Source of the DNA: Microvirga sp. TS319
GTDB taxonomy: Bacteria > Pseudomonadota > Alphaproteobacteria > Rhizobiales > Beijerinckiaceae
NCBI RefSeq assembly: GCF_041276405.1
Contig: NZ_JBGGGT010000002.1
Span: 3,838,501 to 3,902,500, forward strand
DNA: 64,000 nt
Reading direction: 5' to 3'
The translations under genes were made by a program, and so were the position numbers. Position 1 is the first letter of the stretch. Every line of letters starts with the position of its first letter. The notes under the pieces were generated by a model. The model had not been told where the DNA came from. It made no database searches and saw only the letters and a list, made by a program, of their open reading frames with translations. Shown one piece after another: positions 1-64,000 of this stretch.

Positions 1-201
1 CGGCACCTGCAATGCCTCTTCGAGCGTCGCGCTGACCGCGACGCCGATCCGGGGAAGGCCGGCGGCTTCGCCGGCGTCCCGGCCCGCCGCATTGCGGCTG
101 ACCGCACCGACGAGTTCCAAATCGTCGGCGGCCGCGATCGCCTCCACCAGCGCCTTGCCGACCCAGCCGGTCGACCCCGCCAGAGTGATCCGAAGAGGCA
201 T
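1..201 (-). CDS. 4-hydroxy-tetrahydrodipicolinate reductase-like protein (DapB family), 5' part only
   Basis: Only the first 67 codons lie in the window; the gene runs off the left edge. The N-terminus MPLRITLAGSTGWVGKALVE carries a GxxGxxG dinucleotide-binding loop (GSTGWVG) directly after the first beta strand. It continues with an acidic-helix and LVGAVSR strand, as in DapB, which reduces hydroxytetrahydrodipicolinate in lysine and peptidoglycan precursor synthesis. The catalytic His/Lys region is outside the window, so this may be a DapB paralogue rather than the biosynthetic enzyme. The gene ends 14 bp from the gcdH stop and reads in the same direction, so it could be co-transcribed with gcdH. 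Confidence 0.6.
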   Translation of the reverse strand, partial: MPLRITLAGSTGWVGKALVEAIAAADDLELVGAVSRNAAGRDAGEAAGLPRIGVAVSATLEEALQVP

Positions 202-215
202 GCCGCCTACCTTTC

Positions 216-1415
216 TCAGAAGAAGGCCTGCAGGCCCGTCTGCGCGCGGCCCAGGATGAGAGCATGCACGTCGTGCGTGCCCTCATAGGTATTCACCGTC
301 TCCAGGTTCTGCGCGTGGCGCATCACATGGTATTCCTCCTGGATGCCGTTGCCGCCGTGCATGTCGCGGGCCGCCCGGGCGATCTCGAGCGCCTTGCCGC
401 AGTTGTTGCGCTTGACGAGCGAGATCATCTCCGGAGCCATGCGGCCCTCGTCAAAGAGCCGGCCGACGCGAAGGGAGGCGTGCAGACCGAGGGTGATCTC
501 GGTCATCATGTCCGCGAGCTTCTTCTGCACGAGCTGGGTGGCCGCGAGCGGCTTGTTGAACTGCTTGCGGTCGAGCGTGTATTGAAGCGCCCGGTGCCAG
601 CAATCCTCCGCCGCCCCCATGGCGCCCCAGGAAATGCCGTAGCGCGCGCGGTTGAGGCAGCCGAACGGACCTTTGAGACCGGATACGTTCGGCAGCAGCG
701 CATCCTCGCCGACCTCGACGCCGTCCATGACGATCTCGCCGGTGATGGAGGCGCGCAGGCTGAGCTTTCCGCCGATCTTGGGCGCGGAGAGACCCTTCAT
801 GCCCTTCTCCAGCACGAAGCCGCGGATCTGGTTGTCATGGGCCTCCGATTTCGCCCACACCACGAACACGTCCGCGATGGGAGAGTTCGAGATCCACATC
901 TTCGAACCCTTCAGGCGATAACCGCCATCGATCTTCTCGGCACGGGTCTTCATGCCGGCCGGATCGGAGCCGGCATCCGGCTCGGTCAGGCCGAAACAGC
1001 CGACGAATTCGCCCGATGCGAGCTTGGGCAGATACTTCCGGCGCTGCTCCTCGGAGCCATAGGCGTAAATGGGATACATGACGAGGGACGATTGCACGCT
1101 CATCATGGAACGATAGCCTGAATCGACGCGCTCCACCTCGCGGGCGACGAGGCCATAGGCAACGTAGGAAGCACCCGCGCAGCCGTATTCCTCCGGCAAG
1201 GTCACGCCGAGGAGACCGAGCTCACCCATCTCGTTGAAGATCGCGCGGTCCGTATGCTCTTCGCGATAGGCCTCGATCACGCGCGGCAGGAGCTTGTCCT
1301 GGGCGTAGGCGCGGGCCGTGTCGCGGATCATGCGCTCATCGTCCGTGAGCAGATCGTCAAGGAGAAGCGGATCCTCCCACTTGAGCTTCGCGATGTCCTG
1401 ATGTGCACCTGCCAT
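216..1415 (-). CDS. gcdH: Glutaryl-CoA dehydrogenase
   Basis: A 399-residue flavoprotein of the acyl-CoA dehydrogenase family. GcdH oxidises and decarboxylates glutaryl-CoA to crotonyl-CoA at the end of lysine, hydroxylysine and tryptophan breakdown. The C-terminal block [19 protein letters not shown] is nearly identical to the GcdH signature and carries the catalytic Glu (YEGTHD). Mid-protein motifs [12 protein letters not shown] and KMWISN are the FAD/acyl-CoA contacts. The start at 1415 ([10 protein letters not shown]) is preferred because family members begin there; the frame stays open further upstream without family similarity. It is divergent from a LysR gene, the usual arrangement for gcdH. 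It would receive glutaryl-CoA from a lysine route such as the one at 44.5-51 kb. Confidence 0.93.
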
Positions 1416-1478
1416 GATGAGCAATCCTCTTCGGTAAAAGCCCGGAAGGCTGTTCCGGAACCCGGTCAAACCCATTGA

Positions 1479-1494
1479 ATTTTGCCGGAAAAAT
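1479..1494. promoter_or_regulatory. Candidate LysR-type operator between gcdH and its regulator
   Basis: An interrupted palindrome of two 5-bp arms, ATTTT and AAAAT, separated by GCCGGA. It fits the T-N11-A pattern of LysR-family boxes. It lies in the 145-bp divergent intergenic region, about 65 bp from both start codons, where such a regulator would control gcdH and itself. Assignment rests on symmetry and position only. Confidence 0.35.
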
Positions 1495-1560
1495 CGCGCT
1501 GGACAGGAGAGAAGTAAAGCGACATCTTCGCAGCAGGTTATTCGGAAATGGAATGAACTG

Positions 1561-2457
1561 GTGCTCCGTCGCGGCTTTCTGCCCAATATCGGCAATCTTC
1601 TCGCCTTCGAGGCCACGGCCCGTCATGGCAGCGTCTCCCGCGCCGCGGAGGAGCTGAATCTCACTCAGAGCGCCGTCTCCCGGCAGATCCAGCAGCTCGA
1701 GGACTCCCTTGGCGTCTCCCTGTTCAGCCGCTCCCGCCAAAGGGTTGTGCTGACGGATGTGGGACGTCTCTATGCATCGCAGGTCCGCAGCACCCTTTCC
1801 GAACTCTCCGATGCCACTCACCAGGCCATTGCGCTTTCGGGCACGAGCGGCGTCCTGAACCTTGCAACCCTGCCGACCTTCGGCACCCGCTGGCTCATTC
1901 CCCGCATTTCGCACTTTCTGGCCCAGCACCCGAACGCGACGGTGAATTTCGGCGTGCGCCTCGTGCCGTTCGACTTTTCCGCAGAGCCCTTCGATGCGGC
2001 GATCCATTTCGGCGAGCCCCACTGGCCGGGCGCGGTCTGCGATTTGCTGCGGACCGAAGAGGCCGTTCCCGTCTGCAGCCCCGCCTATCGGGAGCGCGAG
2101 ACAATCCAGGCCCCGAAGGACCTCGCCCGTGCGACCCTGCTGCAACAGAGCACTCGGCCGACTGCCTGGGCGGAATGGTTCGCGAGCGTGAGCGTGGATG
2201 CCGGCAACCCTATGCGGGGCCCTCGCTTCGAGCAGTTCGCCATGGTCACGCAGGCAGCCGCGGCAGGGCTGGGGGTCGGCCTGATCCCCCATTTTCTGAT
2301 CGCGGACGAGCTGGCTGCGGGACGGCTCGAGATTCTTTTCCCGCAAAGCATCCTGAGCGTGGGAGCCTATTATCTCGTCTATCCGGAGCACAAGGCCGAG
2401 GCCCCCCTGGTGCGCTCCTTCCGGGACTGGATTCTCACGGAAAGCCGTCAGGGATAA
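1561..2457 (+). CDS. LysR-family transcriptional regulator (GcvA/GcdR-like)
   Basis: 298 residues with a GTG start. The N-terminal winged HTH is clear ([20 protein letters not shown], then [13 protein letters not shown], residues about 11-48). It is followed by the periplasmic-binding-protein-like effector domain of the GcvA subgroup ([24 protein letters not shown]). Divergent orientation from gcdH suggests it activates gcdH in response to a glutarate- or lysine-derived effector; this role is inferred from position. Its last 10 bases overlap the end of the convergent transporter gene. Confidence 0.88.
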
Positions 2458-3635
2458 GCGCGTTTCGGCTTCAGAACGCGCATGCTCAGGGTGAAGGCGA
2501 CCCAGCCGCAGACCGCAATACCGCCCACCATGGACAGCGACGTACCGTCGTAGAGGGCACTCACGAGCGCGATCAGTACCGCACCGGTGCTGAGCTGCAG
2601 GGTGCCCATGAGCGCGGATGCCGTCCCGGCAATCGGCCCGTGCTCCTCCAGCGCCAGCACCGCCGTCGACGGAATGACATAGCCGAGACAGCCGAACGAG
2701 AGGAACAGGAGCCCCCAAAGGATATAGGCGTTGTCCGCACCCGCCAGGGTCATGATGAGCAGCAGGCTCACCAGAGCCGCAAAGGCGGAGATGGCGGTCC
2801 GCACCACGCGCTCGGCGCCGAAACGGCGCATGAACACGCTGTTGAACTGTGCGCTGCCGATGAAGGCGATCGCATTGGAGGCGAAGATCATGCTGTAATG
2901 CGACGGCGACAGGCCGAAATGCTCGATGAAAATCACGGATGAGCCGGCGAGATAGGCAAAGAAGCTTGCCTGGCTGAATCCGCCGATGAAGGCGAGCCCC
3001 CGAAAATGCCGATCCTTGAGAAGGCTCCTGTAGGCGGCAAAGGTCTGTGCCAAGCTCTGCCGGCCTGCACCGGCGGGTTTCGTTTCCGGAAGCAGGAACA
3101 GAATCACCGCCAGACCACCGAGGCCGATCGCGGCGATGGCCCAGAAAATGAACCGCCAGCTGAAGAACTCGGCCAGGGTGCTGCCCGCGAGCGGCGCCAG
3201 GATTGGCGACACGCTGAAGACCAGCATCGTGGTCGCCATCAGCCGCGCGGCCTCATGGCCGGTATGCAGATCGCGAATGATCGCCCGCGGGATCACCATG
3301 GCCGCGCAGGACCCGACACCCTGCAGAAACCGGAAGGCAATCAGCGTTTCCACGTTCGGGGCATAGCTGCAGCCGATGCTCCCCAGGATGAACAATCCCA
3401 GGCCGCCATAGAGGGGGGGCTTGCGCCCGAACCGATCCGAGAGCGGCCCATAGGCCAGCTGGCAGATGGCTACTGCCAGGAAGAAGCTCATCAGGCTCAT
3501 CTGCACGGCGCCGATATCGACCTGGAACTCGCGTGCAATCGCCGGGAAGGCCGGCAGGTACATATCGATGGCGAACGGCCCGATGGCGGACAGCATGCCG
3601 AGAACGAGCGCATTGCGCAGAAAAGCGGATCGCAT
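2448..3635 (-). CDS. Bcr/CflA-family MFS drug-resistance transporter
   Basis: 395 residues with about 12 hydrophobic segments, a member of the DHA1 Bcr/CflA group of proton-driven exporters. Visible markers are AIDMYLPAFPAI in the first helix, the MFS motif A loop GPLSDRFGRKP between TM2 and TM3, and the antiporter motif C-like segment SPILAPLAGS in TM5. Family members export bicyclomycin, chloramphenicol, sulfonamides or small peptides; the substrate here cannot be read from sequence. It is a single gene, convergent with and overlapping the LysR gene. Confidence 0.88.
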   Translation of the reverse strand: MRSAFLRNALVLGMLSAIGPFAIDMYLPAFPAIAREFQVDIGAVQMSLMSFFLAVAICQLAYGPLSDRFGRKPPLYGGLGLFILGSIGCSYAPNVETLIAFRFLQGVGSCAAMVIPRAIIRDLHTGHEAARLMATTMLVFSVSPILAPLAGSTLAEFFSWRFIFWAIAAIGLGGLAVILFLLPETKPAGAGRQSLAQTFAAYRSLLKDRHFRGLAFIGGFSQASFFAYLAGSSVIFIEHFGLSPSHYSMIFASNAIAFIGSAQFNSVFMRRFGAERVVRTAISAFAALVSLLLIMTLAGADNAYILWGLLFLSFGCLGYVIPSTAVLALEEHGPIAGTASALMGTLQLSTGAVLIALVSALYDGTSLSMVGGIAVCGWVAFTLSMRVLKPKRAYP

Positions 3636-3979
3636 GGGATAAAGGCTCTCAGGCCTGGGTTCTTGAAGCGGAATCGAAAGACGGCCCGGCCACGGGTCTC
3701 AGGTCGGGAGAACGGCTTTTGGAGGCGCCCGGGCTGGCGGTCAAAGCCGCACGACGGAGAAGGCACCCTTGCTTTTAGGCCCTTGAGACTCTCCGTCAAG
3801 CGGGCTCCGGGAGGTTTCCAAGGACAACGTTCCCTGAACCGGGACGGCGCTTACTCTTCGTTAACTATGTTTGTCCATGTCTGGTTAAAGTTTTCCCAGA
3901 AGTGCCGGACCCCGAGGAGTTGCCCCATTGGAGCGATCTCGTTCGGGAAACCGGCCGGCTGCAAGAATTGGCTCTCCTC

Positions 3980-4939
3980 ATGCTGTTTTCCCGCCCCTGT
4001 GATCGGAACGACCTCAGCGCCTCGGCGCTTGCGGTAAGCAGCCGTTCGAGGCGCTGGCTCGGCGCCGGCTTCAGGGGAGCGCTCCTCCTGGCGCCGCTGC
4101 TGACGGCCGCCTGCACGACCCGATCCGAGATCGGCTTCGCCACGCTCATGGGCGAGGTTCCGGCCACCCGTGCAATCGTCATGCCGCCTCCCGGCGGTCC
4201 TTCCATCGTGGCCGTCCTGGAGCGCCGCTATCAGAATGGCGTTTCGCAGGAAATCGCTCTGTCGACGGCTTCCCTCACGCCCGGACAGAACGCCGTCTAT
4301 GTGAGCCTCGCCAGCGGAAGCACTCCCCAGTCGGAGATCGAGGATATCCTGAGCCTGCCGTCCATCGCGGAGGATCGGATTTACAGAGAGATGGAAGAGC
4401 GTCTGCCCGGCATCGAGATGCAGACGTCCCTCGTCTACGCGCAGAACACGTACGGCCCCTTCGGCTTCGCCACGGGCCGGTCGGCCAGCGGCGACGTGTG
4501 CCTCTATGCCTGGCAGCGCATCGAACCCAACGAACCGGCCGTCCTGATGCCGGGCGGCGCCATATCCGTCCGCCTGCGGCTGTGCGATGCGGCCGCCACC
4601 GCGGAGCAGCTCCTGCGCATCATGTACGGCTTCTCCATCTCTGCCTACAACGTGTCCGGCTCCTGGAATCCCTATGGCGAGCCACCTCGGGTGCCCGCTC
4701 ACCTGGGCGAGATCGATGCCCCGATCTATCCGCTGGGCATGAACAGTGCCGCCCCCACGGTCGTCGTTCGCGAACGACGGGTTCAGGCGCGGTCCAATCC
4801 GGCTCCGGCGCGCCGCCTCATCGACAAGGATACGGTTCTTCCCGAACAGTCTCCGCAAGCCATCATTCCGGCGCCCCAGGAGCCGATTGCGTCTCCCCTG
4901 ACCGGTTACCCAGTGGTGCCGCCACCGCCTTCACAGTAA
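3980..4939 (+). CDS. bcsN: Cellulose biosynthesis protein BcsN (lipoprotein)
   Basis: 319 residues from the ATG at 3980; a GTG at 3902 would add 26 residues, and neither start has a clear ribosome-binding site. A hydrophobic stretch ends in the lipobox LLTAAC, so the mature protein should be lipid-anchored at a Cys near residue 45. The body (GDVCLYAWQRIE, VRLRLCD, FSISAYNVSGSWNPYG) matches the BcsN family found next to cellulose synthase in rhizobia and agrobacteria. The C-terminus is proline-rich and probably unstructured. BcsN is an accessory envelope protein of cellulose export; its biochemical role is not established. First gene of the cellulose operon. Confidence 0.82.
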   Translation: MLFSRPCDRNDLSASALAVSSRSRRWLGAGFRGALLLAPLLTAACTTRSEIGFATLMGEVPATRAIVMPPPGGPSIVAVLERRYQNGVSQEIALSTASLTPGQNAVYVSLASGSTPQSEIEDILSLPSIAEDRIYREMEERLPGIEMQTSLVYAQNTYGPFGFATGRSASGDVCLYAWQRIEPNEPAVLMPGGAISVRLRLCDAAATAEQLLRIMYGFSISAYNVSGSWNPYGEPPRVPAHLGEIDAPIYPLGMNSAAPTVVVRERRVQARSNPAPARRLIDKDTVLPEQSPQAIIPAPQEPIASPLTGYPVVPPPPSQ

Positions 4940-5071
4940 AAGCCAAGAGACGTCGTCGTGATTATATTACGCATATCAGAAAAAATTTACCAGGGTGACA
5001 AAAAATCCTAAAGACCACAGGAACAATATTGTATCTCCGCTGATAGACCTTCAGCTGCTCTTCGCGTATGC

Positions 5072-7306
5072 GTGAGCTCAAGCATACAGCAACCTAGACT
5101 GAGAACATGGATGCGTAGGGGTGCACTCGTAGTCTTATGGGCGGTGGCGGCGATGCTCGTCGTCCTGCTGGTCGCCCTTCCCATCAGCCTTCAGACCCAT
5201 CTCGTGGCAGGCCTCGTCGTCGTCGCGTGCATGATCGTCCTGAAATTCTTCAGGGCGCAGGGGGTCTGGCGTGTCATTGCGCTGTCGCTGGGCACGGCCA
5301 TCGTGCTGCGCTATGTCTTCTGGCGCACGACGAGCACGATTCCGCCGGTCACCGAGCTCGCGAGCTTCATTCCCGCGTTCCTCCTGTACATTGCCGAAAT
5401 GTACAGCGTGATGATGCTCTTCTTGAGTCTTTTCGTCGTGGCGAGTCCGATGTCTTCGCGCAAGTCGCCGAAGATCGACCCCGAGAATCTCCCGACCGTC
5501 GACGTATTCGTGCCGAGCTACAACGAAGATGCGAGTCTTCTGGCCACGACCCTCGCAGCCGCCAAGGCCATGAGTTATCCGGCGGAGAAGTTCACCGTCT
5601 GGCTTCTTGACGATGGTGGAACCGACGAAAAGTGCAATTCGGACAACGCCAAGGCCGCGGCATCCGCCCGCGCCCGGCGCGCCGAACTCCAGGCGCTCTG
5701 CGCGGCGCTCGACGTCAAATACCTGACCCGCGCCCGCAATCTTCACGCCAAGGCGGGCAACCTCAACAATGGCCTCGAGCATTCGACGGGCGATCTCGTG
5801 GCCGTTTTCGATGCGGACCACGCTCCGGCTCGCAGCTTCCTGGAAGAGACCGTCGGCTTTTTCAGCACCGACAAGAACCTGTTCCTGGTCCAGACGCCTC
5901 ACTTTTTCATCAATCCCGATCCGCTCGAGCGCAATCTCGGCACCTTTCAGACGATGCCGTCGGAGAACGAAATGTTCTACGGCATCATTCAACGCGGCCT
6001 GGACAAATGGGACGCGGCGTTCTTCTGCGGCTCGGCCGCCGTGCTCCGGCGAGAGGCCCTGCAGGAAACGAACGGCTTCAGCGGCCTGAGCATCACCGAA
6101 GACTGCGAAACCGCGCTCGAACTGCATTCCCGGGGCTGGAGCAGCGTCTATGTCGACAAGCCGCTGATCGCGGGGCTCCAGCCTGAGACCTTCGCCAGCT
6201 TCATCGGCCAGCGTTCCCGCTGGGCCCAGGGCATGATGCAGATCCTGCGCTTCCGCTTCCCGCCCCTGAAACGCGGGCTGAAGTTCACGCAGCGCCTGGC
6301 CTATATGTCCAGCACCCTGTTCTGGCTCTTCCCCTTCTCGCGGTTCTGCTTTCTGCTGTCCCCGCTCTGCTATCTTTTCTTCTCTCTGGAGATCTTCACC
6401 GCATCGGGCGGCGAGTTCCTGGCCTATACGTTCACCTACATGATGGTGAACTTCATGATGCAGAACTACCTCTATGGTCGTTACCGCTGGCCCTGGATCT
6501 CTGATCTCTACGAATACATCCAGACCATCTATCTTCTGCCTGCCATCCTGTCGGTGATCGCCAACCCGAAGAAGCCGACCTTCAAGGTCACGTCCAAGGG
6601 CGAATCCATGCTCGAGAGCCGGGTCTCGGAACTCGGCATGCCCTATTTCATCATCTTCGGCATCCTGCTGCTCGGCGTCGTCGCTACAGGCGTCCGCGTG
6701 TGGATGGAGCCCTACAAGGCCGATCTCACTCTGGTGACCGGCGCGTGGAACGTGCTCAACCTCATCATCGCGGGTTGCGCATTGGGAGTGGTATCGGAAC
6801 GCGCATCGCGGCGCATGAGCCATCGCGTGCATATCGACCGCACCTGCCGCTTCCTGTTCGGCGATGAGACCATCGAAGCGTCGGTGCGCGATATTTCCGT
6901 GGGCGGAGCCCGCCTGCACGTCGCGCCTTCGCATGAGCCCAGCCTGAAAAAGGGAGCGCTCGGCACCCTCGAGTTCATGCCTCATGCCGATTTGCCGACA
7001 CAGCATATGCCGGTCGAGATCCGCAAGGTCGGCATGGACGACAAAGGCCTGCTGCTGGGCTGCCGCTTCATGATCGCAACGCCGGAGCACCACAAGCTTG
7101 TCGCCGATCTGGTCTTCGCCAATGCGGATCAATGGAGCGCATTCCAGAAGCGCCGCCATCAGGACATCGGCGTGCTTCGCGGGACGCTATGGTTCTTCAT
7201 GGTCTCTCTCTACCAAACAGGACGAGGCCTTTCCTATCTCTTCGGCCTGCAACGGATCGGCATGTCCAAGCCACCGGTTCCGTCCGTTGCATCGACCGCG
7301 AAATAG
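5072..7306 (+). CDS. bcsA: Cellulose synthase catalytic subunit (UDP-forming)
   Basis: 744-residue inner-membrane GT2 glycosyltransferase that polymerises UDP-glucose and extrudes the glucan. All processive-synthase residues are present: D180-D181 (LLDDGG), D247-x-D249 (FDADHAP), D344 (ITEDCE) and Q380-R-S-R-W384. Transmembrane helices flank the catalytic domain. The C-terminal PilZ domain has R581-x-x-x-R585 and D607-x-S-x-x-G612, so c-di-GMP activation is expected. The start is GTG at 5072; an ATG 13 codons in (5111) is possible. It follows bcsN after a 132-bp AT-richer spacer that may hold its own promoter, and bcsB starts 9 bp downstream. Confidence 0.96.
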   Translation: MSSSIQQPRLRTWMRRGALVVLWAVAAMLVVLLVALPISLQTHLVAGLVVVACMIVLKFFRAQGVWRVIALSLGTAIVLRYVFWRTTSTIPPVTELASFIPAFLLYIAEMYSVMMLFLSLFVVASPMSSRKSPKIDPENLPTVDVFVPSYNEDASLLATTLAAAKAMSYPAEKFTVWLLDDGGTDEKCNSDNAKAAASARARRAELQALCAALDVKYLTRARNLHAKAGNLNNGLEHSTGDLVAVFDADHAPARSFLEETVGFFSTDKNLFLVQTPHFFINPDPLERNLGTFQTMPSENEMFYGIIQRGLDKWDAAFFCGSAAVLRREALQETNGFSGLSITEDCETALELHSRGWSSVYVDKPLIAGLQPETFASFIGQRSRWAQGMMQILRFRFPPLKRGLKFTQRLAYMSSTLFWLFPFSRFCFLLSPLCYLFFSLEIFTASGGEFLAYTFTYMMVNFMMQNYLYGRYRWPWISDLYEYIQTIYLLPAILSVIANPKKPTFKVTSKGESMLESRVSELGMPYFIIFGILLLGVVATGVRVWMEPYKADLTLVTGAWNVLNLIIAGCALGVVSERASRRMSHRVHIDRTCRFLFGDETIEASVRDISVGGARLHVAPSHEPSLKKGALGTLEFMPHADLPTQHMPVEIRKVGMDDKGLLLGCRFMIATPEHHKLVADLVFANADQWSAFQKRRHQDIGVLRGTLWFFMVSLYQTGRGLSYLFGLQRIGMSKPPVPSVASTAK

Positions 7307-7315
7307 AGGCCTGCC

Positions 7316-9841
7316 GTGCGCTCCCTTCTGATCCCTCTCCTCGTCGCCTTCGAATTGCTCGGGGTGCGAATGGCAGGGGCGCAAGTCGCCCCTTTCAATA
7401 TGGGCGGGCCGCCCGCCACGCCGCCGGCTGGCGCGAACCCGCCCGTGCAGCCGCAGTCCCCGCAGCGGGCAGCCCCTTCCGGCACGTTCGACATGCGCGG
7501 CTCCTCCCCCGCGCCGCAGGCACCGGTTCCGCAAAGCGGCCCCTCGTCTCCTGGGAGCTCCGCGGCGCCCTTTCAGACTGCGCCGGGCGCCACATCCAGG
7601 CCCTCCGTCCCGACGATACCGGCCCGCCCTGCCCTGGTCCGTATCGAGCGCCCGATCCTGCCCTTTGAAACCATCCGGCTCGAAGGCGAGACGGATGCGC
7701 AGTCCTGGACGTTTCATCTGACCCAGGACGAGGCCACGAGTGGCGCATCGATCGCGGTCGGATACAAGAACGCCGTTGTGGTGATGCCGGAAGGCTCCCG
7801 GCTGAGGATCGTGATCAACGGCGAGACCGTGGTCGACACCCCCATCCAATCCTCCGAAGACATCAAAAGCGTCACCGCCACGATCCGGCCGGGTCTCTTG
7901 CGCGCCGGATCGAACTTCATCCGCATGGAGGCCTTCCAGCGTCACCGGACGGACTGCACCATCGCGGCCACCTACGAACTTTGGACCGATGTCGATTCGG
8001 CATCGACCAAGCTCATCTTTGCCGAAGGCGCCACGAAGACCCTGCGCAGCCTCGAGGATCTTCCTGCCGTCGGCGTCGATGCCTCCGGCGTCACGACGAT
8101 CCGCGTGGTCGCCTCCAAGGTCTACCGCCCCGAAATCCGCGACCGTCTGCTGCGCCTCGTGCAGTTGATCGCCGTGCGCGGACGCTATGCCCGCCCCGTG
8201 ATCCAGGTGGTCGAAGCCGACCCAGGCCCCTCGCCTGTCGGGACCATCAAGGTGGTGATGGGGCTCGCCGGCGAATTGCGCGGGATGCTTCCGGGCGTCC
8301 CGGACAGCGCTCTGGCCCAACCCCTGACCATGATGATGCAGGAACCGGGCTCCATCGGATCGACCCTCGTCGTCTCCGGTCCGAGCTGGAGCGATCTGGA
8401 TTCCGCCATCTCCGTCATCGGCGCGCAGGCCATCAACACGGGGAAGGTGGGCCAAGGTATCGTCGATACCGCCTCCTGGCACTGGCCCGAGGTTCAAACC
8501 GCCTTCAGCCGCCATTCCTTCCGCTTCGCGGATCTCGGTATCGCGACCCAGGAGTTCTCGGGCCGCCGTCTGAAGAGCCGGTTCATCCTGAATCTCCCTC
8601 CTGATTTTTATGCGACGGAGTACGGAGAGGCGCTCCTCTACATCGATGCGGCCTATACCACGGCGGTGAGGCCGGGCAGCCACGTGAACGTCTTCGTCAA
8701 CGACAAGATCAGCACGCAGCTCGTGATCACGGCGCAAGGCGATGTCGTCAAGCGCCACGCCATCCGGCTGCCGTTGAAGCACTTCAAGTCGGGCCTCAAC
8801 ACCGTCTCGGTGGAAGTGGGTCTCCTGGCCGATGCGGATGATCGCTGCGCTCCGGGCGAAACATTGTCGGAGACGAACCGCTTCGTGCTCTTTGACACCA
8901 GCAGCCTCGAGTTCCCCGACTTCGGCCGAATCGGACGGCAACCCGATCTCGGCGTGCTGAGTGCCGGCCATTTCCCGAACGAAGACGTTCCGACCACCGT
9001 CGTTCTGGCCCGTCCGGACACGCTGAATATCGCGGCCGCCGGTACGTTCCTGGCCCGCATGGCGCGCAACGCCGGCACGCCCATGCGGACCCAATTCGCC
9101 AGCGCTGCCTCGGCGGAGGATCCTTCCGTGGTCTTCATCGGCGCCGTCGAACAGATTCCGGCAGGCCTCCTCAACCGTGTGCGGGTCTCCGAACACCTGC
9201 GCCTGGTCTGGCCGGCGACCCCGCTTCAGGCGGACGCTGCCTCTCATCGGGCTGCGAATTCGGACTTCTCCATGACCGTGAAGCCGACCTCGGCGGACAG
9301 CAGCAGCACGGCCTCGACCGACGAAGTCCGGAAACGCTGGTCGGAATCCTTCCGCCGTCAGGGTTTCCTGCAGCAGACGATCGGCACCCTGCAGGACTGG
9401 ATGGAGCGGACGTTCAGCCTGTCCCTCAACTCCCTCTCGCTCAACAAACGTCTCGACACTCCCTACGAACCGCCGCAGCGGTCGACCCTGCTCATCGCGC
9501 AGAATCGGACTCCCGAAGCGGGCGTCTGGACGCTCGTGACCGCCCGCACGGAGGAAGCTCTGGCCGATGAGATGGCCCGCATGGCCGATCCGCTTCTGTG
9601 GTCGAAAGTGTCCGGCCGCGCGATCGCTCTCGACCCGCGAGAATCCAATCTGCAGGTCGAGCCGATTCAGGATTACGTGTTCGTTCAGACGCAGCCGTTT
9701 TCCCTGCTGAACATGCGGCTCGTTGCGGCGAACTGGATGTCGGCCAACATTCTCCAATATGCTCTGCTCATGATAGCGTGCTGTCTGTTTCTGGGAACCG
9801 GAACGTATCTTCTCCTGAAGCGCCTGGGACGGCCCTCATGA
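7316..9841 (+). CDS. bcsB: Cellulose synthase periplasmic/regulatory subunit BcsB
   Basis: 841 residues. A Sec signal peptide (RSLLIPLLVAFELLGVRMAG) is followed by a Pro/Gln-rich linker to about residue 110. Two BcsB carbohydrate-binding/flavodoxin-like repeats follow, with typical segments (FPDFGRIGRQPDLG, FVNDKISTQLVI). A single C-terminal transmembrane helix (LLMIACCLFLGTGTYLLL) tethers it to BcsA and is required for catalytic activity in characterised synthases. GTG start with an AGAGG-like site just upstream. The stop overlaps the bcsZ start as ATGA, so translation is coupled. Confidence 0.94.
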   Translation: MRSLLIPLLVAFELLGVRMAGAQVAPFNMGGPPATPPAGANPPVQPQSPQRAAPSGTFDMRGSSPAPQAPVPQSGPSSPGSSAAPFQTAPGATSRPSVPTIPARPALVRIERPILPFETIRLEGETDAQSWTFHLTQDEATSGASIAVGYKNAVVVMPEGSRLRIVINGETVVDTPIQSSEDIKSVTATIRPGLLRAGSNFIRMEAFQRHRTDCTIAATYELWTDVDSASTKLIFAEGATKTLRSLEDLPAVGVDASGVTTIRVVASKVYRPEIRDRLLRLVQLIAVRGRYARPVIQVVEADPGPSPVGTIKVVMGLAGELRGMLPGVPDSALAQPLTMMMQEPGSIGSTLVVSGPSWSDLDSAISVIGAQAINTGKVGQGIVDTASWHWPEVQTAFSRHSFRFADLGIATQEFSGRRLKSRFILNLPPDFYATEYGEALLYIDAAYTTAVRPGSHVNVFVNDKISTQLVITAQGDVVKRHAIRLPLKHFKSGLNTVSVEVGLLADADDRCAPGETLSETNRFVLFDTSSLEFPDFGRIGRQPDLGVLSAGHFPNEDVPTTVVLARPDTLNIAAAGTFLARMARNAGTPMRTQFASAASAEDPSVVFIGAVEQIPAGLLNRVRVSEHLRLVWPATPLQADAASHRAANSDFSMTVKPTSADSSSTASTDEVRKRWSESFRRQGFLQQTIGTLQDWMERTFSLSLNSLSLNKRLDTPYEPPQRSTLLIAQNRTPEAGVWTLVTARTEEALADEMARMADPLLWSKVSGRAIALDPRESNLQVEPIQDYVFVQTQPFSLLNMRLVAANWMSANILQYALLMIACCLFLGTGTYLLLKRLGRPS

Positions 9842-10935
9842 GGAGCCTCGTCGGGCGCAACTCACGGCGCCTGTCCTGGCTTCTTGCCGGGATCATCGCG
9901 ATCGCCGCCCCGATATCGCCGTCCTGGAGCCTGTCCGTGCAGTCCCTGAACGTGGTCGGTACGCTTTCGCCGGGTGAGTGGGAGGCTTATCGCTCCCACT
10001 TCATCGAGGACGATGGGCGCGTCGTCGACAATGCCAACGGCAATATCAGCCATAGCGAGGGGCAGGGCTACGGCCTTCTGCTGGCACTGGCCGCGAACGA
10101 CCGTGTCACCTTCGAAAGGATCTGGTCCTTCGTCTTCACCGAATTGCTGATTCGCGACGACGGACTGGCCGCCTGGAAATGGGACCCGAAGGCCAAGCCT
10201 CGGGTCACGGACCGTAACAACGCGACCGATGGAGACATTCTCATCGCCTATGCGCTGGCGAAGGCCGGCGCGGCCTGGAAGGAGTCCCGATATACGACAG
10301 CCGCCCAGAAGCTCGCCAGGGCCATTGGCAAGAACACCTTCGGGCGCGATCGTGGATCCGTCTTCCTCCTGCCGGGCGCCGAAGGCTTCAGCGCGGGCGA
10401 GCGCCCGGACGGACCGGTGGTCAACCTGTCCTATTGGATCTTCGAAGCATTCCCCGTGCTCGCGAGCCTTGCGCCGGAATACGAGTGGAACCGCGTCTGG
10501 CGGGAAGGTGTCGAACTGCTTCAGCAGGCCACGTCCGGCCGGATTCGGCTCCCTGCCGATTGGATCTCCATTCAAAGCAGAATGCAGACCAAGCCCGCAG
10601 ACGGGTTTCCTCCGGAGTTCGGTTACAACTCGTTAAGGATACCGCTTTACCTTCTCCGGGCAGGAATGACCGATTTGGAGTGGTTGCGAGCTCTCAAGCA
10701 GCGCTGGTCTGCAGAGAACGAGGGGGTTGCCATCGTCAACGTCGTGACAGGAAGTATCCGGGAGCGGCCGAACGATCAGGGCTATGCTCTTCTCTCGGCT
10801 GCACTGGCCTGTGCGCTGGACGGAACGCCTGTTCCCGGACAGCTGAAGACGTTCGATCCCCAGCTCTACTATCCGTCGACCCTGTATCTGATAACGAAGT
10901 CCTGGCTCGGTGAAAAACGTCCGCAATGCGTCTAG
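9838..10935 (+). CDS. bcsZ: GH8 endo-1,4-beta-glucanase of the cellulose operon (BcsZ/CelC-like)
   Basis: 365 residues with a hydrophobic signal sequence (LSWLLAGIIAIAAPISPSWS). In cellulose operons this periplasmic family 8 hydrolase trims nascent glucan. The acid/base Glu is E74 in SEGQGYG, and the substrate-binding Asp pair is in TDGD (131-133). The motif that carries the catalytic-base Asp in E. coli BcsZ (SYDAIRV) reads GYNSLRI here, with N264 at that position. Activity may therefore be reduced, or another residue may serve as base. The gene overlaps bcsB by 4 bp and the TPR gene by 10 bp. Confidence 0.93.
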   Translation: MRSLVGRNSRRLSWLLAGIIAIAAPISPSWSLSVQSLNVVGTLSPGEWEAYRSHFIEDDGRVVDNANGNISHSEGQGYGLLLALAANDRVTFERIWSFVFTELLIRDDGLAAWKWDPKAKPRVTDRNNATDGDILIAYALAKAGAAWKESRYTTAAQKLARAIGKNTFGRDRGSVFLLPGAEGFSAGERPDGPVVNLSYWIFEAFPVLASLAPEYEWNRVWREGVELLQQATSGRIRLPADWISIQSRMQTKPADGFPPEFGYNSLRIPLYLLRAGMTDLEWLRALKQRWSAENEGVAIVNVVTGSIRERPNDQGYALLSAALACALDGTPVPGQLKTFDPQLYYPSTLYLITKSWLGEKRPQCV

Positions 10936-13046
10936 TTAGCAGTGCCATAACGATTGCGGTCCTTATTCTGGGCTTCGCGGCAATCGCGCAACAGGATGGA
11001 AAGGAAGGCGGTCAATCCCCGTCCACGCCCTCTCCGTCGCCTGCCCCCGCCCCTGCGGCTTCTCCTGCTCCTTCGAGCAGTCAGCCGCAGGTGGACGAGT
11101 CCGCGCTGCGCTACTTCGCATCCCAGGGCGACACGCGCCGTGTGAATGCGGAGATCGCCCGCCTTCGCGCGCTCTACCCGAACTGGACGCCGCCGAGCGA
11201 CATGTCCCAGCTTTCCGGGACGGTCACGGTCGACCCGATCATCGATCGGTTGTGGAATCTCTATAAGGAGGACCGCATCGCCGAGGTGCGCGCGGCCATT
11301 GCGGAACGCCAGTCGTCGAACCCGAACTGGAAGCCGCCGGAGGAGCTGACGACGGCCCTCGAGACCACCGAGGCGCGCCGACGGCTCACCAATGCATTCG
11401 ATTCCGGCCAATGGCGCACGGTGCTGACGATCGCCACCGAGAATCCTAATCTTCTCACCTGCGTGAACGTGGACGTGCTCTGGCGTGTCGCCGAGGCCTT
11501 CGTCAAGACAGAACAATCCGACCGCGGCCGGGACGTCTATACCTATCTCCTCACCAATTGCGCCAACCCCGGCGAGCGCCTTGCGACCCTCCAGAAAGCC
11601 CTCGGCCTTCTGCCGGACAACCAGGTGGCGGACCTGCTGCAGTTCGAGCGTAAAACCGGCAACGAACCCGACAATTTCGATTCCATCCGCGAGGAACTGG
11701 CGCGCCGCCGTGTCGAGCGTGCATCGAACGACGAGAAGATGACTGCAACCGCAGAGGATCTTGCCGTCGTCGAGCGCATGACCCGCAACTCGGACGAGCC
11801 CGGCCCGGTTCTGGTCCTGGCCTGGTACAATTATCATCACGGCAATCCCGCGCGAGCGCTCGACCTGTTCAAGACCGCTCTCAACCGGAAGGGCGGGAAC
11901 AAGGCTGCGGAAGGCTACGCCATGTCCCTGCGGGCGCTCGAGCGTCTCGCCGAGGCCGAGGCCTTCGCCTATGACTGGCGCGACAAAGCCCCGGAGAACA
12001 TGAAGGTCTATCTCGACGTGGCCACGGCCCTGTTGTCCCAGGACCCGCCGCCGCGCCTCGAGCCGCGCATCGTGGCCCGCATCGTGCCCATCGTCATAAG
12101 CCAGCGCTTCCCGGACGGCGCTCAGGCGCTTGGCTGGTATGCCTACAACACGAGCCAGTTTCAGACGGCCCGGGGCTGGTTCCGTCAGGCTCTCGACTGG
12201 CGGGCCGACGACGAACCATCGGCCTACGGCCTCGCCCTCACCACCCAGCGCCTGAACGACCGGGCCGGCTTCAGCACCATCGTGGCCCAATGGCGCGACC
12301 GGTCGGAGCGGATCGCGGATCTTGCAGACGGCACCGTTCCCCGGGCGGCCCCGCAGCGCATCCCATCGGTCCAGACGGCTCAGCCCGCGGACACTCTTCC
12401 GCAGGTCCCGATGCGCCCCGCTCCGGCGCGGGCGGAAACCTCGCGCACGGTCGTAGAGGCCAGCTCCCTTCCGGTGGAGACCCGTCCACGGACCGTGACG
12501 GTCGAGACACGCACAGGGGCACGCCGCGGCTGCCTCGTGACCCGCAATCCGGAGGGGCTTGCCCCCGGCGCTGCGGTTACCCTCGGGTGGTGCCTGATGG
12601 AGGCCAACCGTCCCCTGGAAGCGGTCAGCGCCTTCGACGAAGCCATTCGGAGGGGTGGCGGCCGCACCCGTCAAGAAGCGGCCTATGGAAAGTCTCTCGC
12701 TTACCTGCGCAAGAATCTGACGTCCGAGGCCGCCGTGGCTGCGGCCCAGGCGCCGCAGACAGGTGAGCGTCGCATCGAACTGAGCGCCTCGATCCTCAGC
12801 CAGCGGGCGGTCGCCGCCTATCGCAACGGGCGCTACGTCGAAACCATCCTGGCCCTGAGCGAGCGGGCCCGGATCGTGCCGGAACAGACCGACCTCATGC
12901 TGATCCGCGGCTGGTCCTACTACAAACTCGGCCGCTACCAGGATGCCGAGAAAGTCTTCCGTGCAGTGCAGCGCACCGGCAATTCCGAAGACGCCAGCGT
13001 CGGCTTGAACGCGGTGATGGAAGCGAGAATTCCCGCTCGCCAGTAG
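10926..13046 (+). CDS. Secreted tetratricopeptide-repeat protein of the cellulose operon (BcsK/BcsC-like scaffold)
   Basis: 706 residues. A signal peptide (MRLVSSAITIAVLILGFAAI) is followed by a Pro/Ser/Ala-rich linker (about residues 30-58), then helical repeats to the C-terminus. Near residues 86 and 138 two related motifs occur, YPNWTPP and NPNWKPP. The last repeats (AVAAYRNGRYVETIL, YYKLGRYQDAEKVF) are clear TPRs. The protein ends about 30 residues after the last TPR, so the outer-membrane beta-barrel of true BcsC is absent. It probably acts as a periplasmic scaffold, like the TPR protein of Agrobacterium-type cellulose operons. A second Pro/Arg-rich low-complexity segment lies around residues 455-535. 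Last gene of the operon. Confidence 0.82.
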   Translation: MRLVSSAITIAVLILGFAAIAQQDGKEGGQSPSTPSPSPAPAPAASPAPSSSQPQVDESALRYFASQGDTRRVNAEIARLRALYPNWTPPSDMSQLSGTVTVDPIIDRLWNLYKEDRIAEVRAAIAERQSSNPNWKPPEELTTALETTEARRRLTNAFDSGQWRTVLTIATENPNLLTCVNVDVLWRVAEAFVKTEQSDRGRDVYTYLLTNCANPGERLATLQKALGLLPDNQVADLLQFERKTGNEPDNFDSIREELARRRVERASNDEKMTATAEDLAVVERMTRNSDEPGPVLVLAWYNYHHGNPARALDLFKTALNRKGGNKAAEGYAMSLRALERLAEAEAFAYDWRDKAPENMKVYLDVATALLSQDPPPRLEPRIVARIVPIVISQRFPDGAQALGWYAYNTSQFQTARGWFRQALDWRADDEPSAYGLALTTQRLNDRAGFSTIVAQWRDRSERIADLADGTVPRAAPQRIPSVQTAQPADTLPQVPMRPAPARAETSRTVVEASSLPVETRPRTVTVETRTGARRGCLVTRNPEGLAPGAAVTLGWCLMEANRPLEAVSAFDEAIRRGGGRTRQEAAYGKSLAYLRKNLTSEAAVAAAQAPQTGERRIELSASILSQRAVAAYRNGRYVETILALSERARIVPEQTDLMLIRGWSYYKLGRYQDAEKVFRAVQRTGNSEDASVGLNAVMEARIPARQ

Positions 13047-13057
13047 TCCAAGCGCCC

Positions 13058-13079
13058 GGCCCACCCCATGGGACGGGCC
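13058..13079 (+). terminator. Hairpin downstream of the cellulose operon
   Basis: GGCCC...GGGCC arms with an inner CCC/GGG pair start 11 bp after the TPR gene stop. No U-tract follows, so it is either a weak or Rho-assisted terminator or a 3'-end stabiliser. Confidence 0.35.
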
Positions 13080-13273
13080 TTAAGCGGGGAGTCGACTGCC
13101 CCGCCCGCTGTTTCAGGACCATTGGCCGCAGCCGGGCCAGCTCCAACGCGCATCCTGCCCTTACGGAAGCCGCACTCCGCCCCCTATTTCAGGCAGGAAT
13201 TGTCGCGACATGCGCCCGCTGTGGATGGCTTGCGGCCCGGCACGCCCCAGAGCCCGTAGAATCTCGGAAATTT

Positions 13274-13299
13274 GAAACGGCTCGTTTCTTAAAAGAAAC
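13274..13299. promoter_or_regulatory. Overlapping palindromes upstream of dppA
   Basis: GAAACG-GCT-CGTTTC (13274-13288) shares its right arm with GTTTCTT-AA-AAGAAAC (13284-13299). Three alternating GAAAC/GTTTC half-sites on one helix face are typical of a dimeric or cooperative repressor site. It lies 63 bp upstream of the candidate -35 of dppA. Confidence 0.35.
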
Positions 13300-13361
13300 T
13301 GCGCAAACGGGCACAAAATGGTAAATTTATTCCAAAAATTAGCCAAGGTTGCTGGGACAGA

Positions 13362-13390
13362 TTGACATTATTGAGGCTTCGCACCTTAAC
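13362..13390 (+). promoter_or_regulatory. Candidate sigma-70-type promoter of dppA
   Basis: A consensus TTGACA at 13362-13367 is followed after 17 bp by CTTAAC at 13385-13390 as a weak -10 element. A transcript would start about 40 nt before the dppA ATG. Confidence 0.4.
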
Positions 13391-13438
13391 TTCGTCACAG
13401 AACGGCCACGAGTAGCGCCGTCTCAGAGGACCATCAGA

Positions 13439-15040
13439 ATGAAGAAATCAGCCCTTTTCGCAGCGATCTGCGTTCCGGCTTTCCTGGCCGCAGCTCCGCT
13501 GGCCGCCAAAACCCTCGTGTACTGCTCCGAGGGCAGCCCGGAGAACTTTTATCCCGGCGTGAACACCACCGGCACGTCGTTCGACGCCAGCGAGCAGATC
13601 TACAACCGCATCGTCGAGTTCGAGCGCGGCGGCACGAAGGTCAATCCGAGCCTCGCCGAGAAATGGGACGTGTCCGCCGACGGCACCGTCTACACCTTCC
13701 ACCTCCGCAAGGGCGTGAAGTGGCACTCCAACAAGACCTTCAAGCCGACCCGCGAGATGAACGCCGACGACATCGTGTTCATGTTCGAGCGTCAGTGGAA
13801 GGAAGACAATCCGTACTTCAAGGTCACCAGCCCGAACCACTCCTACTTTGGCGACATGGGCATGCCCGCCCTGCTGAAGTCGGTCGAGAAGGTCGACGAT
13901 TATACGGTCCGCGTCACCCTGAACCGCCCGGAGGCTCCGTTCCTGGCCGACCTCGCCATGATGTGGGCGAGCGTCCAGTCGAAGGAATATGCGGATGCCA
14001 TGCTGAAGGCCGGTACGCCTGAGAAGATCGACCAAGATCCGATCGGCACGGGCCCGTTCTACCTGGTGCAGTACCAGAAGGACGCCATCATCCGCTACAA
14101 GGCGTTCCCGGATTACTGGGCCGGCAAGGCCAAGATCGACGACCTCGTCTTCTCGATCACGCCGGACGCTTCGGTGCGCTGGGCCAAGCTCCAGAAGGGC
14201 GAGTGCCACGTCATGCCGTATCCGAACCCGGCTGACCTCGACGCCATGAAGAAGGACCCGAACGTCCAGATCCTGGAGCAGCCCGGGCTGAACATCGGCT
14301 ATCTCGCCTATCAGACGACGAAGAAGCCCTTCGACGACGTCCGCGTCCGCAAGGCCGTGAACATGGCCATGAACAAGAAGGCCATCGTCGACGCCGTGTT
14401 CCTGGGCTCCGGCGTTCCGGCCAAGAACCCGATCCCGCCGTCCATGTGGGGCTACAACGATTCCGTGAAGGAAGACGAGTACAACCCGGACGCCGCCAAG
14501 AAGCTGCTCGCCGAGGCCGGTTATCCGAACGGTTTCGAGACCGACCTTTGGGCCATGCCGGTTCAGCGTCCCTACAACCCGAATGCGCGCCGCATCGCCG
14601 AGCTGATGCAGGCCGACCTTGCCAAAGTCGGCGTGAAGGCCGAGATCAAGAGCTTCGAATGGGGTGAGTATCGCAAGCGGGCCCAGGCCGGCGAGCATCA
14701 GATGGCTCAGCTCGGCTGGACGGGCGACAACGGCGATCCGGACAACTTCCTTCACACCCTTCTGGGCTGCGCCTCGGCGGCGAGCGCGTCCGGCTCGAAC
14801 ATCGCGAAGTGGTGCTACAAGCCGTTCGACGATCTCGTGACGAAGGCGAAGGTGACGACCGATCAGGCCGAGCGCACCAAGCTCTACGAGCAGGCTCAGG
14901 TGATCTTCAAGGAGCAGGCTCCCTGGTTCACCATCGCTCACGCTGTTCAGCTGAAGCCGGTCCGCAAGGAAGTGGTTGACTTCAAGCTCTCGCCGTTCGG
15001 CCGTCATACCTTCTACGGCGTGGACATCAAGGGCAAGTAA
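13439..15040 (+). CDS. dppA: Dipeptide ABC transporter periplasmic binding protein
   Basis: 533 residues of the SBP family 5. The start at 13439 places a Sec signal peptide (MKKSALFAAICVPAFLAAAP) at the N-terminus; upstream in-frame sequence does not look like protein. Markers include LVYCSEGSPENFYPG, WHSNKTFKPTREMNADDIVF and FPDYWAGKAKIDDL, all typical of DppA. The product captures di- or oligopeptides (or haem/aminolevulinate in some homologues) and delivers them to DppBC. A strong intrinsic terminator 20 bp after the stop should leave the binding protein in excess over the permease. Confidence 0.93.
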   Translation: MKKSALFAAICVPAFLAAAPLAAKTLVYCSEGSPENFYPGVNTTGTSFDASEQIYNRIVEFERGGTKVNPSLAEKWDVSADGTVYTFHLRKGVKWHSNKTFKPTREMNADDIVFMFERQWKEDNPYFKVTSPNHSYFGDMGMPALLKSVEKVDDYTVRVTLNRPEAPFLADLAMMWASVQSKEYADAMLKAGTPEKIDQDPIGTGPFYLVQYQKDAIIRYKAFPDYWAGKAKIDDLVFSITPDASVRWAKLQKGECHVMPYPNPADLDAMKKDPNVQILEQPGLNIGYLAYQTTKKPFDDVRVRKAVNMAMNKKAIVDAVFLGSGVPAKNPIPPSMWGYNDSVKEDEYNPDAAKKLLAEAGYPNGFETDLWAMPVQRPYNPNARRIAELMQADLAKVGVKAEIKSFEWGEYRKRAQAGEHQMAQLGWTGDNGDPDNFLHTLLGCASAASASGSNIAKWCYKPFDDLVTKAKVTTDQAERTKLYEQAQVIFKEQAPWFTIAHAVQLKPVRKEVVDFKLSPFGRHTFYGVDIKGK

Positions 15041-15060
15041 GCCTTCCCACTCAACCTATA

Positions 15061-15093
15061 GCGGAGCGGCTCGTTCAGCCGCTCCGCTTTTTT
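15061..15093 (+). terminator. Intrinsic terminator between dppA and dppB
   Basis: A perfect 10-bp stem (GCGGAGCGGC / GCCGCTCCGC) with a 7-nt loop is followed by six T. It is textbook Rho-independent in form but sits inside the operon, so it most likely attenuates dppBCDF relative to dppA. Confidence 0.85.
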
Positions 15094-15104
15094 ACATTCA
15101 GACG

Positions 15105-16115
15105 ATGCTCAGATTCATCCTCACCCGTGTCAGCCTGATCATCCCGACCTTTCTCGGGATCACGCTGCTTGCCTTCTTCCTGATCCGCCTCGTGCCGGGG
15201 GATCCCATTGAAACTCTCGCCGGCGAGCGCGGCATCGACCCCGCCCGCCACGAGCAACTGCTGAAGGAATACGGCCTCGACAAGCCTGTCTTCGTGCAAT
15301 ACGGGATCTACCTGTCCCATGTCCTGCAGGGCGACCTCGGCAAGTCGATGATCACGCAGGAACCGGTTCTGAGCGAGTTCAAGGCCCTGTTTCCGGCGAC
15401 CGTCGAGCTGGCCCTCTGCGCCATCCTCTTCGCGCTGATCATCGGCCTGCCTGCGGGGATCATCGCGGCGCTCCGACGAAATTCCATCTTCGACCACGGC
15501 GTGATGGGCATCTCGCTCACCGGCTATTCCATGCCGATCTTCTGGTGGGGTCTCATCCTCATCCTGGTCTTCTCCGTTCAGTTCGACCTCACGCCGGTCT
15601 CCGGCCGCATCGACGTCCTCTACTACATCGAGCCGACGACCGGCTTCCTGCTCATCGATACGCTCCTCTCCGACGAGGAAGGCGCATTCTGGTCGGCGGT
15701 CCAGCATCTCATCCTGCCGACCATCGTGCTTGGCACGGTGCCGCTCGCCGTGATCGCCCGCATGACCCGTTCCGCGATGCTGGAAGTCCTCGGCGAGGAC
15801 TACATCCGAACCGCCAAGGCCAAGGGCCTCTCCCGCTTCCGCATCGTCGCCCTGCACGCGCTGCGCAACGCCCTCATCCCGGTGGTGACCGTGATCGGCC
15901 TGCAGATCGGCGTGCTCTTCACCGGCGCGATCCTCACCGAGACCATCTTCTCCTGGCCGGGTGTGGGAAAATGGCTCATCGACGCGATCTTCCGGCGTGA
16001 TTATCCCGTTCTGCAGGGTGGCGCCCTGCTGCTCGGCGTCGTGGTGATGGGCGTGAACCTGCTCGTCGACCTCGCCTACGGCCTTATCAATCCTCGCATC
16101 AGGCATACGCGATGA
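15105..16115 (+). CDS. dppB: Dipeptide ABC transporter permease DppB
   Basis: 336-residue inner-membrane permease. It has the N-terminal helix MLRFILTRVSLIIPTFLGI and the family motif FFLIRLVPGDP. The cytoplasmic EAA-like loop EDYIRTAKAKGLSR contacts the ATPases. About six transmembrane helices. It starts 64 bp after dppA, beyond the terminator, and its stop overlaps the dppC start as ATGA. Confidence 0.93.
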   Translation: MLRFILTRVSLIIPTFLGITLLAFFLIRLVPGDPIETLAGERGIDPARHEQLLKEYGLDKPVFVQYGIYLSHVLQGDLGKSMITQEPVLSEFKALFPATVELALCAILFALIIGLPAGIIAALRRNSIFDHGVMGISLTGYSMPIFWWGLILILVFSVQFDLTPVSGRIDVLYYIEPTTGFLLIDTLLSDEEGAFWSAVQHLILPTIVLGTVPLAVIARMTRSAMLEVLGEDYIRTAKAKGLSRFRIVALHALRNALIPVVTVIGLQIGVLFTGAILTETIFSWPGVGKWLIDAIFRRDYPVLQGGALLLGVVVMGVNLLVDLAYGLINPRIRHTR

Positions 16116-17023
16116 CCACTGAAACCATGGAAACCCCGGCCGTCGCGGCCCCGACGGCCACCCCTCCCCACCCCTTGCGTGAGTTCTGGGGCTATTTCAG
16201 CGCCAATCACGGCGCCGTCGCCGGTCTCATCATCATCGTCGCCGTCGTGCTCGTCGCCTTGCTGGCGCCCGTGATCGCGCCGCACGATCCGAACCTCACG
16301 AACACCGCCATCGCCCTGAGACCTCCATTCTGGCAGGAGGGCGGCTCGATCTCTCATCCCCTCGGCACGGATCCGATCGGGCGCGATATTCTCTCCCGGC
16401 TGATGTTCGGTGCGCAGCTGTCGCTTCTGATCGGCATCGCGGTCGTGACGGTCTCCATCGTCATCGGCACGGTGCTCGGCCTGGTGGCGGGCTTCTTCCG
16501 CGGCCTGACCGAGATTTTCATCATGCGTCTGATGGATATCGTCCTCACGCTGCCGAGCCTTCTGCTCGCGATCGTCATCGTGGCGGTTCTCGGCCCCGGC
16601 CTGATGAATGCCATGCTCGCGGTCGCCCTCGTGATTTTGCCGCATTACGTGCGCCTTGCACGCGCGGCGGTGATCACCGAAACATCGAAGGACTACGTCA
16701 TGGCGGCGCGCGTGAGCGGCGCCGGCACGACGCGCCTCATGTTCAAGGAAGTCCTGCCGAACTGCACGGCCCCTCTCATCGTGCAGGCCTCACTCGGCAT
16801 CTCCACGGCGATCCTCGACGCGGCAGCCCTGGGCTTCCTGGGCCTGGGCGCGCAGCCGCCGTCGCCCGAATGGGGCACCATGCTGGCCGATGCCCGCGAA
16901 TTCGTGCTCCGTGCGTGGTGGGTCGTGACCTTCCCGGGTCTTGCGATCCTCATCACGGTTCTTGCCTTCAATCTTCTGGGCGACGGCCTCCGCGACGCCC
17001 TGGATCCAAAGCTGAAGCGCTGA
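16112..17023 (+). CDS. dppC: Dipeptide ABC transporter permease DppC
   Basis: 303 residues. The N-terminal OppC-type cytoplasmic stretch precedes TM1 ([20 protein letters not shown]). Signature segments are [13 protein letters not shown] and the EAA loop [16 protein letters not shown], followed by [18 protein letters not shown]. It pairs with DppB to form the membrane channel. It overlaps dppB by 4 bp and ends 2 bp before dppD. Confidence 0.93.
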
Positions 17024-17025
17024 TC

Positions 17026-18042
17026 ATGGCTCTTGTCGAAATCGAAAATCTGTCGGTCGAATTTCCGACCCAAGGCGGCATCATGCGTGCCGTGGACGGG
17101 GTCAGCCTTACCCTCGATGAGGGCGAGGTTCTCGGCGTCGTGGGCGAATCCGGCTCCGGAAAAAGCGTGACGATGCTGGCCCTCATGGGCCTCATCCCGT
17201 ACCCCGGCCGCGTGAAGGCGGACAAGCTCACCTTCAACGGACGCGACCTCCTGACGATCTCGGAACGCGAACGCCGCAGGCTCACGGGCAAGGACGTCGC
17301 GATGATCTTCCAGGAGCCGATGACGAGCCTGAACCCATCATTCACCATCGGGTTCCAGCTCACGGAGACCCTGCGCCTGCATGAGGGAATGAACCGCAAG
17401 GCCGCCCGCCACAGGGCTATCGACCTGCTCGAGCAGGTCGGCATTCCCTCCCCGGAAAGCCGCCTTTCCGCGTTCCCGCACCAGCTCTCGGGCGGCATGA
17501 ACCAGCGCGTGATGATCGCCATGGCGATCGCCTGCAATCCGAAGCTGCTCATTGCGGACGAGCCCACCACCGCTCTCGACGTGACGATCCAGGCGCAGAT
17601 CCTGGACCTTCTCATGACGCTCCAGAAGGAGCGCAACATGGGCCTCGTCATGATCACGCACAACATGGGGGTCGTGGCCGATACCGCCAAGCGCGTGATG
17701 GTGATGTATGCGGGCCAGATCATGGAGGAGCGCTCGGCGGCCGACCTCTTCGCCTCGCCGCAGCACCCCTACACGGCGGCCCTGCTGGCGGCCCTGCCGG
17801 AACGCAGCGAAGGCGGACGCCTCGCAACGATCCCGGGCGTCGTGCCCGGCCTCTACGACCGTCCGAAGGGCTGCCTGTTCAGCCCGCGCTGCGCCTATGC
17901 GACGGAGCATTCGCGCAATGTGCGGCCGGACCTGCGCTCGTGGGCCGGCGGCAAGATCCGGTGCCATTATCCGCTCGGCGACCCGAACCGGAGCGCCGCC
18001 ATCCAGCACGATCATCCCATTCGGACGGAGACTGCGTCGTGA
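17026..18042 (+). CDS. dppD: Dipeptide ABC transporter ATP-binding protein DppD
   Basis: 338 residues from the ATG at 17026. Walker A is GESGSGKSV, the signature is LSGGMNQRV and Walker B is [12 protein letters not shown]. The C-terminal oligopeptide-transporter extension contains the Cys-rich element [11 protein letters not shown], typical of DppD/OppD. It powers peptide import with DppF as heterodimer partner. Its stop overlaps the dppF GTG start (GTGA). Confidence 0.93.
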
Positions 18043-19022
18043 GCGCTCCCGTTGTTGAGGCCAAGGGCCTGAAGCAGATCTACAAGGTCAAGCGCGGGCT
18101 GTTCAAGGAGCCTGCGGCCCTGCAGGCCGTGGGCGGCATTTCGTTTTCCGTCGAGCCGGGCAAAACCCTGGCGGTGGTGGGCGAATCCGGCTGCGGCAAG
18201 TCCACCCTCGCCCGCATGGTGACGCTGATCGAGAAGCCGACCGAGGGCGAGCTCTCCCTCGACGGCATCGATGCGGTCAATCCGCCGTCGAATTACGCGC
18301 GAGAGCTACGCCGCATGGTGCAGCTCGTTTTCCAGAATCCCTACGGCTCGCTCAATCCTCGCAAGAAGGTCGGCTCCATCCTCGAGGAGCCGCTCGTCAT
18401 CAACACCAGCCTCTCCTCGGCCGAACGCAAGGAGCGGGTGCGCGCGATGATGGCGAAGGTGGGCCTGCGGCCCGAGCATTACAATCGCTATCCCCACATG
18501 TTCTCAGGCGGCCAGCGTCAGCGCATCGCGATCGCGCGCGCGCTGATGCTCTCACCGAAGCTCGTCGTGGCGGATGAACCGGTCTCCGCGCTCGATGTTT
18601 CGATCCAGGCCCAGGTGCTGAACCTTCTCGCCGATCTGCAGCAGGAGATGGGCCTCGCCTATCTCTTCATCTCGCACGATCTCGGCGTGGTCAGGCACAT
18701 CGCCCATGACGTGCTCGTCATGTATCTCGGCTTTGCGGTCGAGCATGGGCCGAAGGACAGGATCTACGAGCGTCCGCTGCATCCCTATACCCAGGCGCTC
18801 CTCTCCTCCACGCCCGGCATCACCGGCGTGAAGCGCAAGCGCATCGTGCTGAAAGGCGAACTTCCGTCGCCGCTCAATCCGCCGAAGGGATGCGTGTTCT
18901 CCACCCGCTGTCCCTATGTGACGGAGCGCTGCAAGGTCGAGCGTCCGCAGTTGCGGGAGCTCGATGGCCGGCTGGTGGCCTGCCACTACGCCGAGAACTT
19001 CCTGAACGAAGCAGCGGCTTGA
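18039..19022 (+). CDS. dppF: Dipeptide ABC transporter ATP-binding protein DppF
   Basis: 327 residues with a GTG start that overlaps the dppD stop. Walker A is GESGCGKST, the signature is FSGGQRQRI and Walker B is [12 protein letters not shown]. The C-terminal [14 protein letters not shown] element is the DppF/OppF Cys-rich motif. Last gene of the importer; it ends 2 bp from the stop of the convergent AI-2E-family gene. Confidence 0.93.
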
Positions 19023-19024
19023 GG

Positions 19025-21043
19025 TCAAGCGGGCAGCGGCAGGCGCTTTCCTGCCGCTGCCACGTTCGCGGCCTTGCCGGTCGTGACGGTCTGCGGAAGC
19101 TCCTCCTCGCCAGTGGCGACCTTCAGGCATTGAACCACCGCATCGCGCATCGCGGAGACGTAATAGTCAGCGCCCAGCGTGGCGCGCATGGCCTCGCTCT
19201 TCAATACCGCGTCCTCCGCGGGCCACAATCCCACGAGAATGGGCGCCTTTGGCGCCTGCCGTCTCAAGCGTCTCAGAAGATAGCGCAGATGCGCGGGCGT
19301 ACCGCGGATTTCCAGATAGCTGATGCAGATCATCTGAACGCCGGTCATATCGAGATTATAGATCCCCGAGCGTGAGACGGCCTCGTGCGGCACGAGACGG
19401 CTCCCGAGCCCATGCTTGTTCAAAAGCTGAGCCAGCATCTCGGAGGCTGCCTCATCGAGGGGACCCCGCCCTGCGATGCACATGACGGCCCCTTCGGCCT
19501 TCCATTCTGCGCCGATCCTGTCCTCATGGGGCATCTCCCCCACGACGGCGGGCTCCTTGATGGCGGGCTTCTCGCTCTGGGGAGAGGCAACCGGCTCATC
19601 CCGGGTCTCGTGCGGTGGAGGCTCGATATCCTCATGGCCGCCGAGATCCTGCACGAGCGCCTTGACGACCGCCCGCACCTGATCGAGCTGTCGATGAGTG
19701 AGCACGCCGCGCGTGGCATCGTTGGCGGCAAGCTGCAAGCCTCTGAGTGCGACCTCGTCGTAATAGGATGTGAGCGAACGCTCCTTCAGAAGAACCTCCG
19801 CCGAGTCCAGCGCCTCGTCGGGATCGCCCGCGAGCATGCGCTGGTAAAGGTTTTCCGCGGGTGTCAAAGCAGGCCTGTCGCCGAGCAGCACGTCGAGAAA
19901 CTCAAGCCGCTCCACATGACGCCCGAGCACAACGAGGCACAACGTGAGCGGCGTTGCGATCAGCAGCCCTACAGGACCCCAGATCCAGGTCCAGAAGATG
20001 GCCGAGATGACGACCGCGAAGGGTGAGAGACCGGTGCTCTGCCCGTAGACGATAGGCTCCACCACCTGTCCCATGAGCGGTTCGCCGATCACGAACAACG
20101 CCGCTGCCATGATCGCCATGGACCAGCCGGGATCGACGGCGGCCGCAAGCAGAACCGGCGGCGCCGCCGCAAGGAACGAGCCTATATACGGAACGAAACG
20201 CATCAATGCGGCGAAGACGCCCCATAATGCGGGGCTCGGCACTCCAATGACCCACAGGCCGATACCCGCGATCAGGCCGAAGGTGGCATTCAACGCGAGC
20301 TGGGTGAGGAAATAGCGGCTGAGACGCCGCGCGCCGTCGTCCATGGCTACCGTCGTCCGGTGCAGATCGCTCGATCCGAAAAGACGGATCATGCGGTCGC
20401 GCAGGTCTTCCCGCTGCATGAGGATGAAGACGAGAGCCACGAAGACGATGCCCATGGTTGCGAAAGGCTTGAGCAGGGGCAGCAGGAGGTCGCGAGCAAC
20501 CTGAAACGGTGTCGGCTCGGGCTGATGAACCTCGACAGGCATCGGCTTTTGTTCCTCGGCCGGAGGCGCGGACGTGCCGGGTGAGGACGGGGCTCCCGCT
20601 TCCTGCTGATCGCCGACAGCCCTGTCGAACCGGCGGCCGAAATCGCGGAGCATGTTCGGCAGCTTGCCCAGGCTTCCCTCGCGCAACGAGCCGATCTTTC
20701 TCTCGATCGTGGTCTGATAGCGCGGCAGGTCCGAGGCGAGACCGGCGAGCTGAAAGCCGATCACGCCAGCGACGGAGGTAATGATCCCGATAGCCACGAG
20801 GACGGCAATGATGACGGACGGCACGCGCCCCAGATGCCATCGCCGCATCAGATCGACAAAAGGAGCGAGCACGAAGGCCAGCAGGATGGCGAGCACCATC
20901 GGCAGGAAGACCTCACGGCCCACGTAAAGCCCCGCCAGGACGACGACGCCGACGGCCAGGGTCATCAGTCCGGAGAGCCCCGGAACGCCCGGAGGCTCGA
21001 TTTCCTGCTCGGGAGGCGGCACTGGATCGGAGGCAGGGCGCAT
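19025..21043 (-). CDS. AI-2E family (PerM-like) transporter with C-terminal Rossmann-like extension
   Basis: 672 residues from the ATG at 21043. Residues about 25-385 are the AI-2E/PerM domain: paired N-terminal helices, a periplasmic loop lengthened by a Pro/Glu-rich insert, then the conserved block RFVPYIGSFLAAAPPVLLA. Residues about 388-480 are helical, with an acidic linker to about 515. Residues 520-645 (VMCIAGRGPLDEAASEMLAQ, VQMICISYLEI, APILVGLWP) alternate beta and alpha like a B12-binding or response-receiver fold but lack the DxHxxG cobalamin motif. AI-2E members include the Tqs/Lsr-type exporter and Na+/H+ antiporters; the function here is unknown. A single convergent gene. Confidence 0.85.
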   Translation of the reverse strand: MRPASDPVPPPEQEIEPPGVPGLSGLMTLAVGVVVLAGLYVGREVFLPMVLAILLAFVLAPFVDLMRRWHLGRVPSVIIAVLVAIGIITSVAGVIGFQLAGLASDLPRYQTTIERKIGSLREGSLGKLPNMLRDFGRRFDRAVGDQQEAGAPSSPGTSAPPAEEQKPMPVEVHQPEPTPFQVARDLLLPLLKPFATMGIVFVALVFILMQREDLRDRMIRLFGSSDLHRTTVAMDDGARRLSRYFLTQLALNATFGLIAGIGLWVIGVPSPALWGVFAALMRFVPYIGSFLAAAPPVLLAAAVDPGWSMAIMAAALFVIGEPLMGQVVEPIVYGQSTGLSPFAVVISAIFWTWIWGPVGLLIATPLTLCLVVLGRHVERLEFLDVLLGDRPALTPAENLYQRMLAGDPDEALDSAEVLLKERSLTSYYDEVALRGLQLAANDATRGVLTHRQLDQVRAVVKALVQDLGGHEDIEPPPHETRDEPVASPQSEKPAIKEPAVVGEMPHEDRIGAEWKAEGAVMCIAGRGPLDEAASEMLAQLLNKHGLGSRLVPHEAVSRSGIYNLDMTGVQMICISYLEIRGTPAHLRYLLRRLRRQAPKAPILVGLWPAEDAVLKSEAMRATLGADYYVSAMRDAVVQCLKVATGEEELPQTVTTGKAANVAAAGKRLPLPA

Positions 21044-21251
21044 CGTTTCAAGGTCTCTGCTGGCTGCGAGACAATCTCGCGGCTCAGCAGACAACGTGCG
21101 GAACCGGCAAAACGATCCTTGGCCGTTGTCAGGCGGGGGAAGATCCCGAAAAGCTGGGACCTTTTGCCATCTGCAACCGCCGCGCCCCACTCCCATCTTG
21201 AAGATGATCTCGGTTCATTCCCACGAAGCCCAGTCCCGAAGTCCAGCCCCT

Positions 21252-21326
21252 ATGCCGCTCACGAGACGCAGCCTTCTGGCCGGGGCAGCGCTCGCCGCCT
21301 CCCCGTCCCTTCTTCACGCCCAGTAG
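21252..21326 (+). pseudogene. Tat signal peptide cut off from the downstream hydrolase by an in-frame TAG
   Basis: An ATG at 21252 opens a 24-codon reading frame MPLTRRSLLAGAALAASPSL followed by LHAQ and TAG (21324-21326). This is a complete twin-arginine signal with RRS, a hydrophobic core and an AxA-like cleavage region. The frame continues after the stop, without a shift, into the hydrolase (DSFHA then MPVQEK). A single change of CAG to TAG would account for it. Either the enzyme is now cytosolic, or there is a sequencing error or stop readthrough. Confidence 0.65.
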
Positions 21327-21341
21327 GATTCATTCCACGCG

Positions 21342-22034
21342 ATGCCAGTTCAGGAAAAGCGCAACACCTTCACCAGCGGCGGCAAGACCATTGCCGTGGA
21401 CACGTTTCAAACCTCGAAAGCGGGGCAGCAACCGTCCGTGCTGATGCTGCATGGCGCAGACGGCTTGAGCTACAACAATCAATATCGCGAAGGCGCGCGG
21501 GGCGTCGCCGCATCAGGTTACCAGGTCCATCTCGTCCACTACCTTGACCGCACCGGCGAGAGACGGGCCTCTTTCGCCACGATTTTCCAAAACTTCAAGC
21601 CTTGGATGGACACGGTGGAGGATGCGCTCACCTTCGCGACCACCTATCCCGGTGCGGATGCGAACCGGATCGGGATCATCGGCATTTCGCTCGGCGCGGC
21701 CCTCGGCCTTGCGGTCTCCTCGACGGACCGGCGGGTCAAGACTCTGGTCAACTACTTCGGGCCCCTGCCTCAGGGCGCCATCGCCACCACGCCGCGCCTT
21801 CCCCCGACGCTGGTCCTGCACGGCTCGGCCGACCCGATCGTGCCGGTGGCGAACGCTTACGCAGTGGAGGCGCTGCTTCGGCAGCAGAACGTGCCGCACG
21901 AGGTGAAGGTCTATCCCGGCCAGGGCCATGGCTTCCGAGGCGCCGCCGAGAAGGATGCCATGCACAGAGCGCTTGCTTTTCTGCGCCGCTATCTGACCGG
22001 CGCCGACACCGCACCTCTTCCGATAGGCGGCTGA
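21342..22034 (+). CDS. Dienelactone hydrolase family alpha/beta hydrolase
   Basis: 230 residues. The nucleophile elbow is G-I-S116-L-G, the acid is D164 in GSADPIVP and the base is H196 in GQGHGF, giving an intact Ser-Asp-His triad. Classical dienelactone hydrolases use Cys at the nucleophile position, so an ester or lactone hydrolase is a safer description. The ATG at 21342 has AGGA 13 nt upstream, inside the region created by the stop codon of the detached Tat signal. Probably once exported. Stand-alone gene followed by a repeat element. Confidence 0.82.
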   Translation: MPVQEKRNTFTSGGKTIAVDTFQTSKAGQQPSVLMLHGADGLSYNNQYREGARGVAASGYQVHLVHYLDRTGERRASFATIFQNFKPWMDTVEDALTFATTYPGADANRIGIIGISLGAALGLAVSSTDRRVKTLVNYFGPLPQGAIATTPRLPPTLVLHGSADPIVPVANAYAVEALLRQQNVPHEVKVYPGQGHGFRGAAEKDAMHRALAFLRRYLTGADTAPLPIGG

Positions 22035-22042
22035 GGCTTCTA

Positions 22043-22139
22043 CAGCATCGGGTGTTAAATCGAACCCACATACGATGCTCCCCTTGCTTGAGCATCTTTT
22101 CACGCAAAACCGGTTCCCACTTTTGCGTTCGATGCTCTA
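22043..22139. repeat. Dispersed palindromic repeat, degenerate copy
   Basis: Contains the family hallmarks: CGATGCTC and GAGCATC arms around AAAACCGGTTCCCACTTTTG, ending in GATGCTCTAA. It sits between the hydrolase and the M3 peptidase gene. Related copies lie at 24264, 24618, 47461, 52434 and 57944. Confidence 0.6.
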
Positions 22140-22179
22140 AGACTTGGAACAGAAAACGATCAGGCGGAGCACCTCAACG

Positions 22180-24240
22180 ATGGCGTCCAACGCGAACCTC
22201 TCGGGCAATCCTCTCCTTGCTGCCTGGAATACTCCCTTCGGCATTCCCCCCTTCGAAAACATTGCGCCTGAGCATTACAGACCGGCCTTCGATCGGGCCC
22301 TGGCCGAACAGCAAGCCGAGATCGCGGACATTGCCGAGAGCGAGGCAGCTCCCACCTTCGTCAACACGATCGAGGCTCTGGAGCGGAGCGGCGCGACGCT
22401 CAAGCGGGTAGGCGGCGTGTTCTTCAATCTCGCAGGCTCCCATACGAACGAGGCGATCCAGGCCGTCGAGCGCGAGATGGCACCGATTCTTGCCAAGCAC
22501 CGCAACAGCATCTTCATGAACGAGGCGCTCTACAGGCGCGTCGCGGCCCTCTATGAGCAGCGCGAGACCCTCGGCCTGAATGGCGAGCAGGCACGGGTGC
22601 TCGACCGCTATCATACGATCTTCGTGCGGGCCGGGGCCAAGCTCGGCCCCAACGAGAAGAAGCGCCTCGCCGCCATTACGGAGCGTCTTGCGAGCCTCGG
22701 CACGCAATTCTCCCAGAATGTGCTCGCCGACGAGAAGTCCTATCAGCTCGTGCTGGAGGGTGAAGAGGATCTCGCAGGTCTTCCCTCCTTTCTGCGCGAA
22801 GCCGCGGCACAGGCTGCGGAAGAACGCGGCCTGAAGGGCAAGCACGTCATCACCCTCTCACGCTCCAGCATCGAGCCGTTTCTGCAGTTTTCCAGGAGGC
22901 GCGATCTGCGCGAGCAGGCCTTCAAGGCCTGGGCGTCGCGCGGCGACAACAACGGTCCGACGGACAACAAGGCGATCATCGCCGAGATGGCGGCGCTTCG
23001 CGTCGAGCGCGCGAGGCTGCTGGGTCACAAGACCTTCGCCGATTTCAAGCTGTCCGACACCATGGCGAAGACTCCGGACGCGGTGCTGAAGCTTCTCAAC
23101 GATGTATGGAGCCCCGCCCGCGCCCGTGCGGAGGCCGAGCGGGACGATCTGCAGGCACTCGCCCAGGCTCAAGGCGACAATATCGTGATCGAGCCGTGGG
23201 ATTGGCGCTTCTATGCGGATCAGGTGCGGATGGCCCGTCACAATCTCGACGAAGCGACGATCAAGCCGTATTTCCGGCTCGACCGGATCATCGAAGCTGC
23301 CTTCGAGACGGCGCACCGGCTCTTCGGCCTGAGCTTCCGGGAATTGGAGGATTTCCCGAAATACCATCCCGATATCCGCGCCTGGCAGGTGCTCGATGCG
23401 GACGGCGCCCCTATCGGCACCTTCATCGGCGATTACTTCGCGCGCTCCTCCAAGCGCAGCGGCGCCTGGATGAGTGCCTTCCGGTCGCAGGAGAAGCTCA
23501 CAGGCGACGTGCGGCCCATCATCGTGAACGTGATGAACTTCGCGAAGGGCGGAGCGGGGGAGCCGTCCCTGCTCAGCTTCGATGACGCGCGCACGCTCTT
23601 CCATGAATTCGGTCATGGCTTGCACGGGCTTCTCTCGAACGTGACCTATCCGCTCCTCGCGGGCACATCCGTTTCGACGGATTTCGTGGAGTTGCCGTCG
23701 CAGCTCTTCGAGCATTGGCTATCGCAGCCCGAGATCCTTCGCGGCTATGCCACTCATTACCGGACCGGCGAGCCGATGCCGGAGGAACTGCTCGAGCGCC
23801 TGATGGCGGCGAGAAACTTCAATCAGGGTTTCGCCACGGTGGAGTATCTGGCGTCCGCCTTCGTCGATCTCGAGCTGCATCGCCGCAAGGACGTAACGGA
23901 TCTCGACATTAGTGCCTTCGAGAAGGACACGCTGAATAAGATCGGCATGCCGCGCGAAATCATCATGCGCCATCGCACACCTCATTTCACCCACGTGTTC
24001 TCGGGCGACGGCTATTCCTCGGGCTATTACAGCTATCTCTGGTCTGAGGTTCTGGACGCGGATGCCTTCATGGCGTTCGAGGAGACCGGGGATGCCTTCA
24101 ACGAGGAAATGGCCGAGAAGCTCAAACGCTTCATCTATTCCGCCGGAAATCTTCGCGATCCGGCTGAAGCCTACACGGCATTCCGGGGACGTCTGCCGAC
24201 CGCAGACGCGCTCTTGGCCAAGCGCGGGCTGGCGGCTTAA
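22180..24240 (+). CDS. M3 family metallopeptidase (peptidyl-dipeptidase Dcp / oligopeptidase A type)
   Basis: 686 residues from the ATG at 22180, which has GGCGGAG upstream; a TTG at 22144 is less likely. Zinc-binding motif H475-E-F-G-H479 lies in FHEFGHGLHGLLS, with the downstream Glu of the M3 zincin fold further along. The N-terminal half is the all-helical channel domain (NPLLAAWNTPFGIPPF). No signal peptide, so cytosolic degradation of short peptides is expected. This is functionally compatible with the nearby dipeptide importer, though the genes are not co-transcribed. Confidence 0.92.
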   Translation: MASNANLSGNPLLAAWNTPFGIPPFENIAPEHYRPAFDRALAEQQAEIADIAESEAAPTFVNTIEALERSGATLKRVGGVFFNLAGSHTNEAIQAVEREMAPILAKHRNSIFMNEALYRRVAALYEQRETLGLNGEQARVLDRYHTIFVRAGAKLGPNEKKRLAAITERLASLGTQFSQNVLADEKSYQLVLEGEEDLAGLPSFLREAAAQAAEERGLKGKHVITLSRSSIEPFLQFSRRRDLREQAFKAWASRGDNNGPTDNKAIIAEMAALRVERARLLGHKTFADFKLSDTMAKTPDAVLKLLNDVWSPARARAEAERDDLQALAQAQGDNIVIEPWDWRFYADQVRMARHNLDEATIKPYFRLDRIIEAAFETAHRLFGLSFRELEDFPKYHPDIRAWQVLDADGAPIGTFIGDYFARSSKRSGAWMSAFRSQEKLTGDVRPIIVNVMNFAKGGAGEPSLLSFDDARTLFHEFGHGLHGLLSNVTYPLLAGTSVSTDFVELPSQLFEHWLSQPEILRGYATHYRTGEPMPEELLERLMAARNFNQGFATVEYLASAFVDLELHRRKDVTDLDISAFEKDTLNKIGMPREIIMRHRTPHFTHVFSGDGYSSGYYSYLWSEVLDADAFMAFEETGDAFNEEMAEKLKRFIYSAGNLRDPAEAYTAFRGRLPTADALLAKRGLAA

Positions 24241-24263
24241 GGCTCGACGGTCGGGATGCGAAA

Positions 24264-24339
24264 CGATGCGCTCTTTCCAAGAAGGGAGCATCGGATGGGG
24301 TCCCAAAAGTGCAAATCCACTTTTGGGTCCGAGGCTCTA
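24264..24339. repeat. Dispersed palindromic repeat
   Basis: CGATGCGCTC spacer GGAGCATCGG, then CCCAAAAGTGCAAATCCACTTTTGGG (a hairpin with one asymmetry), ending in GGCTCTAG. The last bases supply the TAG stop of the small gene on the opposite strand. Confidence 0.7.
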
Positions 24340-24531
24340 GACCAGATCGGGCATAAACTGCTTCGGTCGGCTGGACAGGCGGAAATGCATCCGGACGTTC
24401 TGGGGGAGGCGTCTCGACGGGGCAGCTTCCCTCGGCTCCGTCGGGGCGACAGGCACTGGGCGCAATACGCTCAAGAGGAAAGCCATTCCTTGAGGATCGT
24501 TTTCGAGGGCTTTCGCATCGAGCACAGGCAT
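24337..24531 (-). CDS. Small uncharacterised protein, 64 residues
   Basis: A reading frame starting MPVLDAKALENDPQGMAFLL and ending KQFMPDLV. It has GAAGGGG about 10 nt upstream of the ATG at 24531 (an alternative ATG at 24540 is 4 nt from it). The N-terminal half is a plausible amphipathic helix; the C-terminal half is Pro/Arg-rich and basic. It lies alone in the spacer between two repeat clusters, and its stop codon is formed by the edge of a repeat copy. No function is recognised. It could be spurious, but composition and ribosome-binding site argue for a gene. Confidence 0.45.
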   Translation of the reverse strand: MPVLDAKALENDPQGMAFLLSVLRPVPVAPTEPREAAPSRRLPQNVRMHFRLSSRPKQFMPDLV

Positions 24532-24617
24532 AGGGAGCATCCCCTTCGTGGTTGGTGTTTTTCTTGTACGCAACGCCGCAGGGAAAAACGGCCGACACGA
24601 AGTGAAGTTCCCGTAGC

Positions 24618-24791
24618 GCATCGTGCGGAAAAGTGGACCCGGTTTTCCGCTCAAACGATGCGCTCTTTCCAGGAAGGAAGCATCGTGCGGAAAAGTGGAC
24701 CCGGTTTTCCGCGCAAACGATGCGCTTCTCTAGGAGGAAGCATCGGATTCAATCCCAAAAGTGGATTCCACTTTTCACGTCCGATGCTCTA
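24618..24791. repeat. Tandem array of three palindromic repeat units
   Basis: Units begin at 24618, 24680 and 24740 (period 60-62 bp). The first two are nearly identical: GCATCGTGCGG, AAAAGTGGACCCGGTTTTCC, then CGATGCG. The third has AAAAGTGGATTCCACTTTT as a perfect inner palindrome and GCATCGG/CCGATGC outer arms. Each can fold into a nested hairpin. The array abuts galM and supplies its TAG stop (24789-24791). Confidence 0.8.
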
Positions 24792-25802
24792 GCTTGAGAA
24801 CCTCAACTCGCTGACTTGGTTTGAAACCTGCCCCGGTTCCAGAATTGACGATGGAAAATGGGCTTTATTGGGGCTGTCGGGAAATCTCTGGGGCTCCAGG
24901 CAAAGACCCGCATGAGGCCGGTATTGTGCACCGTTCAGGCCTGGAACCGGCATCCTGATCAGGTGTCCGTCATAGAACTGCAGGCCAGGCTCCGTCGTCC
25001 AGAGCTCCATTTTCAGGCCGTTTCTCAAGGAGGCGAGCGTCGCAGCCTGACGGAGTACCCCATAAGGGCCTCGCAACACGAAGTTCGTGTCGTAGAGTGC
25101 CGGCTCCGGCATGAACTCCGCCGCGCCGATCGGCCTTGATGTCGTGAAGTCGTATGGCGTGTCCGCCACGCGCCTGATCTCTCCGGTTGGGATGAGATCC
25201 GGATGTGTCGGAGTGATGTAATCGCCTGCGATCATCAGATCGTGGGACAGAATGTCGGCGCTGCCGTCGAGATTGAAATAGCCGTGCGTGGTGAGATTGA
25301 CCGGGGTCGGCCGGTCTGTCGTGGCCGTGAGTTCGATCCTTACGGTCGATGAAGCCAGAAGGCTGTAGGTACAGGTGGCGACGAGACGTCCGGGATAGCC
25401 CATGTCGCCATCCTCGGAAACGAGGCTCAAGGTGACGCTGGACGGCCTCTGCTCGATGATGCTCCACAGCCGCGTTCCGAAGCCCATGACGCCACCGTGG
25501 AGCTGATTGATTCCCTCGTTGGCATTGAGCCTGTAGGTCCGGTCCCCCAGGGTGAACCGCGCTTTCCCGATGCGGTTTGCATAGCGGCCGACGATGGCGC
25601 CGAAATAGGGGGAATGGGCGATATAGTCCTCGATGGTATTCAACCCCAGGAGCACGCTCTGCGGCCCCATGGGAGTGGGCACGACGAGGTCGCGGATCAC
25701 GGCGCCCCAGGTCAGCACCCGCATTTCGCCTCCGTCGGGACCGGTCAGCGTGATCTGCAGAACGTCCTCTCCCTCCGCAGACCCGAACCGTTCGATCGCC
25801 AT
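24789..25802 (-). CDS. galM: Aldose 1-epimerase (galactose mutarotase)
   Basis: 337 residues. GalM interconverts alpha and beta anomers of aldoses. Catalytic residues are recognisable: H102 (QLHGG), H173 (TTHGYFNL) and E303 (CLEPQRFPDSPN). It lies 4 bp downstream of the SMP-30 lactonase gene, so the two form an operon that would feed sugar anomers into an oxidative aldose-lactone route. Its stop codon falls at the boundary of the repeat array. Confidence 0.92.
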   Translation of the reverse strand: MAIERFGSAEGEDVLQITLTGPDGGEMRVLTWGAVIRDLVVPTPMGPQSVLLGLNTIEDYIAHSPYFGAIVGRYANRIGKARFTLGDRTYRLNANEGINQLHGGVMGFGTRLWSIIEQRPSSVTLSLVSEDGDMGYPGRLVATCTYSLLASSTVRIELTATTDRPTPVNLTTHGYFNLDGSADILSHDLMIAGDYITPTHPDLIPTGEIRRVADTPYDFTTSRPIGAAEFMPEPALYDTNFVLRGPYGVLRQAATLASLRNGLKMELWTTEPGLQFYDGHLIRMPVPGLNGAQYRPHAGLCLEPQRFPDSPNKAHFPSSILEPGQVSNQVSELRFSS

Positions 25803-25806
25803 GATC

Positions 25807-26688
25807 TCACCCCTGGAAAATGTTGGCCTTCAGCCCGCGGATGCCGCCGGTCTCGACCCTGAAGAGATGGCCCGCCATGGGATCCACGTGAGGATCGTGC
25901 CCGACGGAGGCCGTGGTGATGTAGAGCGCGGTGAGATCAGGACCGCCGAAAGCGCATTTGGTCACCTGGGCGGTCGGCACCGGCACGGTGCGCTCGACCG
26001 ACCCATCGGGCGCGAAGCGCGTGATGCGCGAGCCGCCCCAGTGACAGACCCACACATAGCCTTCCGCATCCACGGCCATGCCGTCCGGGTGCCCCCACCC
26101 TTCCTCGAAATGCACGAATCGCCGCCGCCCGCCGGCCTGCCCGTTATCGACGTCATAGGCATAGATCATGCCGTTCACCGTGTCGGTGGCATACAGCGTC
26201 TGCCCGTCCGGGCTGAAGGCGGGGCCGTTGGTGACGGTGAAGCCGGACTGGAATTCGGTGAGTTCCTTGCCGTCCCAGCGCCAGAAGGAGCCGCTCTCAT
26301 CCGACTCGTCGTCGTCCATGGTGCCGAAATAGATCGCCCCGTCCGGTCCCACATAACCGTCGTTGATGCGATTGCCCGGCTTGTCCTTCTCAGGCGCGAT
26401 GACGGGCTCGGCCTCCCTCGTCTTCAGATTGAAGCGTCCGAGCCCCGATTTGAAGCCTGCGATCACCACATCGGGGTCGGGCGTCAACGCAATGAAGCCG
26501 ATGCGTTCGGGGGCCACAACGCATGAGTGCTCGTTCGTCTCCGGGTGGTAGCGCCAGACGGCCGGGTTCTTGATATCGACCCAGAACAGGGTGTTCGAGC
26601 GATCGTCCCACACGGGTCCTTCGCCGAGCAGGCAGGCGCTGGCGACCGCCACATGGGGCATGTGAGGGTGGACGATGGGATTGGTCAT
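25807..26688 (-). CDS. SMP-30/gluconolactonase/LRE family lactonase
   Basis: 293 residues from the ATG at 26688. A six-bladed propeller with the metal ligand motif LLGEGPVWD (Glu), the NRINDGYVGPDG and TNGPAFSPDG blades, and HPDGMAVDAEG (Asp). The family hydrolyses sugar lactones (glucono-, arabinono- or galactono-lactone) with a divalent metal. The substrate cannot be fixed. Co-oriented with galM (4-bp gap), and 78 bp downstream of the amidase gene. Confidence 0.88.
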   Translation of the reverse strand: MTNPIVHPHMPHVAVASACLLGEGPVWDDRSNTLFWVDIKNPAVWRYHPETNEHSCVVAPERIGFIALTPDPDVVIAGFKSGLGRFNLKTREAEPVIAPEKDKPGNRINDGYVGPDGAIYFGTMDDDESDESGSFWRWDGKELTEFQSGFTVTNGPAFSPDGQTLYATDTVNGMIYAYDVDNGQAGGRRRFVHFEEGWGHPDGMAVDAEGYVWVCHWGGSRITRFAPDGSVERTVPVPTAQVTKCAFGGPDLTALYITTASVGHDPHVDPMAGHLFRVETGGIRGLKANIFQG

Positions 26689-26766
26689 GATGTCCCCTTT
26701 TTCAGATCGGCCTGCCAGCCGGCAACGGTGCCTGTCGGTAACGAGGACAAGGCAGGCACGGTTCAA

Positions 26767-27960
26767 TCATGCGAACGCTCCGTCCGCGATCCGGCGCGCC
26801 AGGCTCACGAGGCTCAGATCGGAACCGGCCGGCCCCATGAGCGATAGCCCGAGCGGCGCGCCCTGCCGGGAGGCAAGCGGGATCGACACCTGCGGCAGGC
26901 CGGAGAGCACCGACAGGCAGAGCAGGTTCAGCGCCTTGTTGCGATAGTCGTTGAGCGTGTCGTCGGTCTCGGAGAGGAGCGGCGCCACATCCGGCATGGT
27001 CGGCAGGACGAGCACCGTATTCTGTGCCAGGAGGGCATTGAAGCGAGCCCGGAAGGCGCTGCGGATCACCTGAGCTTCGGTCACCTGCGAATCGGTAACG
27101 GCCTTCGAGAACTCGAACCGGTCGGCGACCCCCGGTCCCAGGGGCGGATGATAGCGCTCGATCATGGGCCCGTCGATGCCCCAGGCCTCCCGGCTCTGGA
27201 TGTAGCGCATGGCCCAGTAGAGGGAGGTGAACCCCTCGGTGGCGACGGTCACGGTCTCGGGCGCGCCGAGCACCGCTTCGACCTGATGGGCGGCCGGAGC
27301 CAGGGCATCCTTCACGTCCTGGCCGAGAAGCCCGAACGCATCCTTCGCCAGAAGAACGGCGGGGTCGGAGGAGAGCGGATTGCTGTCGGCGCCGAGCAGA
27401 ACTTCGCCGACCCGCACGAAGGTGGCACCGTCGCGGGTGAAATAACCGCATGTATCGAAGGACGGGGCGAGATCGTGACAGAGTTCCAGGCTCACCCGGC
27501 CATGGGTCGGGCGGATTCCGAAGAGGCCGCAATGGCTCGCCGGAGCGCGCACGGAACCGCCCGTATCCGTCCCGAGGGCGAAATCGCACAGGCCGTTGGA
27601 GACGGCCGCCGCCGAACCCGAGGACGACCCGCCGGGGATGCGATCGGGTGCGCCGCCGTTCACGGGCGTCCCGAAATGAGCGTTCTTGCCGCTCATGGAG
27701 AAGGCGAGCTCATCGGTGATCGTCTTGCCCACGAGGCGTGCCCCCGCGTCGAGGAGCCTCTGCACGGTCGGCGCGGTGCGGGTCTTGATCCCCGACATCG
27801 CCAGCATGTGGGGAGACCCGCAGCTGGTCGGATAGCCTGCGACATCGAACAGGTCCTTGGCCGCGAAGGTCAGCCCGGACAGGGAGCCGCGCTCCGTCTG
27901 AGGCACGGGGACGGCCGGGTAAGGCATGAAGGCGCGGGCGGGATCGGCATCGAGAAGCAT
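26767..27960 (-). CDS. Amidase (amidase-signature family)
   Basis: 397 residues from the ATG at 27960. The Ser-cisSer-Lys triad is intact: K35 (AAKDLFDV), S112 in GGSSSG and S136 in GTDTGGSVRAPAS. Members hydrolyse amides such as indoleacetamide, allophanate or aryl amides, or act as GatA. At about 400 residues and without Gat partners, a catabolic amidase is most likely. It is transcribed away from an amino-acid/amide-type ABC importer 152 bp away, which may bring in the substrate. Confidence 0.88.
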   Translation of the reverse strand: MLLDADPARAFMPYPAVPVPQTERGSLSGLTFAAKDLFDVAGYPTSCGSPHMLAMSGIKTRTAPTVQRLLDAGARLVGKTITDELAFSMSGKNAHFGTPVNGGAPDRIPGGSSSGSAAAVSNGLCDFALGTDTGGSVRAPASHCGLFGIRPTHGRVSLELCHDLAPSFDTCGYFTRDGATFVRVGEVLLGADSNPLSSDPAVLLAKDAFGLLGQDVKDALAPAAHQVEAVLGAPETVTVATEGFTSLYWAMRYIQSREAWGIDGPMIERYHPPLGPGVADRFEFSKAVTDSQVTEAQVIRSAFRARFNALLAQNTVLVLPTMPDVAPLLSETDDTLNDYRNKALNLLCLSVLSGLPQVSIPLASRQGAPLGLSLMGPAGSDLSLVSLARRIADGAFA

Positions 27961-27990
27961 AGCGTCACGGCAAATGAGGAACGGGACAGA

Positions 27991-28003
27991 GAATGTGTCA
28001 TTC
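27991..28003. promoter_or_regulatory. Small palindrome in the amidase / ABC importer divergent region
   Basis: GAATG-TGT-CATTC, flanked by GA and CCTC that nearly extend the symmetry. It is placed 31 bp from the amidase start and about 110 bp from the importer start. Candidate shared operator; no regulator gene is adjacent. Confidence 0.25.
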
Positions 28004-28112
28004 CTCTCCCGGAACATGCAAGGTATGAATCCGGTAACCTTGGCAGTTTGGCCTTTCTTCGGGTAGCGAAAGACCCTACATCCAGGCCGATCCTCGAGAC
28101 AGGAACCGCACA

Positions 28113-29318
28113 ATGACGAAGGCATCGATGACCCGCTGGCTAGCCCTTGGATTGGCTCTCGCGCTCTCCGGCCCGGCGGTCCAGGCACAGCCGGCCCCCA
28201 TCAAGCTCGGCGAGCTCAACTCCTATGCGCGCTGGGCCGCCTTCACGGTACCTTACCGCAACGGGTGGCAGATGGCGCTGGACGAGATCAACGCCAAGGG
28301 CGGCGTGCTCGGCCGCAAGCTCGAAATCGTCTCCCGCGACGACGGGGCGACCACGGGCGATGCCACCCGCGTCGCCGACGAACTGGTCAATCGCGAGGGC
28401 GTGTCCCTGCTGTTCGGATCCTTCCAGTCGAATGTCGGCATCGCCATGGCGGATTACGCCAACCAGAAGAAGATCCTCTACATCGCCGCCGAGCCGCTGA
28501 CCGATGCCATCACCATGGCCCAGGGCAACCGGTACACCTTCCGTATCCGCCCCAGCAACTACATGCAGGTCGGCATGCTGGTGGACCGCGCGAAGGCATC
28601 CGGCGCGAAGCGCTGGGCCATCGTCGCGCCGAACTACGAATACGGCCAATCGGCGGCGGAAGTGTTCAAGCGCCTCATCAAGGAGCGTGTGCCGGGGGCC
28701 GAGATCGTCGCCGAGCAGTATCCGGCACTCGGGAAGATCGAGGCGGGCTCCACCGTCTCGGCATTGGAGCAGGCCAAGCCCGACGGCATCTTCAACGTGC
28801 TCTTCGGCCCGGACCTCACGCAATTCGTGCGCGAGGGCAACACGCGCGGCCTCTTCGAAGGCGCGACGGTGCTCTCGCTCCTCACGGGCGAGCCCGAATG
28901 GCTGCTGCCGCTGAAGGATGAGGTTCCGGAGGGATGGACGGTCACCGGCTATCCCTGGGACGAGATCACCGATCCCAAGCACAAGGCCTTCGTCGATGCT
29001 TATCGGGCGAAATTCAAGGACACGCCGCGACTCGGCTCGCTCCTGGGCTACATGGTGGTCTACATGATCCGCGACACCATCGAGCGCGCGGGCTCGGTCG
29101 ACACCGACGCCATGATCAAAGCGCTCGAAGATGCGAAATTCGACACGGTCATCGGCCCCGTCACCATGCGCGGCATCGACAACCAGGCCTCCATGGGCGC
29201 CTGGGTCGGCAAGCTCGTGCTCAAGGGCGCGAATGGCGGCATGACGGATTGGACCTACCAGGACGGCACGTCCTTCATGCCGAGCGAAGCCGAGGTGAAG
29301 GCTGCCCGCAAGGACTGA
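28113..29318 (+). CDS. Branched-chain amino acid/amide-type ABC transporter substrate-binding protein
   Basis: 401 residues. Signal peptide (RWLALGLALALSGPAVQAQ), then a type I periplasmic binding fold (IKLGELNSYARW, INAKGGVLGRKLEIVSRDDG, RWAIVAPNYEYGQSA). It belongs to the LivK/UrtA/AmiC-like superfamily. First gene of a four-gene importer with the LivHM fusion, livG and livF homologues. Ligand could be an amino acid, amide or urea derivative; proximity to an amidase favours an amide. Confidence 0.9.
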   Translation: MTKASMTRWLALGLALALSGPAVQAQPAPIKLGELNSYARWAAFTVPYRNGWQMALDEINAKGGVLGRKLEIVSRDDGATTGDATRVADELVNREGVSLLFGSFQSNVGIAMADYANQKKILYIAAEPLTDAITMAQGNRYTFRIRPSNYMQVGMLVDRAKASGAKRWAIVAPNYEYGQSAAEVFKRLIKERVPGAEIVAEQYPALGKIEAGSTVSALEQAKPDGIFNVLFGPDLTQFVREGNTRGLFEGATVLSLLTGEPEWLLPLKDEVPEGWTVTGYPWDEITDPKHKAFVDAYRAKFKDTPRLGSLLGYMVVYMIRDTIERAGSVDTDAMIKALEDAKFDTVIGPVTMRGIDNQASMGAWVGKLVLKGANGGMTDWTYQDGTSFMPSEAEVKAARKD

Positions 29319-29364
29319 CGGATTGACGCCAGAGCGCGAACGGCACCCGTTGAGAGAGTAGGAC

Positions 29365-31212
29365 ATGGACCCTTCCTTCCTGGCCATTCAGGCTCTCAAC
29401 GGGCTGTCCAGCGCATCGTCCCTCTTCATCACCGCCTGCGGTCTCACGATCGTTTTCGGCGTCACGCGGATCGTGAACTTCGCGCATGGTTCGCTCTACA
29501 TGATCGGCGCCTACACGGCCGCGACGCTCGTGCCGCGGCTGCTCGAACTCTCCTTCGGCCCCCTTGCCTTCTGGGCCGGCATCCTGGCCTCCGCCATCGT
29601 CGTCGGGCTGATCGGCGTGCTGATCGAAGTGCTGCTCCTGCGCCGGATCTATGGCGCGCCGGAACTCTTCCAGCTGCTTGCCACCTTCGGTGTCGTGCTC
29701 GTGGTGCAGGACGTCACGATCCTGATTTTCGGCCCCGAGGACATCCTCGGCCCGCGGGCGCCGGGCCTTCGCGCCCCGGTCGAGATCCTCGGCCGGCGGT
29801 TTCCATCCTACGAGCTCGTGCTGATCGCAGCCGGCCCCATCGTGCTGGGCCTGATCTGGTTCCTGCTGCGCAGGACGCGATTCGGGATCCTGGTGCGGGC
29901 AGCCACGCAGGATCGCGAGATGATCGCGGCCCTCGGCGTGAACCAGGCGCTGCTTTTCACCGGCACGCTCTTTCTCGGCGCATTCTTGGCGGGGCTGGGC
30001 GGCGCATTGCAGATCCCGCGCGTGTCGGCTCATGCGGGCATGGACCTTTCGATCATCGCGGAAGCCTTCGTCGTCACCGTCGTCGGCGGCATGGGCAGCG
30101 TACCCGGCGCTTTCCTGGCGGCGCTCGTCATCGGCGAGTTGCAGGCCTTCGGCATCCTGATCTTTCCCAAGAGCACGCTGGTCGTGGTGTTCCTGCTCAT
30201 GGCGGTCGTTCTCGCAATCCGCCCCTACGGATTCTTCGGCCGTCCCGAGGTGATCGGGGGCACGCACGCAGTCGGCATCGCAAGCCGCGAGCGACCGCCT
30301 TACGCGATACCGGCTGCCATCGGGGCCATCGGCATTCTCGCGGCCCTTCCCCTGATCGGCGACGCCTATATGCTGAAGGTCGCCACCGAGATCCTGATTT
30401 TCGCACTCTTCGCCTTCAGCCTGCAGCTTCTCATCGGGGTCGGCGGCCTCGTGAGCTTCGGCCATGCGGCATTCTTCGGCCTGGGCGCATACGGTGCCGC
30501 GCTCGCCGTGAAATGGTTCGCCTTTCCCATGGAGGCGGCGCTGCCTGCGGGCCTGCTGCTTGCGGCTCTCGGCGCAGCCGTCATCGGCGCGTTCGTCGTG
30601 CGGTTGTCCGGCATCTATCTTGCCATGATGACTCTTGCCGCCGCGCAGATCGTCTTTGCCGTTGCCTTTCAATGGGTGGATGTGACCGGAGGCGACAACG
30701 GCATCGTCGGGGTCTGGCCTCCCGCCTGGGCGAGCGGACAGACAGCCTATTATCTCTTCACGCTCGCTCTCACGGCCATCGTGGCTCTCTTGCTGACGCG
30801 CGTCATCAACGCTCCCTTCGGCTATGCGCTGCGCGCCGCGCGCGACTCCGAGGCGCGTGCCGAGGCCATCGGGCTCAACATCCGAGGTCATCGTTGGCTC
30901 GCCTTCACCCTCGCGGGCGCAGCCGCGGGCCTCGCCGGCGGGATCTATGCGTTCTCGCGCGGCTCGGTGGATCCGACGCTGCTCGGCATTCCCACGTCGG
31001 TCGATGCGCTGACCATGCTGCTTATCGGCGGCATTCAGACGATCTCCGGCCCGCTCGTCGGCGCAGGCGTTCTGCACGTGCTGCGCGACCAGATCATGCC
31101 GCTCACGACCCTCTGGCGCCTGTTTCTCGGCTTGAGCATCATCGCGATCGTGCTCGTTTTCCCGCGCGGCATCGTGGGCACTCTTCGCGCATGGGGGGAG
31201 GAGCCGGCATGA
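29365..31212 (+). CDS. ABC transporter permease, LivH-LivM fusion
   Basis: 615 residues, twice the usual length, because both permeases are in one polypeptide. Residues about 1-290 are LivH-like (GVTRIVNFAHGSLYMIGAY). Residues about 315-615 are LivM-like (LVSFGHAAFFGLGAYGAA, RAARDSEARAEAIGLN). The LivH-type motif GGMGSVPGAFLAA and the LivM-type GGIQTISGPLVGA are both present. The stop overlaps the livG start (ATGA). Fused LivHM proteins are known in proteobacteria, so this is a normal variant. Confidence 0.92.
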   Translation: MDPSFLAIQALNGLSSASSLFITACGLTIVFGVTRIVNFAHGSLYMIGAYTAATLVPRLLELSFGPLAFWAGILASAIVVGLIGVLIEVLLLRRIYGAPELFQLLATFGVVLVVQDVTILIFGPEDILGPRAPGLRAPVEILGRRFPSYELVLIAAGPIVLGLIWFLLRRTRFGILVRAATQDREMIAALGVNQALLFTGTLFLGAFLAGLGGALQIPRVSAHAGMDLSIIAEAFVVTVVGGMGSVPGAFLAALVIGELQAFGILIFPKSTLVVVFLLMAVVLAIRPYGFFGRPEVIGGTHAVGIASRERPPYAIPAAIGAIGILAALPLIGDAYMLKVATEILIFALFAFSLQLLIGVGGLVSFGHAAFFGLGAYGAALAVKWFAFPMEAALPAGLLLAALGAAVIGAFVVRLSGIYLAMMTLAAAQIVFAVAFQWVDVTGGDNGIVGVWPPAWASGQTAYYLFTLALTAIVALLLTRVINAPFGYALRAARDSEARAEAIGLNIRGHRWLAFTLAGAAAGLAGGIYAFSRGSVDPTLLGIPTSVDALTMLLIGGIQTISGPLVGAGVLHVLRDQIMPLTTLWRLFLGLSIIAIVLVFPRGIVGTLRAWGEEPA

Positions 31213-31985
31213 CCCTCCTGTCCGTCCAGCATTTGGGCAAGTCCTTCGGCGGCGTGGCGGCCGCGAGGGATGTGAGCTTCACGCTCGAACGCGGCGAGAT
31301 GCTCGCCATCATCGGCCCCAATGGAGCCGGCAAGTCGACCGTCTTCAATATGGTCGGCGGGCAACTGCGCCCCGACCGGGGCGCCGTGATGCTCGACGGC
31401 CAGAACATCACCGCCGCCTCGCCGCAGAAACGCTTCAGGCTCGGCGTCGGACGCACCTTCCAGGTTGCGCAGACCTTCCTGTCCATGAGCGTGGCGGAGA
31501 ACGTGCAGATGGCGCTCGTCAGTCACCGTCGTGAAAGCGAGGCGCTGTGGGGTCCGGCCCGTGACCGATATCGCGAAGAGGCCATGGACCTGCTGGCGCA
31601 GGTCGGCATGGCCGAGATTGCGGATCGCCCCTGCTCCGCTCTGGCCTATGGCGACGTGAAGCGCGTGGAGCTTGCCGTGGCGCTGGCCGGCAAGCCGAAA
31701 CTGCTGCTCATGGACGAACCCACGGCCGGCATGGCGGCGCGCGAAAGAGCCGACCTCATGGATCTCACCGCCTCCATTGCGGACGCGGCAGGCATCGGCG
31801 TCCTCTTCACCGAACACGACATGGATGTGGTATTCGGCCATGCGGAACGCGTGATCGTGCTCGTGCGCGGCCTGATCATCGCCACGGGATCGCCGGAGGA
31901 CATCCGGCAGAACCCGGACGTGCGGCGCGCCTATCTCGGCGACGCTCATGCGGTGGAACGGCCGAAAGGATTGAGCCCCGCATGA
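31209..31985 (+). CDS. ABC transporter ATP-binding protein, LivG type
   Basis: 258 residues. Walker A GPNGAGKST, Walker B LLLMDEPTAGM and switch His in FTEHDMDVVF. The signature reads LAYGDVKRVE, with Asp where LivG usually has Gln. Overlaps the permease fusion by 4 bp and livF by 4 bp, so the subunits are translationally coupled. Confidence 0.92.
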   Translation: MTLLSVQHLGKSFGGVAAARDVSFTLERGEMLAIIGPNGAGKSTVFNMVGGQLRPDRGAVMLDGQNITAASPQKRFRLGVGRTFQVAQTFLSMSVAENVQMALVSHRRESEALWGPARDRYREEAMDLLAQVGMAEIADRPCSALAYGDVKRVELAVALAGKPKLLLMDEPTAGMAARERADLMDLTASIADAAGIGVLFTEHDMDVVFGHAERVIVLVRGLIIATGSPEDIRQNPDVRRAYLGDAHAVERPKGLSPA

Positions 31986-32695
31986 GCGAGCCGCTTCTGG
32001 AAATCTGGAATCTCACCGCATCCTATGGCCGTGCTCAGGTGCTGTTCGGCCTGACGTTCCGGCTGCATCCGGGTGAGGTCCTGGCGCTGGTCGGCCGCAA
32101 TGGCGCCGGGAAGACCACGACCTTGAAGGCCATCATGGGCCTCGTGCCCGCGACCGCTCAGCAAGCAAGCTTCAAGGGACACTCGCTCTCCCATCTGCCG
32201 ACCTACAGGATCGCCCGCCTGGGCCTCGGCTATGTGCCCGAGGACAGGCGCATCTTCACGGACCTGACCGTGGAGGAGAACCTGGAGGCGGGCCGGAAGG
32301 AGACCGGCTCCGGCCGCTCGCCCTGGACGCCGGAGCGACTTTTCCGGCTTTTTCCCAATCTCGCCGAGATGCGCGGGCGGCGCGGAAACCAGATGTCCGG
32401 GGGAGAGCAGCAGATGCTGGCCATCGCCCGCACCCTGATGGGCAATCCGGACGCCATTCTCCTGGACGAACCGTCCGAGGGGATCGCGCCCGTGATCGTT
32501 CAGATGATGGCCGAGGCGATACGGACCATGAAGGCCGAGGGCGTGGCCGTGCTTCTGTCCGAGCAGAACTGGGCCTTTGCCGCCGGGATCAGCGACCGGG
32601 CCATGGTGATCGAGCGCGGGGAAATGCGCTTCCAGGGCGACATGGCCGAGCTGATCGCCGACGAGGCCCTGAGAGCGGAGACGCTCGGGGTCTAG
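31982..32695 (+). CDS. ABC transporter ATP-binding protein, LivF type
   Basis: 237 residues. Walker A GRNGAGKTT, signature MSGGEQQML, Walker B ILLDEPSEGI and the LivF-typical YVPEDRRIF. Forms the ATPase pair with the LivG-type protein. Last gene of the importer operon; 132 bp without a recognisable gene separate it from the ferredoxin. Confidence 0.92.
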   Translation: MSEPLLEIWNLTASYGRAQVLFGLTFRLHPGEVLALVGRNGAGKTTTLKAIMGLVPATAQQASFKGHSLSHLPTYRIARLGLGYVPEDRRIFTDLTVEENLEAGRKETGSGRSPWTPERLFRLFPNLAEMRGRRGNQMSGGEQQMLAIARTLMGNPDAILLDEPSEGIAPVIVQMMAEAIRTMKAEGVAVLLSEQNWAFAAGISDRAMVIERGEMRFQGDMAELIADEALRAETLGV

Positions 32696-32827
32696 AGGCC
32701 GCTTCGCTTCAGCCGACAATCGAGGCCCTAAGCCATTGACGCGACGGGCCGAAAGGTCGATATCCAGCCCAACCGGCGCGGGCTCCCGCGCCTTTTCCCC
32801 GACTTTACGCGAAGGAACTCCCGCTTC

Positions 32828-33142
32828 ATGGGCGTCATCCATGTGACCGACCGGGCCGGCCAGCGCCATACCCTCGAGGCCATCGAGGGCTGGCGGGTGA
32901 TGGAGATCATCCGGGATTGGGGCCTGCCCATCGAAGGTCTGTGCGGCGGAGCCTGCGAGTGCGCCACCTGCCACGTCTTCGTGGACGAGCAATGGCTGGA
33001 CAAGCTCTATCCGCCCACCGAGGAGGAGGAGGATCAGCTCGACACGGTGGTCACGAAGCCTAATTCCCGCCTGTCCTGCCAGATCATCTGGACCCCCGAG
33101 CTCGACGGCCTGGAGGTCACTCTCGCGCCGACGGGGAACTGA
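32828..33142 (+). CDS. 2Fe-2S ferredoxin (adrenodoxin/putidaredoxin type)
   Basis: 104 residues. Cluster ligands C39, C45, C48 and C84 follow the C-x5-C-x2-C...C pattern (LCGGACECATCHVF, RLSCQIIW); an extra Cys at 43 lies inside the loop. The acidic patch EEEEDQLD before the last ligand is typical of electron donors to P450 or ring-hydroxylating oxygenases. It is 172 bp upstream of a ferredoxin-NADP reductase in the same orientation, so the two probably form a redox pair. Confidence 0.92.
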   Translation: MGVIHVTDRAGQRHTLEAIEGWRVMEIIRDWGLPIEGLCGGACECATCHVFVDEQWLDKLYPPTEEEEDQLDTVVTKPNSRLSCQIIWTPELDGLEVTLAPTGN

Positions 33143-33207
33143 TCGTCGCAAGCATTGTCAGGGCAAGCGGACACCGGTTCGCCGCCCGAAATGCGCCAAG
33201 TAAGACC

Positions 33208-33250
33208 GGCTGAGCGGATGAGGATCCGCCGGATCCTCATCCGCTCAGCC
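33208..33250. repeat. Perfect 20-bp inverted repeat between ferredoxin and its reductase
   Basis: Arms 33208-33227 and 33231-33250 are exact reverse complements with a 3-base spacer (GCC). It begins 65 bp after the ferredoxin stop and ends 64 bp before the reductase start. No U-tract follows on either strand. It could be an mRNA hairpin setting differential expression, a protein-binding site, or a cruciform. Confidence 0.85.
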
Positions 33251-33272
33251 TGCCGCATTGCCAAGACCCTGA

Positions 33273-34358
<1,086 letters not shown>

Positions 34359-34390
34359 ACGACGGCCCTCGGGCAGTCGTCAGGCGCTCC

Positions 34391-34428
34391 GGAACGGGCC
34401 CTTCCCTCTTGCGAAACCGGCCCGTTCC
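34391..34428 (+). terminator. Hairpin downstream of the ferredoxin reductase
   Basis: A 10-bp perfect stem (GGAACGGGCC / GGCCCGTTCC) with an 18-nt loop starts 32 bp after the stop. Only a weak T-containing tail follows, so its strength as an intrinsic terminator is doubtful. Confidence 0.45.
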
Positions 34429-34443
34429 TGAAACTCTGTTCCC

Positions 34444-35682
34444 ATGACACACCAAACGGATCTCCCGCTCGGCCGACGCGTGATGGCCATGATCGAGGAC
34501 CTGGCCCAGCATACGGACGAGGTCGGGCGCCTGACGCGCCTCTATCTCTCGCCCGCCCACCGCGCCGCGGCCGACGCGACGCTGGCATTCATGCGCGAGG
34601 CCGGGCTCAGCGCCCATATCGACGCCCTCGGGTCCGTCGTCGGGCGCCTGGAAGGTGCCCATCCTGACGCTCCTGCCCTGCTCATCGGCTCTCATATCGA
34701 CACCGTCGTGGATGCGGGCCGCTACGACGGCAATCTGGGTGTGGTGCTCGGCATCGTCGTCGTTGGAGCCCTGAAGGCCGCAGGGATCACGCCGGCCTGC
34801 CCCATCGAGGTCGTGGCTTTCGGGGACGAGGAGAATGTCCGCTTTCCCACCAATCTCTCGACATCCCATGCCCTTGCCGGCCATTTCGAGCCGACCTGGC
34901 TCGACGGCACCGATACGGGCGGCATTTCGCTTCGCGACGCGCTGATCGCATTCGGCGGCGATCCTCTCGGAATCGCGGCCCTTGCCCGTGACCCCGCGCG
35001 CTGTCGCGGCTATCTCGAAGTCCATATCGAGCAGGGCCCGCAGCTCGAGGCCGGCAACCTTCCCGTCGGCATCGTATCCGCCATCAACGGCATCACGCGC
35101 GCCCGTGCCCATGTGATCGGCGAGGCGGGGCATGCCGGCACCGTGCCCATGACCATGCGCCGCGATGCTCTGGCGGCGGTCGCCGAGATGATCGGCATCG
35201 TGGAGCGCGCGAGCTCGACGCGGACCGACACCGTAGCGACCGTCGGGGTGGCGCAGGTGCAGCCGGGGGCCATCAACGTCATCCCGGCCCGGGTCGACTT
35301 TACGCTCGATGCCCGCTCGTCGGACGATGCCGTGCGCCGGGCATTGGTGCAGGACATCGTGACCGAATGCGAAGCCGCCGCTCAGCGGCGGGGCGTATCG
35401 TTCACGATCGAACCCTTCATGGAATCGCCCGCGACTCCCATGGACAAGCATCTTGCGGAGCATCTGGAAGAAGCCGTGAGACACGCCGGTATCGTCCCGA
35501 TGCGCCTTGCCTCCGGGGCCGGCCACGATGCGGTGGCCATGGCCAGTCTCTGCCCGTCGGCGATGCTCTTCGTGCGCTGCAAGGGCGGCATCAGCCACAA
35601 CCCGGCCGAGTCGATCACGGTCGAGGACGCGGACGTTGCGGCCCGTGTCCTTCTCGATGCCGTCAGAAGGATCGTTGCTTGA
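34444..35682 (+). CDS. Zn-dependent hydrolase: allantoate amidohydrolase / N-carbamoyl-L-amino acid hydrolase family
   Basis: 412 residues, M20 family with two-metal centre: H84 (GSHIDTV), D95, E129-E130 (FGDEE), H194 (EVHIEQGP) and a late His in GGISHNPAES. The metal-proximal loop ENVRFPTNLSTSHALAG is closest to AllC/hydantoinase-carbamoylase enzymes. They hydrolyse a ureido group to ammonia and CO2, in purine or hydantoin breakdown. No other purine genes are adjacent. The stop overlaps a TTG-started acetyltransferase. Confidence 0.87.
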   Translation: MTHQTDLPLGRRVMAMIEDLAQHTDEVGRLTRLYLSPAHRAAADATLAFMREAGLSAHIDALGSVVGRLEGAHPDAPALLIGSHIDTVVDAGRYDGNLGVVLGIVVVGALKAAGITPACPIEVVAFGDEENVRFPTNLSTSHALAGHFEPTWLDGTDTGGISLRDALIAFGGDPLGIAALARDPARCRGYLEVHIEQGPQLEAGNLPVGIVSAINGITRARAHVIGEAGHAGTVPMTMRRDALAAVAEMIGIVERASSTRTDTVATVGVAQVQPGAINVIPARVDFTLDARSSDDAVRRALVQDIVTECEAAAQRRGVSFTIEPFMESPATPMDKHLAEHLEEAVRHAGIVPMRLASGAGHDAVAMASLCPSAMLFVRCKGGISHNPAESITVEDADVAARVLLDAVRRIVA

Positions 35683-36122
35683 ACTACCACGTTGAGCTTC
35701 TCGCCAAGCCGCACAAGATCGTTCGCCAGATCATCCTCAACGGCCTGTCCGACTTCAACCGGACAGCCCTGATGCCGGATCTTGAGATCGAGGATGTGGC
35801 CATCGTGATCCGCCATGGCGAGTCCAGGGAGATCCTGGGCGGATTGTGGGGCCGTACGGGCTGGGAATGGCTCACGATCGAATACGTCTTCGTGCCCGAG
35901 GACTTGCGCGGTCAGGGGCTCGCGACGCGTCTGATCGCGATGGCGGAAGACGAGGCCGCCGCGCGCGGCTGCCATTCCGCATGGCTCGACACGCTCAACC
36001 GGGACGCGCTCAAGCTCTATGAGCGGCTGGGATACGAGCGCTTCGGCGAGTTGGCGGATTTTCCGAAGGGCGGAAGCCGCTTCTTCCTGCAGAAAAAGCT
36101 GAAGGAAACCGCTTTGCCATGA
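35679..36122 (+). CDS. GNAT-family N-acetyltransferase (first of a tandem pair)
   Basis: 147 residues beginning at a TTG whose last two bases start the upstream TGA (TTGA overlap). No ATG or GTG is available until deep in the domain, so coupling to the upstream hydrolase is likely. The acetyl-CoA motif A is EDLRGQGLATRLIAMAEDEA (R-x-x-G-x-A), followed by LYERLGYERFGEL. Substrate unknown. About half of the conserved core matches the next gene. Confidence 0.85.
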   Translation: MNYHVELLAKPHKIVRQIILNGLSDFNRTALMPDLEIEDVAIVIRHGESREILGGLWGRTGWEWLTIEYVFVPEDLRGQGLATRLIAMAEDEAAARGCHSAWLDTLNRDALKLYERLGYERFGELADFPKGGSRFFLQKKLKETALP

Positions 36123-36565
36123 CGCCCGAGAAAGCGATGCCTGCGTTGGAGATCATCGATGGCAAGGAAGAAGGTTTTCATCGGACGATCTTCAATGGCT
36201 ATTGTGCCTTCAATGCAAAGTTCTTCCCTGATAGGCCGGCTGGCCAGGAACTTGCGATTGCCTTGCGCGACCCGCAAACAGGCAAGGCGATCGGCGGCCT
36301 GACCGGCCATATCTCAGGTGGATGGCTTGTCATTGAGCTGTTCTTCGTGCCGGATGAGTTTCGCGATTTAGGTCTTGCCACACGGCTAATTACGAAGGCG
36401 GAGGAGGAAGCCATCAGACAGGGCTGCCATTCCGCCCGGCTCGACACGCACAACCCGAAAGCGATGCATCTTTGTCAACGCCTCGGCTATGCTGTGTTCG
36501 GCGAACTCGATGACTGTCCCGTCCGCTACAGCCGCACTCTCTATCTGCGGAAGAAACTCGGCTGA
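36119..36565 (+). CDS. GNAT-family N-acetyltransferase (second of a tandem pair)
   Basis: 148 residues. Motif A is EFRDLGLATRLITKAEEEA, then RQGCHSARLDTHNPKAM and RLGYAVFGEL. Paralogous to the preceding gene over its length (GLATRLI, GCHSAxLDT, LGYxxFGEL shared). Overlaps it by 4 bp (ATGA). Base composition is visibly less GC-rich than the neighbours, suggesting the copy diverged elsewhere or recently. Substrate unknown. Confidence 0.85.
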   Translation: MTPEKAMPALEIIDGKEEGFHRTIFNGYCAFNAKFFPDRPAGQELAIALRDPQTGKAIGGLTGHISGGWLVIELFFVPDEFRDLGLATRLITKAEEEAIRQGCHSARLDTHNPKAMHLCQRLGYAVFGELDDCPVRYSRTLYLRKKLG

Positions 36566-36570
36566 ACGTC

Positions 36571-37086
36571 TCAGCCGCGCCAATCCTCCGACAGGATCGC
36601 CCAGCGTTCGTGGTCGCGCCATTCGCCGCCGATCCTGAGATAGCGCGGGGAATAGCCCTCCTGCCGGAACCCGAGACGTTTCGCCAGGGCACGTGACGGC
36701 TCGTTTCCCGGCTGGATATTCGCCTCGACGCGATGAAGCGCGAGTTCCGAAAAGGCATGGGTCACGACGAGGCCGACCGCCTCGCGCATCAGGCCACGGC
36801 CGTTCATGCCTGAAACCGCGTAGTAGCCCATATAGGCGCTCTGGAAGAACCCTCGCGCGATCTCGCTCAGGTTGACGACGCCCACGATCCGGTTGCTCGC
36901 ACGCTCGCGTGCGATGAAGCCGACCGACCTGTCACCATCGCAGCGGGCGAGATAGGCTTGAAAGCTCACCCAATCCCGGCATGGCGAAACCCACGGCTCG
37001 TGCAGCTCGAGGCTCGCCAGATTCGCGGCGATCAGCTCGGCGCCGTCCTGTGGCCGGGTGTAATCGATGACGACGCGCTGAACCAT
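36571..37086 (-). CDS. GNAT-family N-acetyltransferase (RimJ/RimL type)
   Basis: 171 residues with RimJ/RimL features: VVIDYTRPQDGAELI at the N-terminus, GYYAVSGMNGRGLMREAV as the acetyl-CoA loop, and HRVEANIQPGNEPSRALAKR typical of ribosomal-protein or antibiotic acetyltransferases. Convergent with the tandem pair (6-bp gap) but belongs to a different subfamily. Confidence 0.87.
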   Translation of the reverse strand: MVQRVVIDYTRPQDGAELIAANLASLELHEPWVSPCRDWVSFQAYLARCDGDRSVGFIARERASNRIVGVVNLSEIARGFFQSAYMGYYAVSGMNGRGLMREAVGLVVTHAFSELALHRVEANIQPGNEPSRALAKRLGFRQEGYSPRYLRIGGEWRDHERWAILSEDWRG

Positions 37087-37160
37087 GCGTTCATCCCCAT
37101 GTCAGGAACCATGACCTAGGCTTTCCGTTATCGTCACTCTCCAGCACGAAGGATAGGATC

Positions 37161-37466
37161 ATGCGAGCCTTCATCATTCCTGCCGCCGCCGTCGTTTTCG
37201 GCGCCGCCCTTTTCGGTACCGCTCCCGAGGCACAGGCCCGTTTCGGCCCGCAGACGATCGAAACACCTTCGCTTGTCGATAACGTGGCCTGCGTCACGCG
37301 CCGCGTTCGCACCGTGCGCCCCAACGGCCGGGTGGTTTATCGCACCGTCCGCCAATGCGGCGTGCCGGCCTGGCAGCGCCGTGGCGGACGGTGTCGCGTC
37401 GTTCGCGAGCGCGTCTATCGCCCGAACGGCAGCGTGGTCGTGCGCGACGTCCGTCGCTGCCGATAA
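37161..37466 (+). CDS. Small basic secreted protein with an internal repeat
   Basis: 101 residues. Signal peptide (MRAFIIPAAAVVFGAALFG, cleavage probably after AQA). The mature part of about 75 residues has a repeated unit: RTVRPNGRVVYRTVRQC and RVYRPNGSVVVRDVRRC, each ending in Cys, with further Cys residues before each unit. It has many Arg. This could be a disulfide-bonded periplasmic or surface protein. AGGATC lies just before the ATG. It is followed by an intrinsic terminator. No known family recognised. Confidence 0.7.
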   Translation: MRAFIIPAAAVVFGAALFGTAPEAQARFGPQTIETPSLVDNVACVTRRVRTVRPNGRVVYRTVRQCGVPAWQRRGGRCRVVRERVYRPNGSVVVRDVRRCR

Positions 37467-37487
37467 ACGGAACGAGACCATGTCAGG

Positions 37488-37514
37488 GGCTCGGATCATT
37501 CCGAGCCTCCTTTT
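37488..37514 (+). terminator. Intrinsic terminator of the small secreted protein gene
   Basis: An 8-bp perfect stem GGCTCGGA / TCCGAGCC with a TCAT loop is followed by TCCTTTT on the plus strand. It lies between this gene and the convergent lyase gene. Confidence 0.7.
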
Positions 37515-39146
37515 CTATTCCAGGATCCCGACGGCACTCTCCACGGCTTCCACGACGGTCCCGGAGCGCACGAGGTCGAGAGCCTGCCGCATCTCCGTGG
37601 CGTACCAGCGGTCGCCGTCGAGAGCGGGCGGAATGACGGCGCGGATCGCCTCCATGGCGGCCCGCGAGCCCTTGCCGAGCGGATAATCCTTTGCGAGCGG
37701 CTCCACGAGGGTCAGCGCCTGCGCGGCCATCAGCAGTTCGCCCGCCACGATCTGTTCCACGTTCTCCACGATGGTGCGCGCCTTGCGTCCGCACCATGTC
37801 GAATTGGACACATGATCCTCCGCATTGGACTTCCCGGGAATCGAATCGACCGAACCCGGAGTCGCAAGCCCGCGGTTTTCCATGACGAGAGCCGACATCG
37901 AGCACTGCACCGTCGCAAAGCCCGTGTTCAGTCCTCGCTTGCCGGCCAGGAGGTTGCGCGGCAGACCATAGGACATGGTGGGGTCGATGAGGCGCGCGAG
38001 GCGGCGCTCGGAAATCGCCCCGAGATCGGCCATGGCGATGCTGAGGAAGTCCATGGCCTGCGCCATGTACTGCCCGTGGAAGTGGCCGCCCGAGATCGAC
38101 ACGTAACCGCCCTGACCGTCGTCGAAGATCAGCGGGTTGTCGGTGGCCGAGTTCATTTCCGTGCCGACGATACGCTCCACGTACTCGATCGCCTCGACGG
38201 CGGGCCCATGAACCTGCGGCGTGCAGCGGAGCGAATAGACGTCCTGCACACGTGGGCTTGCGGGCGTTCCGGGCTGGCGCGGCTCGTCGGGGAAGACGAT
38301 GTCCCGCGCGCCCTGCGAGCAGCGCTTCGAGCCTTCGAGGATGCGCAGGAGATTGCGCGCCACGAGCGCCTGGCCCGGATGCGGGCGCGCCTTGTGCACG
38401 CGCGGATCGAAGGCCGCCAATTCGCCGCGCATGGCTTCGAGCGACAGGCACATGGCGATATCCGCCTGTTTCAGAAGGCGGCGCGCATCGCTCGTCGCGA
38501 GCGAGGCGAGAGCGAGCGAGGCGGTCGAACCGTTGATGAGCGCGGAGGCGTCCTTCGCTCCCAGCTCGAAGTCGGGATCGAAGCCGGCCAGGCGGATCGC
38601 GTCGCGGGCCGGCATCACCCGCCCCTGGTAGACCATTTCCGCTTCCTCGAAGCCGCAGACTGCGCCCGCCATATGGGCGAGCGGCGCGAGATCGCCCGAG
38701 GCCCCGACCGAGCCCTTTTGCGGGATGACCGGGTGCAGGCCCGCATTGAGGAAGGCGAGCAGGCGCTCGACCAGCTCGACGCGCGGCCCGGAATAATTGG
38801 ACGCGAAGGCATTGGCCCGCAGCAGCATCATGGCGCGCGTGACATCCTCCGCGAAGGGCTCGCCGACCCCCGTGGCGTGGGCATAGACGCTCTTTCTCTG
38901 GTAGGCAGCCATGTCGGCGATGAGGATCCGCTGATCCTTGAACAGGCCGACGCCGGTATTGAAGGCATACATGAGCGGAGCGTCGTCGTGCATCCAATTG
39001 CGGTCGATATAGGCGCGCGTCGCGGCGATCCGCTCGCGCGCCTCGGGAGCCAGCTCCGCTGACGCGAAGCGTCCCTGGGCATCCGGGCGGGCGACCCGCA
39101 TCACATCCTGAAGCTGAAGCGTTGTTCCGTCGAGCTTGACCGTCAT
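37515..39146 (-). CDS. Aromatic amino acid ammonia-lyase, HutH (histidine ammonia-lyase) family
   Basis: 543 residues. The MIO cofactor triad A149-S150-G151 sits in GSVGASGDLAPLAH. The catalytic Tyr is Y60 in YAFNTGVG, where HutH usually has NTGFG. H90 in AHATGVGEPF matches the HAL active-site His. LRCTPQVHG and MNSATDNPL are family blocks. The late loop NAEDHVSNSTWCGRKA departs from the usual QEDHVSM. Deamination of histidine or another aromatic amino acid is expected. No hutU, hutI or hutC is nearby, so the substrate is uncertain. Confidence 0.85.
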   Translation of the reverse strand: MTVKLDGTTLQLQDVMRVARPDAQGRFASAELAPEARERIAATRAYIDRNWMHDDAPLMYAFNTGVGLFKDQRILIADMAAYQRKSVYAHATGVGEPFAEDVTRAMMLLRANAFASNYSGPRVELVERLLAFLNAGLHPVIPQKGSVGASGDLAPLAHMAGAVCGFEEAEMVYQGRVMPARDAIRLAGFDPDFELGAKDASALINGSTASLALASLATSDARRLLKQADIAMCLSLEAMRGELAAFDPRVHKARPHPGQALVARNLLRILEGSKRCSQGARDIVFPDEPRQPGTPASPRVQDVYSLRCTPQVHGPAVEAIEYVERIVGTEMNSATDNPLIFDDGQGGYVSISGGHFHGQYMAQAMDFLSIAMADLGAISERRLARLIDPTMSYGLPRNLLAGKRGLNTGFATVQCSMSALVMENRGLATPGSVDSIPGKSNAEDHVSNSTWCGRKARTIVENVEQIVAGELLMAAQALTLVEPLAKDYPLGKGSRAAMEAIRAVIPPALDGDRWYATEMRQALDLVRSGTVVEAVESAVGILE

Positions 39147-39200
39147 CGCTGATCCTCGCGTTGCTCATTAAGGGATAATGGGGCGGCCCGAAACGTGCAA

Positions 39201-39231
39201 CAGCCGCCCCGAGACGGTCTCGGGGCGGCTG
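39201..39231 (-). terminator. Strong hairpin at the end of the ugp operon
   Basis: Perfect 15-bp arms (39201-39215 and 39217-39231, CAGCCGCCCCGAGAC and its complement) separated by one base. On the minus strand it follows ugpC by about 30 bp and is trailed by TTGCACGTTTC. Most likely the operon terminator. Confidence 0.65.
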
Positions 39232-39260
39232 CTCAAGCAAAGGCTAGGCTTGGTGTCGTC

Positions 39261-40340
<1,080 letters not shown>

Positions 40341-40457
40341 TGGTTCATTCCTTTTCACGCCAGCCCGTGCAGCAGGGGGCACCGGGCCGGACAATTCCGA
40401 TATTGCCTTGGAGCCCCTCCCACCGTGGCGGGAAGGGCGACGCGCGCTTCCCGCGCA

Positions 40458-41303
40458 TCACTTTTCCGTTTCGACGAGACCCTTCACGAAGAGCCGCTGC
40501 ATGAAGATCACGACCAGCACCGGCGGCACCATGGCGAGCACCGCCGTGGTCATCGCGATCTGCCATTCGGTCAGCGCGTCCGTGGTGGTGATCATCTTCT
40601 TGATGCCGATGACGATGGTCTGCATCGAGCTCTTCGTGGTGATCAGCAGCGGCCAGAGATACTGGTTCCAGCCGTAGATGAACTGAATCACGAACAAGGC
40701 CGCGATGGTCGTCATGGAAAGCGGAAGCAGCGTATCCTTGAAGAAGCGGAACGCGCCCGCGCCGTCGATCTTGGAAGCCTCCAGAAGCTCGTCCGGGATC
40801 GTCATGAAGAACTGACGGAACAGGAGCGTCCCGGTCGCCGACGCGATCAGGGGCATGATGAGTCCCACATAGGTATCGAGCAGGCCCAGATCGGCGACGA
40901 TCTTGTAGGTCGGGTAGATGCGCACCTCGACGGGGAGCATCAGCGTGATGAAGATGATCCAGAAGGCCGTCTTGCGGAACGGGAACTTGAAGTAGACCAC
41001 CGCATAGGCGGACAGGATCGAGATCAGGATCTTCCCGAGCGCGATGCCCATCGCCATGATCATGGAGTTGATCATCATGCCCATCACGGGCTCGCGGGCC
41101 TGCTTGCCGCCGTAGAACAGCGTGCGGGTGTAGTTTTCGACCGCCTGGTCACCCGGGATCAACGGCATGTTGCCGTTGATGATGGTGGCCGCATCGAAGG
41201 TCGACGCCATGATGGCGAGATAGACCGGGAAGGCCACCACGATGACGCCGATAACCAGCGTCAGGTAAGCCATGAATTGTGCGAAGGGACGATTCTCGAC
41301 CAT
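40458..41303 (-). CDS. ugpE: sn-glycerol-3-phosphate ABC transporter permease UgpE
   Basis: 281 residues, six transmembrane segments. The CUT1 EAA loop is ELLEASKIDGAGAFRFFKDT, near the end of which the chain enters LPLSMTTIAALFVIQF. The N-terminus [19 protein letters not shown] is UgpE-like. Its ATG shares one base with the ugpA stop (TGATG), so translation is coupled. Confidence 0.93.
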   Translation of the reverse strand: MVENRPFAQFMAYLTLVIGVIVVAFPVYLAIMASTFDAATIINGNMPLIPGDQAVENYTRTLFYGGKQAREPVMGMMINSMIMAMGIALGKILISILSAYAVVYFKFPFRKTAFWIIFITLMLPVEVRIYPTYKIVADLGLLDTYVGLIMPLIASATGTLLFRQFFMTIPDELLEASKIDGAGAFRFFKDTLLPLSMTTIAALFVIQFIYGWNQYLWPLLITTKSSMQTIVIGIKKMITTTDALTEWQIAMTTAVLAMVPPVLVVIFMQRLFVKGLVETEK

Positions 41304-42184
41304 CAGTACTGCACCTTGCGCTCGACATAGCGGAATTGGATGGCTGTGAGCGCGATCACGATGATCATGAGGATCACCGACTGCGCGGCCGAGCCGCCGA
41401 GGTCGCCGCCGAGGCGGCCATCCGCATAAACCTTGTAAACGAGGGTCGTCGTCTGACCGGCCGGACCGCCGCCCGTCACGGCGTCGATGATGCCGAACGT
41501 CTCGAAGAACACGTAAACCACCGTGACGACGAGCAGGAAGAAGGTGGTCGGCGAGAGGAGCGGGAACACGATCGTCCAGAAACGGCGCATCGGGCCGGCG
41601 CCGTCGATGGCGCCCGCTTCGATCACGCTCCTCGGAATCGCCTGCAGACCCGCCAGGAAAAACAGGAAGTTGTAGCTGACGTGCTTCCAGGTGGCGGAAA
41701 GCACCAGCAGGATCATGGCATGGGTGCCGTTGAGCATCGGGTTCCAGTCGATTCCGATCGCGCGGATCGGGCGCGCCAGCGTGCCGAGCGTCGGGTGGAA
41801 CATGAAGATCCACAGCACGCCCGCAATGGCGGGAGCCACCGCATACGGCCAGATCAGCAGGGTCTTGAAGGCGTGGCCCGCGCGGATGTTCTTGTCGGCC
41901 TGGGTCGCGAGGAGCAGCGCGCAGGACATCGAGAAGAAGGCGACCAGCGACGAGAAGATCACCGTCGTGACCATGGCCCGGTAATATTCGGGCTGCTCGA
42001 AGAGGCCGAGATAATTCTCAAACCCGACGAATTCGGAGGACAATCCGAAGGCGTCCTCCCTGAGGAAGGACTGCCAGATCGCCTGGGAAGCAGGCCAGTA
42101 GAAGAAAATGACGGTGATCGCCATCTGCGGGAGGATCAGCAGAAGCGGCAGCGTCCAACCTGAAAAGTGAGCTCGTTTTTCCAT
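41303..42184 (-). CDS. ugpA: sn-glycerol-3-phosphate ABC transporter permease UgpA
   Basis: 293 residues from the ATG at 42184. Typical UgpA features: [14 protein letters not shown] in TM1, FVGFENY, the EAA loop [18 protein letters not shown] and the C-terminal YVERKVQY. An in-frame ATG 15 codons upstream is possible but adds no family similarity. Separated from ugpB by 127 bp holding a stable hairpin. Confidence 0.93.
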
Positions 42185-42253
42185 CGCTCTAGGATCGTCC
42201 GGTGAGATGGTGCAGATGACGGAATCCACCGGTCTGCGAGGTTATCTATAAGA

Positions 42254-42286
42254 TCATCCCGGGCAGCTTTCGGCCGCCCGGGATGA
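42254..42286 (-). terminator. Intercistronic hairpin between ugpB and ugpA
   Basis: An 11-bp perfect stem (TCATCCCGGGC / GCCCGGGATGA) with an 11-nt loop lies about 25 bp after the ugpB stop in the direction of transcription. There is no good U-tract. It probably protects the ugpB message or causes partial termination so that binding protein exceeds permease, the same layout as dppA/dppB. Confidence 0.5.
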
Positions 42287-42311
42287 CAGGTCGTTTTTCC
42301 GTCGATCAGTC

Positions 42312-43619
42312 TTAGCGAACGGTGCGCTCGAACTGACGCAGGATCTGGTTGCTGCGCGACACCGCGGCGTCGAGCGCATCCTTGGCAGGCTTCTGACCGG
42401 CGAGAGCCGCTTCGATCTCCTCGGAGACTACGTCGCGGATCTGGACCATGTTGCCGAAGCGCAGACCGCGGGAATTCTCGGTCGGCTCCTTGTTGGTCAG
42501 CTCCTTCAGAGGCGTCTCGAGAACCGGGTTCTTCTCATAGAAGCCGGAAGCCTTGGTCTTCTCGTAAGCAGCCTTCGTGATCGGGAGATAGCCCGATTCC
42601 TGGTGCAGCTTCGCCTGACGGTCGGTGTCGGACAGGAAGGTGAAGAACTTGGCGACGCCCTTGTACTCGTCGGCTGACTTGCCGCCCATCACCCACAGCG
42701 AAGCGCCGCCGATGATCGAGTTCTGCGGAGCGCCCTGAACGTCCGGATAATAGGGCATCGGAACCGACGTGAAGTCGAACTTCGCGTTGGCCTTCACGTT
42801 GCCGTAGAAGCCCGACGAGGTGAGGAAGATCGCGCATTCGCCGGAGGTGAAGCGGCCTTCGCTCTTCGAGTCGCGGCCCGAATAATCGTAGGTCTTGTCC
42901 TTCTGCAGGTCGACGAGGTTCTGCAGGTGCTTCACGTGCAGCGGCGAGTTGAACTTCATCTCGGTGTCGAAGCCGTCGAGACCGTTGGCCTTCGTGGCCA
43001 TCGGCACGTTGTGCCAGGCCGAGAGCTGCTCGATATTGGCCCAGCTCGCCCAGGCGTTCGAGAAGCCGCAGGTGTCGTGGCCGGCGGCCTTGAGCTTCTT
43101 GCCCGCCTCGAACACCTCAGGCCAGGTCTTCGGGATCTCGTTGACGCCGGCCTTCTTCAGCTCGTCCTTGTTGATCCACATGACCATCGAGGAGGAGTTG
43201 AACGGGAAGGAGAGCATCTCGCCCTTCGCGGTCGAGTAGTAGCCGGTGATCGCGGGCAGGTAAGCCTTGGGGTCGAACTTCTCGCCGGCATCGGCCATCA
43301 GCTGGTAGACCGGCTTGATCGCGCCCTTCGCGCCCATCATGGTCGCGGTGCCGACTTCGAAGACCTGCAGGATGTGCGGAGCGTTGCCCGCGCGGAACGC
43401 GGCGATACCGGCGTTCAGGGTGTCGGCGTACTGGCCCTTGTAGCTGACGACGACCTTGTAGTCCTTCTGGGAATTGTTGAACTCTTCGGCCAGGCGGTTC
43501 ACGACGTCGTTGTTGGCGCCCGTCATGGCGTGCCACCATTGGATCTCCGTCTGTGCGAAGGCGGAGGTGCTCGTCGCAAGACCGAAGGCCAGGGCGCCGA
43601 GAAGGGACTTCTTCATCAT
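42312..43619 (-). CDS. ugpB: sn-glycerol-3-phosphate ABC transporter substrate-binding protein UgpB
   Basis: 435 residues from the ATG at 43619, preceded by GGGAGAGG at good spacing. Signal peptide (KSLLGALAFGLATSTSAFA). The mature N-terminus TEIQWWHAMTGANNDVVN and FPFNSSSMVMWINKDELKKAG are UgpB hallmarks. Binds glycerol-3-phosphate and possibly its diesters. First gene of the operon, so the promoter should lie within 43620-43828, which it shares with the divergent gene at 43829. Confidence 0.93.
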   Translation of the reverse strand: MMKKSLLGALAFGLATSTSAFAQTEIQWWHAMTGANNDVVNRLAEEFNNSQKDYKVVVSYKGQYADTLNAGIAAFRAGNAPHILQVFEVGTATMMGAKGAIKPVYQLMADAGEKFDPKAYLPAITGYYSTAKGEMLSFPFNSSSMVMWINKDELKKAGVNEIPKTWPEVFEAGKKLKAAGHDTCGFSNAWASWANIEQLSAWHNVPMATKANGLDGFDTEMKFNSPLHVKHLQNLVDLQKDKTYDYSGRDSKSEGRFTSGECAIFLTSSGFYGNVKANAKFDFTSVPMPYYPDVQGAPQNSIIGGASLWVMGGKSADEYKGVAKFFTFLSDTDRQAKLHQESGYLPITKAAYEKTKASGFYEKNPVLETPLKELTNKEPTENSRGLRFGNMVQIRDVVSEEIEAALAGQKPAKDALDAAVSRSNQILRQFERTVR

Positions 43620-43742
43620 ATTAACCTCTCCCATATCATCCCGCTCGGGGATGTTATTGTCGTTCACCATCCCTGCACGAAAGCCGGATGACGCTTTAAT
43701 GACACAAACATGACAATCATAGCCGGCTTCAAAATGGAAGCC

Positions 43743-43757
43743 CTTTTCATTGAAAAG
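43743..43757. promoter_or_regulatory. Small palindrome in the ugpB divergent region
   Basis: CTTTTC-ATT-GAAAAG, about 125 bp upstream of ugpB and 70 bp upstream of the divergent gene. Position and symmetry suggest an operator; a Pho box (CTGTCAT-like) is not convincing at this spot, although two GTCAT elements occur near 43700-43715. Confidence 0.25.
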
Positions 43758-43828
43758 ACTTAACGACTGGGGATGGGAACAGGGCGGAAGCGCTCTTCGT
43801 TGAAGGGATGTCCATAGGTAAGACGCAC

Positions 43829-44527
43829 ATGCCCCAGATGATCACAGCCCTGTTCAGAGATCCCGCCCAGGCCCGCCAGGCCCTTCAGGCCCTTATGGAA
43901 ATGGGCATCGCCCAGCGCAGGATCGTCGCCGTCGGCACCGAGGACGCCCGCGAGATTTCCTCCATCTCGGGTTTTCGCGCCCTGTCCGCCCGGAACGATT
44001 CCCTGGAAGCCCTCCAGGATCTCAACCTCCCGGAGGACGACCGGCGCGTCTTCGAGAGCGGGATTCATGACGGCTGCACGCTGATCGCCGCCCGGGTCGA
44101 CCGGGACGACATGGAAGACGCCGTGCGGGTCCTGGACATGTTCGAGCCCGTGGACCTCGACGCCGGCAGCCGGGAATGGCTGAAGACCGGCGCGGGGCAC
44201 GAAGCGGGCGCGGATCTCGGCGCCCCCTTGGGCGCAGGGGTGACCGGCGGCTCCCAGGCGGGCCAGACCAATACGGGCTCGCTCCCCGGCATGGGACTGC
44301 TGGCGGAAGGTGCTGACGATCTCGGCTCCGACGATCTGCGTGGGGGCGCCCGGACCACCACGGGAACCGGCTCCCGCCGCGGCGAAGAGCGAGCGGACCG
44401 GGAGGGCGTCAACGAACTCGCCGTCGCGTCCCAACCGTCCCCGGATCAGCCCGGACTGATGCAGCGGCACATGAACCGCGGCGGCCGGATCTGGGCCTAT
44501 CGCTCCCCGGACGAGCCCGGCCTTTAA
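43829..44527 (+). CDS. Uncharacterised protein with YflT-like (general stress) N-terminal domain
   Basis: 232 residues from the ATG at 43829 (AGGT upstream). The ATG at 43808 has its GAAGGG directly abutting the codon and is less likely. Residues about 1-110 form an alpha/beta domain (MITALFRDPAQARQALQALM) resembling the domain repeated in heat- or stress-induced YflT-like proteins. The rest is Gly/Thr/Ser-rich, low complexity and probably disordered, ending in RGGRIWAYRSPDEPGL. No signal peptide. Function unknown; the last 4 bp overlap the convergent oxidase gene. Confidence 0.72.
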   Translation: MPQMITALFRDPAQARQALQALMEMGIAQRRIVAVGTEDAREISSISGFRALSARNDSLEALQDLNLPEDDRRVFESGIHDGCTLIAARVDRDDMEDAVRVLDMFEPVDLDAGSREWLKTGAGHEAGADLGAPLGAGVTGGSQAGQTNTGSLPGMGLLAEGADDLGSDDLRGGARTTTGTGSRRGEERADREGVNELAVASQPSPDQPGLMQRHMNRGGRIWAYRSPDEPGL

Positions 44528-45732
44528 ATGACGTTACGCTCAAGGAGCGGGCGGTTCGCCAGAACGCGCTCGTAACCGAGTTCGGAGAGATCGAGCGTGC
44601 GATAGCCGCCATGGACGATCAGCTCGGACAGGCCGCGACCGACCGCCGCAGCCTGCTGCAGGCCATGTCCCGAAAAACCGTTGCAGAGATAGAAGTTCTC
44701 GATCTCGCCCGCCTTTCCGATGATGGCGTTATGGTCGACGAGGCTCATGTCGTAGGGCCCCGACCACGCACGGCCCGGCCTGATGGCCTCGAAGGCGGGA
44801 ACACGGTGCGCGAGCGACGGCCAGATGAACTCCTCGAAGAAGGAAAAATCGATCTCCTGGCTTGCCGGATCCTCGTCGAACCAGTCGGGATCTATATCGG
44901 CTTCCGGCGAGGCGCCGCAGATGAAGTTGCCCTCGCCTTCGGGCCGCACATAGGCGCCCGAGGTATCGATGAGCAGCGGGCAGTTCTCCACCGACCCCTT
45001 GCAGGAGAAGGTGAACACATAGCGGCGCTTGGCCTGAACGGGAATGGAGAGACCCGCCATCTCGGCGATCGCCCGACCTCCTGAGCCGGCGCAGTTGATG
45101 AGCGTGCCGCAGGCGATGCGCGTTCCATCCTTCAGGCGCACGGCGAGGATTCGGTTGCCCTCGCGCTCCACCTCGGCCACTTCGCCCTTCACATACTCGG
45201 CGCCGAGCGAACGGGCTTTCTTGCGGAAGGCCTGGAGCAGGCCCCAGCCGTCGAACCAGCCTTCCCCCGAGCGCCCCCAGGTGCCCGCAGCCAGATCCTC
45301 GACGTTGAGCCAGGGGAAGCGGCTTTTCAGCTCGTCGGGCTTCAGGAAAAGAATGTCCGCGCCCTCCGCGGCCTGCAGCGCCTGGTTCTCCCGCAGGATC
45401 GGCTCGCCCGCCTCCGACGCGCAGTAGAGATAGCCTCCCTCCTTCAACCCGATCTCGGGCGTATCGCCGTCGACGGTGAGGTATTCGCGGATGTTGCGCA
45501 GGAAGTGGATGCCATAAAGGGAGATACGGATGTTGACCGCGCTGGAATATTGCTGCCGGATCGATGCGGCCGACAGGGCGGACGCCGAGAGCTGATAGGT
45601 GTGATCCTTTTCGATAACGACGACGCGCCCCTTGAAGCCGGAATCGGCCAGGAGATGGTAAGCGGTGGAGGAGCCCATGACGGCACCGCCCACAATCACG
45701 ACATCGGCGACATTTGAAGCGGAAGAGGTCAT
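44524..45732 (-). CDS. FAD-dependent amino acid oxidase/dehydrogenase (DAO family)
   Basis: 402 residues. N-terminal FAD-binding loop VVIVGGAVMGSSTAYHL (residues 11-27) and the C-terminal flavin contact NFYLCNGFSGHGLQQA are those of the glycine/D-amino acid oxidase family. Candidate substrates are L-pipecolate (AmaA type) or a D-amino acid such as D-lysine. The Lrp gene directly upstream and the lysine dehydrogenase/ALDH7 genes beyond it favour a lysine-pipecolate role; this is inferred from context. It overlaps the Lrp gene by 4 bp (ATGA), so both are co-transcribed. Confidence 0.85.
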   Translation of the reverse strand: MTSSASNVADVVIVGGAVMGSSTAYHLLADSGFKGRVVVIEKDHTYQLSASALSAASIRQQYSSAVNIRISLYGIHFLRNIREYLTVDGDTPEIGLKEGGYLYCASEAGEPILRENQALQAAEGADILFLKPDELKSRFPWLNVEDLAAGTWGRSGEGWFDGWGLLQAFRKKARSLGAEYVKGEVAEVEREGNRILAVRLKDGTRIACGTLINCAGSGGRAIAEMAGLSIPVQAKRRYVFTFSCKGSVENCPLLIDTSGAYVRPEGEGNFICGASPEADIDPDWFDEDPASQEIDFSFFEEFIWPSLAHRVPAFEAIRPGRAWSGPYDMSLVDHNAIIGKAGEIENFYLCNGFSGHGLQQAAAVGRGLSELIVHGGYRTLDLSELGYERVLANRPLLERNVI

Positions 45733-46169
45733 CGTTCGAATTTCGTTGAGAGGATGATGGAGGATTGCGTGCGCTCCACGCCCTCCAATGCGCCGATCTT
45801 GTCGATGGCGGCATCAAGGGTGGGAACGTCTTCTGCCTCTACCACTGCCAGCAGATCGAAGACACCGGCAACGGAGTGAAGCGCGCGCAATTCTGGCATG
45901 CGCTGCAGCGCCGTGGCAACGGCTGCGGAAGCTTTCGGCGCCACCACGATGGTGACATGCGCGCGCACCATGCGCCGGCTGACCTCTTCGGCAAGCCTCA
46001 GCGTATAGCCGACGATCACCCCACGCCGCTCAAGGCTCTCCACCCTCGCCTGCACGGTGGTTCGGGAGAGCCTCAGACGGCGGGCAGCCTCAGCGTGGCC
46101 GATCCGGGCATTCTCCCGCAAGAGGGCAATCAGGGCGCGGTCCGTCGCATCAAGCATCACAATGGCCAT
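45729..46169 (-). CDS. Lrp/AsnC-family transcriptional regulator
   Basis: 146 residues. N-terminal HTH (LDATDRALIALLRENARIGH, then RLSRTTVQARVESLERRGVI, about residues 6-50) and C-terminal RAM ligand-binding domain (VAGVFDLLAVVEAED). It is divergent from the lysine dehydrogenase-like gene and upstream of the oxidase. A large palindrome on its own start codon suggests autoregulation. Probably senses lysine or a related amino acid. Confidence 0.92.
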   Translation of the reverse strand: MAIVMLDATDRALIALLRENARIGHAEAARRLRLSRTTVQARVESLERRGVIVGYTLRLAEEVSRRMVRAHVTIVVAPKASAAVATALQRMPELRALHSVAGVFDLLAVVEAEDVPTLDAAIDKIGALEGVERTQSSIILSTKFER

Positions 46170-46194
46170 TTGTTACGGCATAATGCCGACAAAT
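46168..46194. promoter_or_regulatory. Nested palindromic operator overlapping the lrp start codon
   Basis: CGGCAT-A-ATGCCG (46076+100 to 46188) is an exact inner palindrome. It is enclosed by ATTTGT on the left and ACAAAT on the right, also inverted, with a 2-base offset. The left arm includes bases of the lrp ATG. It lies 80 bp upstream of the divergent dehydrogenase gene, so one protein bound here could control both directions. Confidence 0.55.
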
Positions 46195-46274
46195 ACCCGG
46201 CTTTCCGTCGGCTTGTCTATGGCACTTTGCAGCGCTTTGCCTTTTTCTCTCCCCATCACTGGGAGACGCACCAT

Positions 46275-47408
46275 ATGAAATCGATTCTCGTCATCGGAGC
46301 CGGCAAGATCGGCTCGACCATCGTCGACATGCTCAATGAGACCGGCGACTACGACGTGACCGTCGCGGACGCTTCCGCCGAGGCCCTCAAGGCCGCGGCC
46401 AAAGACGGCATCAAGACGATCCAGCTCGACTTCAATGACGCGGTGGCCCTCCAGAACGCCCTGAAGGGCCGCTACGCCGTGTTGAGCGCCGCGCCCTATC
46501 ACCTGACCGGCCACGTGGCTCAGGCGGCGCGGATCGCCGAGGTGAACTATTTCGACCTCACGGAGGATGTCGCCACCACGCGCATGGTGAAGGAACTGTC
46601 GGAAGGCGCCACGACGGCCTTCATTCCTCAATGCGGCCTCGCTCCAGGCTTCATCTCCATCGTGGCGCACGACATCGCCAGCCGCTTCGACAAGCTCGAC
46701 ACGGTGCGCCTGCGCGTCGGCGCGCTGCCGCAATATCCGTCGAACGCCCTGTCCTACAATCTCACCTGGAGCACCGACGGGGTCATCAACGAGTATATCG
46801 AGCGCTGCGAAGCGATGGTCGACGGCAAGCTGCGCGAAGTTCCGGCCATGGAAGAGCTCGAGGAATTCTCCCTCGACGGCACCCGCTACGAGGCCTTCAA
46901 TACTTCGGGCGGCCTCGGAACGCTCTGCGAGACGCTCGAAGGCAAGGTGCGCAACCTCAACTACAAGACCATCCGCTATCCGGGCCACTGCGCCCTGATG
47001 CGCGTGCTTCTCAACGACCTGCAGCTGCGCAACCGACGCGAAGTCCTGAAGGACATTCTGGAGAACGCCGTTCCCGCCACCATGCAGGACATGGTCATCG
47101 TTTTCGTGACGGTGACGGGCGAGCGCAACGGTCGCTATGTGCAGGAAACCTATGCCCGCAGCATCTATGGCCAGAAGGTGGCCGGCGTGCAGCGCACCGC
47201 CATCCAGGTCACCACGGCCGCCGGCATCTGCGCCATGCTGGATCTCCTCGTCGAGGACAAGCTTCCGAAACAGGGTTTCGTCCGCCAGGAAGAGATCGAT
47301 CTCGACACCTTCCTGTCCAACCGCTTCGGCCGGGTCTACGCGGGCGTGCGCCTCGACGAGAGCCGTGAACCGGCCGCGAAGAACATTCGCCTCGACGCTG
47401 TTGCATGA
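46275..47408 (+). CDS. Saccharopine dehydrogenase family protein, probable lysine 6-dehydrogenase
   Basis: 377 residues from the ATG at 46275. NAD(P) loop VIGAGKIGS and the saccharopine-dehydrogenase features FIPQCGLAPGFISIVAHDI and ALSYNLTWSTDGVINEY. There is no lysine-ketoglutarate reductase domain or gene here. The size and single-domain form fit lysine 6-dehydrogenase of Agrobacterium, which oxidises L-lysine to aminoadipate semialdehyde / piperideine-6-carboxylate. A saccharopine dehydrogenase is the alternative. The next gene encodes the semialdehyde dehydrogenase that would use its product. Confidence 0.87.
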   Translation: MKSILVIGAGKIGSTIVDMLNETGDYDVTVADASAEALKAAAKDGIKTIQLDFNDAVALQNALKGRYAVLSAAPYHLTGHVAQAARIAEVNYFDLTEDVATTRMVKELSEGATTAFIPQCGLAPGFISIVAHDIASRFDKLDTVRLRVGALPQYPSNALSYNLTWSTDGVINEYIERCEAMVDGKLREVPAMEELEEFSLDGTRYEAFNTSGGLGTLCETLEGKVRNLNYKTIRYPGHCALMRVLLNDLQLRNRREVLKDILENAVPATMQDMVIVFVTVTGERNGRYVQETYARSIYGQKVAGVQRTAIQVTTAAGICAMLDLLVEDKLPKQGFVRQEEIDLDTFLSNRFGRVYAGVRLDESREPAAKNIRLDAVA

Positions 47409-47460
47409 CGTTTCGGAACAGCCTCTCGCGCCTCACCAGCGGGAGCCTGTCCGGCTTCTT

Positions 47461-47521
47461 TCCGAAATTGCATGATCCTATTCGGGAAAAGCAGTTCCCA
47501 CCTTTTGCGATCATGCTTTAA
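47461..47521. repeat. Dispersed palindromic repeat, degenerate copy
   Basis: GCATGATC and GATCATGC arms enclose GGGAAAAGCAGTTCCCACCTTTTGC. This is a variant of the family at 24618 and 52434. It lies in the 211-bp gap between the lysine dehydrogenase-like gene and the ALDH7 gene. Confidence 0.55.
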
Positions 47522-47619
47522 GACGGTAGCCCAAAGGCTGCCGTCGTCTTGTTTCAGGAACAAGCGGGGGTAGCGGGCTCGCCCGATGGGCCCATACCCG
47601 ATTCCATGGGAGAATGATC

Positions 47620-49167
<1,548 letters not shown>

Positions 49168-49185
49168 TCGTCCCGAAAGATCACA

Positions 49186-49210
49186 CGGAGGGCAGCGATG
49201 CCCTCCGTTT
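49186..49210 (+). terminator. Intrinsic terminator after the ALDH7 gene
   Basis: A 9-bp perfect stem CGGAGGGCA / TGCCCTCCG with a GCGA loop, then TTTCCTT, starts 18 bp after the stop. It may separate or attenuate the following TPP-enzyme gene. Confidence 0.7.
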
Positions 49211-49244
49211 CCTTATCCAACCTCTTTTGCATCGTGAGCCTTCC

Positions 49245-50924
49245 ATGACAGCGACCTCCCGCACCGGCGGCCAGATTCTTGTCGATCAGCTTCTCGTTCA
49301 CGGAGTCGATCACATCTTCTGCGTGCCGGGCGAGAGTTATCTCGCGGCCCTCGATGCGCTGCACGATGCTAACATCAACGTCACGGTCTGCCGCCAGGAA
49401 GGCGGCGCCGCGATGATGGCAGAGGCCTATGGCAAGCTCACGGGCCGCCCGGGCATCTGCTTCGTCACGCGCGGTCCCGGCGCGACCAACGCCTCGCCGG
49501 GCATCCACATCGCCAAGCAGGATTCCACGCCGATGATCCTCTTCGTCGGCCAGATCGAGCGCGGCATGCGCGAGCGCGAGGCCTTTCAGGAACTCGACTA
49601 CCGTGCCGCCTTCGGCCCCCTCGCCAAATGGGCGACGGAAGTGGACGATCCGGCACGCTTCCCCGAGATCGTTTCCCGCGCCTTCCATGTGGCGACATCC
49701 GGGCGTCCGGGGCCGGTCGTGATCGCGCTCCCCGAAGACGTCCTGACCGAGATGGCGGAAGTCGCCGACGCGCCGCGTTACCAGGTCATCGAGGCTCATC
49801 CCTCGCCGGCGCAAATGGCCGAACTGCAGACGCTCCTGCAGGACGCGAAGAAGCCCGTGGCGCTGCTGGGCGGGAGCCGCTGGTCTGAAGCCGCCGTGCA
49901 GGATTTCATGCGCTTCGCCGAGCGTTTCGAGCTGCCCGTCGCCTGCACCTTCCGCCGCCAGATGCTCTTTCCGGCCGATCACCCGTCCTATATGGGCGAT
50001 CTCGGGCTCGGCGTGAATCCGAAGCTGCTCGCACGCATCAAGGAGGCCGACCTCGTCCTGCTCGTCGGCGGCCGTCTCTCCGAGATCCCCAGTCAGGCCT
50101 ATACGCTGCTCGACATCCCGGCGCCGCGCTCGCGGCTCGTTCACATCCATCCCGATTCCAGCGAGCTCGGACGGGTCTATTCTCCGCATCTGGCCATCAA
50201 TGCCTCGCCCGTCGCCTTCGCGGCGGCCTTGGAAGGCGTGAATCCGCCGGCCGCCCTGCCCTGGAGCGAGGGCACGAAGACCGCGCATGCCGATTATCTC
50301 GCCTGGAGCGATCCCGCCCCCATCAAGCATGCGGGCAACCTGCAGATGGGCCAGGTGATGGCTCACCTGCGCGAGGTGATGCCCTCCGACACGATCTACT
50401 GCAACGGGGCAGGAAACTTCGCCACCTGGGTTCACCGTTTCTGGCCCTTCCGCCATTACGGCACTCAGCTCGCGCCGACCTCTGGCTCCATGGGCTACGG
50501 CGTTCCGGCCGGCGTCGGCGCCAAGCGCATCAATCCCGACAGCACGGTCGTGGTGTTCGCGGGCGACGGCGACTTCCTGATGAACGGACAGGAATTCGCG
50601 ACCGCCGTGCAATACGACCTGCCGATCCTCGTGATCCTGCTCGACAACGGCATGTACGGCACGATCCGCATGCACCAGGAGCGCGAGTATCCGGGCCGCG
50701 TCTCGGCCACGATGCTGAAGAACCCGGATTTCGCGGCCTATGCCAAGGCCTTCGGGGGCTATGGCGAGCGCGTCGAGACCACGGACGATTTCCCGGCCGC
50801 CCTCCAGCGGGCACTCACCTCGGGCAAGCCCGCGATCCTGCACTGCCTCTTGGATCCCGAGGCGATCACGCCCGCCATGTCCCTCTCGGCCATCCGCGAG
50901 AAGGCGCTGGCGAGCCGCGGCTGA
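49245..50924 (+). CDS. Thiamine-pyrophosphate-dependent enzyme (acetolactate-synthase-like)
   Basis: 559 residues in the three-domain IlvB layout: PYR domain with catalytic E52 (CRQEGGAAMMAEAYG), central Rossmann domain, and PP domain with GDG at 440-442 followed by NGQEFATAVQYDLPILVILL and Asn. No regulatory subunit gene is adjacent, and the protein differs from housekeeping IlvB, so a catabolic 2-oxo acid decarboxylase, lyase or synthase is as likely. Its place after lysine genes suggests a role on a 2-oxo acid from amino acid breakdown; that is inference. A 6-bp hairpin (50943-50960) follows the stop. Confidence 0.87.
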   Translation: MTATSRTGGQILVDQLLVHGVDHIFCVPGESYLAALDALHDANINVTVCRQEGGAAMMAEAYGKLTGRPGICFVTRGPGATNASPGIHIAKQDSTPMILFVGQIERGMREREAFQELDYRAAFGPLAKWATEVDDPARFPEIVSRAFHVATSGRPGPVVIALPEDVLTEMAEVADAPRYQVIEAHPSPAQMAELQTLLQDAKKPVALLGGSRWSEAAVQDFMRFAERFELPVACTFRRQMLFPADHPSYMGDLGLGVNPKLLARIKEADLVLLVGGRLSEIPSQAYTLLDIPAPRSRLVHIHPDSSELGRVYSPHLAINASPVAFAAALEGVNPPAALPWSEGTKTAHADYLAWSDPAPIKHAGNLQMGQVMAHLREVMPSDTIYCNGAGNFATWVHRFWPFRHYGTQLAPTSGSMGYGVPAGVGAKRINPDSTVVVFAGDGDFLMNGQEFATAVQYDLPILVILLDNGMYGTIRMHQEREYPGRVSATMLKNPDFAAYAKAFGGYGERVETTDDFPAALQRALTSGKPAILHCLLDPEAITPAMSLSAIREKALASRG

Positions 50925-50978
50925 TTGACGTGACCGGTGAGCGGCTTCTATAAGGAAGCCGTTCAACCTGGAGCTTTT

Positions 50979-51005
50979 ATGCACAGAGAGACCGAGTCCC
51001 GGTAA
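50979..51005 (+). CDS. Putative leader peptide of 8 residues upstream of yjhX
   Basis: ATG CAC AGA GAG ACC GAG TCC CGG TAA encodes MHRETESR. GGAG lies 5 nt upstream, an ideal ribosome-binding site. The peptide has no run of one amino acid that would mark a classical attenuator. Its coding sequence overlaps the first strand of the folded leader and one small hairpin, so translation would change the RNA fold. Confidence 0.4.
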   Translation: MHRETESR

Positions 51006-51074
51006 AGCCCGCCACCTGACAGGCGGGCGCGGCTGATCGCACAGCCGAATGCGCGCGTGTGCGCGCCTCTCTCT
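50985..51074 (+). ncRNA. Folded leader RNA (multi-helix junction) upstream of yjhX
   Basis: A 7-bp closing helix AGAGAGA (50985-50991) / TCTCTCT (51068-51074) encloses a small hairpin ACCG/CGGT (50991-51003). It also encloses three strong hairpins: GCCCGCC/GGCGGGC (51007-51028), CGGCTG/CAGCCG (51030-51047) and GCGCGC-GTGT-GCGCGC (51051-51066). The helices are contiguous with almost no unpaired linkers. It ends 28 nt before the yjhX GTG start. No known riboswitch class is recognised; it is not a tRNA. Confidence 0.5.
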
Positions 51075-51102
51075 TGCAACTCAACAAAGCTCAGGGTTTC
51101 CC

Positions 51103-51360
51103 GTGAACGTTTCACGCAATGGTCAGCGCGTGCTGCACGTGCTCGCCCAAGGCGGTCTCATTCGACATTACAAGGACGAGAACGGCCGCATTTTCGAAAT
51201 CGAATGCCTCACCCGTGAAGGGTGGCTCATGTCGCTCTGCACGATGGATCTGTTCAAGATGCTGCGCCAGAAAGGGCTCATCGCATCGTCGAACGGAGGT
51301 CCTTACCGCATCACGCGGCAGGGTTTGCGGGCGGTGAGGAGCCGGCCGGACAACCGCTGA
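51103..51360 (+). CDS. yjhX: YjhX family protein (putative toxin)
   Basis: 85 residues from a GTG at 51103, the same length as E. coli YjhX. The core QRVLHVLAQGGLIRH, then IFEIECLTREGW and KMLRQKGLIASSNGGPYRIT, is the family's winged-helix-like fold. E. coli YjhX has been listed as a toxin with YjhQ as partner. No acetyltransferase antitoxin gene is adjacent here, so a toxin role is unproven. The unusual structured leader directly upstream suggests post-transcriptional control. Confidence 0.87.
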   Translation: MNVSRNGQRVLHVLAQGGLIRHYKDENGRIFEIECLTREGWLMSLCTMDLFKMLRQKGLIASSNGGPYRITRQGLRAVRSRPDNR

Positions 51361-51382
51361 ACCGGCTCTTCGGTAACAATGA

Positions 51383-51405
51383 GGGAGGCGATGATCTCGC
51401 CTCCC
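51383..51405. terminator. Shared hairpin between convergent yjhX and transaldolase genes
   Basis: GGGAGGCGA / TCGCCTCCC with a 5-nt loop in the 68-bp convergent gap. It is followed by CTATTCATTTG on the plus strand and by TCATTGTT on the minus strand. Likely a bidirectional terminator. Confidence 0.6.
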
Positions 51406-51428
51406 CTATTCATTTGACCCAGCGGCTC

Positions 51429-52400
51429 TCAGGCGGCCTTCGCCTCGTCGAGCCGCTTCGCCACGAGGCCGCGCAAGCTGCGCAGATCCTTCACGAACGA
51501 ACGGATTCCCTCGGCGAGCTTCTCGGTCGCCATCGCATCCTCGTTGAGGGCGAAGCGGAAGGTCTTTTCATCCATGCGCGGCAGCGCCGGGGTCGTCTCG
51601 ACGCCCTCCGGCGAGAGCTTGCGCGGCAGCTCGCCTTCGGCCTTCGCCAGCTCGTCCAGGAGCGCCGGCGAGATCGTGAGACGGTCGCAGCCGGCGAGCG
51701 CTTCGATCTCGCCCGTATTGCGGAAGGATGCGCCCATCACGACGGTCTTGATGCCCTGCGCCTTGTAGGAGGCGTAGATGCTGCGCACGGACAGCACACC
51801 CGGATCGGTCTCGCCCGTGTAGGGTCCTCCGCCCGCCTTCACGTGCCAATCGAGAATGCGCCCCACGAAGGGCGAGATGAGGAACACGCCCGCCTCCGCG
51901 CAGGCCTGCGCCTGGGCCATGGAGAACAAAAGCGTGAGGTTGCAGTCGATGCCTTCCTTCTGAAGGACCTCCGCCGCGCGGATGCCCTCCCAGGTGGAGG
52001 CGATCTTGATCAGGATACGGTCGCGCCCGATGCCGCGTTCCTCGTAGGCTTTGATGATGGCGCGCGCCTTGTTCACCGTCGCTTCGGTGTCGAAGGAGAG
52101 ATCGGCGTCGACTTCCGTCGAAACGCGCCCCGGCACAATGCCTGCGAGTTCCGCCCCGAAAGCCACGGCGAGCCGGTCGCAGACCGCCGCCACCACGCCC
52201 TCGTGGGCGCCGCCCTGCCTGCGCCCCCAGGCCAGCGCCTCTTCGACGATATGGCCATAGGCCGGGGTCTCGACCGCCTTCAGCAGCAGGGTCGGGTTGG
52301 TGGTGCAGTCCTGAGGCTTCAGGCGGCGCACTGCGTCGAGGTCACCGGTATCGGCGACGACGACCGTCATGGCGCGCAATTGCTCTAGCTTGGAGGGCAT
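51429..52400 (-). CDS. tal: Transaldolase
   Basis: 323 residues from the ATG at 52400. Schiff-base lysine K132 in [11 protein letters not shown] aligns exactly with TalB K132. [20 protein letters not shown] and DCNLTLLFS are the other family motifs. It transfers the dihydroxyacetone unit in the non-oxidative pentose phosphate pathway. TalB-type length, not the shorter TalC/FSA. Stand-alone gene, with a repeat pair upstream. Confidence 0.95.
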
Positions 52401-52433
52401 TCCGGTCTCCGTGGGTGTCGTTTGTGCGAGATT

Positions 52434-52550
52434 TAGAGCATCGGACCCAAAAGTGGAATCCACTTTTGGGATCAAATCCGATGCTCCCTTCTTGGAAAGA
52501 GCGCATCGTTCTTGCGAAAAACCGGATCCACTTTTTCGCACGATGCGCTC
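52434..52550. repeat. Dispersed palindromic repeat, two-hairpin copy
   Basis: The clearest copy of the family. Hairpin A (52434-52484) has outer arms GAGCATCGG/CCGATGCTC and inner arms CCAAAAGTGGA/TCCACTTTTGG. Hairpin B (52499-52550) has GCGCATCGT/ACGATGCGC outside and GCGAAAAA...TTTTTCGC inside. They are joined by CTTCTTGGAAAGA. It separates the transaldolase and LysR genes. Confidence 0.8.
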
Positions 52551-52584
52551 GTGGGTTAATGCCCCGCCGTGAAGGGAAAATCCG

Positions 52585-53475
52585 TCACATGAAGAGGCCA
52601 CGATGGGCCTTCACCCGGTCCAGGATGAAGGCATGAACCTCGGCGACGCGGTGGAGGCTGCGCATCTCGGCATGGGTGACGATCCAATAGGCCCGTGTGA
52701 AGGAGATGTCCGGCAGGACGACCTCCAGCTCCGGATATTGCCGGGCGGCGTAATCGTGGAGGATGCCGATGCCGACCCCGGCCCGCACGGCTTCCAGCTG
52801 GGCCACGACGCTCGCGCACTCGTATCGCCGGGGCCCGTATTTCTCGAGGCCGGAGAAATATTCGAGGGCCGGGCTGAAGATGAGATCGGCCACGTAGGTG
52901 ACGAGCAGGCGGCCTAACAGATCCTCGGGCTCGGCAGGCTTGCCGTGGCGGTCGATATAGCTTCGCGAGGCGTAGAGTCTCAGGCGGTAATCGGTGAGCT
53001 TGCGCGAAACGAGCCGCCCTTCCGTCGGCTGCTCCACGGTGATCGCGATGTCCGCCTCTCGCTTGGACAGCGAGAAGGTGCGCGGCAGGGCCACCAGCTG
53101 GATCGTGAGGTCCGGGTGGCGCTCGGCCAGAGCGCCGAGCTCCGCCGCCAGGAAATAGGTGCCGAGTCCGTCCGGTGCGCCGACCCGCACGATTCCGGAG
53201 AGGGCGAGATCCGCCCCGCCGACCTCGTTGGCCACGGCCAGCGCCTGGCTTTCCATGCTCTCCGCCTTGGTCAGCAGGCGTTCGCCCTGCTCGGTCAGGG
53301 TATAGCCTTGGGGCTTTCGTTCGAAGAGCTTGGCCTGAAGCGCCTTTTCAAGGGAAGAGATGCGGCGGGAAACCGTGGTATGATCGGCCTCCAGCCGGCG
53401 GGCGGCCACCGTCAGCCGGCCTGCGCGGGCGACTGCCAGGAAAAAACGGAGATCGTCCCAATCGAAAGCGCTCAT
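52585..53475 (-). CDS. LysR-family transcriptional regulator
   Basis: 296 residues from the ATG at 53475. HTH in [20 protein letters not shown] with [16 protein letters not shown] (about residues 11-45). The effector domain starts near residue 90 ([17 protein letters not shown]). Divergent from mmsA (112-bp gap), so it is the likely regulator of the valine catabolic genes; this is positional inference. Confidence 0.9.
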
Positions 53476-53587
53476 CCCTGCTCTGTAGCATATTGGGATT
53501 TTTGCACAACGCGACCTCACCTTCACCCATAGTCGTGCAGTTTCGACAATGCTAGAACGGGACACGCAACATCAGGAGAGAAACGCC

Positions 53588-55084
<1,497 letters not shown>

Positions 55085-55091
55085 GCCAGGC

Positions 55092-55697
55092 TTGAAAGCC
55101 TCCTCGCGAAAAACTCTCGCCGCCGCTCTCAGCTTGGGAGCGGCGGTTTTCGCTTGGCCTGTCGAAGCGCTTCAATGTCCTCTTCCGCCCTATTCGCAAG
55201 AGGTCTTATCCCTTGGGCAAGCCCCTAAATCTGCCTCCGCCTATGCCCAGGAACGCATCGAGGAAATGCAATCGATCTTTCTCGGGCGCGTTGCGTCCGC
55301 TGAGTATATCCCCTTCACGAGCCGAGGCGGCGTTTCCATCATCACGTACGAAGTCTCCGACTGGTTCAAGGGGAGCGATGGGCCTCACGCCAGAATCGTC
55401 TGGTATCCAGCCATTCCCTGCGTGGAGAACTGCCCGCTTGAAGAAACGGTTAGCAGCCTGGAAGCCGACAGAACGACGGCCTTTGTCTTCGCGGAGCCCC
55501 TGAGCAGGAACATTCAGCTTAAGACAGGCAGGAGCGAGACTTGGGACGGCGAGAACCGCCCTTGTGGGAATCCCTCCCCGCTCCCTGTTACAAGGGAAGC
55601 TTTGCCCGGTCGGTCCAGCGCTGAATACGATGAGGTTCTTTTCAGGAACGCTCTGAGATCCGAGATCGAGATTCTAAAGAAGGAGCGGCGCTCCTAG
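55092..55697 (+). CDS. Secreted protein with NTR/TIMP-like fold, function unknown
   Basis: 201 residues from a TTG 7 bp after the mmsA stop; no ATG or GTG is available near the N-terminus. Signal peptide (RKTLAAALSLGAAVFAWPVEA). The mature part has Cys residues and the pattern IFLGRVASAEYIP, YEVSDWFKG, TAFVFAEP seen in netrin/TIMP-like domains. Codon use is less GC-biased than in the flanking genes. It has no evident role in valine breakdown and interrupts the mmsA-acd order. Confidence 0.7.
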   Translation: MKASSRKTLAAALSLGAAVFAWPVEALQCPLPPYSQEVLSLGQAPKSASAYAQERIEEMQSIFLGRVASAEYIPFTSRGGVSIITYEVSDWFKGSDGPHARIVWYPAIPCVENCPLEETVSSLEADRTTAFVFAEPLSRNIQLKTGRSETWDGENRPCGNPSPLPVTREALPGRSSAEYDEVLFRNALRSEIEILKKERRS

Positions 55698-55777
55698 CTT
55701 GTCCGATCCGGATTGAGCCTCTGCGATTAGCAAAGAGTAGAACTACAGAGGGGCGCAAGATGCGCTAAGATTGAGCC

Positions 55778-56929
55778 ATGACCCAGTTCTCTCTGACCGA
55801 AGACCAGATTGCCGTCCGCGACATGGCCCTCGCCTTCGCGGCGGAGAACCTCGCCCCCCATGCCCTCGAGTGGGACGAGAAGAAGCATTTCCCGGTCGAC
55901 GTGCTGCGGGAAGCAGCCGCCCTCGGCATGGCTTCGATCTATACCCGCGACGACCTGGGCGGATCGGGCATGACGCGGCTCGACGCCGCGCTCATCTTCG
56001 AGGCGCTCGCCACCGGGTGCCCCGCCATCTCGGCGTTTCTGTCGATCCACAACATGGTCGCGTGGATGATCGACCGTTATGGCTCCGAAGAGCAGCGTCA
56101 GCGCTTCCTGCCCTCCCTGTGCACCATGGAGCTCATCGGCAGCTATTGCCTCACCGAGCCCGGCTCGGGCTCGGACGCGGCGGCGCTCAAGACGAAGGCG
56201 GTGCGCGACGGCGATCACTACGTCGTCAATGGCGTCAAGCAGTTCATCTCAGGCGCCGGCACCTCGGACATCTACGTGACGATGGTGCGCACCGGCGAGG
56301 AAGGCCCCTCCGGCATCTCGACGCTCGTCATCGAAAAGTCGATGCCCGGCGTGTCCTTCGGGGCGCAGGAGAAGAAGATGGGCTGGAATGCACAGCCCAC
56401 CGCCGCCGTCATCTTCGAGGATGTGCGCGTACCCGTCGCCAACCGCCTGTCGGACGAGGGCATGGGCTTCAAGATCGCCATGTCGGGCCTCGACGGTGGC
56501 CGGTTGAATATCGGCGCGTGCTCCCTCGGCGGTGCGCAGGCCGCCCTCGACAAGGCTCTCGCCTACACGAACGACCGCAAGGCCTTCGGCAAGCGCATCG
56601 CCGACTTCCAGGCCCTGCAGTTCAAGCTCGCCGACATGGCTACCGAACTCGAATGCGCGCGCACTTTTCTGTGGCGCGCCGCCTCCGCGCTCGACGCCAA
56701 GGCGCTCGACGCCACCAGGCTTTGCGCCATGGCCAAGCGCATGGCGACCGACACGGGCTTCGAGGTGGCGAACGCGGCGCTCCAGCTCCACGGCGGCTAC
56801 GGCTATCTCGCCGATTACGGCATCGAGAAGATCGTGCGCGATCTGCGCGTGCATCAGATTCTCGAGGGCACCAACGAGATCATGCGCCTCATCGTGGCGC
56901 GCGATCTGGTGGGGCGCGGAAACAGGTAG
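55778..56929 (+). CDS. Acyl-CoA dehydrogenase, probable isobutyryl-CoA dehydrogenase
   Basis: 383 residues. SYCLTEPGSGSDAAALKTKA binds the acyl-CoA and FAD; the catalytic Glu lies in QILEGTNEIMR near the C-terminus. Placement between mmsA and mmsB makes isobutyryl-CoA, the valine intermediate, the most likely substrate; short branched acyl-CoA specificity cannot be read directly. It is distinct from gcdH at the left end of the window. Confidence 0.9.
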   Translation: MTQFSLTEDQIAVRDMALAFAAENLAPHALEWDEKKHFPVDVLREAAALGMASIYTRDDLGGSGMTRLDAALIFEALATGCPAISAFLSIHNMVAWMIDRYGSEEQRQRFLPSLCTMELIGSYCLTEPGSGSDAAALKTKAVRDGDHYVVNGVKQFISGAGTSDIYVTMVRTGEEGPSGISTLVIEKSMPGVSFGAQEKKMGWNAQPTAAVIFEDVRVPVANRLSDEGMGFKIAMSGLDGGRLNIGACSLGGAQAALDKALAYTNDRKAFGKRIADFQALQFKLADMATELECARTFLWRAASALDAKALDATRLCAMAKRMATDTGFEVANAALQLHGGYGYLADYGIEKIVRDLRVHQILEGTNEIMRLIVARDLVGRGNR

Positions 56930-57048
56930 ACAGACCATGGGTGCGCCGCGCTCAACCTGATGCTGCACGCAACGAGCGCGGACGTCATGGCCGCAGGCTC
57001 CATATGGCTTTTGCGAACATCGCCACATCCTGGAAAGGGAGGACAATC

Positions 57049-57939
57049 ATGACCAGCATCGCCGTCATCGGCCTCGGCAACATGGGGGGCCCCATGGCCG
57101 CCAATCTCGTCAAGGCGGGACACGCCGTGACGGGCTTCGACCTCTCTCCGGCCTCCTGCGATCAGGCGCGCTCCGACGGGGTGAGGATCGCGGGCTCCAC
57201 GGCCGATGCCGTGCGCGATATGGAGATCGTGGTCACCATGCTGCCCGCGGGCAAGCATGTGCTCTCGGTCTGGGCCGATATCCTGCCGGCCGTACAGGAC
57301 GGCGCGCTCCTGATCGACTGCTCCACCATCGATGTGGACAGCGCCCGCCAGGCGCACGCGATGGCCCGTGAGCAGGCGCGCAACCTCCTGACGCTCGACG
57401 CCCCGGTCTCCGGAGGTGTCGGCGGCGCGAAGGGGGCGACGCTCACCTTCATGGCAGGCGGCGCGAAGGAGGCTTTCGATCGCGCGGAGCCCGTTCTGTC
57501 CAAAATGGGCAAGAAGGTCGTCCATTGCGGAGAGGCGGGCGCCGGCCAGGCCGCGAAGATCTGCAACAACATGATCCTCGGCATCTCGATGATCGGCGTC
57601 GCTGAGGCGTTCGTGCTGGCCGAGAGGCTCGGGCTCTCGCATCAGGCCTTGTTCGATGTCGCCTCCACATCGTCAGGTCAATGCTGGTCGCTCACGACCT
57701 ATTGTCCCGTTCCCGGCCCCGTGCCGACCTCGCCCGCGAACAACGGCTACAAGCCCGGCTTCGCCGCAGCCTTGATGCTGAAGGATCTCAGGCTGGCGCA
57801 GGACGCGGCTCTCGCGTCCGGCGCATCGACCCCGCTCGGTGCGGAAGCAGCCCAGCTCTACGCGCTCTTCAGCAACGCCGGTCACGAGGGAGACGATTTC
57901 TCCGGCATCGTCAACTTCCTCCGCGGGCAGAGAGGCTAA
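57049..57939 (+). CDS. mmsB: 3-hydroxyisobutyrate dehydrogenase
   Basis: 296 residues from the ATG at 57049 with GGGAGGA upstream. NAD loop GLGNMGGPMAANL (residues 8-20), substrate-binding DAPVSGGVGGAKGATL and catalytic K170 in GAGQAAKICNNM. Converts 3-hydroxyisobutyrate to methylmalonate semialdehyde, the MmsA substrate. No 3-hydroxyisobutyryl-CoA hydrolase or enoyl-CoA hydratase gene is in the block, so those steps must be encoded elsewhere. Confidence 0.94.
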   Translation: MTSIAVIGLGNMGGPMAANLVKAGHAVTGFDLSPASCDQARSDGVRIAGSTADAVRDMEIVVTMLPAGKHVLSVWADILPAVQDGALLIDCSTIDVDSARQAHAMAREQARNLLTLDAPVSGGVGGAKGATLTFMAGGAKEAFDRAEPVLSKMGKKVVHCGEAGAGQAAKICNNMILGISMIGVAEAFVLAERLGLSHQALFDVASTSSGQCWSLTTYCPVPGPVPTSPANNGYKPGFAAALMLKDLRLAQDAALASGASTPLGAEAAQLYALFSNAGHEGDDFSGIVNFLRGQRG

Positions 57940-57943
57940 CCAT

Positions 57944-58050
57944 AGAGCGGCGGACGCAAAAGTAGGTACCGGTCTTGCGTAGAAAGATGCTCAAGAGCAG
58001 AGACTGACTGCATCGGATGTCAATCCGACGTCACGTCCGATGCTGTAGAG
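57944..58050. repeat. Dispersed palindromic repeat, degenerate copy
   Basis: Contains AGAGCGG, ACGCAAAAGTAGGTACCGGTCTTGCG, GATGCTC and CATCGGATG...CGTCCGATGC. It matches the family in order but has decayed arms. It follows mmsB by 4 bp and may also serve as a transcript end. Confidence 0.5.
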
Positions 58051-58102
58051 CCCGAAACCGTGGTTGTGCCCCTTACGGCCGACCGGGCGGGCCAATAAAC
58101 GT

Positions 58103-58118
58103 TATACTATTGAGTATA
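58103..58118. promoter_or_regulatory. AT-rich palindrome upstream of the O-antigen-ligase-like gene
   Basis: TATACT-ATTG-AGTATA, about 100 bp upstream of the membrane protein start. It may act as an operator, or one half may be a -10 element. Confidence 0.3.
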
Positions 58119-58215
58119 CAAAGGTTTGTGATGTGTTGCACGACACCTACAGCTTTTGTGCGCCTTGTCCGGTAGCGTGATCCTTCCCGATCGCTCAACC
58201 GACGATTGCTGTCCG

Positions 58216-59424
58216 ATGGTCCGCTCCGCCCTTCCTACGGCCAATCCTTCCACCGACGCAGCCGCCCTGCTGCGGCGCCTCGGTTTCGCGCTTCTGCTGT
58301 TTGCCATTCCTCTGGCCGCGCTCTTCACCCGCAGGGCGCTTGTGATCATGGCCCCTCTGGCCGTGGCGCTCGTCGCCATGGCGGCCCTTCTGGACGGCAG
58401 CGCGAAGAACCCTTGGCAGAGGATCGTCGGTTTCGTGACCTCACGGGCCGGTCTCGCAGGGCTCGTTCTGGTGCTCTGGGCCGCCATGTCGCTGATCTGG
58501 ACCCCCTTCCCGGCCCAGGCCTCGGAACGGCTTCTCAACATCGTCGCCATGGGCCTGATGGGCGTCGCGGGCTACCTGGCTCTGCCGGAACGGATGCGCT
58601 CGGCCAATCTGTATCTGCTCCCGGTCGGCGTGGGCCTTGCGGCCCTGATCGGGATCCCCATGCTCCTGCGGGGCGGGGGCCATCTCGACCCGGACGGGTT
58701 GGGCGTCGAGCGCGGCATGGTGACCCTCGTCCTGGTGCTCTGGCCCGCCCTGACATGGCTTCACTCCCGCGGCCGCAACCTGGAAGCCGTGGCGCTTGCA
58801 CTGGCTGTGGCCGTGGGCGCCTTCCTCACGGAGGATCCCCTCCCCCTCATCGGCCTGACCGTCGGCGCACTCGCCTTCGCCCTGACAGCGGCAAGCCCCT
58901 GGACGGGATCGCGACTGATCGGCCTTCTCATGGCGGGCCTCCTGATCGCCGCACCCCTTGTCCCCTTCGTCCTGAAACCTGTGGCCGGAGTTCTGGGGGC
59001 GGACCCCTCCACCCTCGCAAGCCTGGAGATCTGGCAGGGACTCGTGCTCAAGGAGCCCCTGCGCCTTTTGACCGGTCACGGCCTCGAGACGGCCTGGCGC
59101 GGACGCCTGTTCGGCCTCCTGCCTCAGACTGCCCCGTTCAGCCTGCTGTTCGAAATCTGGTACGAACTCGGTCTCGTCGGAGCCGTCTCCGGGGCCGTTC
59201 TGCTCTGCCAGGCAGCCTTCGGCGCAAGGGGGGACCGCCCCATTCTCGGTCCCGGCGTCATGGCGTCCTTCGCAACCGCCTTCTCCCTCGGCGTCTGCGG
59301 CATCGGCACCGCCCAGATCTGGTGGTTCACGGCGCTCGTCGTGCTGGTCCTGGTCTTCATCGCGGTCGAGCGCGGCCAGTTCCGCACGAAACGCCCGAAG
59401 GCCATCCTGCACCGCCTGCGCTGA
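58216..59424 (+). CDS. O-antigen ligase/polymerase-like membrane protein
   Basis: 402 residues from the ATG at 58216; a TTG 20 codons upstream is possible. About 10-11 hydrophobic segments. The large loop before the last helices contains LLTGHGLETAWRGRLFG, similar to the Gly/His-rich periplasmic motif of Wzy_C/WaaL-type enzymes, followed by FEIWYELGLVGAV. This family ligates or polymerises surface glycans. No other glycan genes are adjacent, so the assignment is to a superfamily only. Confidence 0.72.
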   Translation: MVRSALPTANPSTDAAALLRRLGFALLLFAIPLAALFTRRALVIMAPLAVALVAMAALLDGSAKNPWQRIVGFVTSRAGLAGLVLVLWAAMSLIWTPFPAQASERLLNIVAMGLMGVAGYLALPERMRSANLYLLPVGVGLAALIGIPMLLRGGGHLDPDGLGVERGMVTLVLVLWPALTWLHSRGRNLEAVALALAVAVGAFLTEDPLPLIGLTVGALAFALTAASPWTGSRLIGLLMAGLLIAAPLVPFVLKPVAGVLGADPSTLASLEIWQGLVLKEPLRLLTGHGLETAWRGRLFGLLPQTAPFSLLFEIWYELGLVGAVSGAVLLCQAAFGARGDRPILGPGVMASFATAFSLGVCGIGTAQIWWFTALVVLVLVFIAVERGQFRTKRPKAILHRLR

Positions 59425-59518
59425 TGCCGGACGGTTGTAAGGGCCGACCAGTCATCTTGACCGGCGGCCCCAGCCTCTGGTTCGCTGGACCCCGTTCGAT
59501 TCACGCAAAGGACATCCT

Positions 59519-60706
59519 ATGCCCATCATCAACCGCGTCGCCGATCTTGCCGATGAGATCACCGCCTGGCGCCGGGATTTCCACGAAAACCCCGAGCTTG
59601 GCTACGACGTTCACCGCACCGCCGGAATCGTGGCCGAGAAGCTGAAGAGTTTCGGATGCGACGAGGTGGTGACCGGCATCGGCCGCACCGGCGTGGTCGG
59701 TGTCATCAAAGGCAAGACGAATGCCTCCGGCAAGGTGATCGGCCTGCGTGCCGACATGGATGCGCTGCCGATCCTGGAGGCCACCGACCTGCCTCACGCG
59801 TCCAAGGTGCCCGGCAAGATGCATGCCTGCGGCCATGACGGCCACACGGCCATGCTGCTGGGCGCGGCGAAATACCTGGCCGAGACCCGCAACTTCGACG
59901 GCACCGCGATCATGATCTTCCAGCCCGCGGAGGAAGGCGGCGGCGGCGGCGACGCAATGGTGAAGGACGGCCTCATGGAGCGCTTCGGCATCCAGGAGGT
60001 CTACGGCATGCACAATTGGCCAGGCGTCGGGGTCGGGCAGTTCGCGATGCGCTCGGGCTCCGTCATGGCGGCGGCGGATCGCTTCACGATCACCATCGAA
60101 GGCAAGGGCGGCCACGCGGCCTACCCGCATAACTGCATCGACCCCATCGTCACCGCCGCTCACGTGATCACCGCTCTCCAATCCGTGGCATCACGCAGCG
60201 TAAATCCCCTTGAATCGGTCGTGGTGTCCGTCTGCACCGTCAAGGCGGGCGATACCTTCAACGTCATCCCGCAGACGGCAACCCTGCTCGGGACCGTTCG
60301 CACCCTCTCGCCCGCTATCCGCGATCTGGCGGAAACGAGGATCCGCGCCATCATCGAGAACACCTGCGCAGTCTTCGGCGCCAAGGCCGAGATCGAATAC
60401 AATCGCGGCTACCCGGTGACCGTGAACGACGCCGAGAAGACCGGGTTCGTCGCGTCGGTCGCAAAGGCCATTGTCGGCGAGAGCGCCGTCCAGACGAATT
60501 TCCCGCCCGAGATGGGCGCGGAGGACTTTTCGTACATGCTGGAGAAGCGGCCGGGCGCCTATATCTTCGTCGGCAACGGCGATACGGCGGGCGTGCATCA
60601 TCCCGCCTACGACTTCAACGATGCGGCAACGCCCTACGGCGTATCGCTCTGGGCGAAGATCATCGAGACCGGGATGCCTGTCGGTCCGGAGGAGCAGCGG
60701 CGGTGA
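59519..60706 (+). CDS. M20 family amidohydrolase (hippurate hydrolase / N-acyl-amino acid deacylase type)
   Basis: 395 residues. Metal-binding motifs MHACGHDGHTAMLL (Cys, His) and IFQPAEEGGGGG (Glu-Glu), plus the late His in GVHHPAYDFND. N-terminal WRRDFHENPELGYDVHRT is characteristic. Dimerisation domain GKGGHAAYPHNCIDPI. The family cleaves hippurate, indole-acetyl amino acids or N-acyl amino acids; specificity unknown. Convergent with lldP and sharing a terminator-like hairpin. Confidence 0.9.
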   Translation: MPIINRVADLADEITAWRRDFHENPELGYDVHRTAGIVAEKLKSFGCDEVVTGIGRTGVVGVIKGKTNASGKVIGLRADMDALPILEATDLPHASKVPGKMHACGHDGHTAMLLGAAKYLAETRNFDGTAIMIFQPAEEGGGGGDAMVKDGLMERFGIQEVYGMHNWPGVGVGQFAMRSGSVMAAADRFTITIEGKGGHAAYPHNCIDPIVTAAHVITALQSVASRSVNPLESVVVSVCTVKAGDTFNVIPQTATLLGTVRTLSPAIRDLAETRIRAIIENTCAVFGAKAEIEYNRGYPVTVNDAEKTGFVASVAKAIVGESAVQTNFPPEMGAEDFSYMLEKRPGAYIFVGNGDTAGVHHPAYDFNDAATPYGVSLWAKIIETGMPVGPEEQRR

Positions 60707-60752
60707 TGCCGGCCCGCACCCTGCCCTGAACCGCAGAATCTTCAGAATCGTG

Positions 60753-60779
60753 CTGCCGCCGGTGTGAAACCGGCGGCAG
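60753..60779. terminator. Hairpin between the convergent amidohydrolase and lldP genes
   Basis: A 10-bp perfect stem CTGCCGCCGG / CCGGCGGCAG with a 7-nt loop, centred in the 88-bp convergent gap. There is no U-tract on either strand, so it may act with Rho or as a 3'-end stabiliser for both messages. Confidence 0.55.
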
Positions 60780-60794
60780 ACGCGTCATGTGCGT

Positions 60795-62477
60795 TCAGTG
60801 CAGGACCATCGACCTGAACGGATCGACATAGGCCTGCAGCATGACCAGAATGCCCACAAGGGACGCCAGCACGATGGAGTGCCAGAACACGAACCGCAGA
60901 ATGCTGCCCTCGTGACCGAACCAGTTCGTGGCCGTGGAGGCCACGACGATGGATTGCGCATCGATCATCTTGCCCATGACGCCGCCGGATGAGTTCGCGG
61001 CCGCCATGAGAATGGGCGACAGACCGAGCTGCTCGGACGTGATCTTCTGCAGGCCGCCGAACAGTACGTTGGACGCGGTGTCCGAACCTGTGAGCGCCAC
61101 GCCGAGCCAGCCGAGCAAGGTGCCGAAGAACGGATACAGAATACCCGTCCCGGCAAAGGCCAGCCCCAGCGTCGCATCGACCCCGGCAAACCGCGTGAGC
61201 GTGCCGATCGCGAGCATCGACGCAATGGTGATGAGGGAATAGCGCAGGACCCAGATCGTCTCGAACCAGGCGGTGATGAGCCGCAGGGGCGAGAAGCCCA
61301 TGAAGAAACCCGCGATGATCGCCGCGATCAGCACACCCGTGCCCGTATAGGACATGTAGGTGAAGGCGAAGACGGCGGCCTCGGGCGTCGGATTGGCCAC
61401 GATGGGCGCGACCTTCTGCACGAGATTGTGCAGGCCCGGCACCGGATAGTTCCAGATGAAGATGGGGTTCACCAGGGCCTTGAACCAGCCGGTTCCCCAG
61501 ATGGCGACGATGATGGAGAGAATGATCCATGGCACCCAGGCGCGGATCACCTCGCTGCGTGGCGCATGAGGCGCGATGTTGGTCGCGCCTGCGCCCAAGG
61601 GTGCCGGATGGGTCAGAGTACCGGCCGATTCATCCCGTGTGCGCAGGGCGGGAGACGTCCAGATCACCTTCGGCTGCCAGATTCGCATGAAGCCGACGAG
61701 ACAAGCCATGGAGATGAGCGATGCGCCGATGTCGACGATCCAGGGATTGATGTAATTCGAGATCAGGAACTGCGGAACCGCGAAGGAGACCGCGCAGACC
61801 AGGATCGCCGGCCAGACCTGAAGCATGCCGCGGAAGCCCGCGAAGACCCAGATCAGCCAGAACGGCACGATCACCGAAAAGAAGGGCAGTTGGCGTCCGA
61901 CCATCGCACCGAGCACGTAAGGATCGAAGCCCGTGACCGAGGCCAGTCCCTGAATCGGAGCGCCGAGCGCGCCATAAGCCACGGGAGCGGTGTTGGCGAT
62001 GAGCGAGAGGCCGGAGGCTGCGAGCGGCGAGAAGCCGAGGCCGATGAGGATGGCGCCCGTCACCGCCACGGGAGTGCCGAAGCCGCCCGCACCTTCGAAG
62101 AACGCCCCGAACGAGAAGGCGACGAGCAGCAATTGGAGGCGGCGATCCGTCGTGATGCCGCCCACGGATTGCTGGAGGATCGCGAAGTACCCTTTCTCCA
62201 CCGTCAGCCGGTAGAGGAAGATCACGTTGAGAATGATCCAGCCGATGGGGAACATGCCGGTCACGACCCCGAAGAGTGCGGCCCGGATGGCAAGCCCGGC
62301 GGGCATGGTGAACAGGACGGTGGCGACTACGATCGCCACCAAGAGCGCGATCACGGCGGCGATGTGTGCCTTGACCTTGCCGGAGGCGATCATCACCAGA
62401 AGCAGGACCACCGGGATGGCGGCCGCAAGCGTCGACAACGTCGCGTTGCCGAATGGATCGTAGACTTGGCTCCACAT
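60795..62477 (-). CDS. lldP: L-lactate permease
   Basis: 560 residues from the ATG at 62477 (MWSQVYDPFGN, the usual LldP start). It has more than 12 hydrophobic segments, with family blocks FGAFFEGAGGFGTPVAV, GWLGVALTGSDTASNVLFG and AAANSSGGVMGKMI. It carries out proton-coupled lactate (and glycolate) uptake. There is no lldD or lldR gene beside it. A Pro/Ala-rich cytoplasmic loop lies about residues 285-315. Confidence 0.94.
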   Translation of the reverse strand: MWSQVYDPFGNATLSTLAAAIPVVLLLVMIASGKVKAHIAAVIALLVAIVVATVLFTMPAGLAIRAALFGVVTGMFPIGWIILNVIFLYRLTVEKGYFAILQQSVGGITTDRRLQLLLVAFSFGAFFEGAGGFGTPVAVTGAILIGLGFSPLAASGLSLIANTAPVAYGALGAPIQGLASVTGFDPYVLGAMVGRQLPFFSVIVPFWLIWVFAGFRGMLQVWPAILVCAVSFAVPQFLISNYINPWIVDIGASLISMACLVGFMRIWQPKVIWTSPALRTRDESAGTLTHPAPLGAGATNIAPHAPRSEVIRAWVPWIILSIIVAIWGTGWFKALVNPIFIWNYPVPGLHNLVQKVAPIVANPTPEAAVFAFTYMSYTGTGVLIAAIIAGFFMGFSPLRLITAWFETIWVLRYSLITIASMLAIGTLTRFAGVDATLGLAFAGTGILYPFFGTLLGWLGVALTGSDTASNVLFGGLQKITSEQLGLSPILMAAANSSGGVMGKMIDAQSIVVASTATNWFGHEGSILRFVFWHSIVLASLVGILVMLQAYVDPFRSMVLH

Positions 62478-62625
62478 GAGCTTTTCCCCTGAACCCGCCA
62501 GCGCAAGCCGGCGCACGTGGCATGGCGGTCAGGCCGAAGCGGTCACCCCGCCTCTGGAAAAGCTAGAAGGTTATTCTACTACGACAATATAAACTTAAGG
62601 GGAATCTTGGGCGCTCGCCGCCCGG

Positions 62626-63741
62626 TCAGTCCTTGTTGGAACAGGCGAGCAGCCCTTCGAGATCGATGTAATGGCCCGCGCGATCCCGCTTGGCCGCGAG
62701 GTAACTCACATTCTCCGCCGTCGGACGGCCGAGCACGCGGTGGTCCGAGATCACCCGAAGGCCCGCTTCGGAGAGCGCCCGGATCTTCTCCGGGTTATTG
62801 GTCATCAGCCGCACCGCGTTCACACCGAGCTTCTTCAGCATGACGGCGGCAAAATCGAAGCGACGCTGGTCGGCCTCGAAGCCGAGGACCTCGTCGGCCT
62901 CGTAGGTATCGTAGCCCTGGGACTGAAGCTTGTACGCCCGGATCTTGTTGGCGATGCCGTTTCCGCGCCCCTCCTGATCGAGATAAAGCAGGACCCCGCC
63001 TTCGTTCTCGGCCATGAACCGCACGGTTTCGCGCAATTGATCGCCGCAATCGCATTTGAGGCTGCCGAACAGGTCCCCGGTCAGGCAGGCGGAATGGAGC
63101 CGCACGGTCACGGGCTTCGAGAGATCCGGCTTTCCGACGATGATCGCCACCTGATCCCGCAGGCCCTCGCCGCCCCGGAAGACGACGAATTCACTGGTGG
63201 GAGCCCCTTCGAGCGGCACGGGGGCACGGCTGACGATCGCAAGGTCGGCCGCCTTGGCCCGGCGATAATCGCGGACGGCCGCGCCCGAAACCCGGACCAG
63301 AGACCGATCGATCTCGATCCCGGCCGAGAGGGGCACCACGATCACCGGGGGCAGGACCAGGGACAGGCGGGCGAGTTCCAGCGCCTCCTCGTCCAGAGCG
63401 TCGGTCGGACGAACCGGCGCATCGATTCGTCCTTCGAGGCTGAGGGCGAGGGTCTCGATCCGCTTCCGCTCGACGACGGGCAGGGCGACGCGTCCGGGCA
63501 TATCCCGCTCGAGCCCCAACCGGCGCAGGCGGGCCGCCGGAAGGACCAGGTGGGCATGGCCACCGGCCAGGGCCTCGATCTCCGCGCCGCGGCCCTCGTC
63601 CAGATCCTCGACCCCGACCACGAGCGCGCTGCCCTCAGGGCCATCGATCACGACCGGCCGGGCGCTGCGGAACTCCATGATCGCCCGCTCGACGGAGGCT
63701 GTCGCGGGGTTGTCTGACAGGCTTAAAACGAGACGCATCAT
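62626..63741 (-). CDS. ribA: GTP cyclohydrolase II with degenerate RibB-like N-terminal domain
   Basis: 371 residues (a second ATG one codon later is equally good). Residues about 180-371 are GTP cyclohydrolase II: zinc ligands C219, C230, C232 (CLTGDLFGSLKCDC), catalytic DQEGRGNG with R259, and NNPEKI. Residues 15-175 resemble DHBP synthase (RibB) in layout (ERAIMEFRSARPVV, HLVLPAARLRRLGL) but lack its acidic DDEDRENEGD catalytic loop. This protein should make the first riboflavin intermediate only; RibB must be separate. Confidence 0.9.
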   Translation of the reverse strand: MMRLVLSLSDNPATASVERAIMEFRSARPVVIDGPEGSALVVGVEDLDEGRGAEIEALAGGHAHLVLPAARLRRLGLERDMPGRVALPVVERKRIETLALSLEGRIDAPVRPTDALDEEALELARLSLVLPPVIVVPLSAGIEIDRSLVRVSGAAVRDYRRAKAADLAIVSRAPVPLEGAPTSEFVVFRGGEGLRDQVAIIVGKPDLSKPVTVRLHSACLTGDLFGSLKCDCGDQLRETVRFMAENEGGVLLYLDQEGRGNGIANKIRAYKLQSQGYDTYEADEVLGFEADQRRFDFAAVMLKKLGVNAVRLMTNNPEKIRALSEAGLRVISDHRVLGRPTAENVSYLAAKRDRAGHYIDLEGLLACSNKD

Positions 63742-64000
63742 CGCTGAACTCTGGGAAGGCCCTTTTCGTGACGGGGGTCAGGATCAACCGGCCGTCCAAA
63801 GCCAAGCTGATATTTCCGGGCACCTTATCACAGGCGTCCCATGAACCCTAACCCTGCAGATAGGATGGCTGATATGCTCTATCAACAGCCCGCTCGACGG
63901 GGGCTGTCAGCCGGGCTATCTGTGCGACGTTTTCGGCTTGGACCCTTTTCGAGACGGTTTGATGGCGCGCACATTCCTTTCCCGGCTTTTCGCTCTTGGC
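63742..64000 (+). other. Right-edge region, possible start of a gene
   Basis: 259 bp upstream of ribA running to the window edge. An ATG at 63962 opens MARTFLSRLFALG, which looks like the start of a signal peptide, and continues off the edge. A second open frame from ATG 63841 also runs to the edge but is Arg-rich and unlike a protein. ACAGCCC/GGGCTGT (63885-63907) can form a hairpin. Too short to name. Confidence 0.3.

Follow-up and report, generated by a model that had tools for sequence, protein, structure and literature searches.

A candidate toiL-like leader with an eight-codon upstream reading frame precedes yjhX (topAI) in Microvirga

In leaders of the ermB/ermC type, a ribosome stalls on a short upstream open reading frame (uORF), the RNA takes up an alternative structure, and the downstream gene is translated. 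The eight-codon uORF toiL, which controls topAI (= yjhX) in Escherichia coli, has been likened to these antibiotic-inducible leaders (PMC12121999, eLife 2025). As described in that paper, ribosomes stalled on toiL free the topAI ribosome-binding site; toiL is known from E. coli and from bacteria with topAI-yjhQP, among which the first seven residues of ToiL are conserved; and the absence of a chloramphenicol response in E. coli is linked to the absence of Ala, Ser and Thr codons. Rho-dependent termination within topAI, when the gene goes untranslated, is a further feature of the toiL-topAI system. When read from the DNA, an E. coli-type toiL encodes MLENVIIR followed by a stop at -139, and both codons and distance agree with the published account (PMC12121999). 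The main text of PMC12121999 contains neither "alphaproteobacteria" nor any word starting with "proteobacteria". No account of an alphaproteobacterial toiL was found among the listed titles and abstracts; this is a weak absence, most subscription journals lying outside the scope of that search.

The element described here lies in a 64,000-nt stretch of Microvirga sp. TS319 DNA (contig NZ_JBGGGT010000002.1, positions 3,838,501 to 3,902,500), referred to below as the window; the stranded parts of the leader and yjhX are on its forward strand. It very likely serves yjhX (topAI) as its 5' leader and acts as toiL does in E. coli. A first-pass annotation of the window recognised no named class for the leader; that there is none is not supported, since toiL, a uORF leader with a name, precedes this gene in E. 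coli (PMC12121999, 2025).

The yjhX (topAI) gene occupies 51103..51360 and encodes, from a GTG start, a predicted topoisomerase I inhibitor of 85 aa. Its identity as topAI follows from a profile match to PF09857 (129.5 bits; cut-off 27) and from 54% identity over 85 aa to an E. coli-type TopAI, while the inhibitor activity of this particular YjhX is a prediction. On the 5' side, the neighbour is an ORF for a thiamine-pyrophosphate (TPP) enzyme ending at 50924; on the 3' side, it is a transaldolase on the opposite strand. An in-frame ATG at 51049 was rejected as the start of yjhX: the extension contains stops in three loci (L016, L017 and L019), and the GTG is shared. A mobile or repeated element was likewise rejected, as there is a single full-length copy in the genome and the other five matches span 16-34 nt with E of at least 0.28. 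No solved structure for YjhX was found by sequence search, and no anti-phage family at the locus was matched by PADLOC.

The occurrence of PF09857 is patchy: it matches 69 of the 297 genomes sampled from the order, 20 of 385 from the class and 40 of 398 from the phylum. In two genomes, the yjhX matches are split across two stretches (G105:C24 and G265:C5), and these are probably decayed copies. Within the genus, gene and leader are strictly linked: PF09857 has one match each in 18 of 48 Microvirga genomes, and a covariance model of the leader has one match each in the same 18, directly adjacent on the 5' side. Beyond Microvirga, the leader model matches three Chelatococcus loci (L037, 67.9 bits; L036, 42.1; L035, 39.8). 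Of 20 other loci, 19 gave no match, including the E. coli-type locus L113, and the remaining one (L070) reached only chance level (12.9 bits, E 0.52). In the Chelatococcus loci L035 and L036, an insertion resembling a palindromic repeat separates the end of the leader match (1377) from yjhX (1501), and the uORF, MRRNAETR, is found at -247. Another palindromic sequence, AGAGCAT...GAATGCTC, is common to L066 and L067, within 230 nt 5' of yjhX; L066 has a uORF MSRLSESR at -259, and none was recognised within 234 nt in L067.

The uORF of the window (50979..51005; ATG CAC AGA GAG ACC GAG TCC CGG TAA) encodes MHRETESR, starts at -124 relative to yjhX and belongs to class 2 of the ToiL-like uORFs defined below. 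It is preceded by a Shine-Dalgarno (SD) sequence, GGAG, at 50970..50973, which is invariant in the 13 rows of an earlier Microvirga alignment (A3). The uORF is present in all 16 Microvirga rows of the covariation alignment (A4), as well as in L135 and L136. The Microvirga peptides read MRRETESR or MRGETETR, with MHRETESR in the window, and changes that are neutral for the peptide occur at codon 4 (GAG/GAA) and at the stop (TAA/TAG). Unpaired columns within the uORF are 95.2% identical among the Microvirga rows, against 73.4% for unpaired columns downstream; conservation of the helices does not explain this difference.

The first-pass annotation had proposed a compact multi-helix leader RNA, and the fold of 50943-51102 is indeed far more stable than expected: -78.5 kcal/mol compared with -52.4 +/- 3.9 for 200 dinucleotide shuffles, none of which was as low (z = -6.8). 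The uORF, its GGAG, the AGAGAGA/TCTCTCT helix (50985-50991 / 51068-51074) and four hairpins with short linkers were all confirmed, as was the end of the closing helix 28 nt 5' of the GTG at 51103. However, an outer helix had gone unmentioned, and the hairpin at the left edge probably belongs to the promoter (see below). The plan of the leader consists of an outer helix P1, an inner helix P2 and four hairpins, H1-H4. The 5' strand of P1 (50965..50977; AACCU at 50965-50969 and GAGCUUU at 50971-50977) overlaps the SD of the uORF, and its 3' strand (51086..51098; AAAGCUC at 51086-51092 and GGGUU at 51094-51098) overlaps the yjhX SD, AGGG, at 51093-51096. P2 takes six of the AGAGAGA/TCTCTCT pairs, joining AGAGAG at 50985..50990, which is codons 3-4 of the uORF, to CUCUCU at 51069..51074. 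H1 (50991..51003, ACCG-AGUCC-CGGU) spans codons 5-8 and reaches one base into the stop codon. It is followed by H2 (51007..51028, GCCCGCC/GGCGGGC) and H3 (51030..51047, CGGCUG/CAGCCG), both with variable loops, and by H4 (51051..51066, GCGCGC/GCGCGC). Single-sequence folds of 13 Microvirga leaders, compared by eye, share one plan and differ in details, most of all in L019.

Covariation was examined in 17 sequences (16 from Microvirga, the window included, and one from Chelatococcus), in which 95.8% of cells are paired. Double changes occur in 9 of the 36 pairs against 3.2 in shuffled alignments (none of 500 as high; at most 3 with the partners slid); these figures lean towards the structure, as P1 was placed by hand on the basis of folds of single sequences and the model guided the fitting of the alignment, and the shuffle control ignores relatedness, which inflates the test. 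The nine pairs fall in P1 (two), P2 (two), H2 (two) and H3 (three), and none in H1 or H4. In P1, C-G becomes U-A in 5 of the 17 rows and U-A becomes G-C in one; in P2, A-U becomes G-C in 7 of 17 and G-C becomes A-U in one. P1 is the least consistent helix, with 86% of cells paired. All cells of H1 are paired, yet three of its four pairs never vary, and H1 is therefore given little independent support; in H4, 98.8% of cells are paired. The number of further pair types did not exceed that in the shuffles (22 vs 21.2). RNAalifold did not find P1 in the 13-row alignment, which we think is due to a one-base shift of the 3' strand between clades. No Rfam covariance model matched between 50400 and 51600 up to E = 1, nor was there a match at the gathering score in seven related loci. 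Thus, among the checks proposed by the first-pass annotation, the Rfam search gave no family, covariation was present among homologues, and both helices and uORF were kept in the Microvirga relatives.

Directly 3' of the stop codon of the TPP-enzyme ORF lies a promoter (50925..50953), with a -35 box TTGACG (50925-50930), an 18-nt spacer and a -10 box TATAA (50949-50953). TTGACG-N18-TATAA was found in 13/13 Microvirga loci of an earlier set, and TTGACG-N18-TATA[AT] in 18/18 distinct Microvirga loci, while the 30 bases 5' of the promoter vary between locus groups. From this conserved promoter, the leader transcript is predicted to start at about 50961, which makes a start downstream of 51074 unlikely. 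The left-edge hairpin GGCTTCTATAAGGAAGCC (50943-50960) straddles the -10 box of the promoter and is therefore probably absent from the RNA. It is part of an inverted repeat, CGGCTTC/GAAGCCG (50942..50961), which with a start near 50961 could not form a hairpin in the yjhX transcript.

The arms of the repeat differ in sequence between clades and are still largely complementary, with 7-8 of 8 bases matching in 11 of 17 loci and 5-6 of 8 in the other six (5/8 in L010, L014, L018 and L019; 6/8 in L016 and L025). Overall, 84.1% of cells are paired against 74.8% in shuffles, and there are 14 double-change cells against 7.2 (none of 500 shuffles as high in either case); the number of pairs with double changes is not unusual (4 vs 3.1; 145/500). 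A second register of the repeat was weaker than the first and was set aside. Since YjhX should raise negative supercoiling, a putative supercoil-sensitive yjhX promoter acting through the inverted repeat is an attractive idea. Palindromes 5' of topAI-yjhQ in E. coli, together with a binding test, are mentioned in PMC4666372.

Are such uORFs restricted to Microvirga? Outside the genus, an eight-codon ATG ORF lies between -230 and -85 in 66 of 91 distinct alphaproteobacterial regions 5' of yjhX, a count made without hand exclusions, whereas 50 rounds of dinucleotide shuffling gave a mean of 4.24 and a maximum of 10. In 48 of the 91, the eight-codon ORF ends in Arg (0.68 in shuffles, maximum 3), and every other ORF length from 3 to 19 codons was seen in only 2-12 upstreams. 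In the phylum sample, in which 40 genomes have yjhX and 30 loci were given, four of five yjhX genomes outside the class gave a locus, with the peptides MLEIAVAR, MLENVIIR, MLELVTIR and the seven-codon MLENVII.

By a rule of our own, 128 distinct YjhX genes were sorted into self-defined classes: class 1 (Glu3 and Val/Ala5; 31 genes), class 2 (Glu/Gln6; 64, of which 18 are from Microvirga), other (10) and those with no recognised leader (23). Class 1 is E. coli-like, with the pattern MLEIVxxR, and the MLEIV/MSELV form is kept in part of the alphaproteobacterial leaders. Class 2 includes the window and often ends in SESR or SETR; its position 5 is Ala, Ser or Thr in 54 of 64 peptides, and Thr in 16/16 Microvirga. 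Of the class 1 leaders, 15 come from the window's order, 3 from named alphaproteobacterial records, 8 from other orders of the class, 4 from other classes of the phylum and 1 from E. coli. Those of class 2 comprise 36 from the order, 18 from Microvirga, 9 from named Chelatococcus and Mesorhizobium and 1 from another order of the class. Hence, 63 of the 64 class 2 leaders are from genomes of the window's order or from named Microvirga, Chelatococcus and Mesorhizobium, the order in which sampling was also heaviest. A YjhX tree (85 columns, with 51 of 125 inner branches open) has three changes between class 1 and class 2. A YjhQ-like gene was found within 1.3 kb downstream in 7/28 loci of class 1, 0/43 of class 2, 0/9 of the other leaders and 5/13 without a leader; these counts, obtained by phmmer with three YjhQ-like acetyltransferases as queries (E no higher than 0.001) in loci with enough sequence, are uncorrected for relatedness. 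Taken together, the sequences suggest that toiL is a widespread proteobacterial device, with a second peptide class that is concentrated in the window's order and may control a predicted topoisomerase I inhibitor without an adjacent antitoxin gene.

Some loci lie outside these counts. L116 was added after the 66/91 count, L132 and L133 are in no count, and L160-L162 are yjhX loci outside all counts. One of them, on pSymB of Sinorhizobium meliloti Ak57 (L160), has a class 2 uORF MFHQSESR at -147; another, on the Agrobacterium plasmid pAtK224b (L161), has a ToiL-like MFTIAGNR at -118 ahead of yjhX and a GNAT gene, and is a plasmid-borne form that resembles a toxin-antitoxin locus with a leader. 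In L069, an apparent ToiL shortened to five codons (MSELV and a stop, at -115) lies beside a YjhQ-like gene.

How might such a leader work? In unstressed cells, the SD region of the uORF would pair with that of yjhX in P1. The four-hairpin core and P2 would secure this pairing and keep translation of yjhX very low. A ribosome translating the uORF might stall at or near its start, because of a drug acting on initiation or early elongation or for lack of a charged tRNA; its footprint would then take the 5' strands out of both P1 and P2 and so open the yjhX ribosome-binding site (RBS), and the topoisomerase I inhibitor would be made. P1 is probably the functional switch of the leader. The suggestion of the first-pass annotation that this looks like a cis-regulatory leader which ribosomes on the uORF would open is supported; the helices, uORF and spacing are conserved, with covariation.

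This switch was modelled by partition functions for 105 leaders, with the ribosome footprint as 31 blocked nt. In this model, the yjhX SD region is mostly paired with the uORF/SD region, at a mean probability of 0.64 in 18 Microvirga leaders, 0.68 in 31 of class 1, 0.64 in 46 others of class 2 and 0.75 in the 10 remaining, and of 0.86 in the window's own locus (L007). For a wider RBS window, pairing is 0.39, 0.64 and 0.53 (Microvirga, class 1, other class 2) compared with 0.08, 0.14 and 0.11 in mononucleotide shuffles (five per leader); from this wider-window model fifteen peptides were excluded by hand as unlikely by place or pattern, and five seven-codon peptides were admitted by hand. With a footprint at codon 1, the mean accessibility of the SD goes up from 0.33 to 0.46 in Microvirga, 0.30 to 0.66 in class 1, 0.33 to 0.63 in other class 2 and 0.11 to 0.56 in the other leaders, while footprints between uORF and yjhX bring no rise (0.33, 0.31, 0.34 and 0.13, respectively). 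The gain from codon 1 exceeds 0.05 in 13/18 Microvirga, 29/31 class 1 and 38/46 other class 2 leaders, whereas the average over footprints at other places in the leader reaches such a gain in 0, 4 and 3. Opening in Microvirga occurs only at codons 1-4 (0.46-0.55, then 0.34-0.36), whereas all eight codons open the E. coli-type leader. The Microvirga leader is therefore predicted to sense stalls at the start codon or early in the uORF, with stalling at codons 1-4 turning yjhX on. Late stalls could still act, because the model ignores the size of the ribosome and its kinetics in the loop.

Several results run counter to this model. Five of the 18 Microvirga leaders gain no more than 0.05 from a codon-1 footprint, and the opening is modest; in the Chelatococcus locus L037, SD accessibility even falls, from 0.60 to 0.46. 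Of the 128 YjhX genes, the 23 without a recognised leader include 5 beside a YjhQ-like gene. Cognate uORF/RBS duplexes are stronger than non-cognate ones by only a modest margin (-25.8 vs -22.7 kcal/mol; median rank 18 of 86), in a comparison from which five peptides were excluded by hand as unlikely, again by place or pattern.

Other explanations for the same features must be weighed. The uORF could sense particular charged tRNAs rather than antibiotics, as in an amino-acid attenuator, with the same RNA switch and a different signal. The candidates would be Arg or Glu in the window (R3, E4, E6 and R8), or Ser in many class 2 peptides, such as MSSSSESR; several Ser and Thr residues are indeed found in many of these peptides, the MRRETESR clade has AGA as its third codon, and in the model it is early stalls that open P1. 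Yet no run of a single residue is conserved: 7 of the 16 Microvirga rows have Gly as residue 3, and from genus to genus positions 2-4 change freely. Nor does yjhX belong to a biosynthetic pathway, and this reading is unlikely. Less probable again is a passive arrangement, in which hairpins and uORF act as a folded spacer, lowering yjhX expression or keeping RNases off, without sensing anything. Overproduction of YjhX should be harmful, so that constant repression alone could be selected, and the Microvirga loci have no nearby YjhQ-like gene; however, an exact length of eight codons, often ending in Arg, recurs across genera and outside the class, and the unpaired bases of the uORF are unusually conserved.

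The first-pass annotation had also listed a riboswitch among the options, and a compact four-hairpin junction with covariation and without a matching Rfam class is what a small-molecule riboswitch with a multi-branch junction might look like. Against this, conservation is poor in the loops of H2, H3 and H4 (identity 0.60, 0.69 and 0.78) and in the P2-P1 linker (0.65), compared with the uORF (0.96). Furthermore, the Microvirga model has no real match in 20 loci from genera other than Chelatococcus, while the uORF and its predicted RBS pairing persist, and the E. coli leader works via ribosome stalling, as described in PMC12121999. A riboswitch is accordingly very improbable, the least favoured of the three alternatives, and a toiL-like leader is the preferred reading.

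If the yjhX leader is toiL-like, its signals may differ from those of E. coli. By analogy, one idea is that the Ala/Ser/Thr codons of class 2 allow a response to chloramphenicol or linezolid; it is weaker for the window itself, because a stall at codon 6 leaves P1 closed in the Microvirga model. It is tempting to go further, although the scenario is improbable, and picture a self-contained circuit by which Alphaproteobacteria couple translation stress to DNA supercoiling. A second-class ToiL (mostly Ala/Ser/Thr5, with Ser/Thr7) would gate a topoisomerase I inhibitor that has no antitoxin beside it and would respond to stresses without effect on E. coli ToiL, phenicols or oxazolidinones for instance, and in Microvirga the repeat at the -10 box would make transcription responsive to supercoiling, closing a feedback loop. 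The role of a lone YjhX under translation stress, and the relation between the sequence of an eight-residue peptide and the drugs that stall the ribosome on it, become testable questions, for which S. meliloti with its class 2 example is a tractable organism.

The closest known systems resemble the Microvirga leader to different degrees. With ermB/ermC-type leaders, it would share the short uORF, the stalled ribosome, the alternative structure and the resulting translation of the downstream gene; yjhX is not a resistance gene. With the YjhX-YjhQ toxin-antitoxin system (PMC4666372), it shares a product of the same family, PF09857, but a YjhQ-like acetyltransferase lies beside yjhX in 0/27 Microvirga locus records (1.3 kb downstream, duplicates included). 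The likeness to toiL extends further. The downstream gene is from the same family (PF09857, topAI); the uORF of the window has eight codons, ends in Arg-stop and has its own SD, and the uORFs of both lie 120-140 nt 5' of the gene; the SD region of the uORF is predicted, with covariation in P1, to pair with the yjhX ribosome-binding region; and a footprint at the start codon frees the yjhX site in the model. On the other hand, MHRETESR and MLENVIIR have only length, Met1 and Arg8 in common, and the first seven residues of ToiL are thus not kept. Pairing in the window is centred on the SD of the uORF, while that in E. coli runs along the uORF; only stalls at codons 1-4 open the modelled site, compared with all eight in the E. 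coli-type leader; the window leader has a four-hairpin core; and no YjhQ-like gene was found 3' of Microvirga yjhX. The window element therefore looks like a structurally distinct, divergent variant of toiL, for which we infer a mechanism of the same kind.
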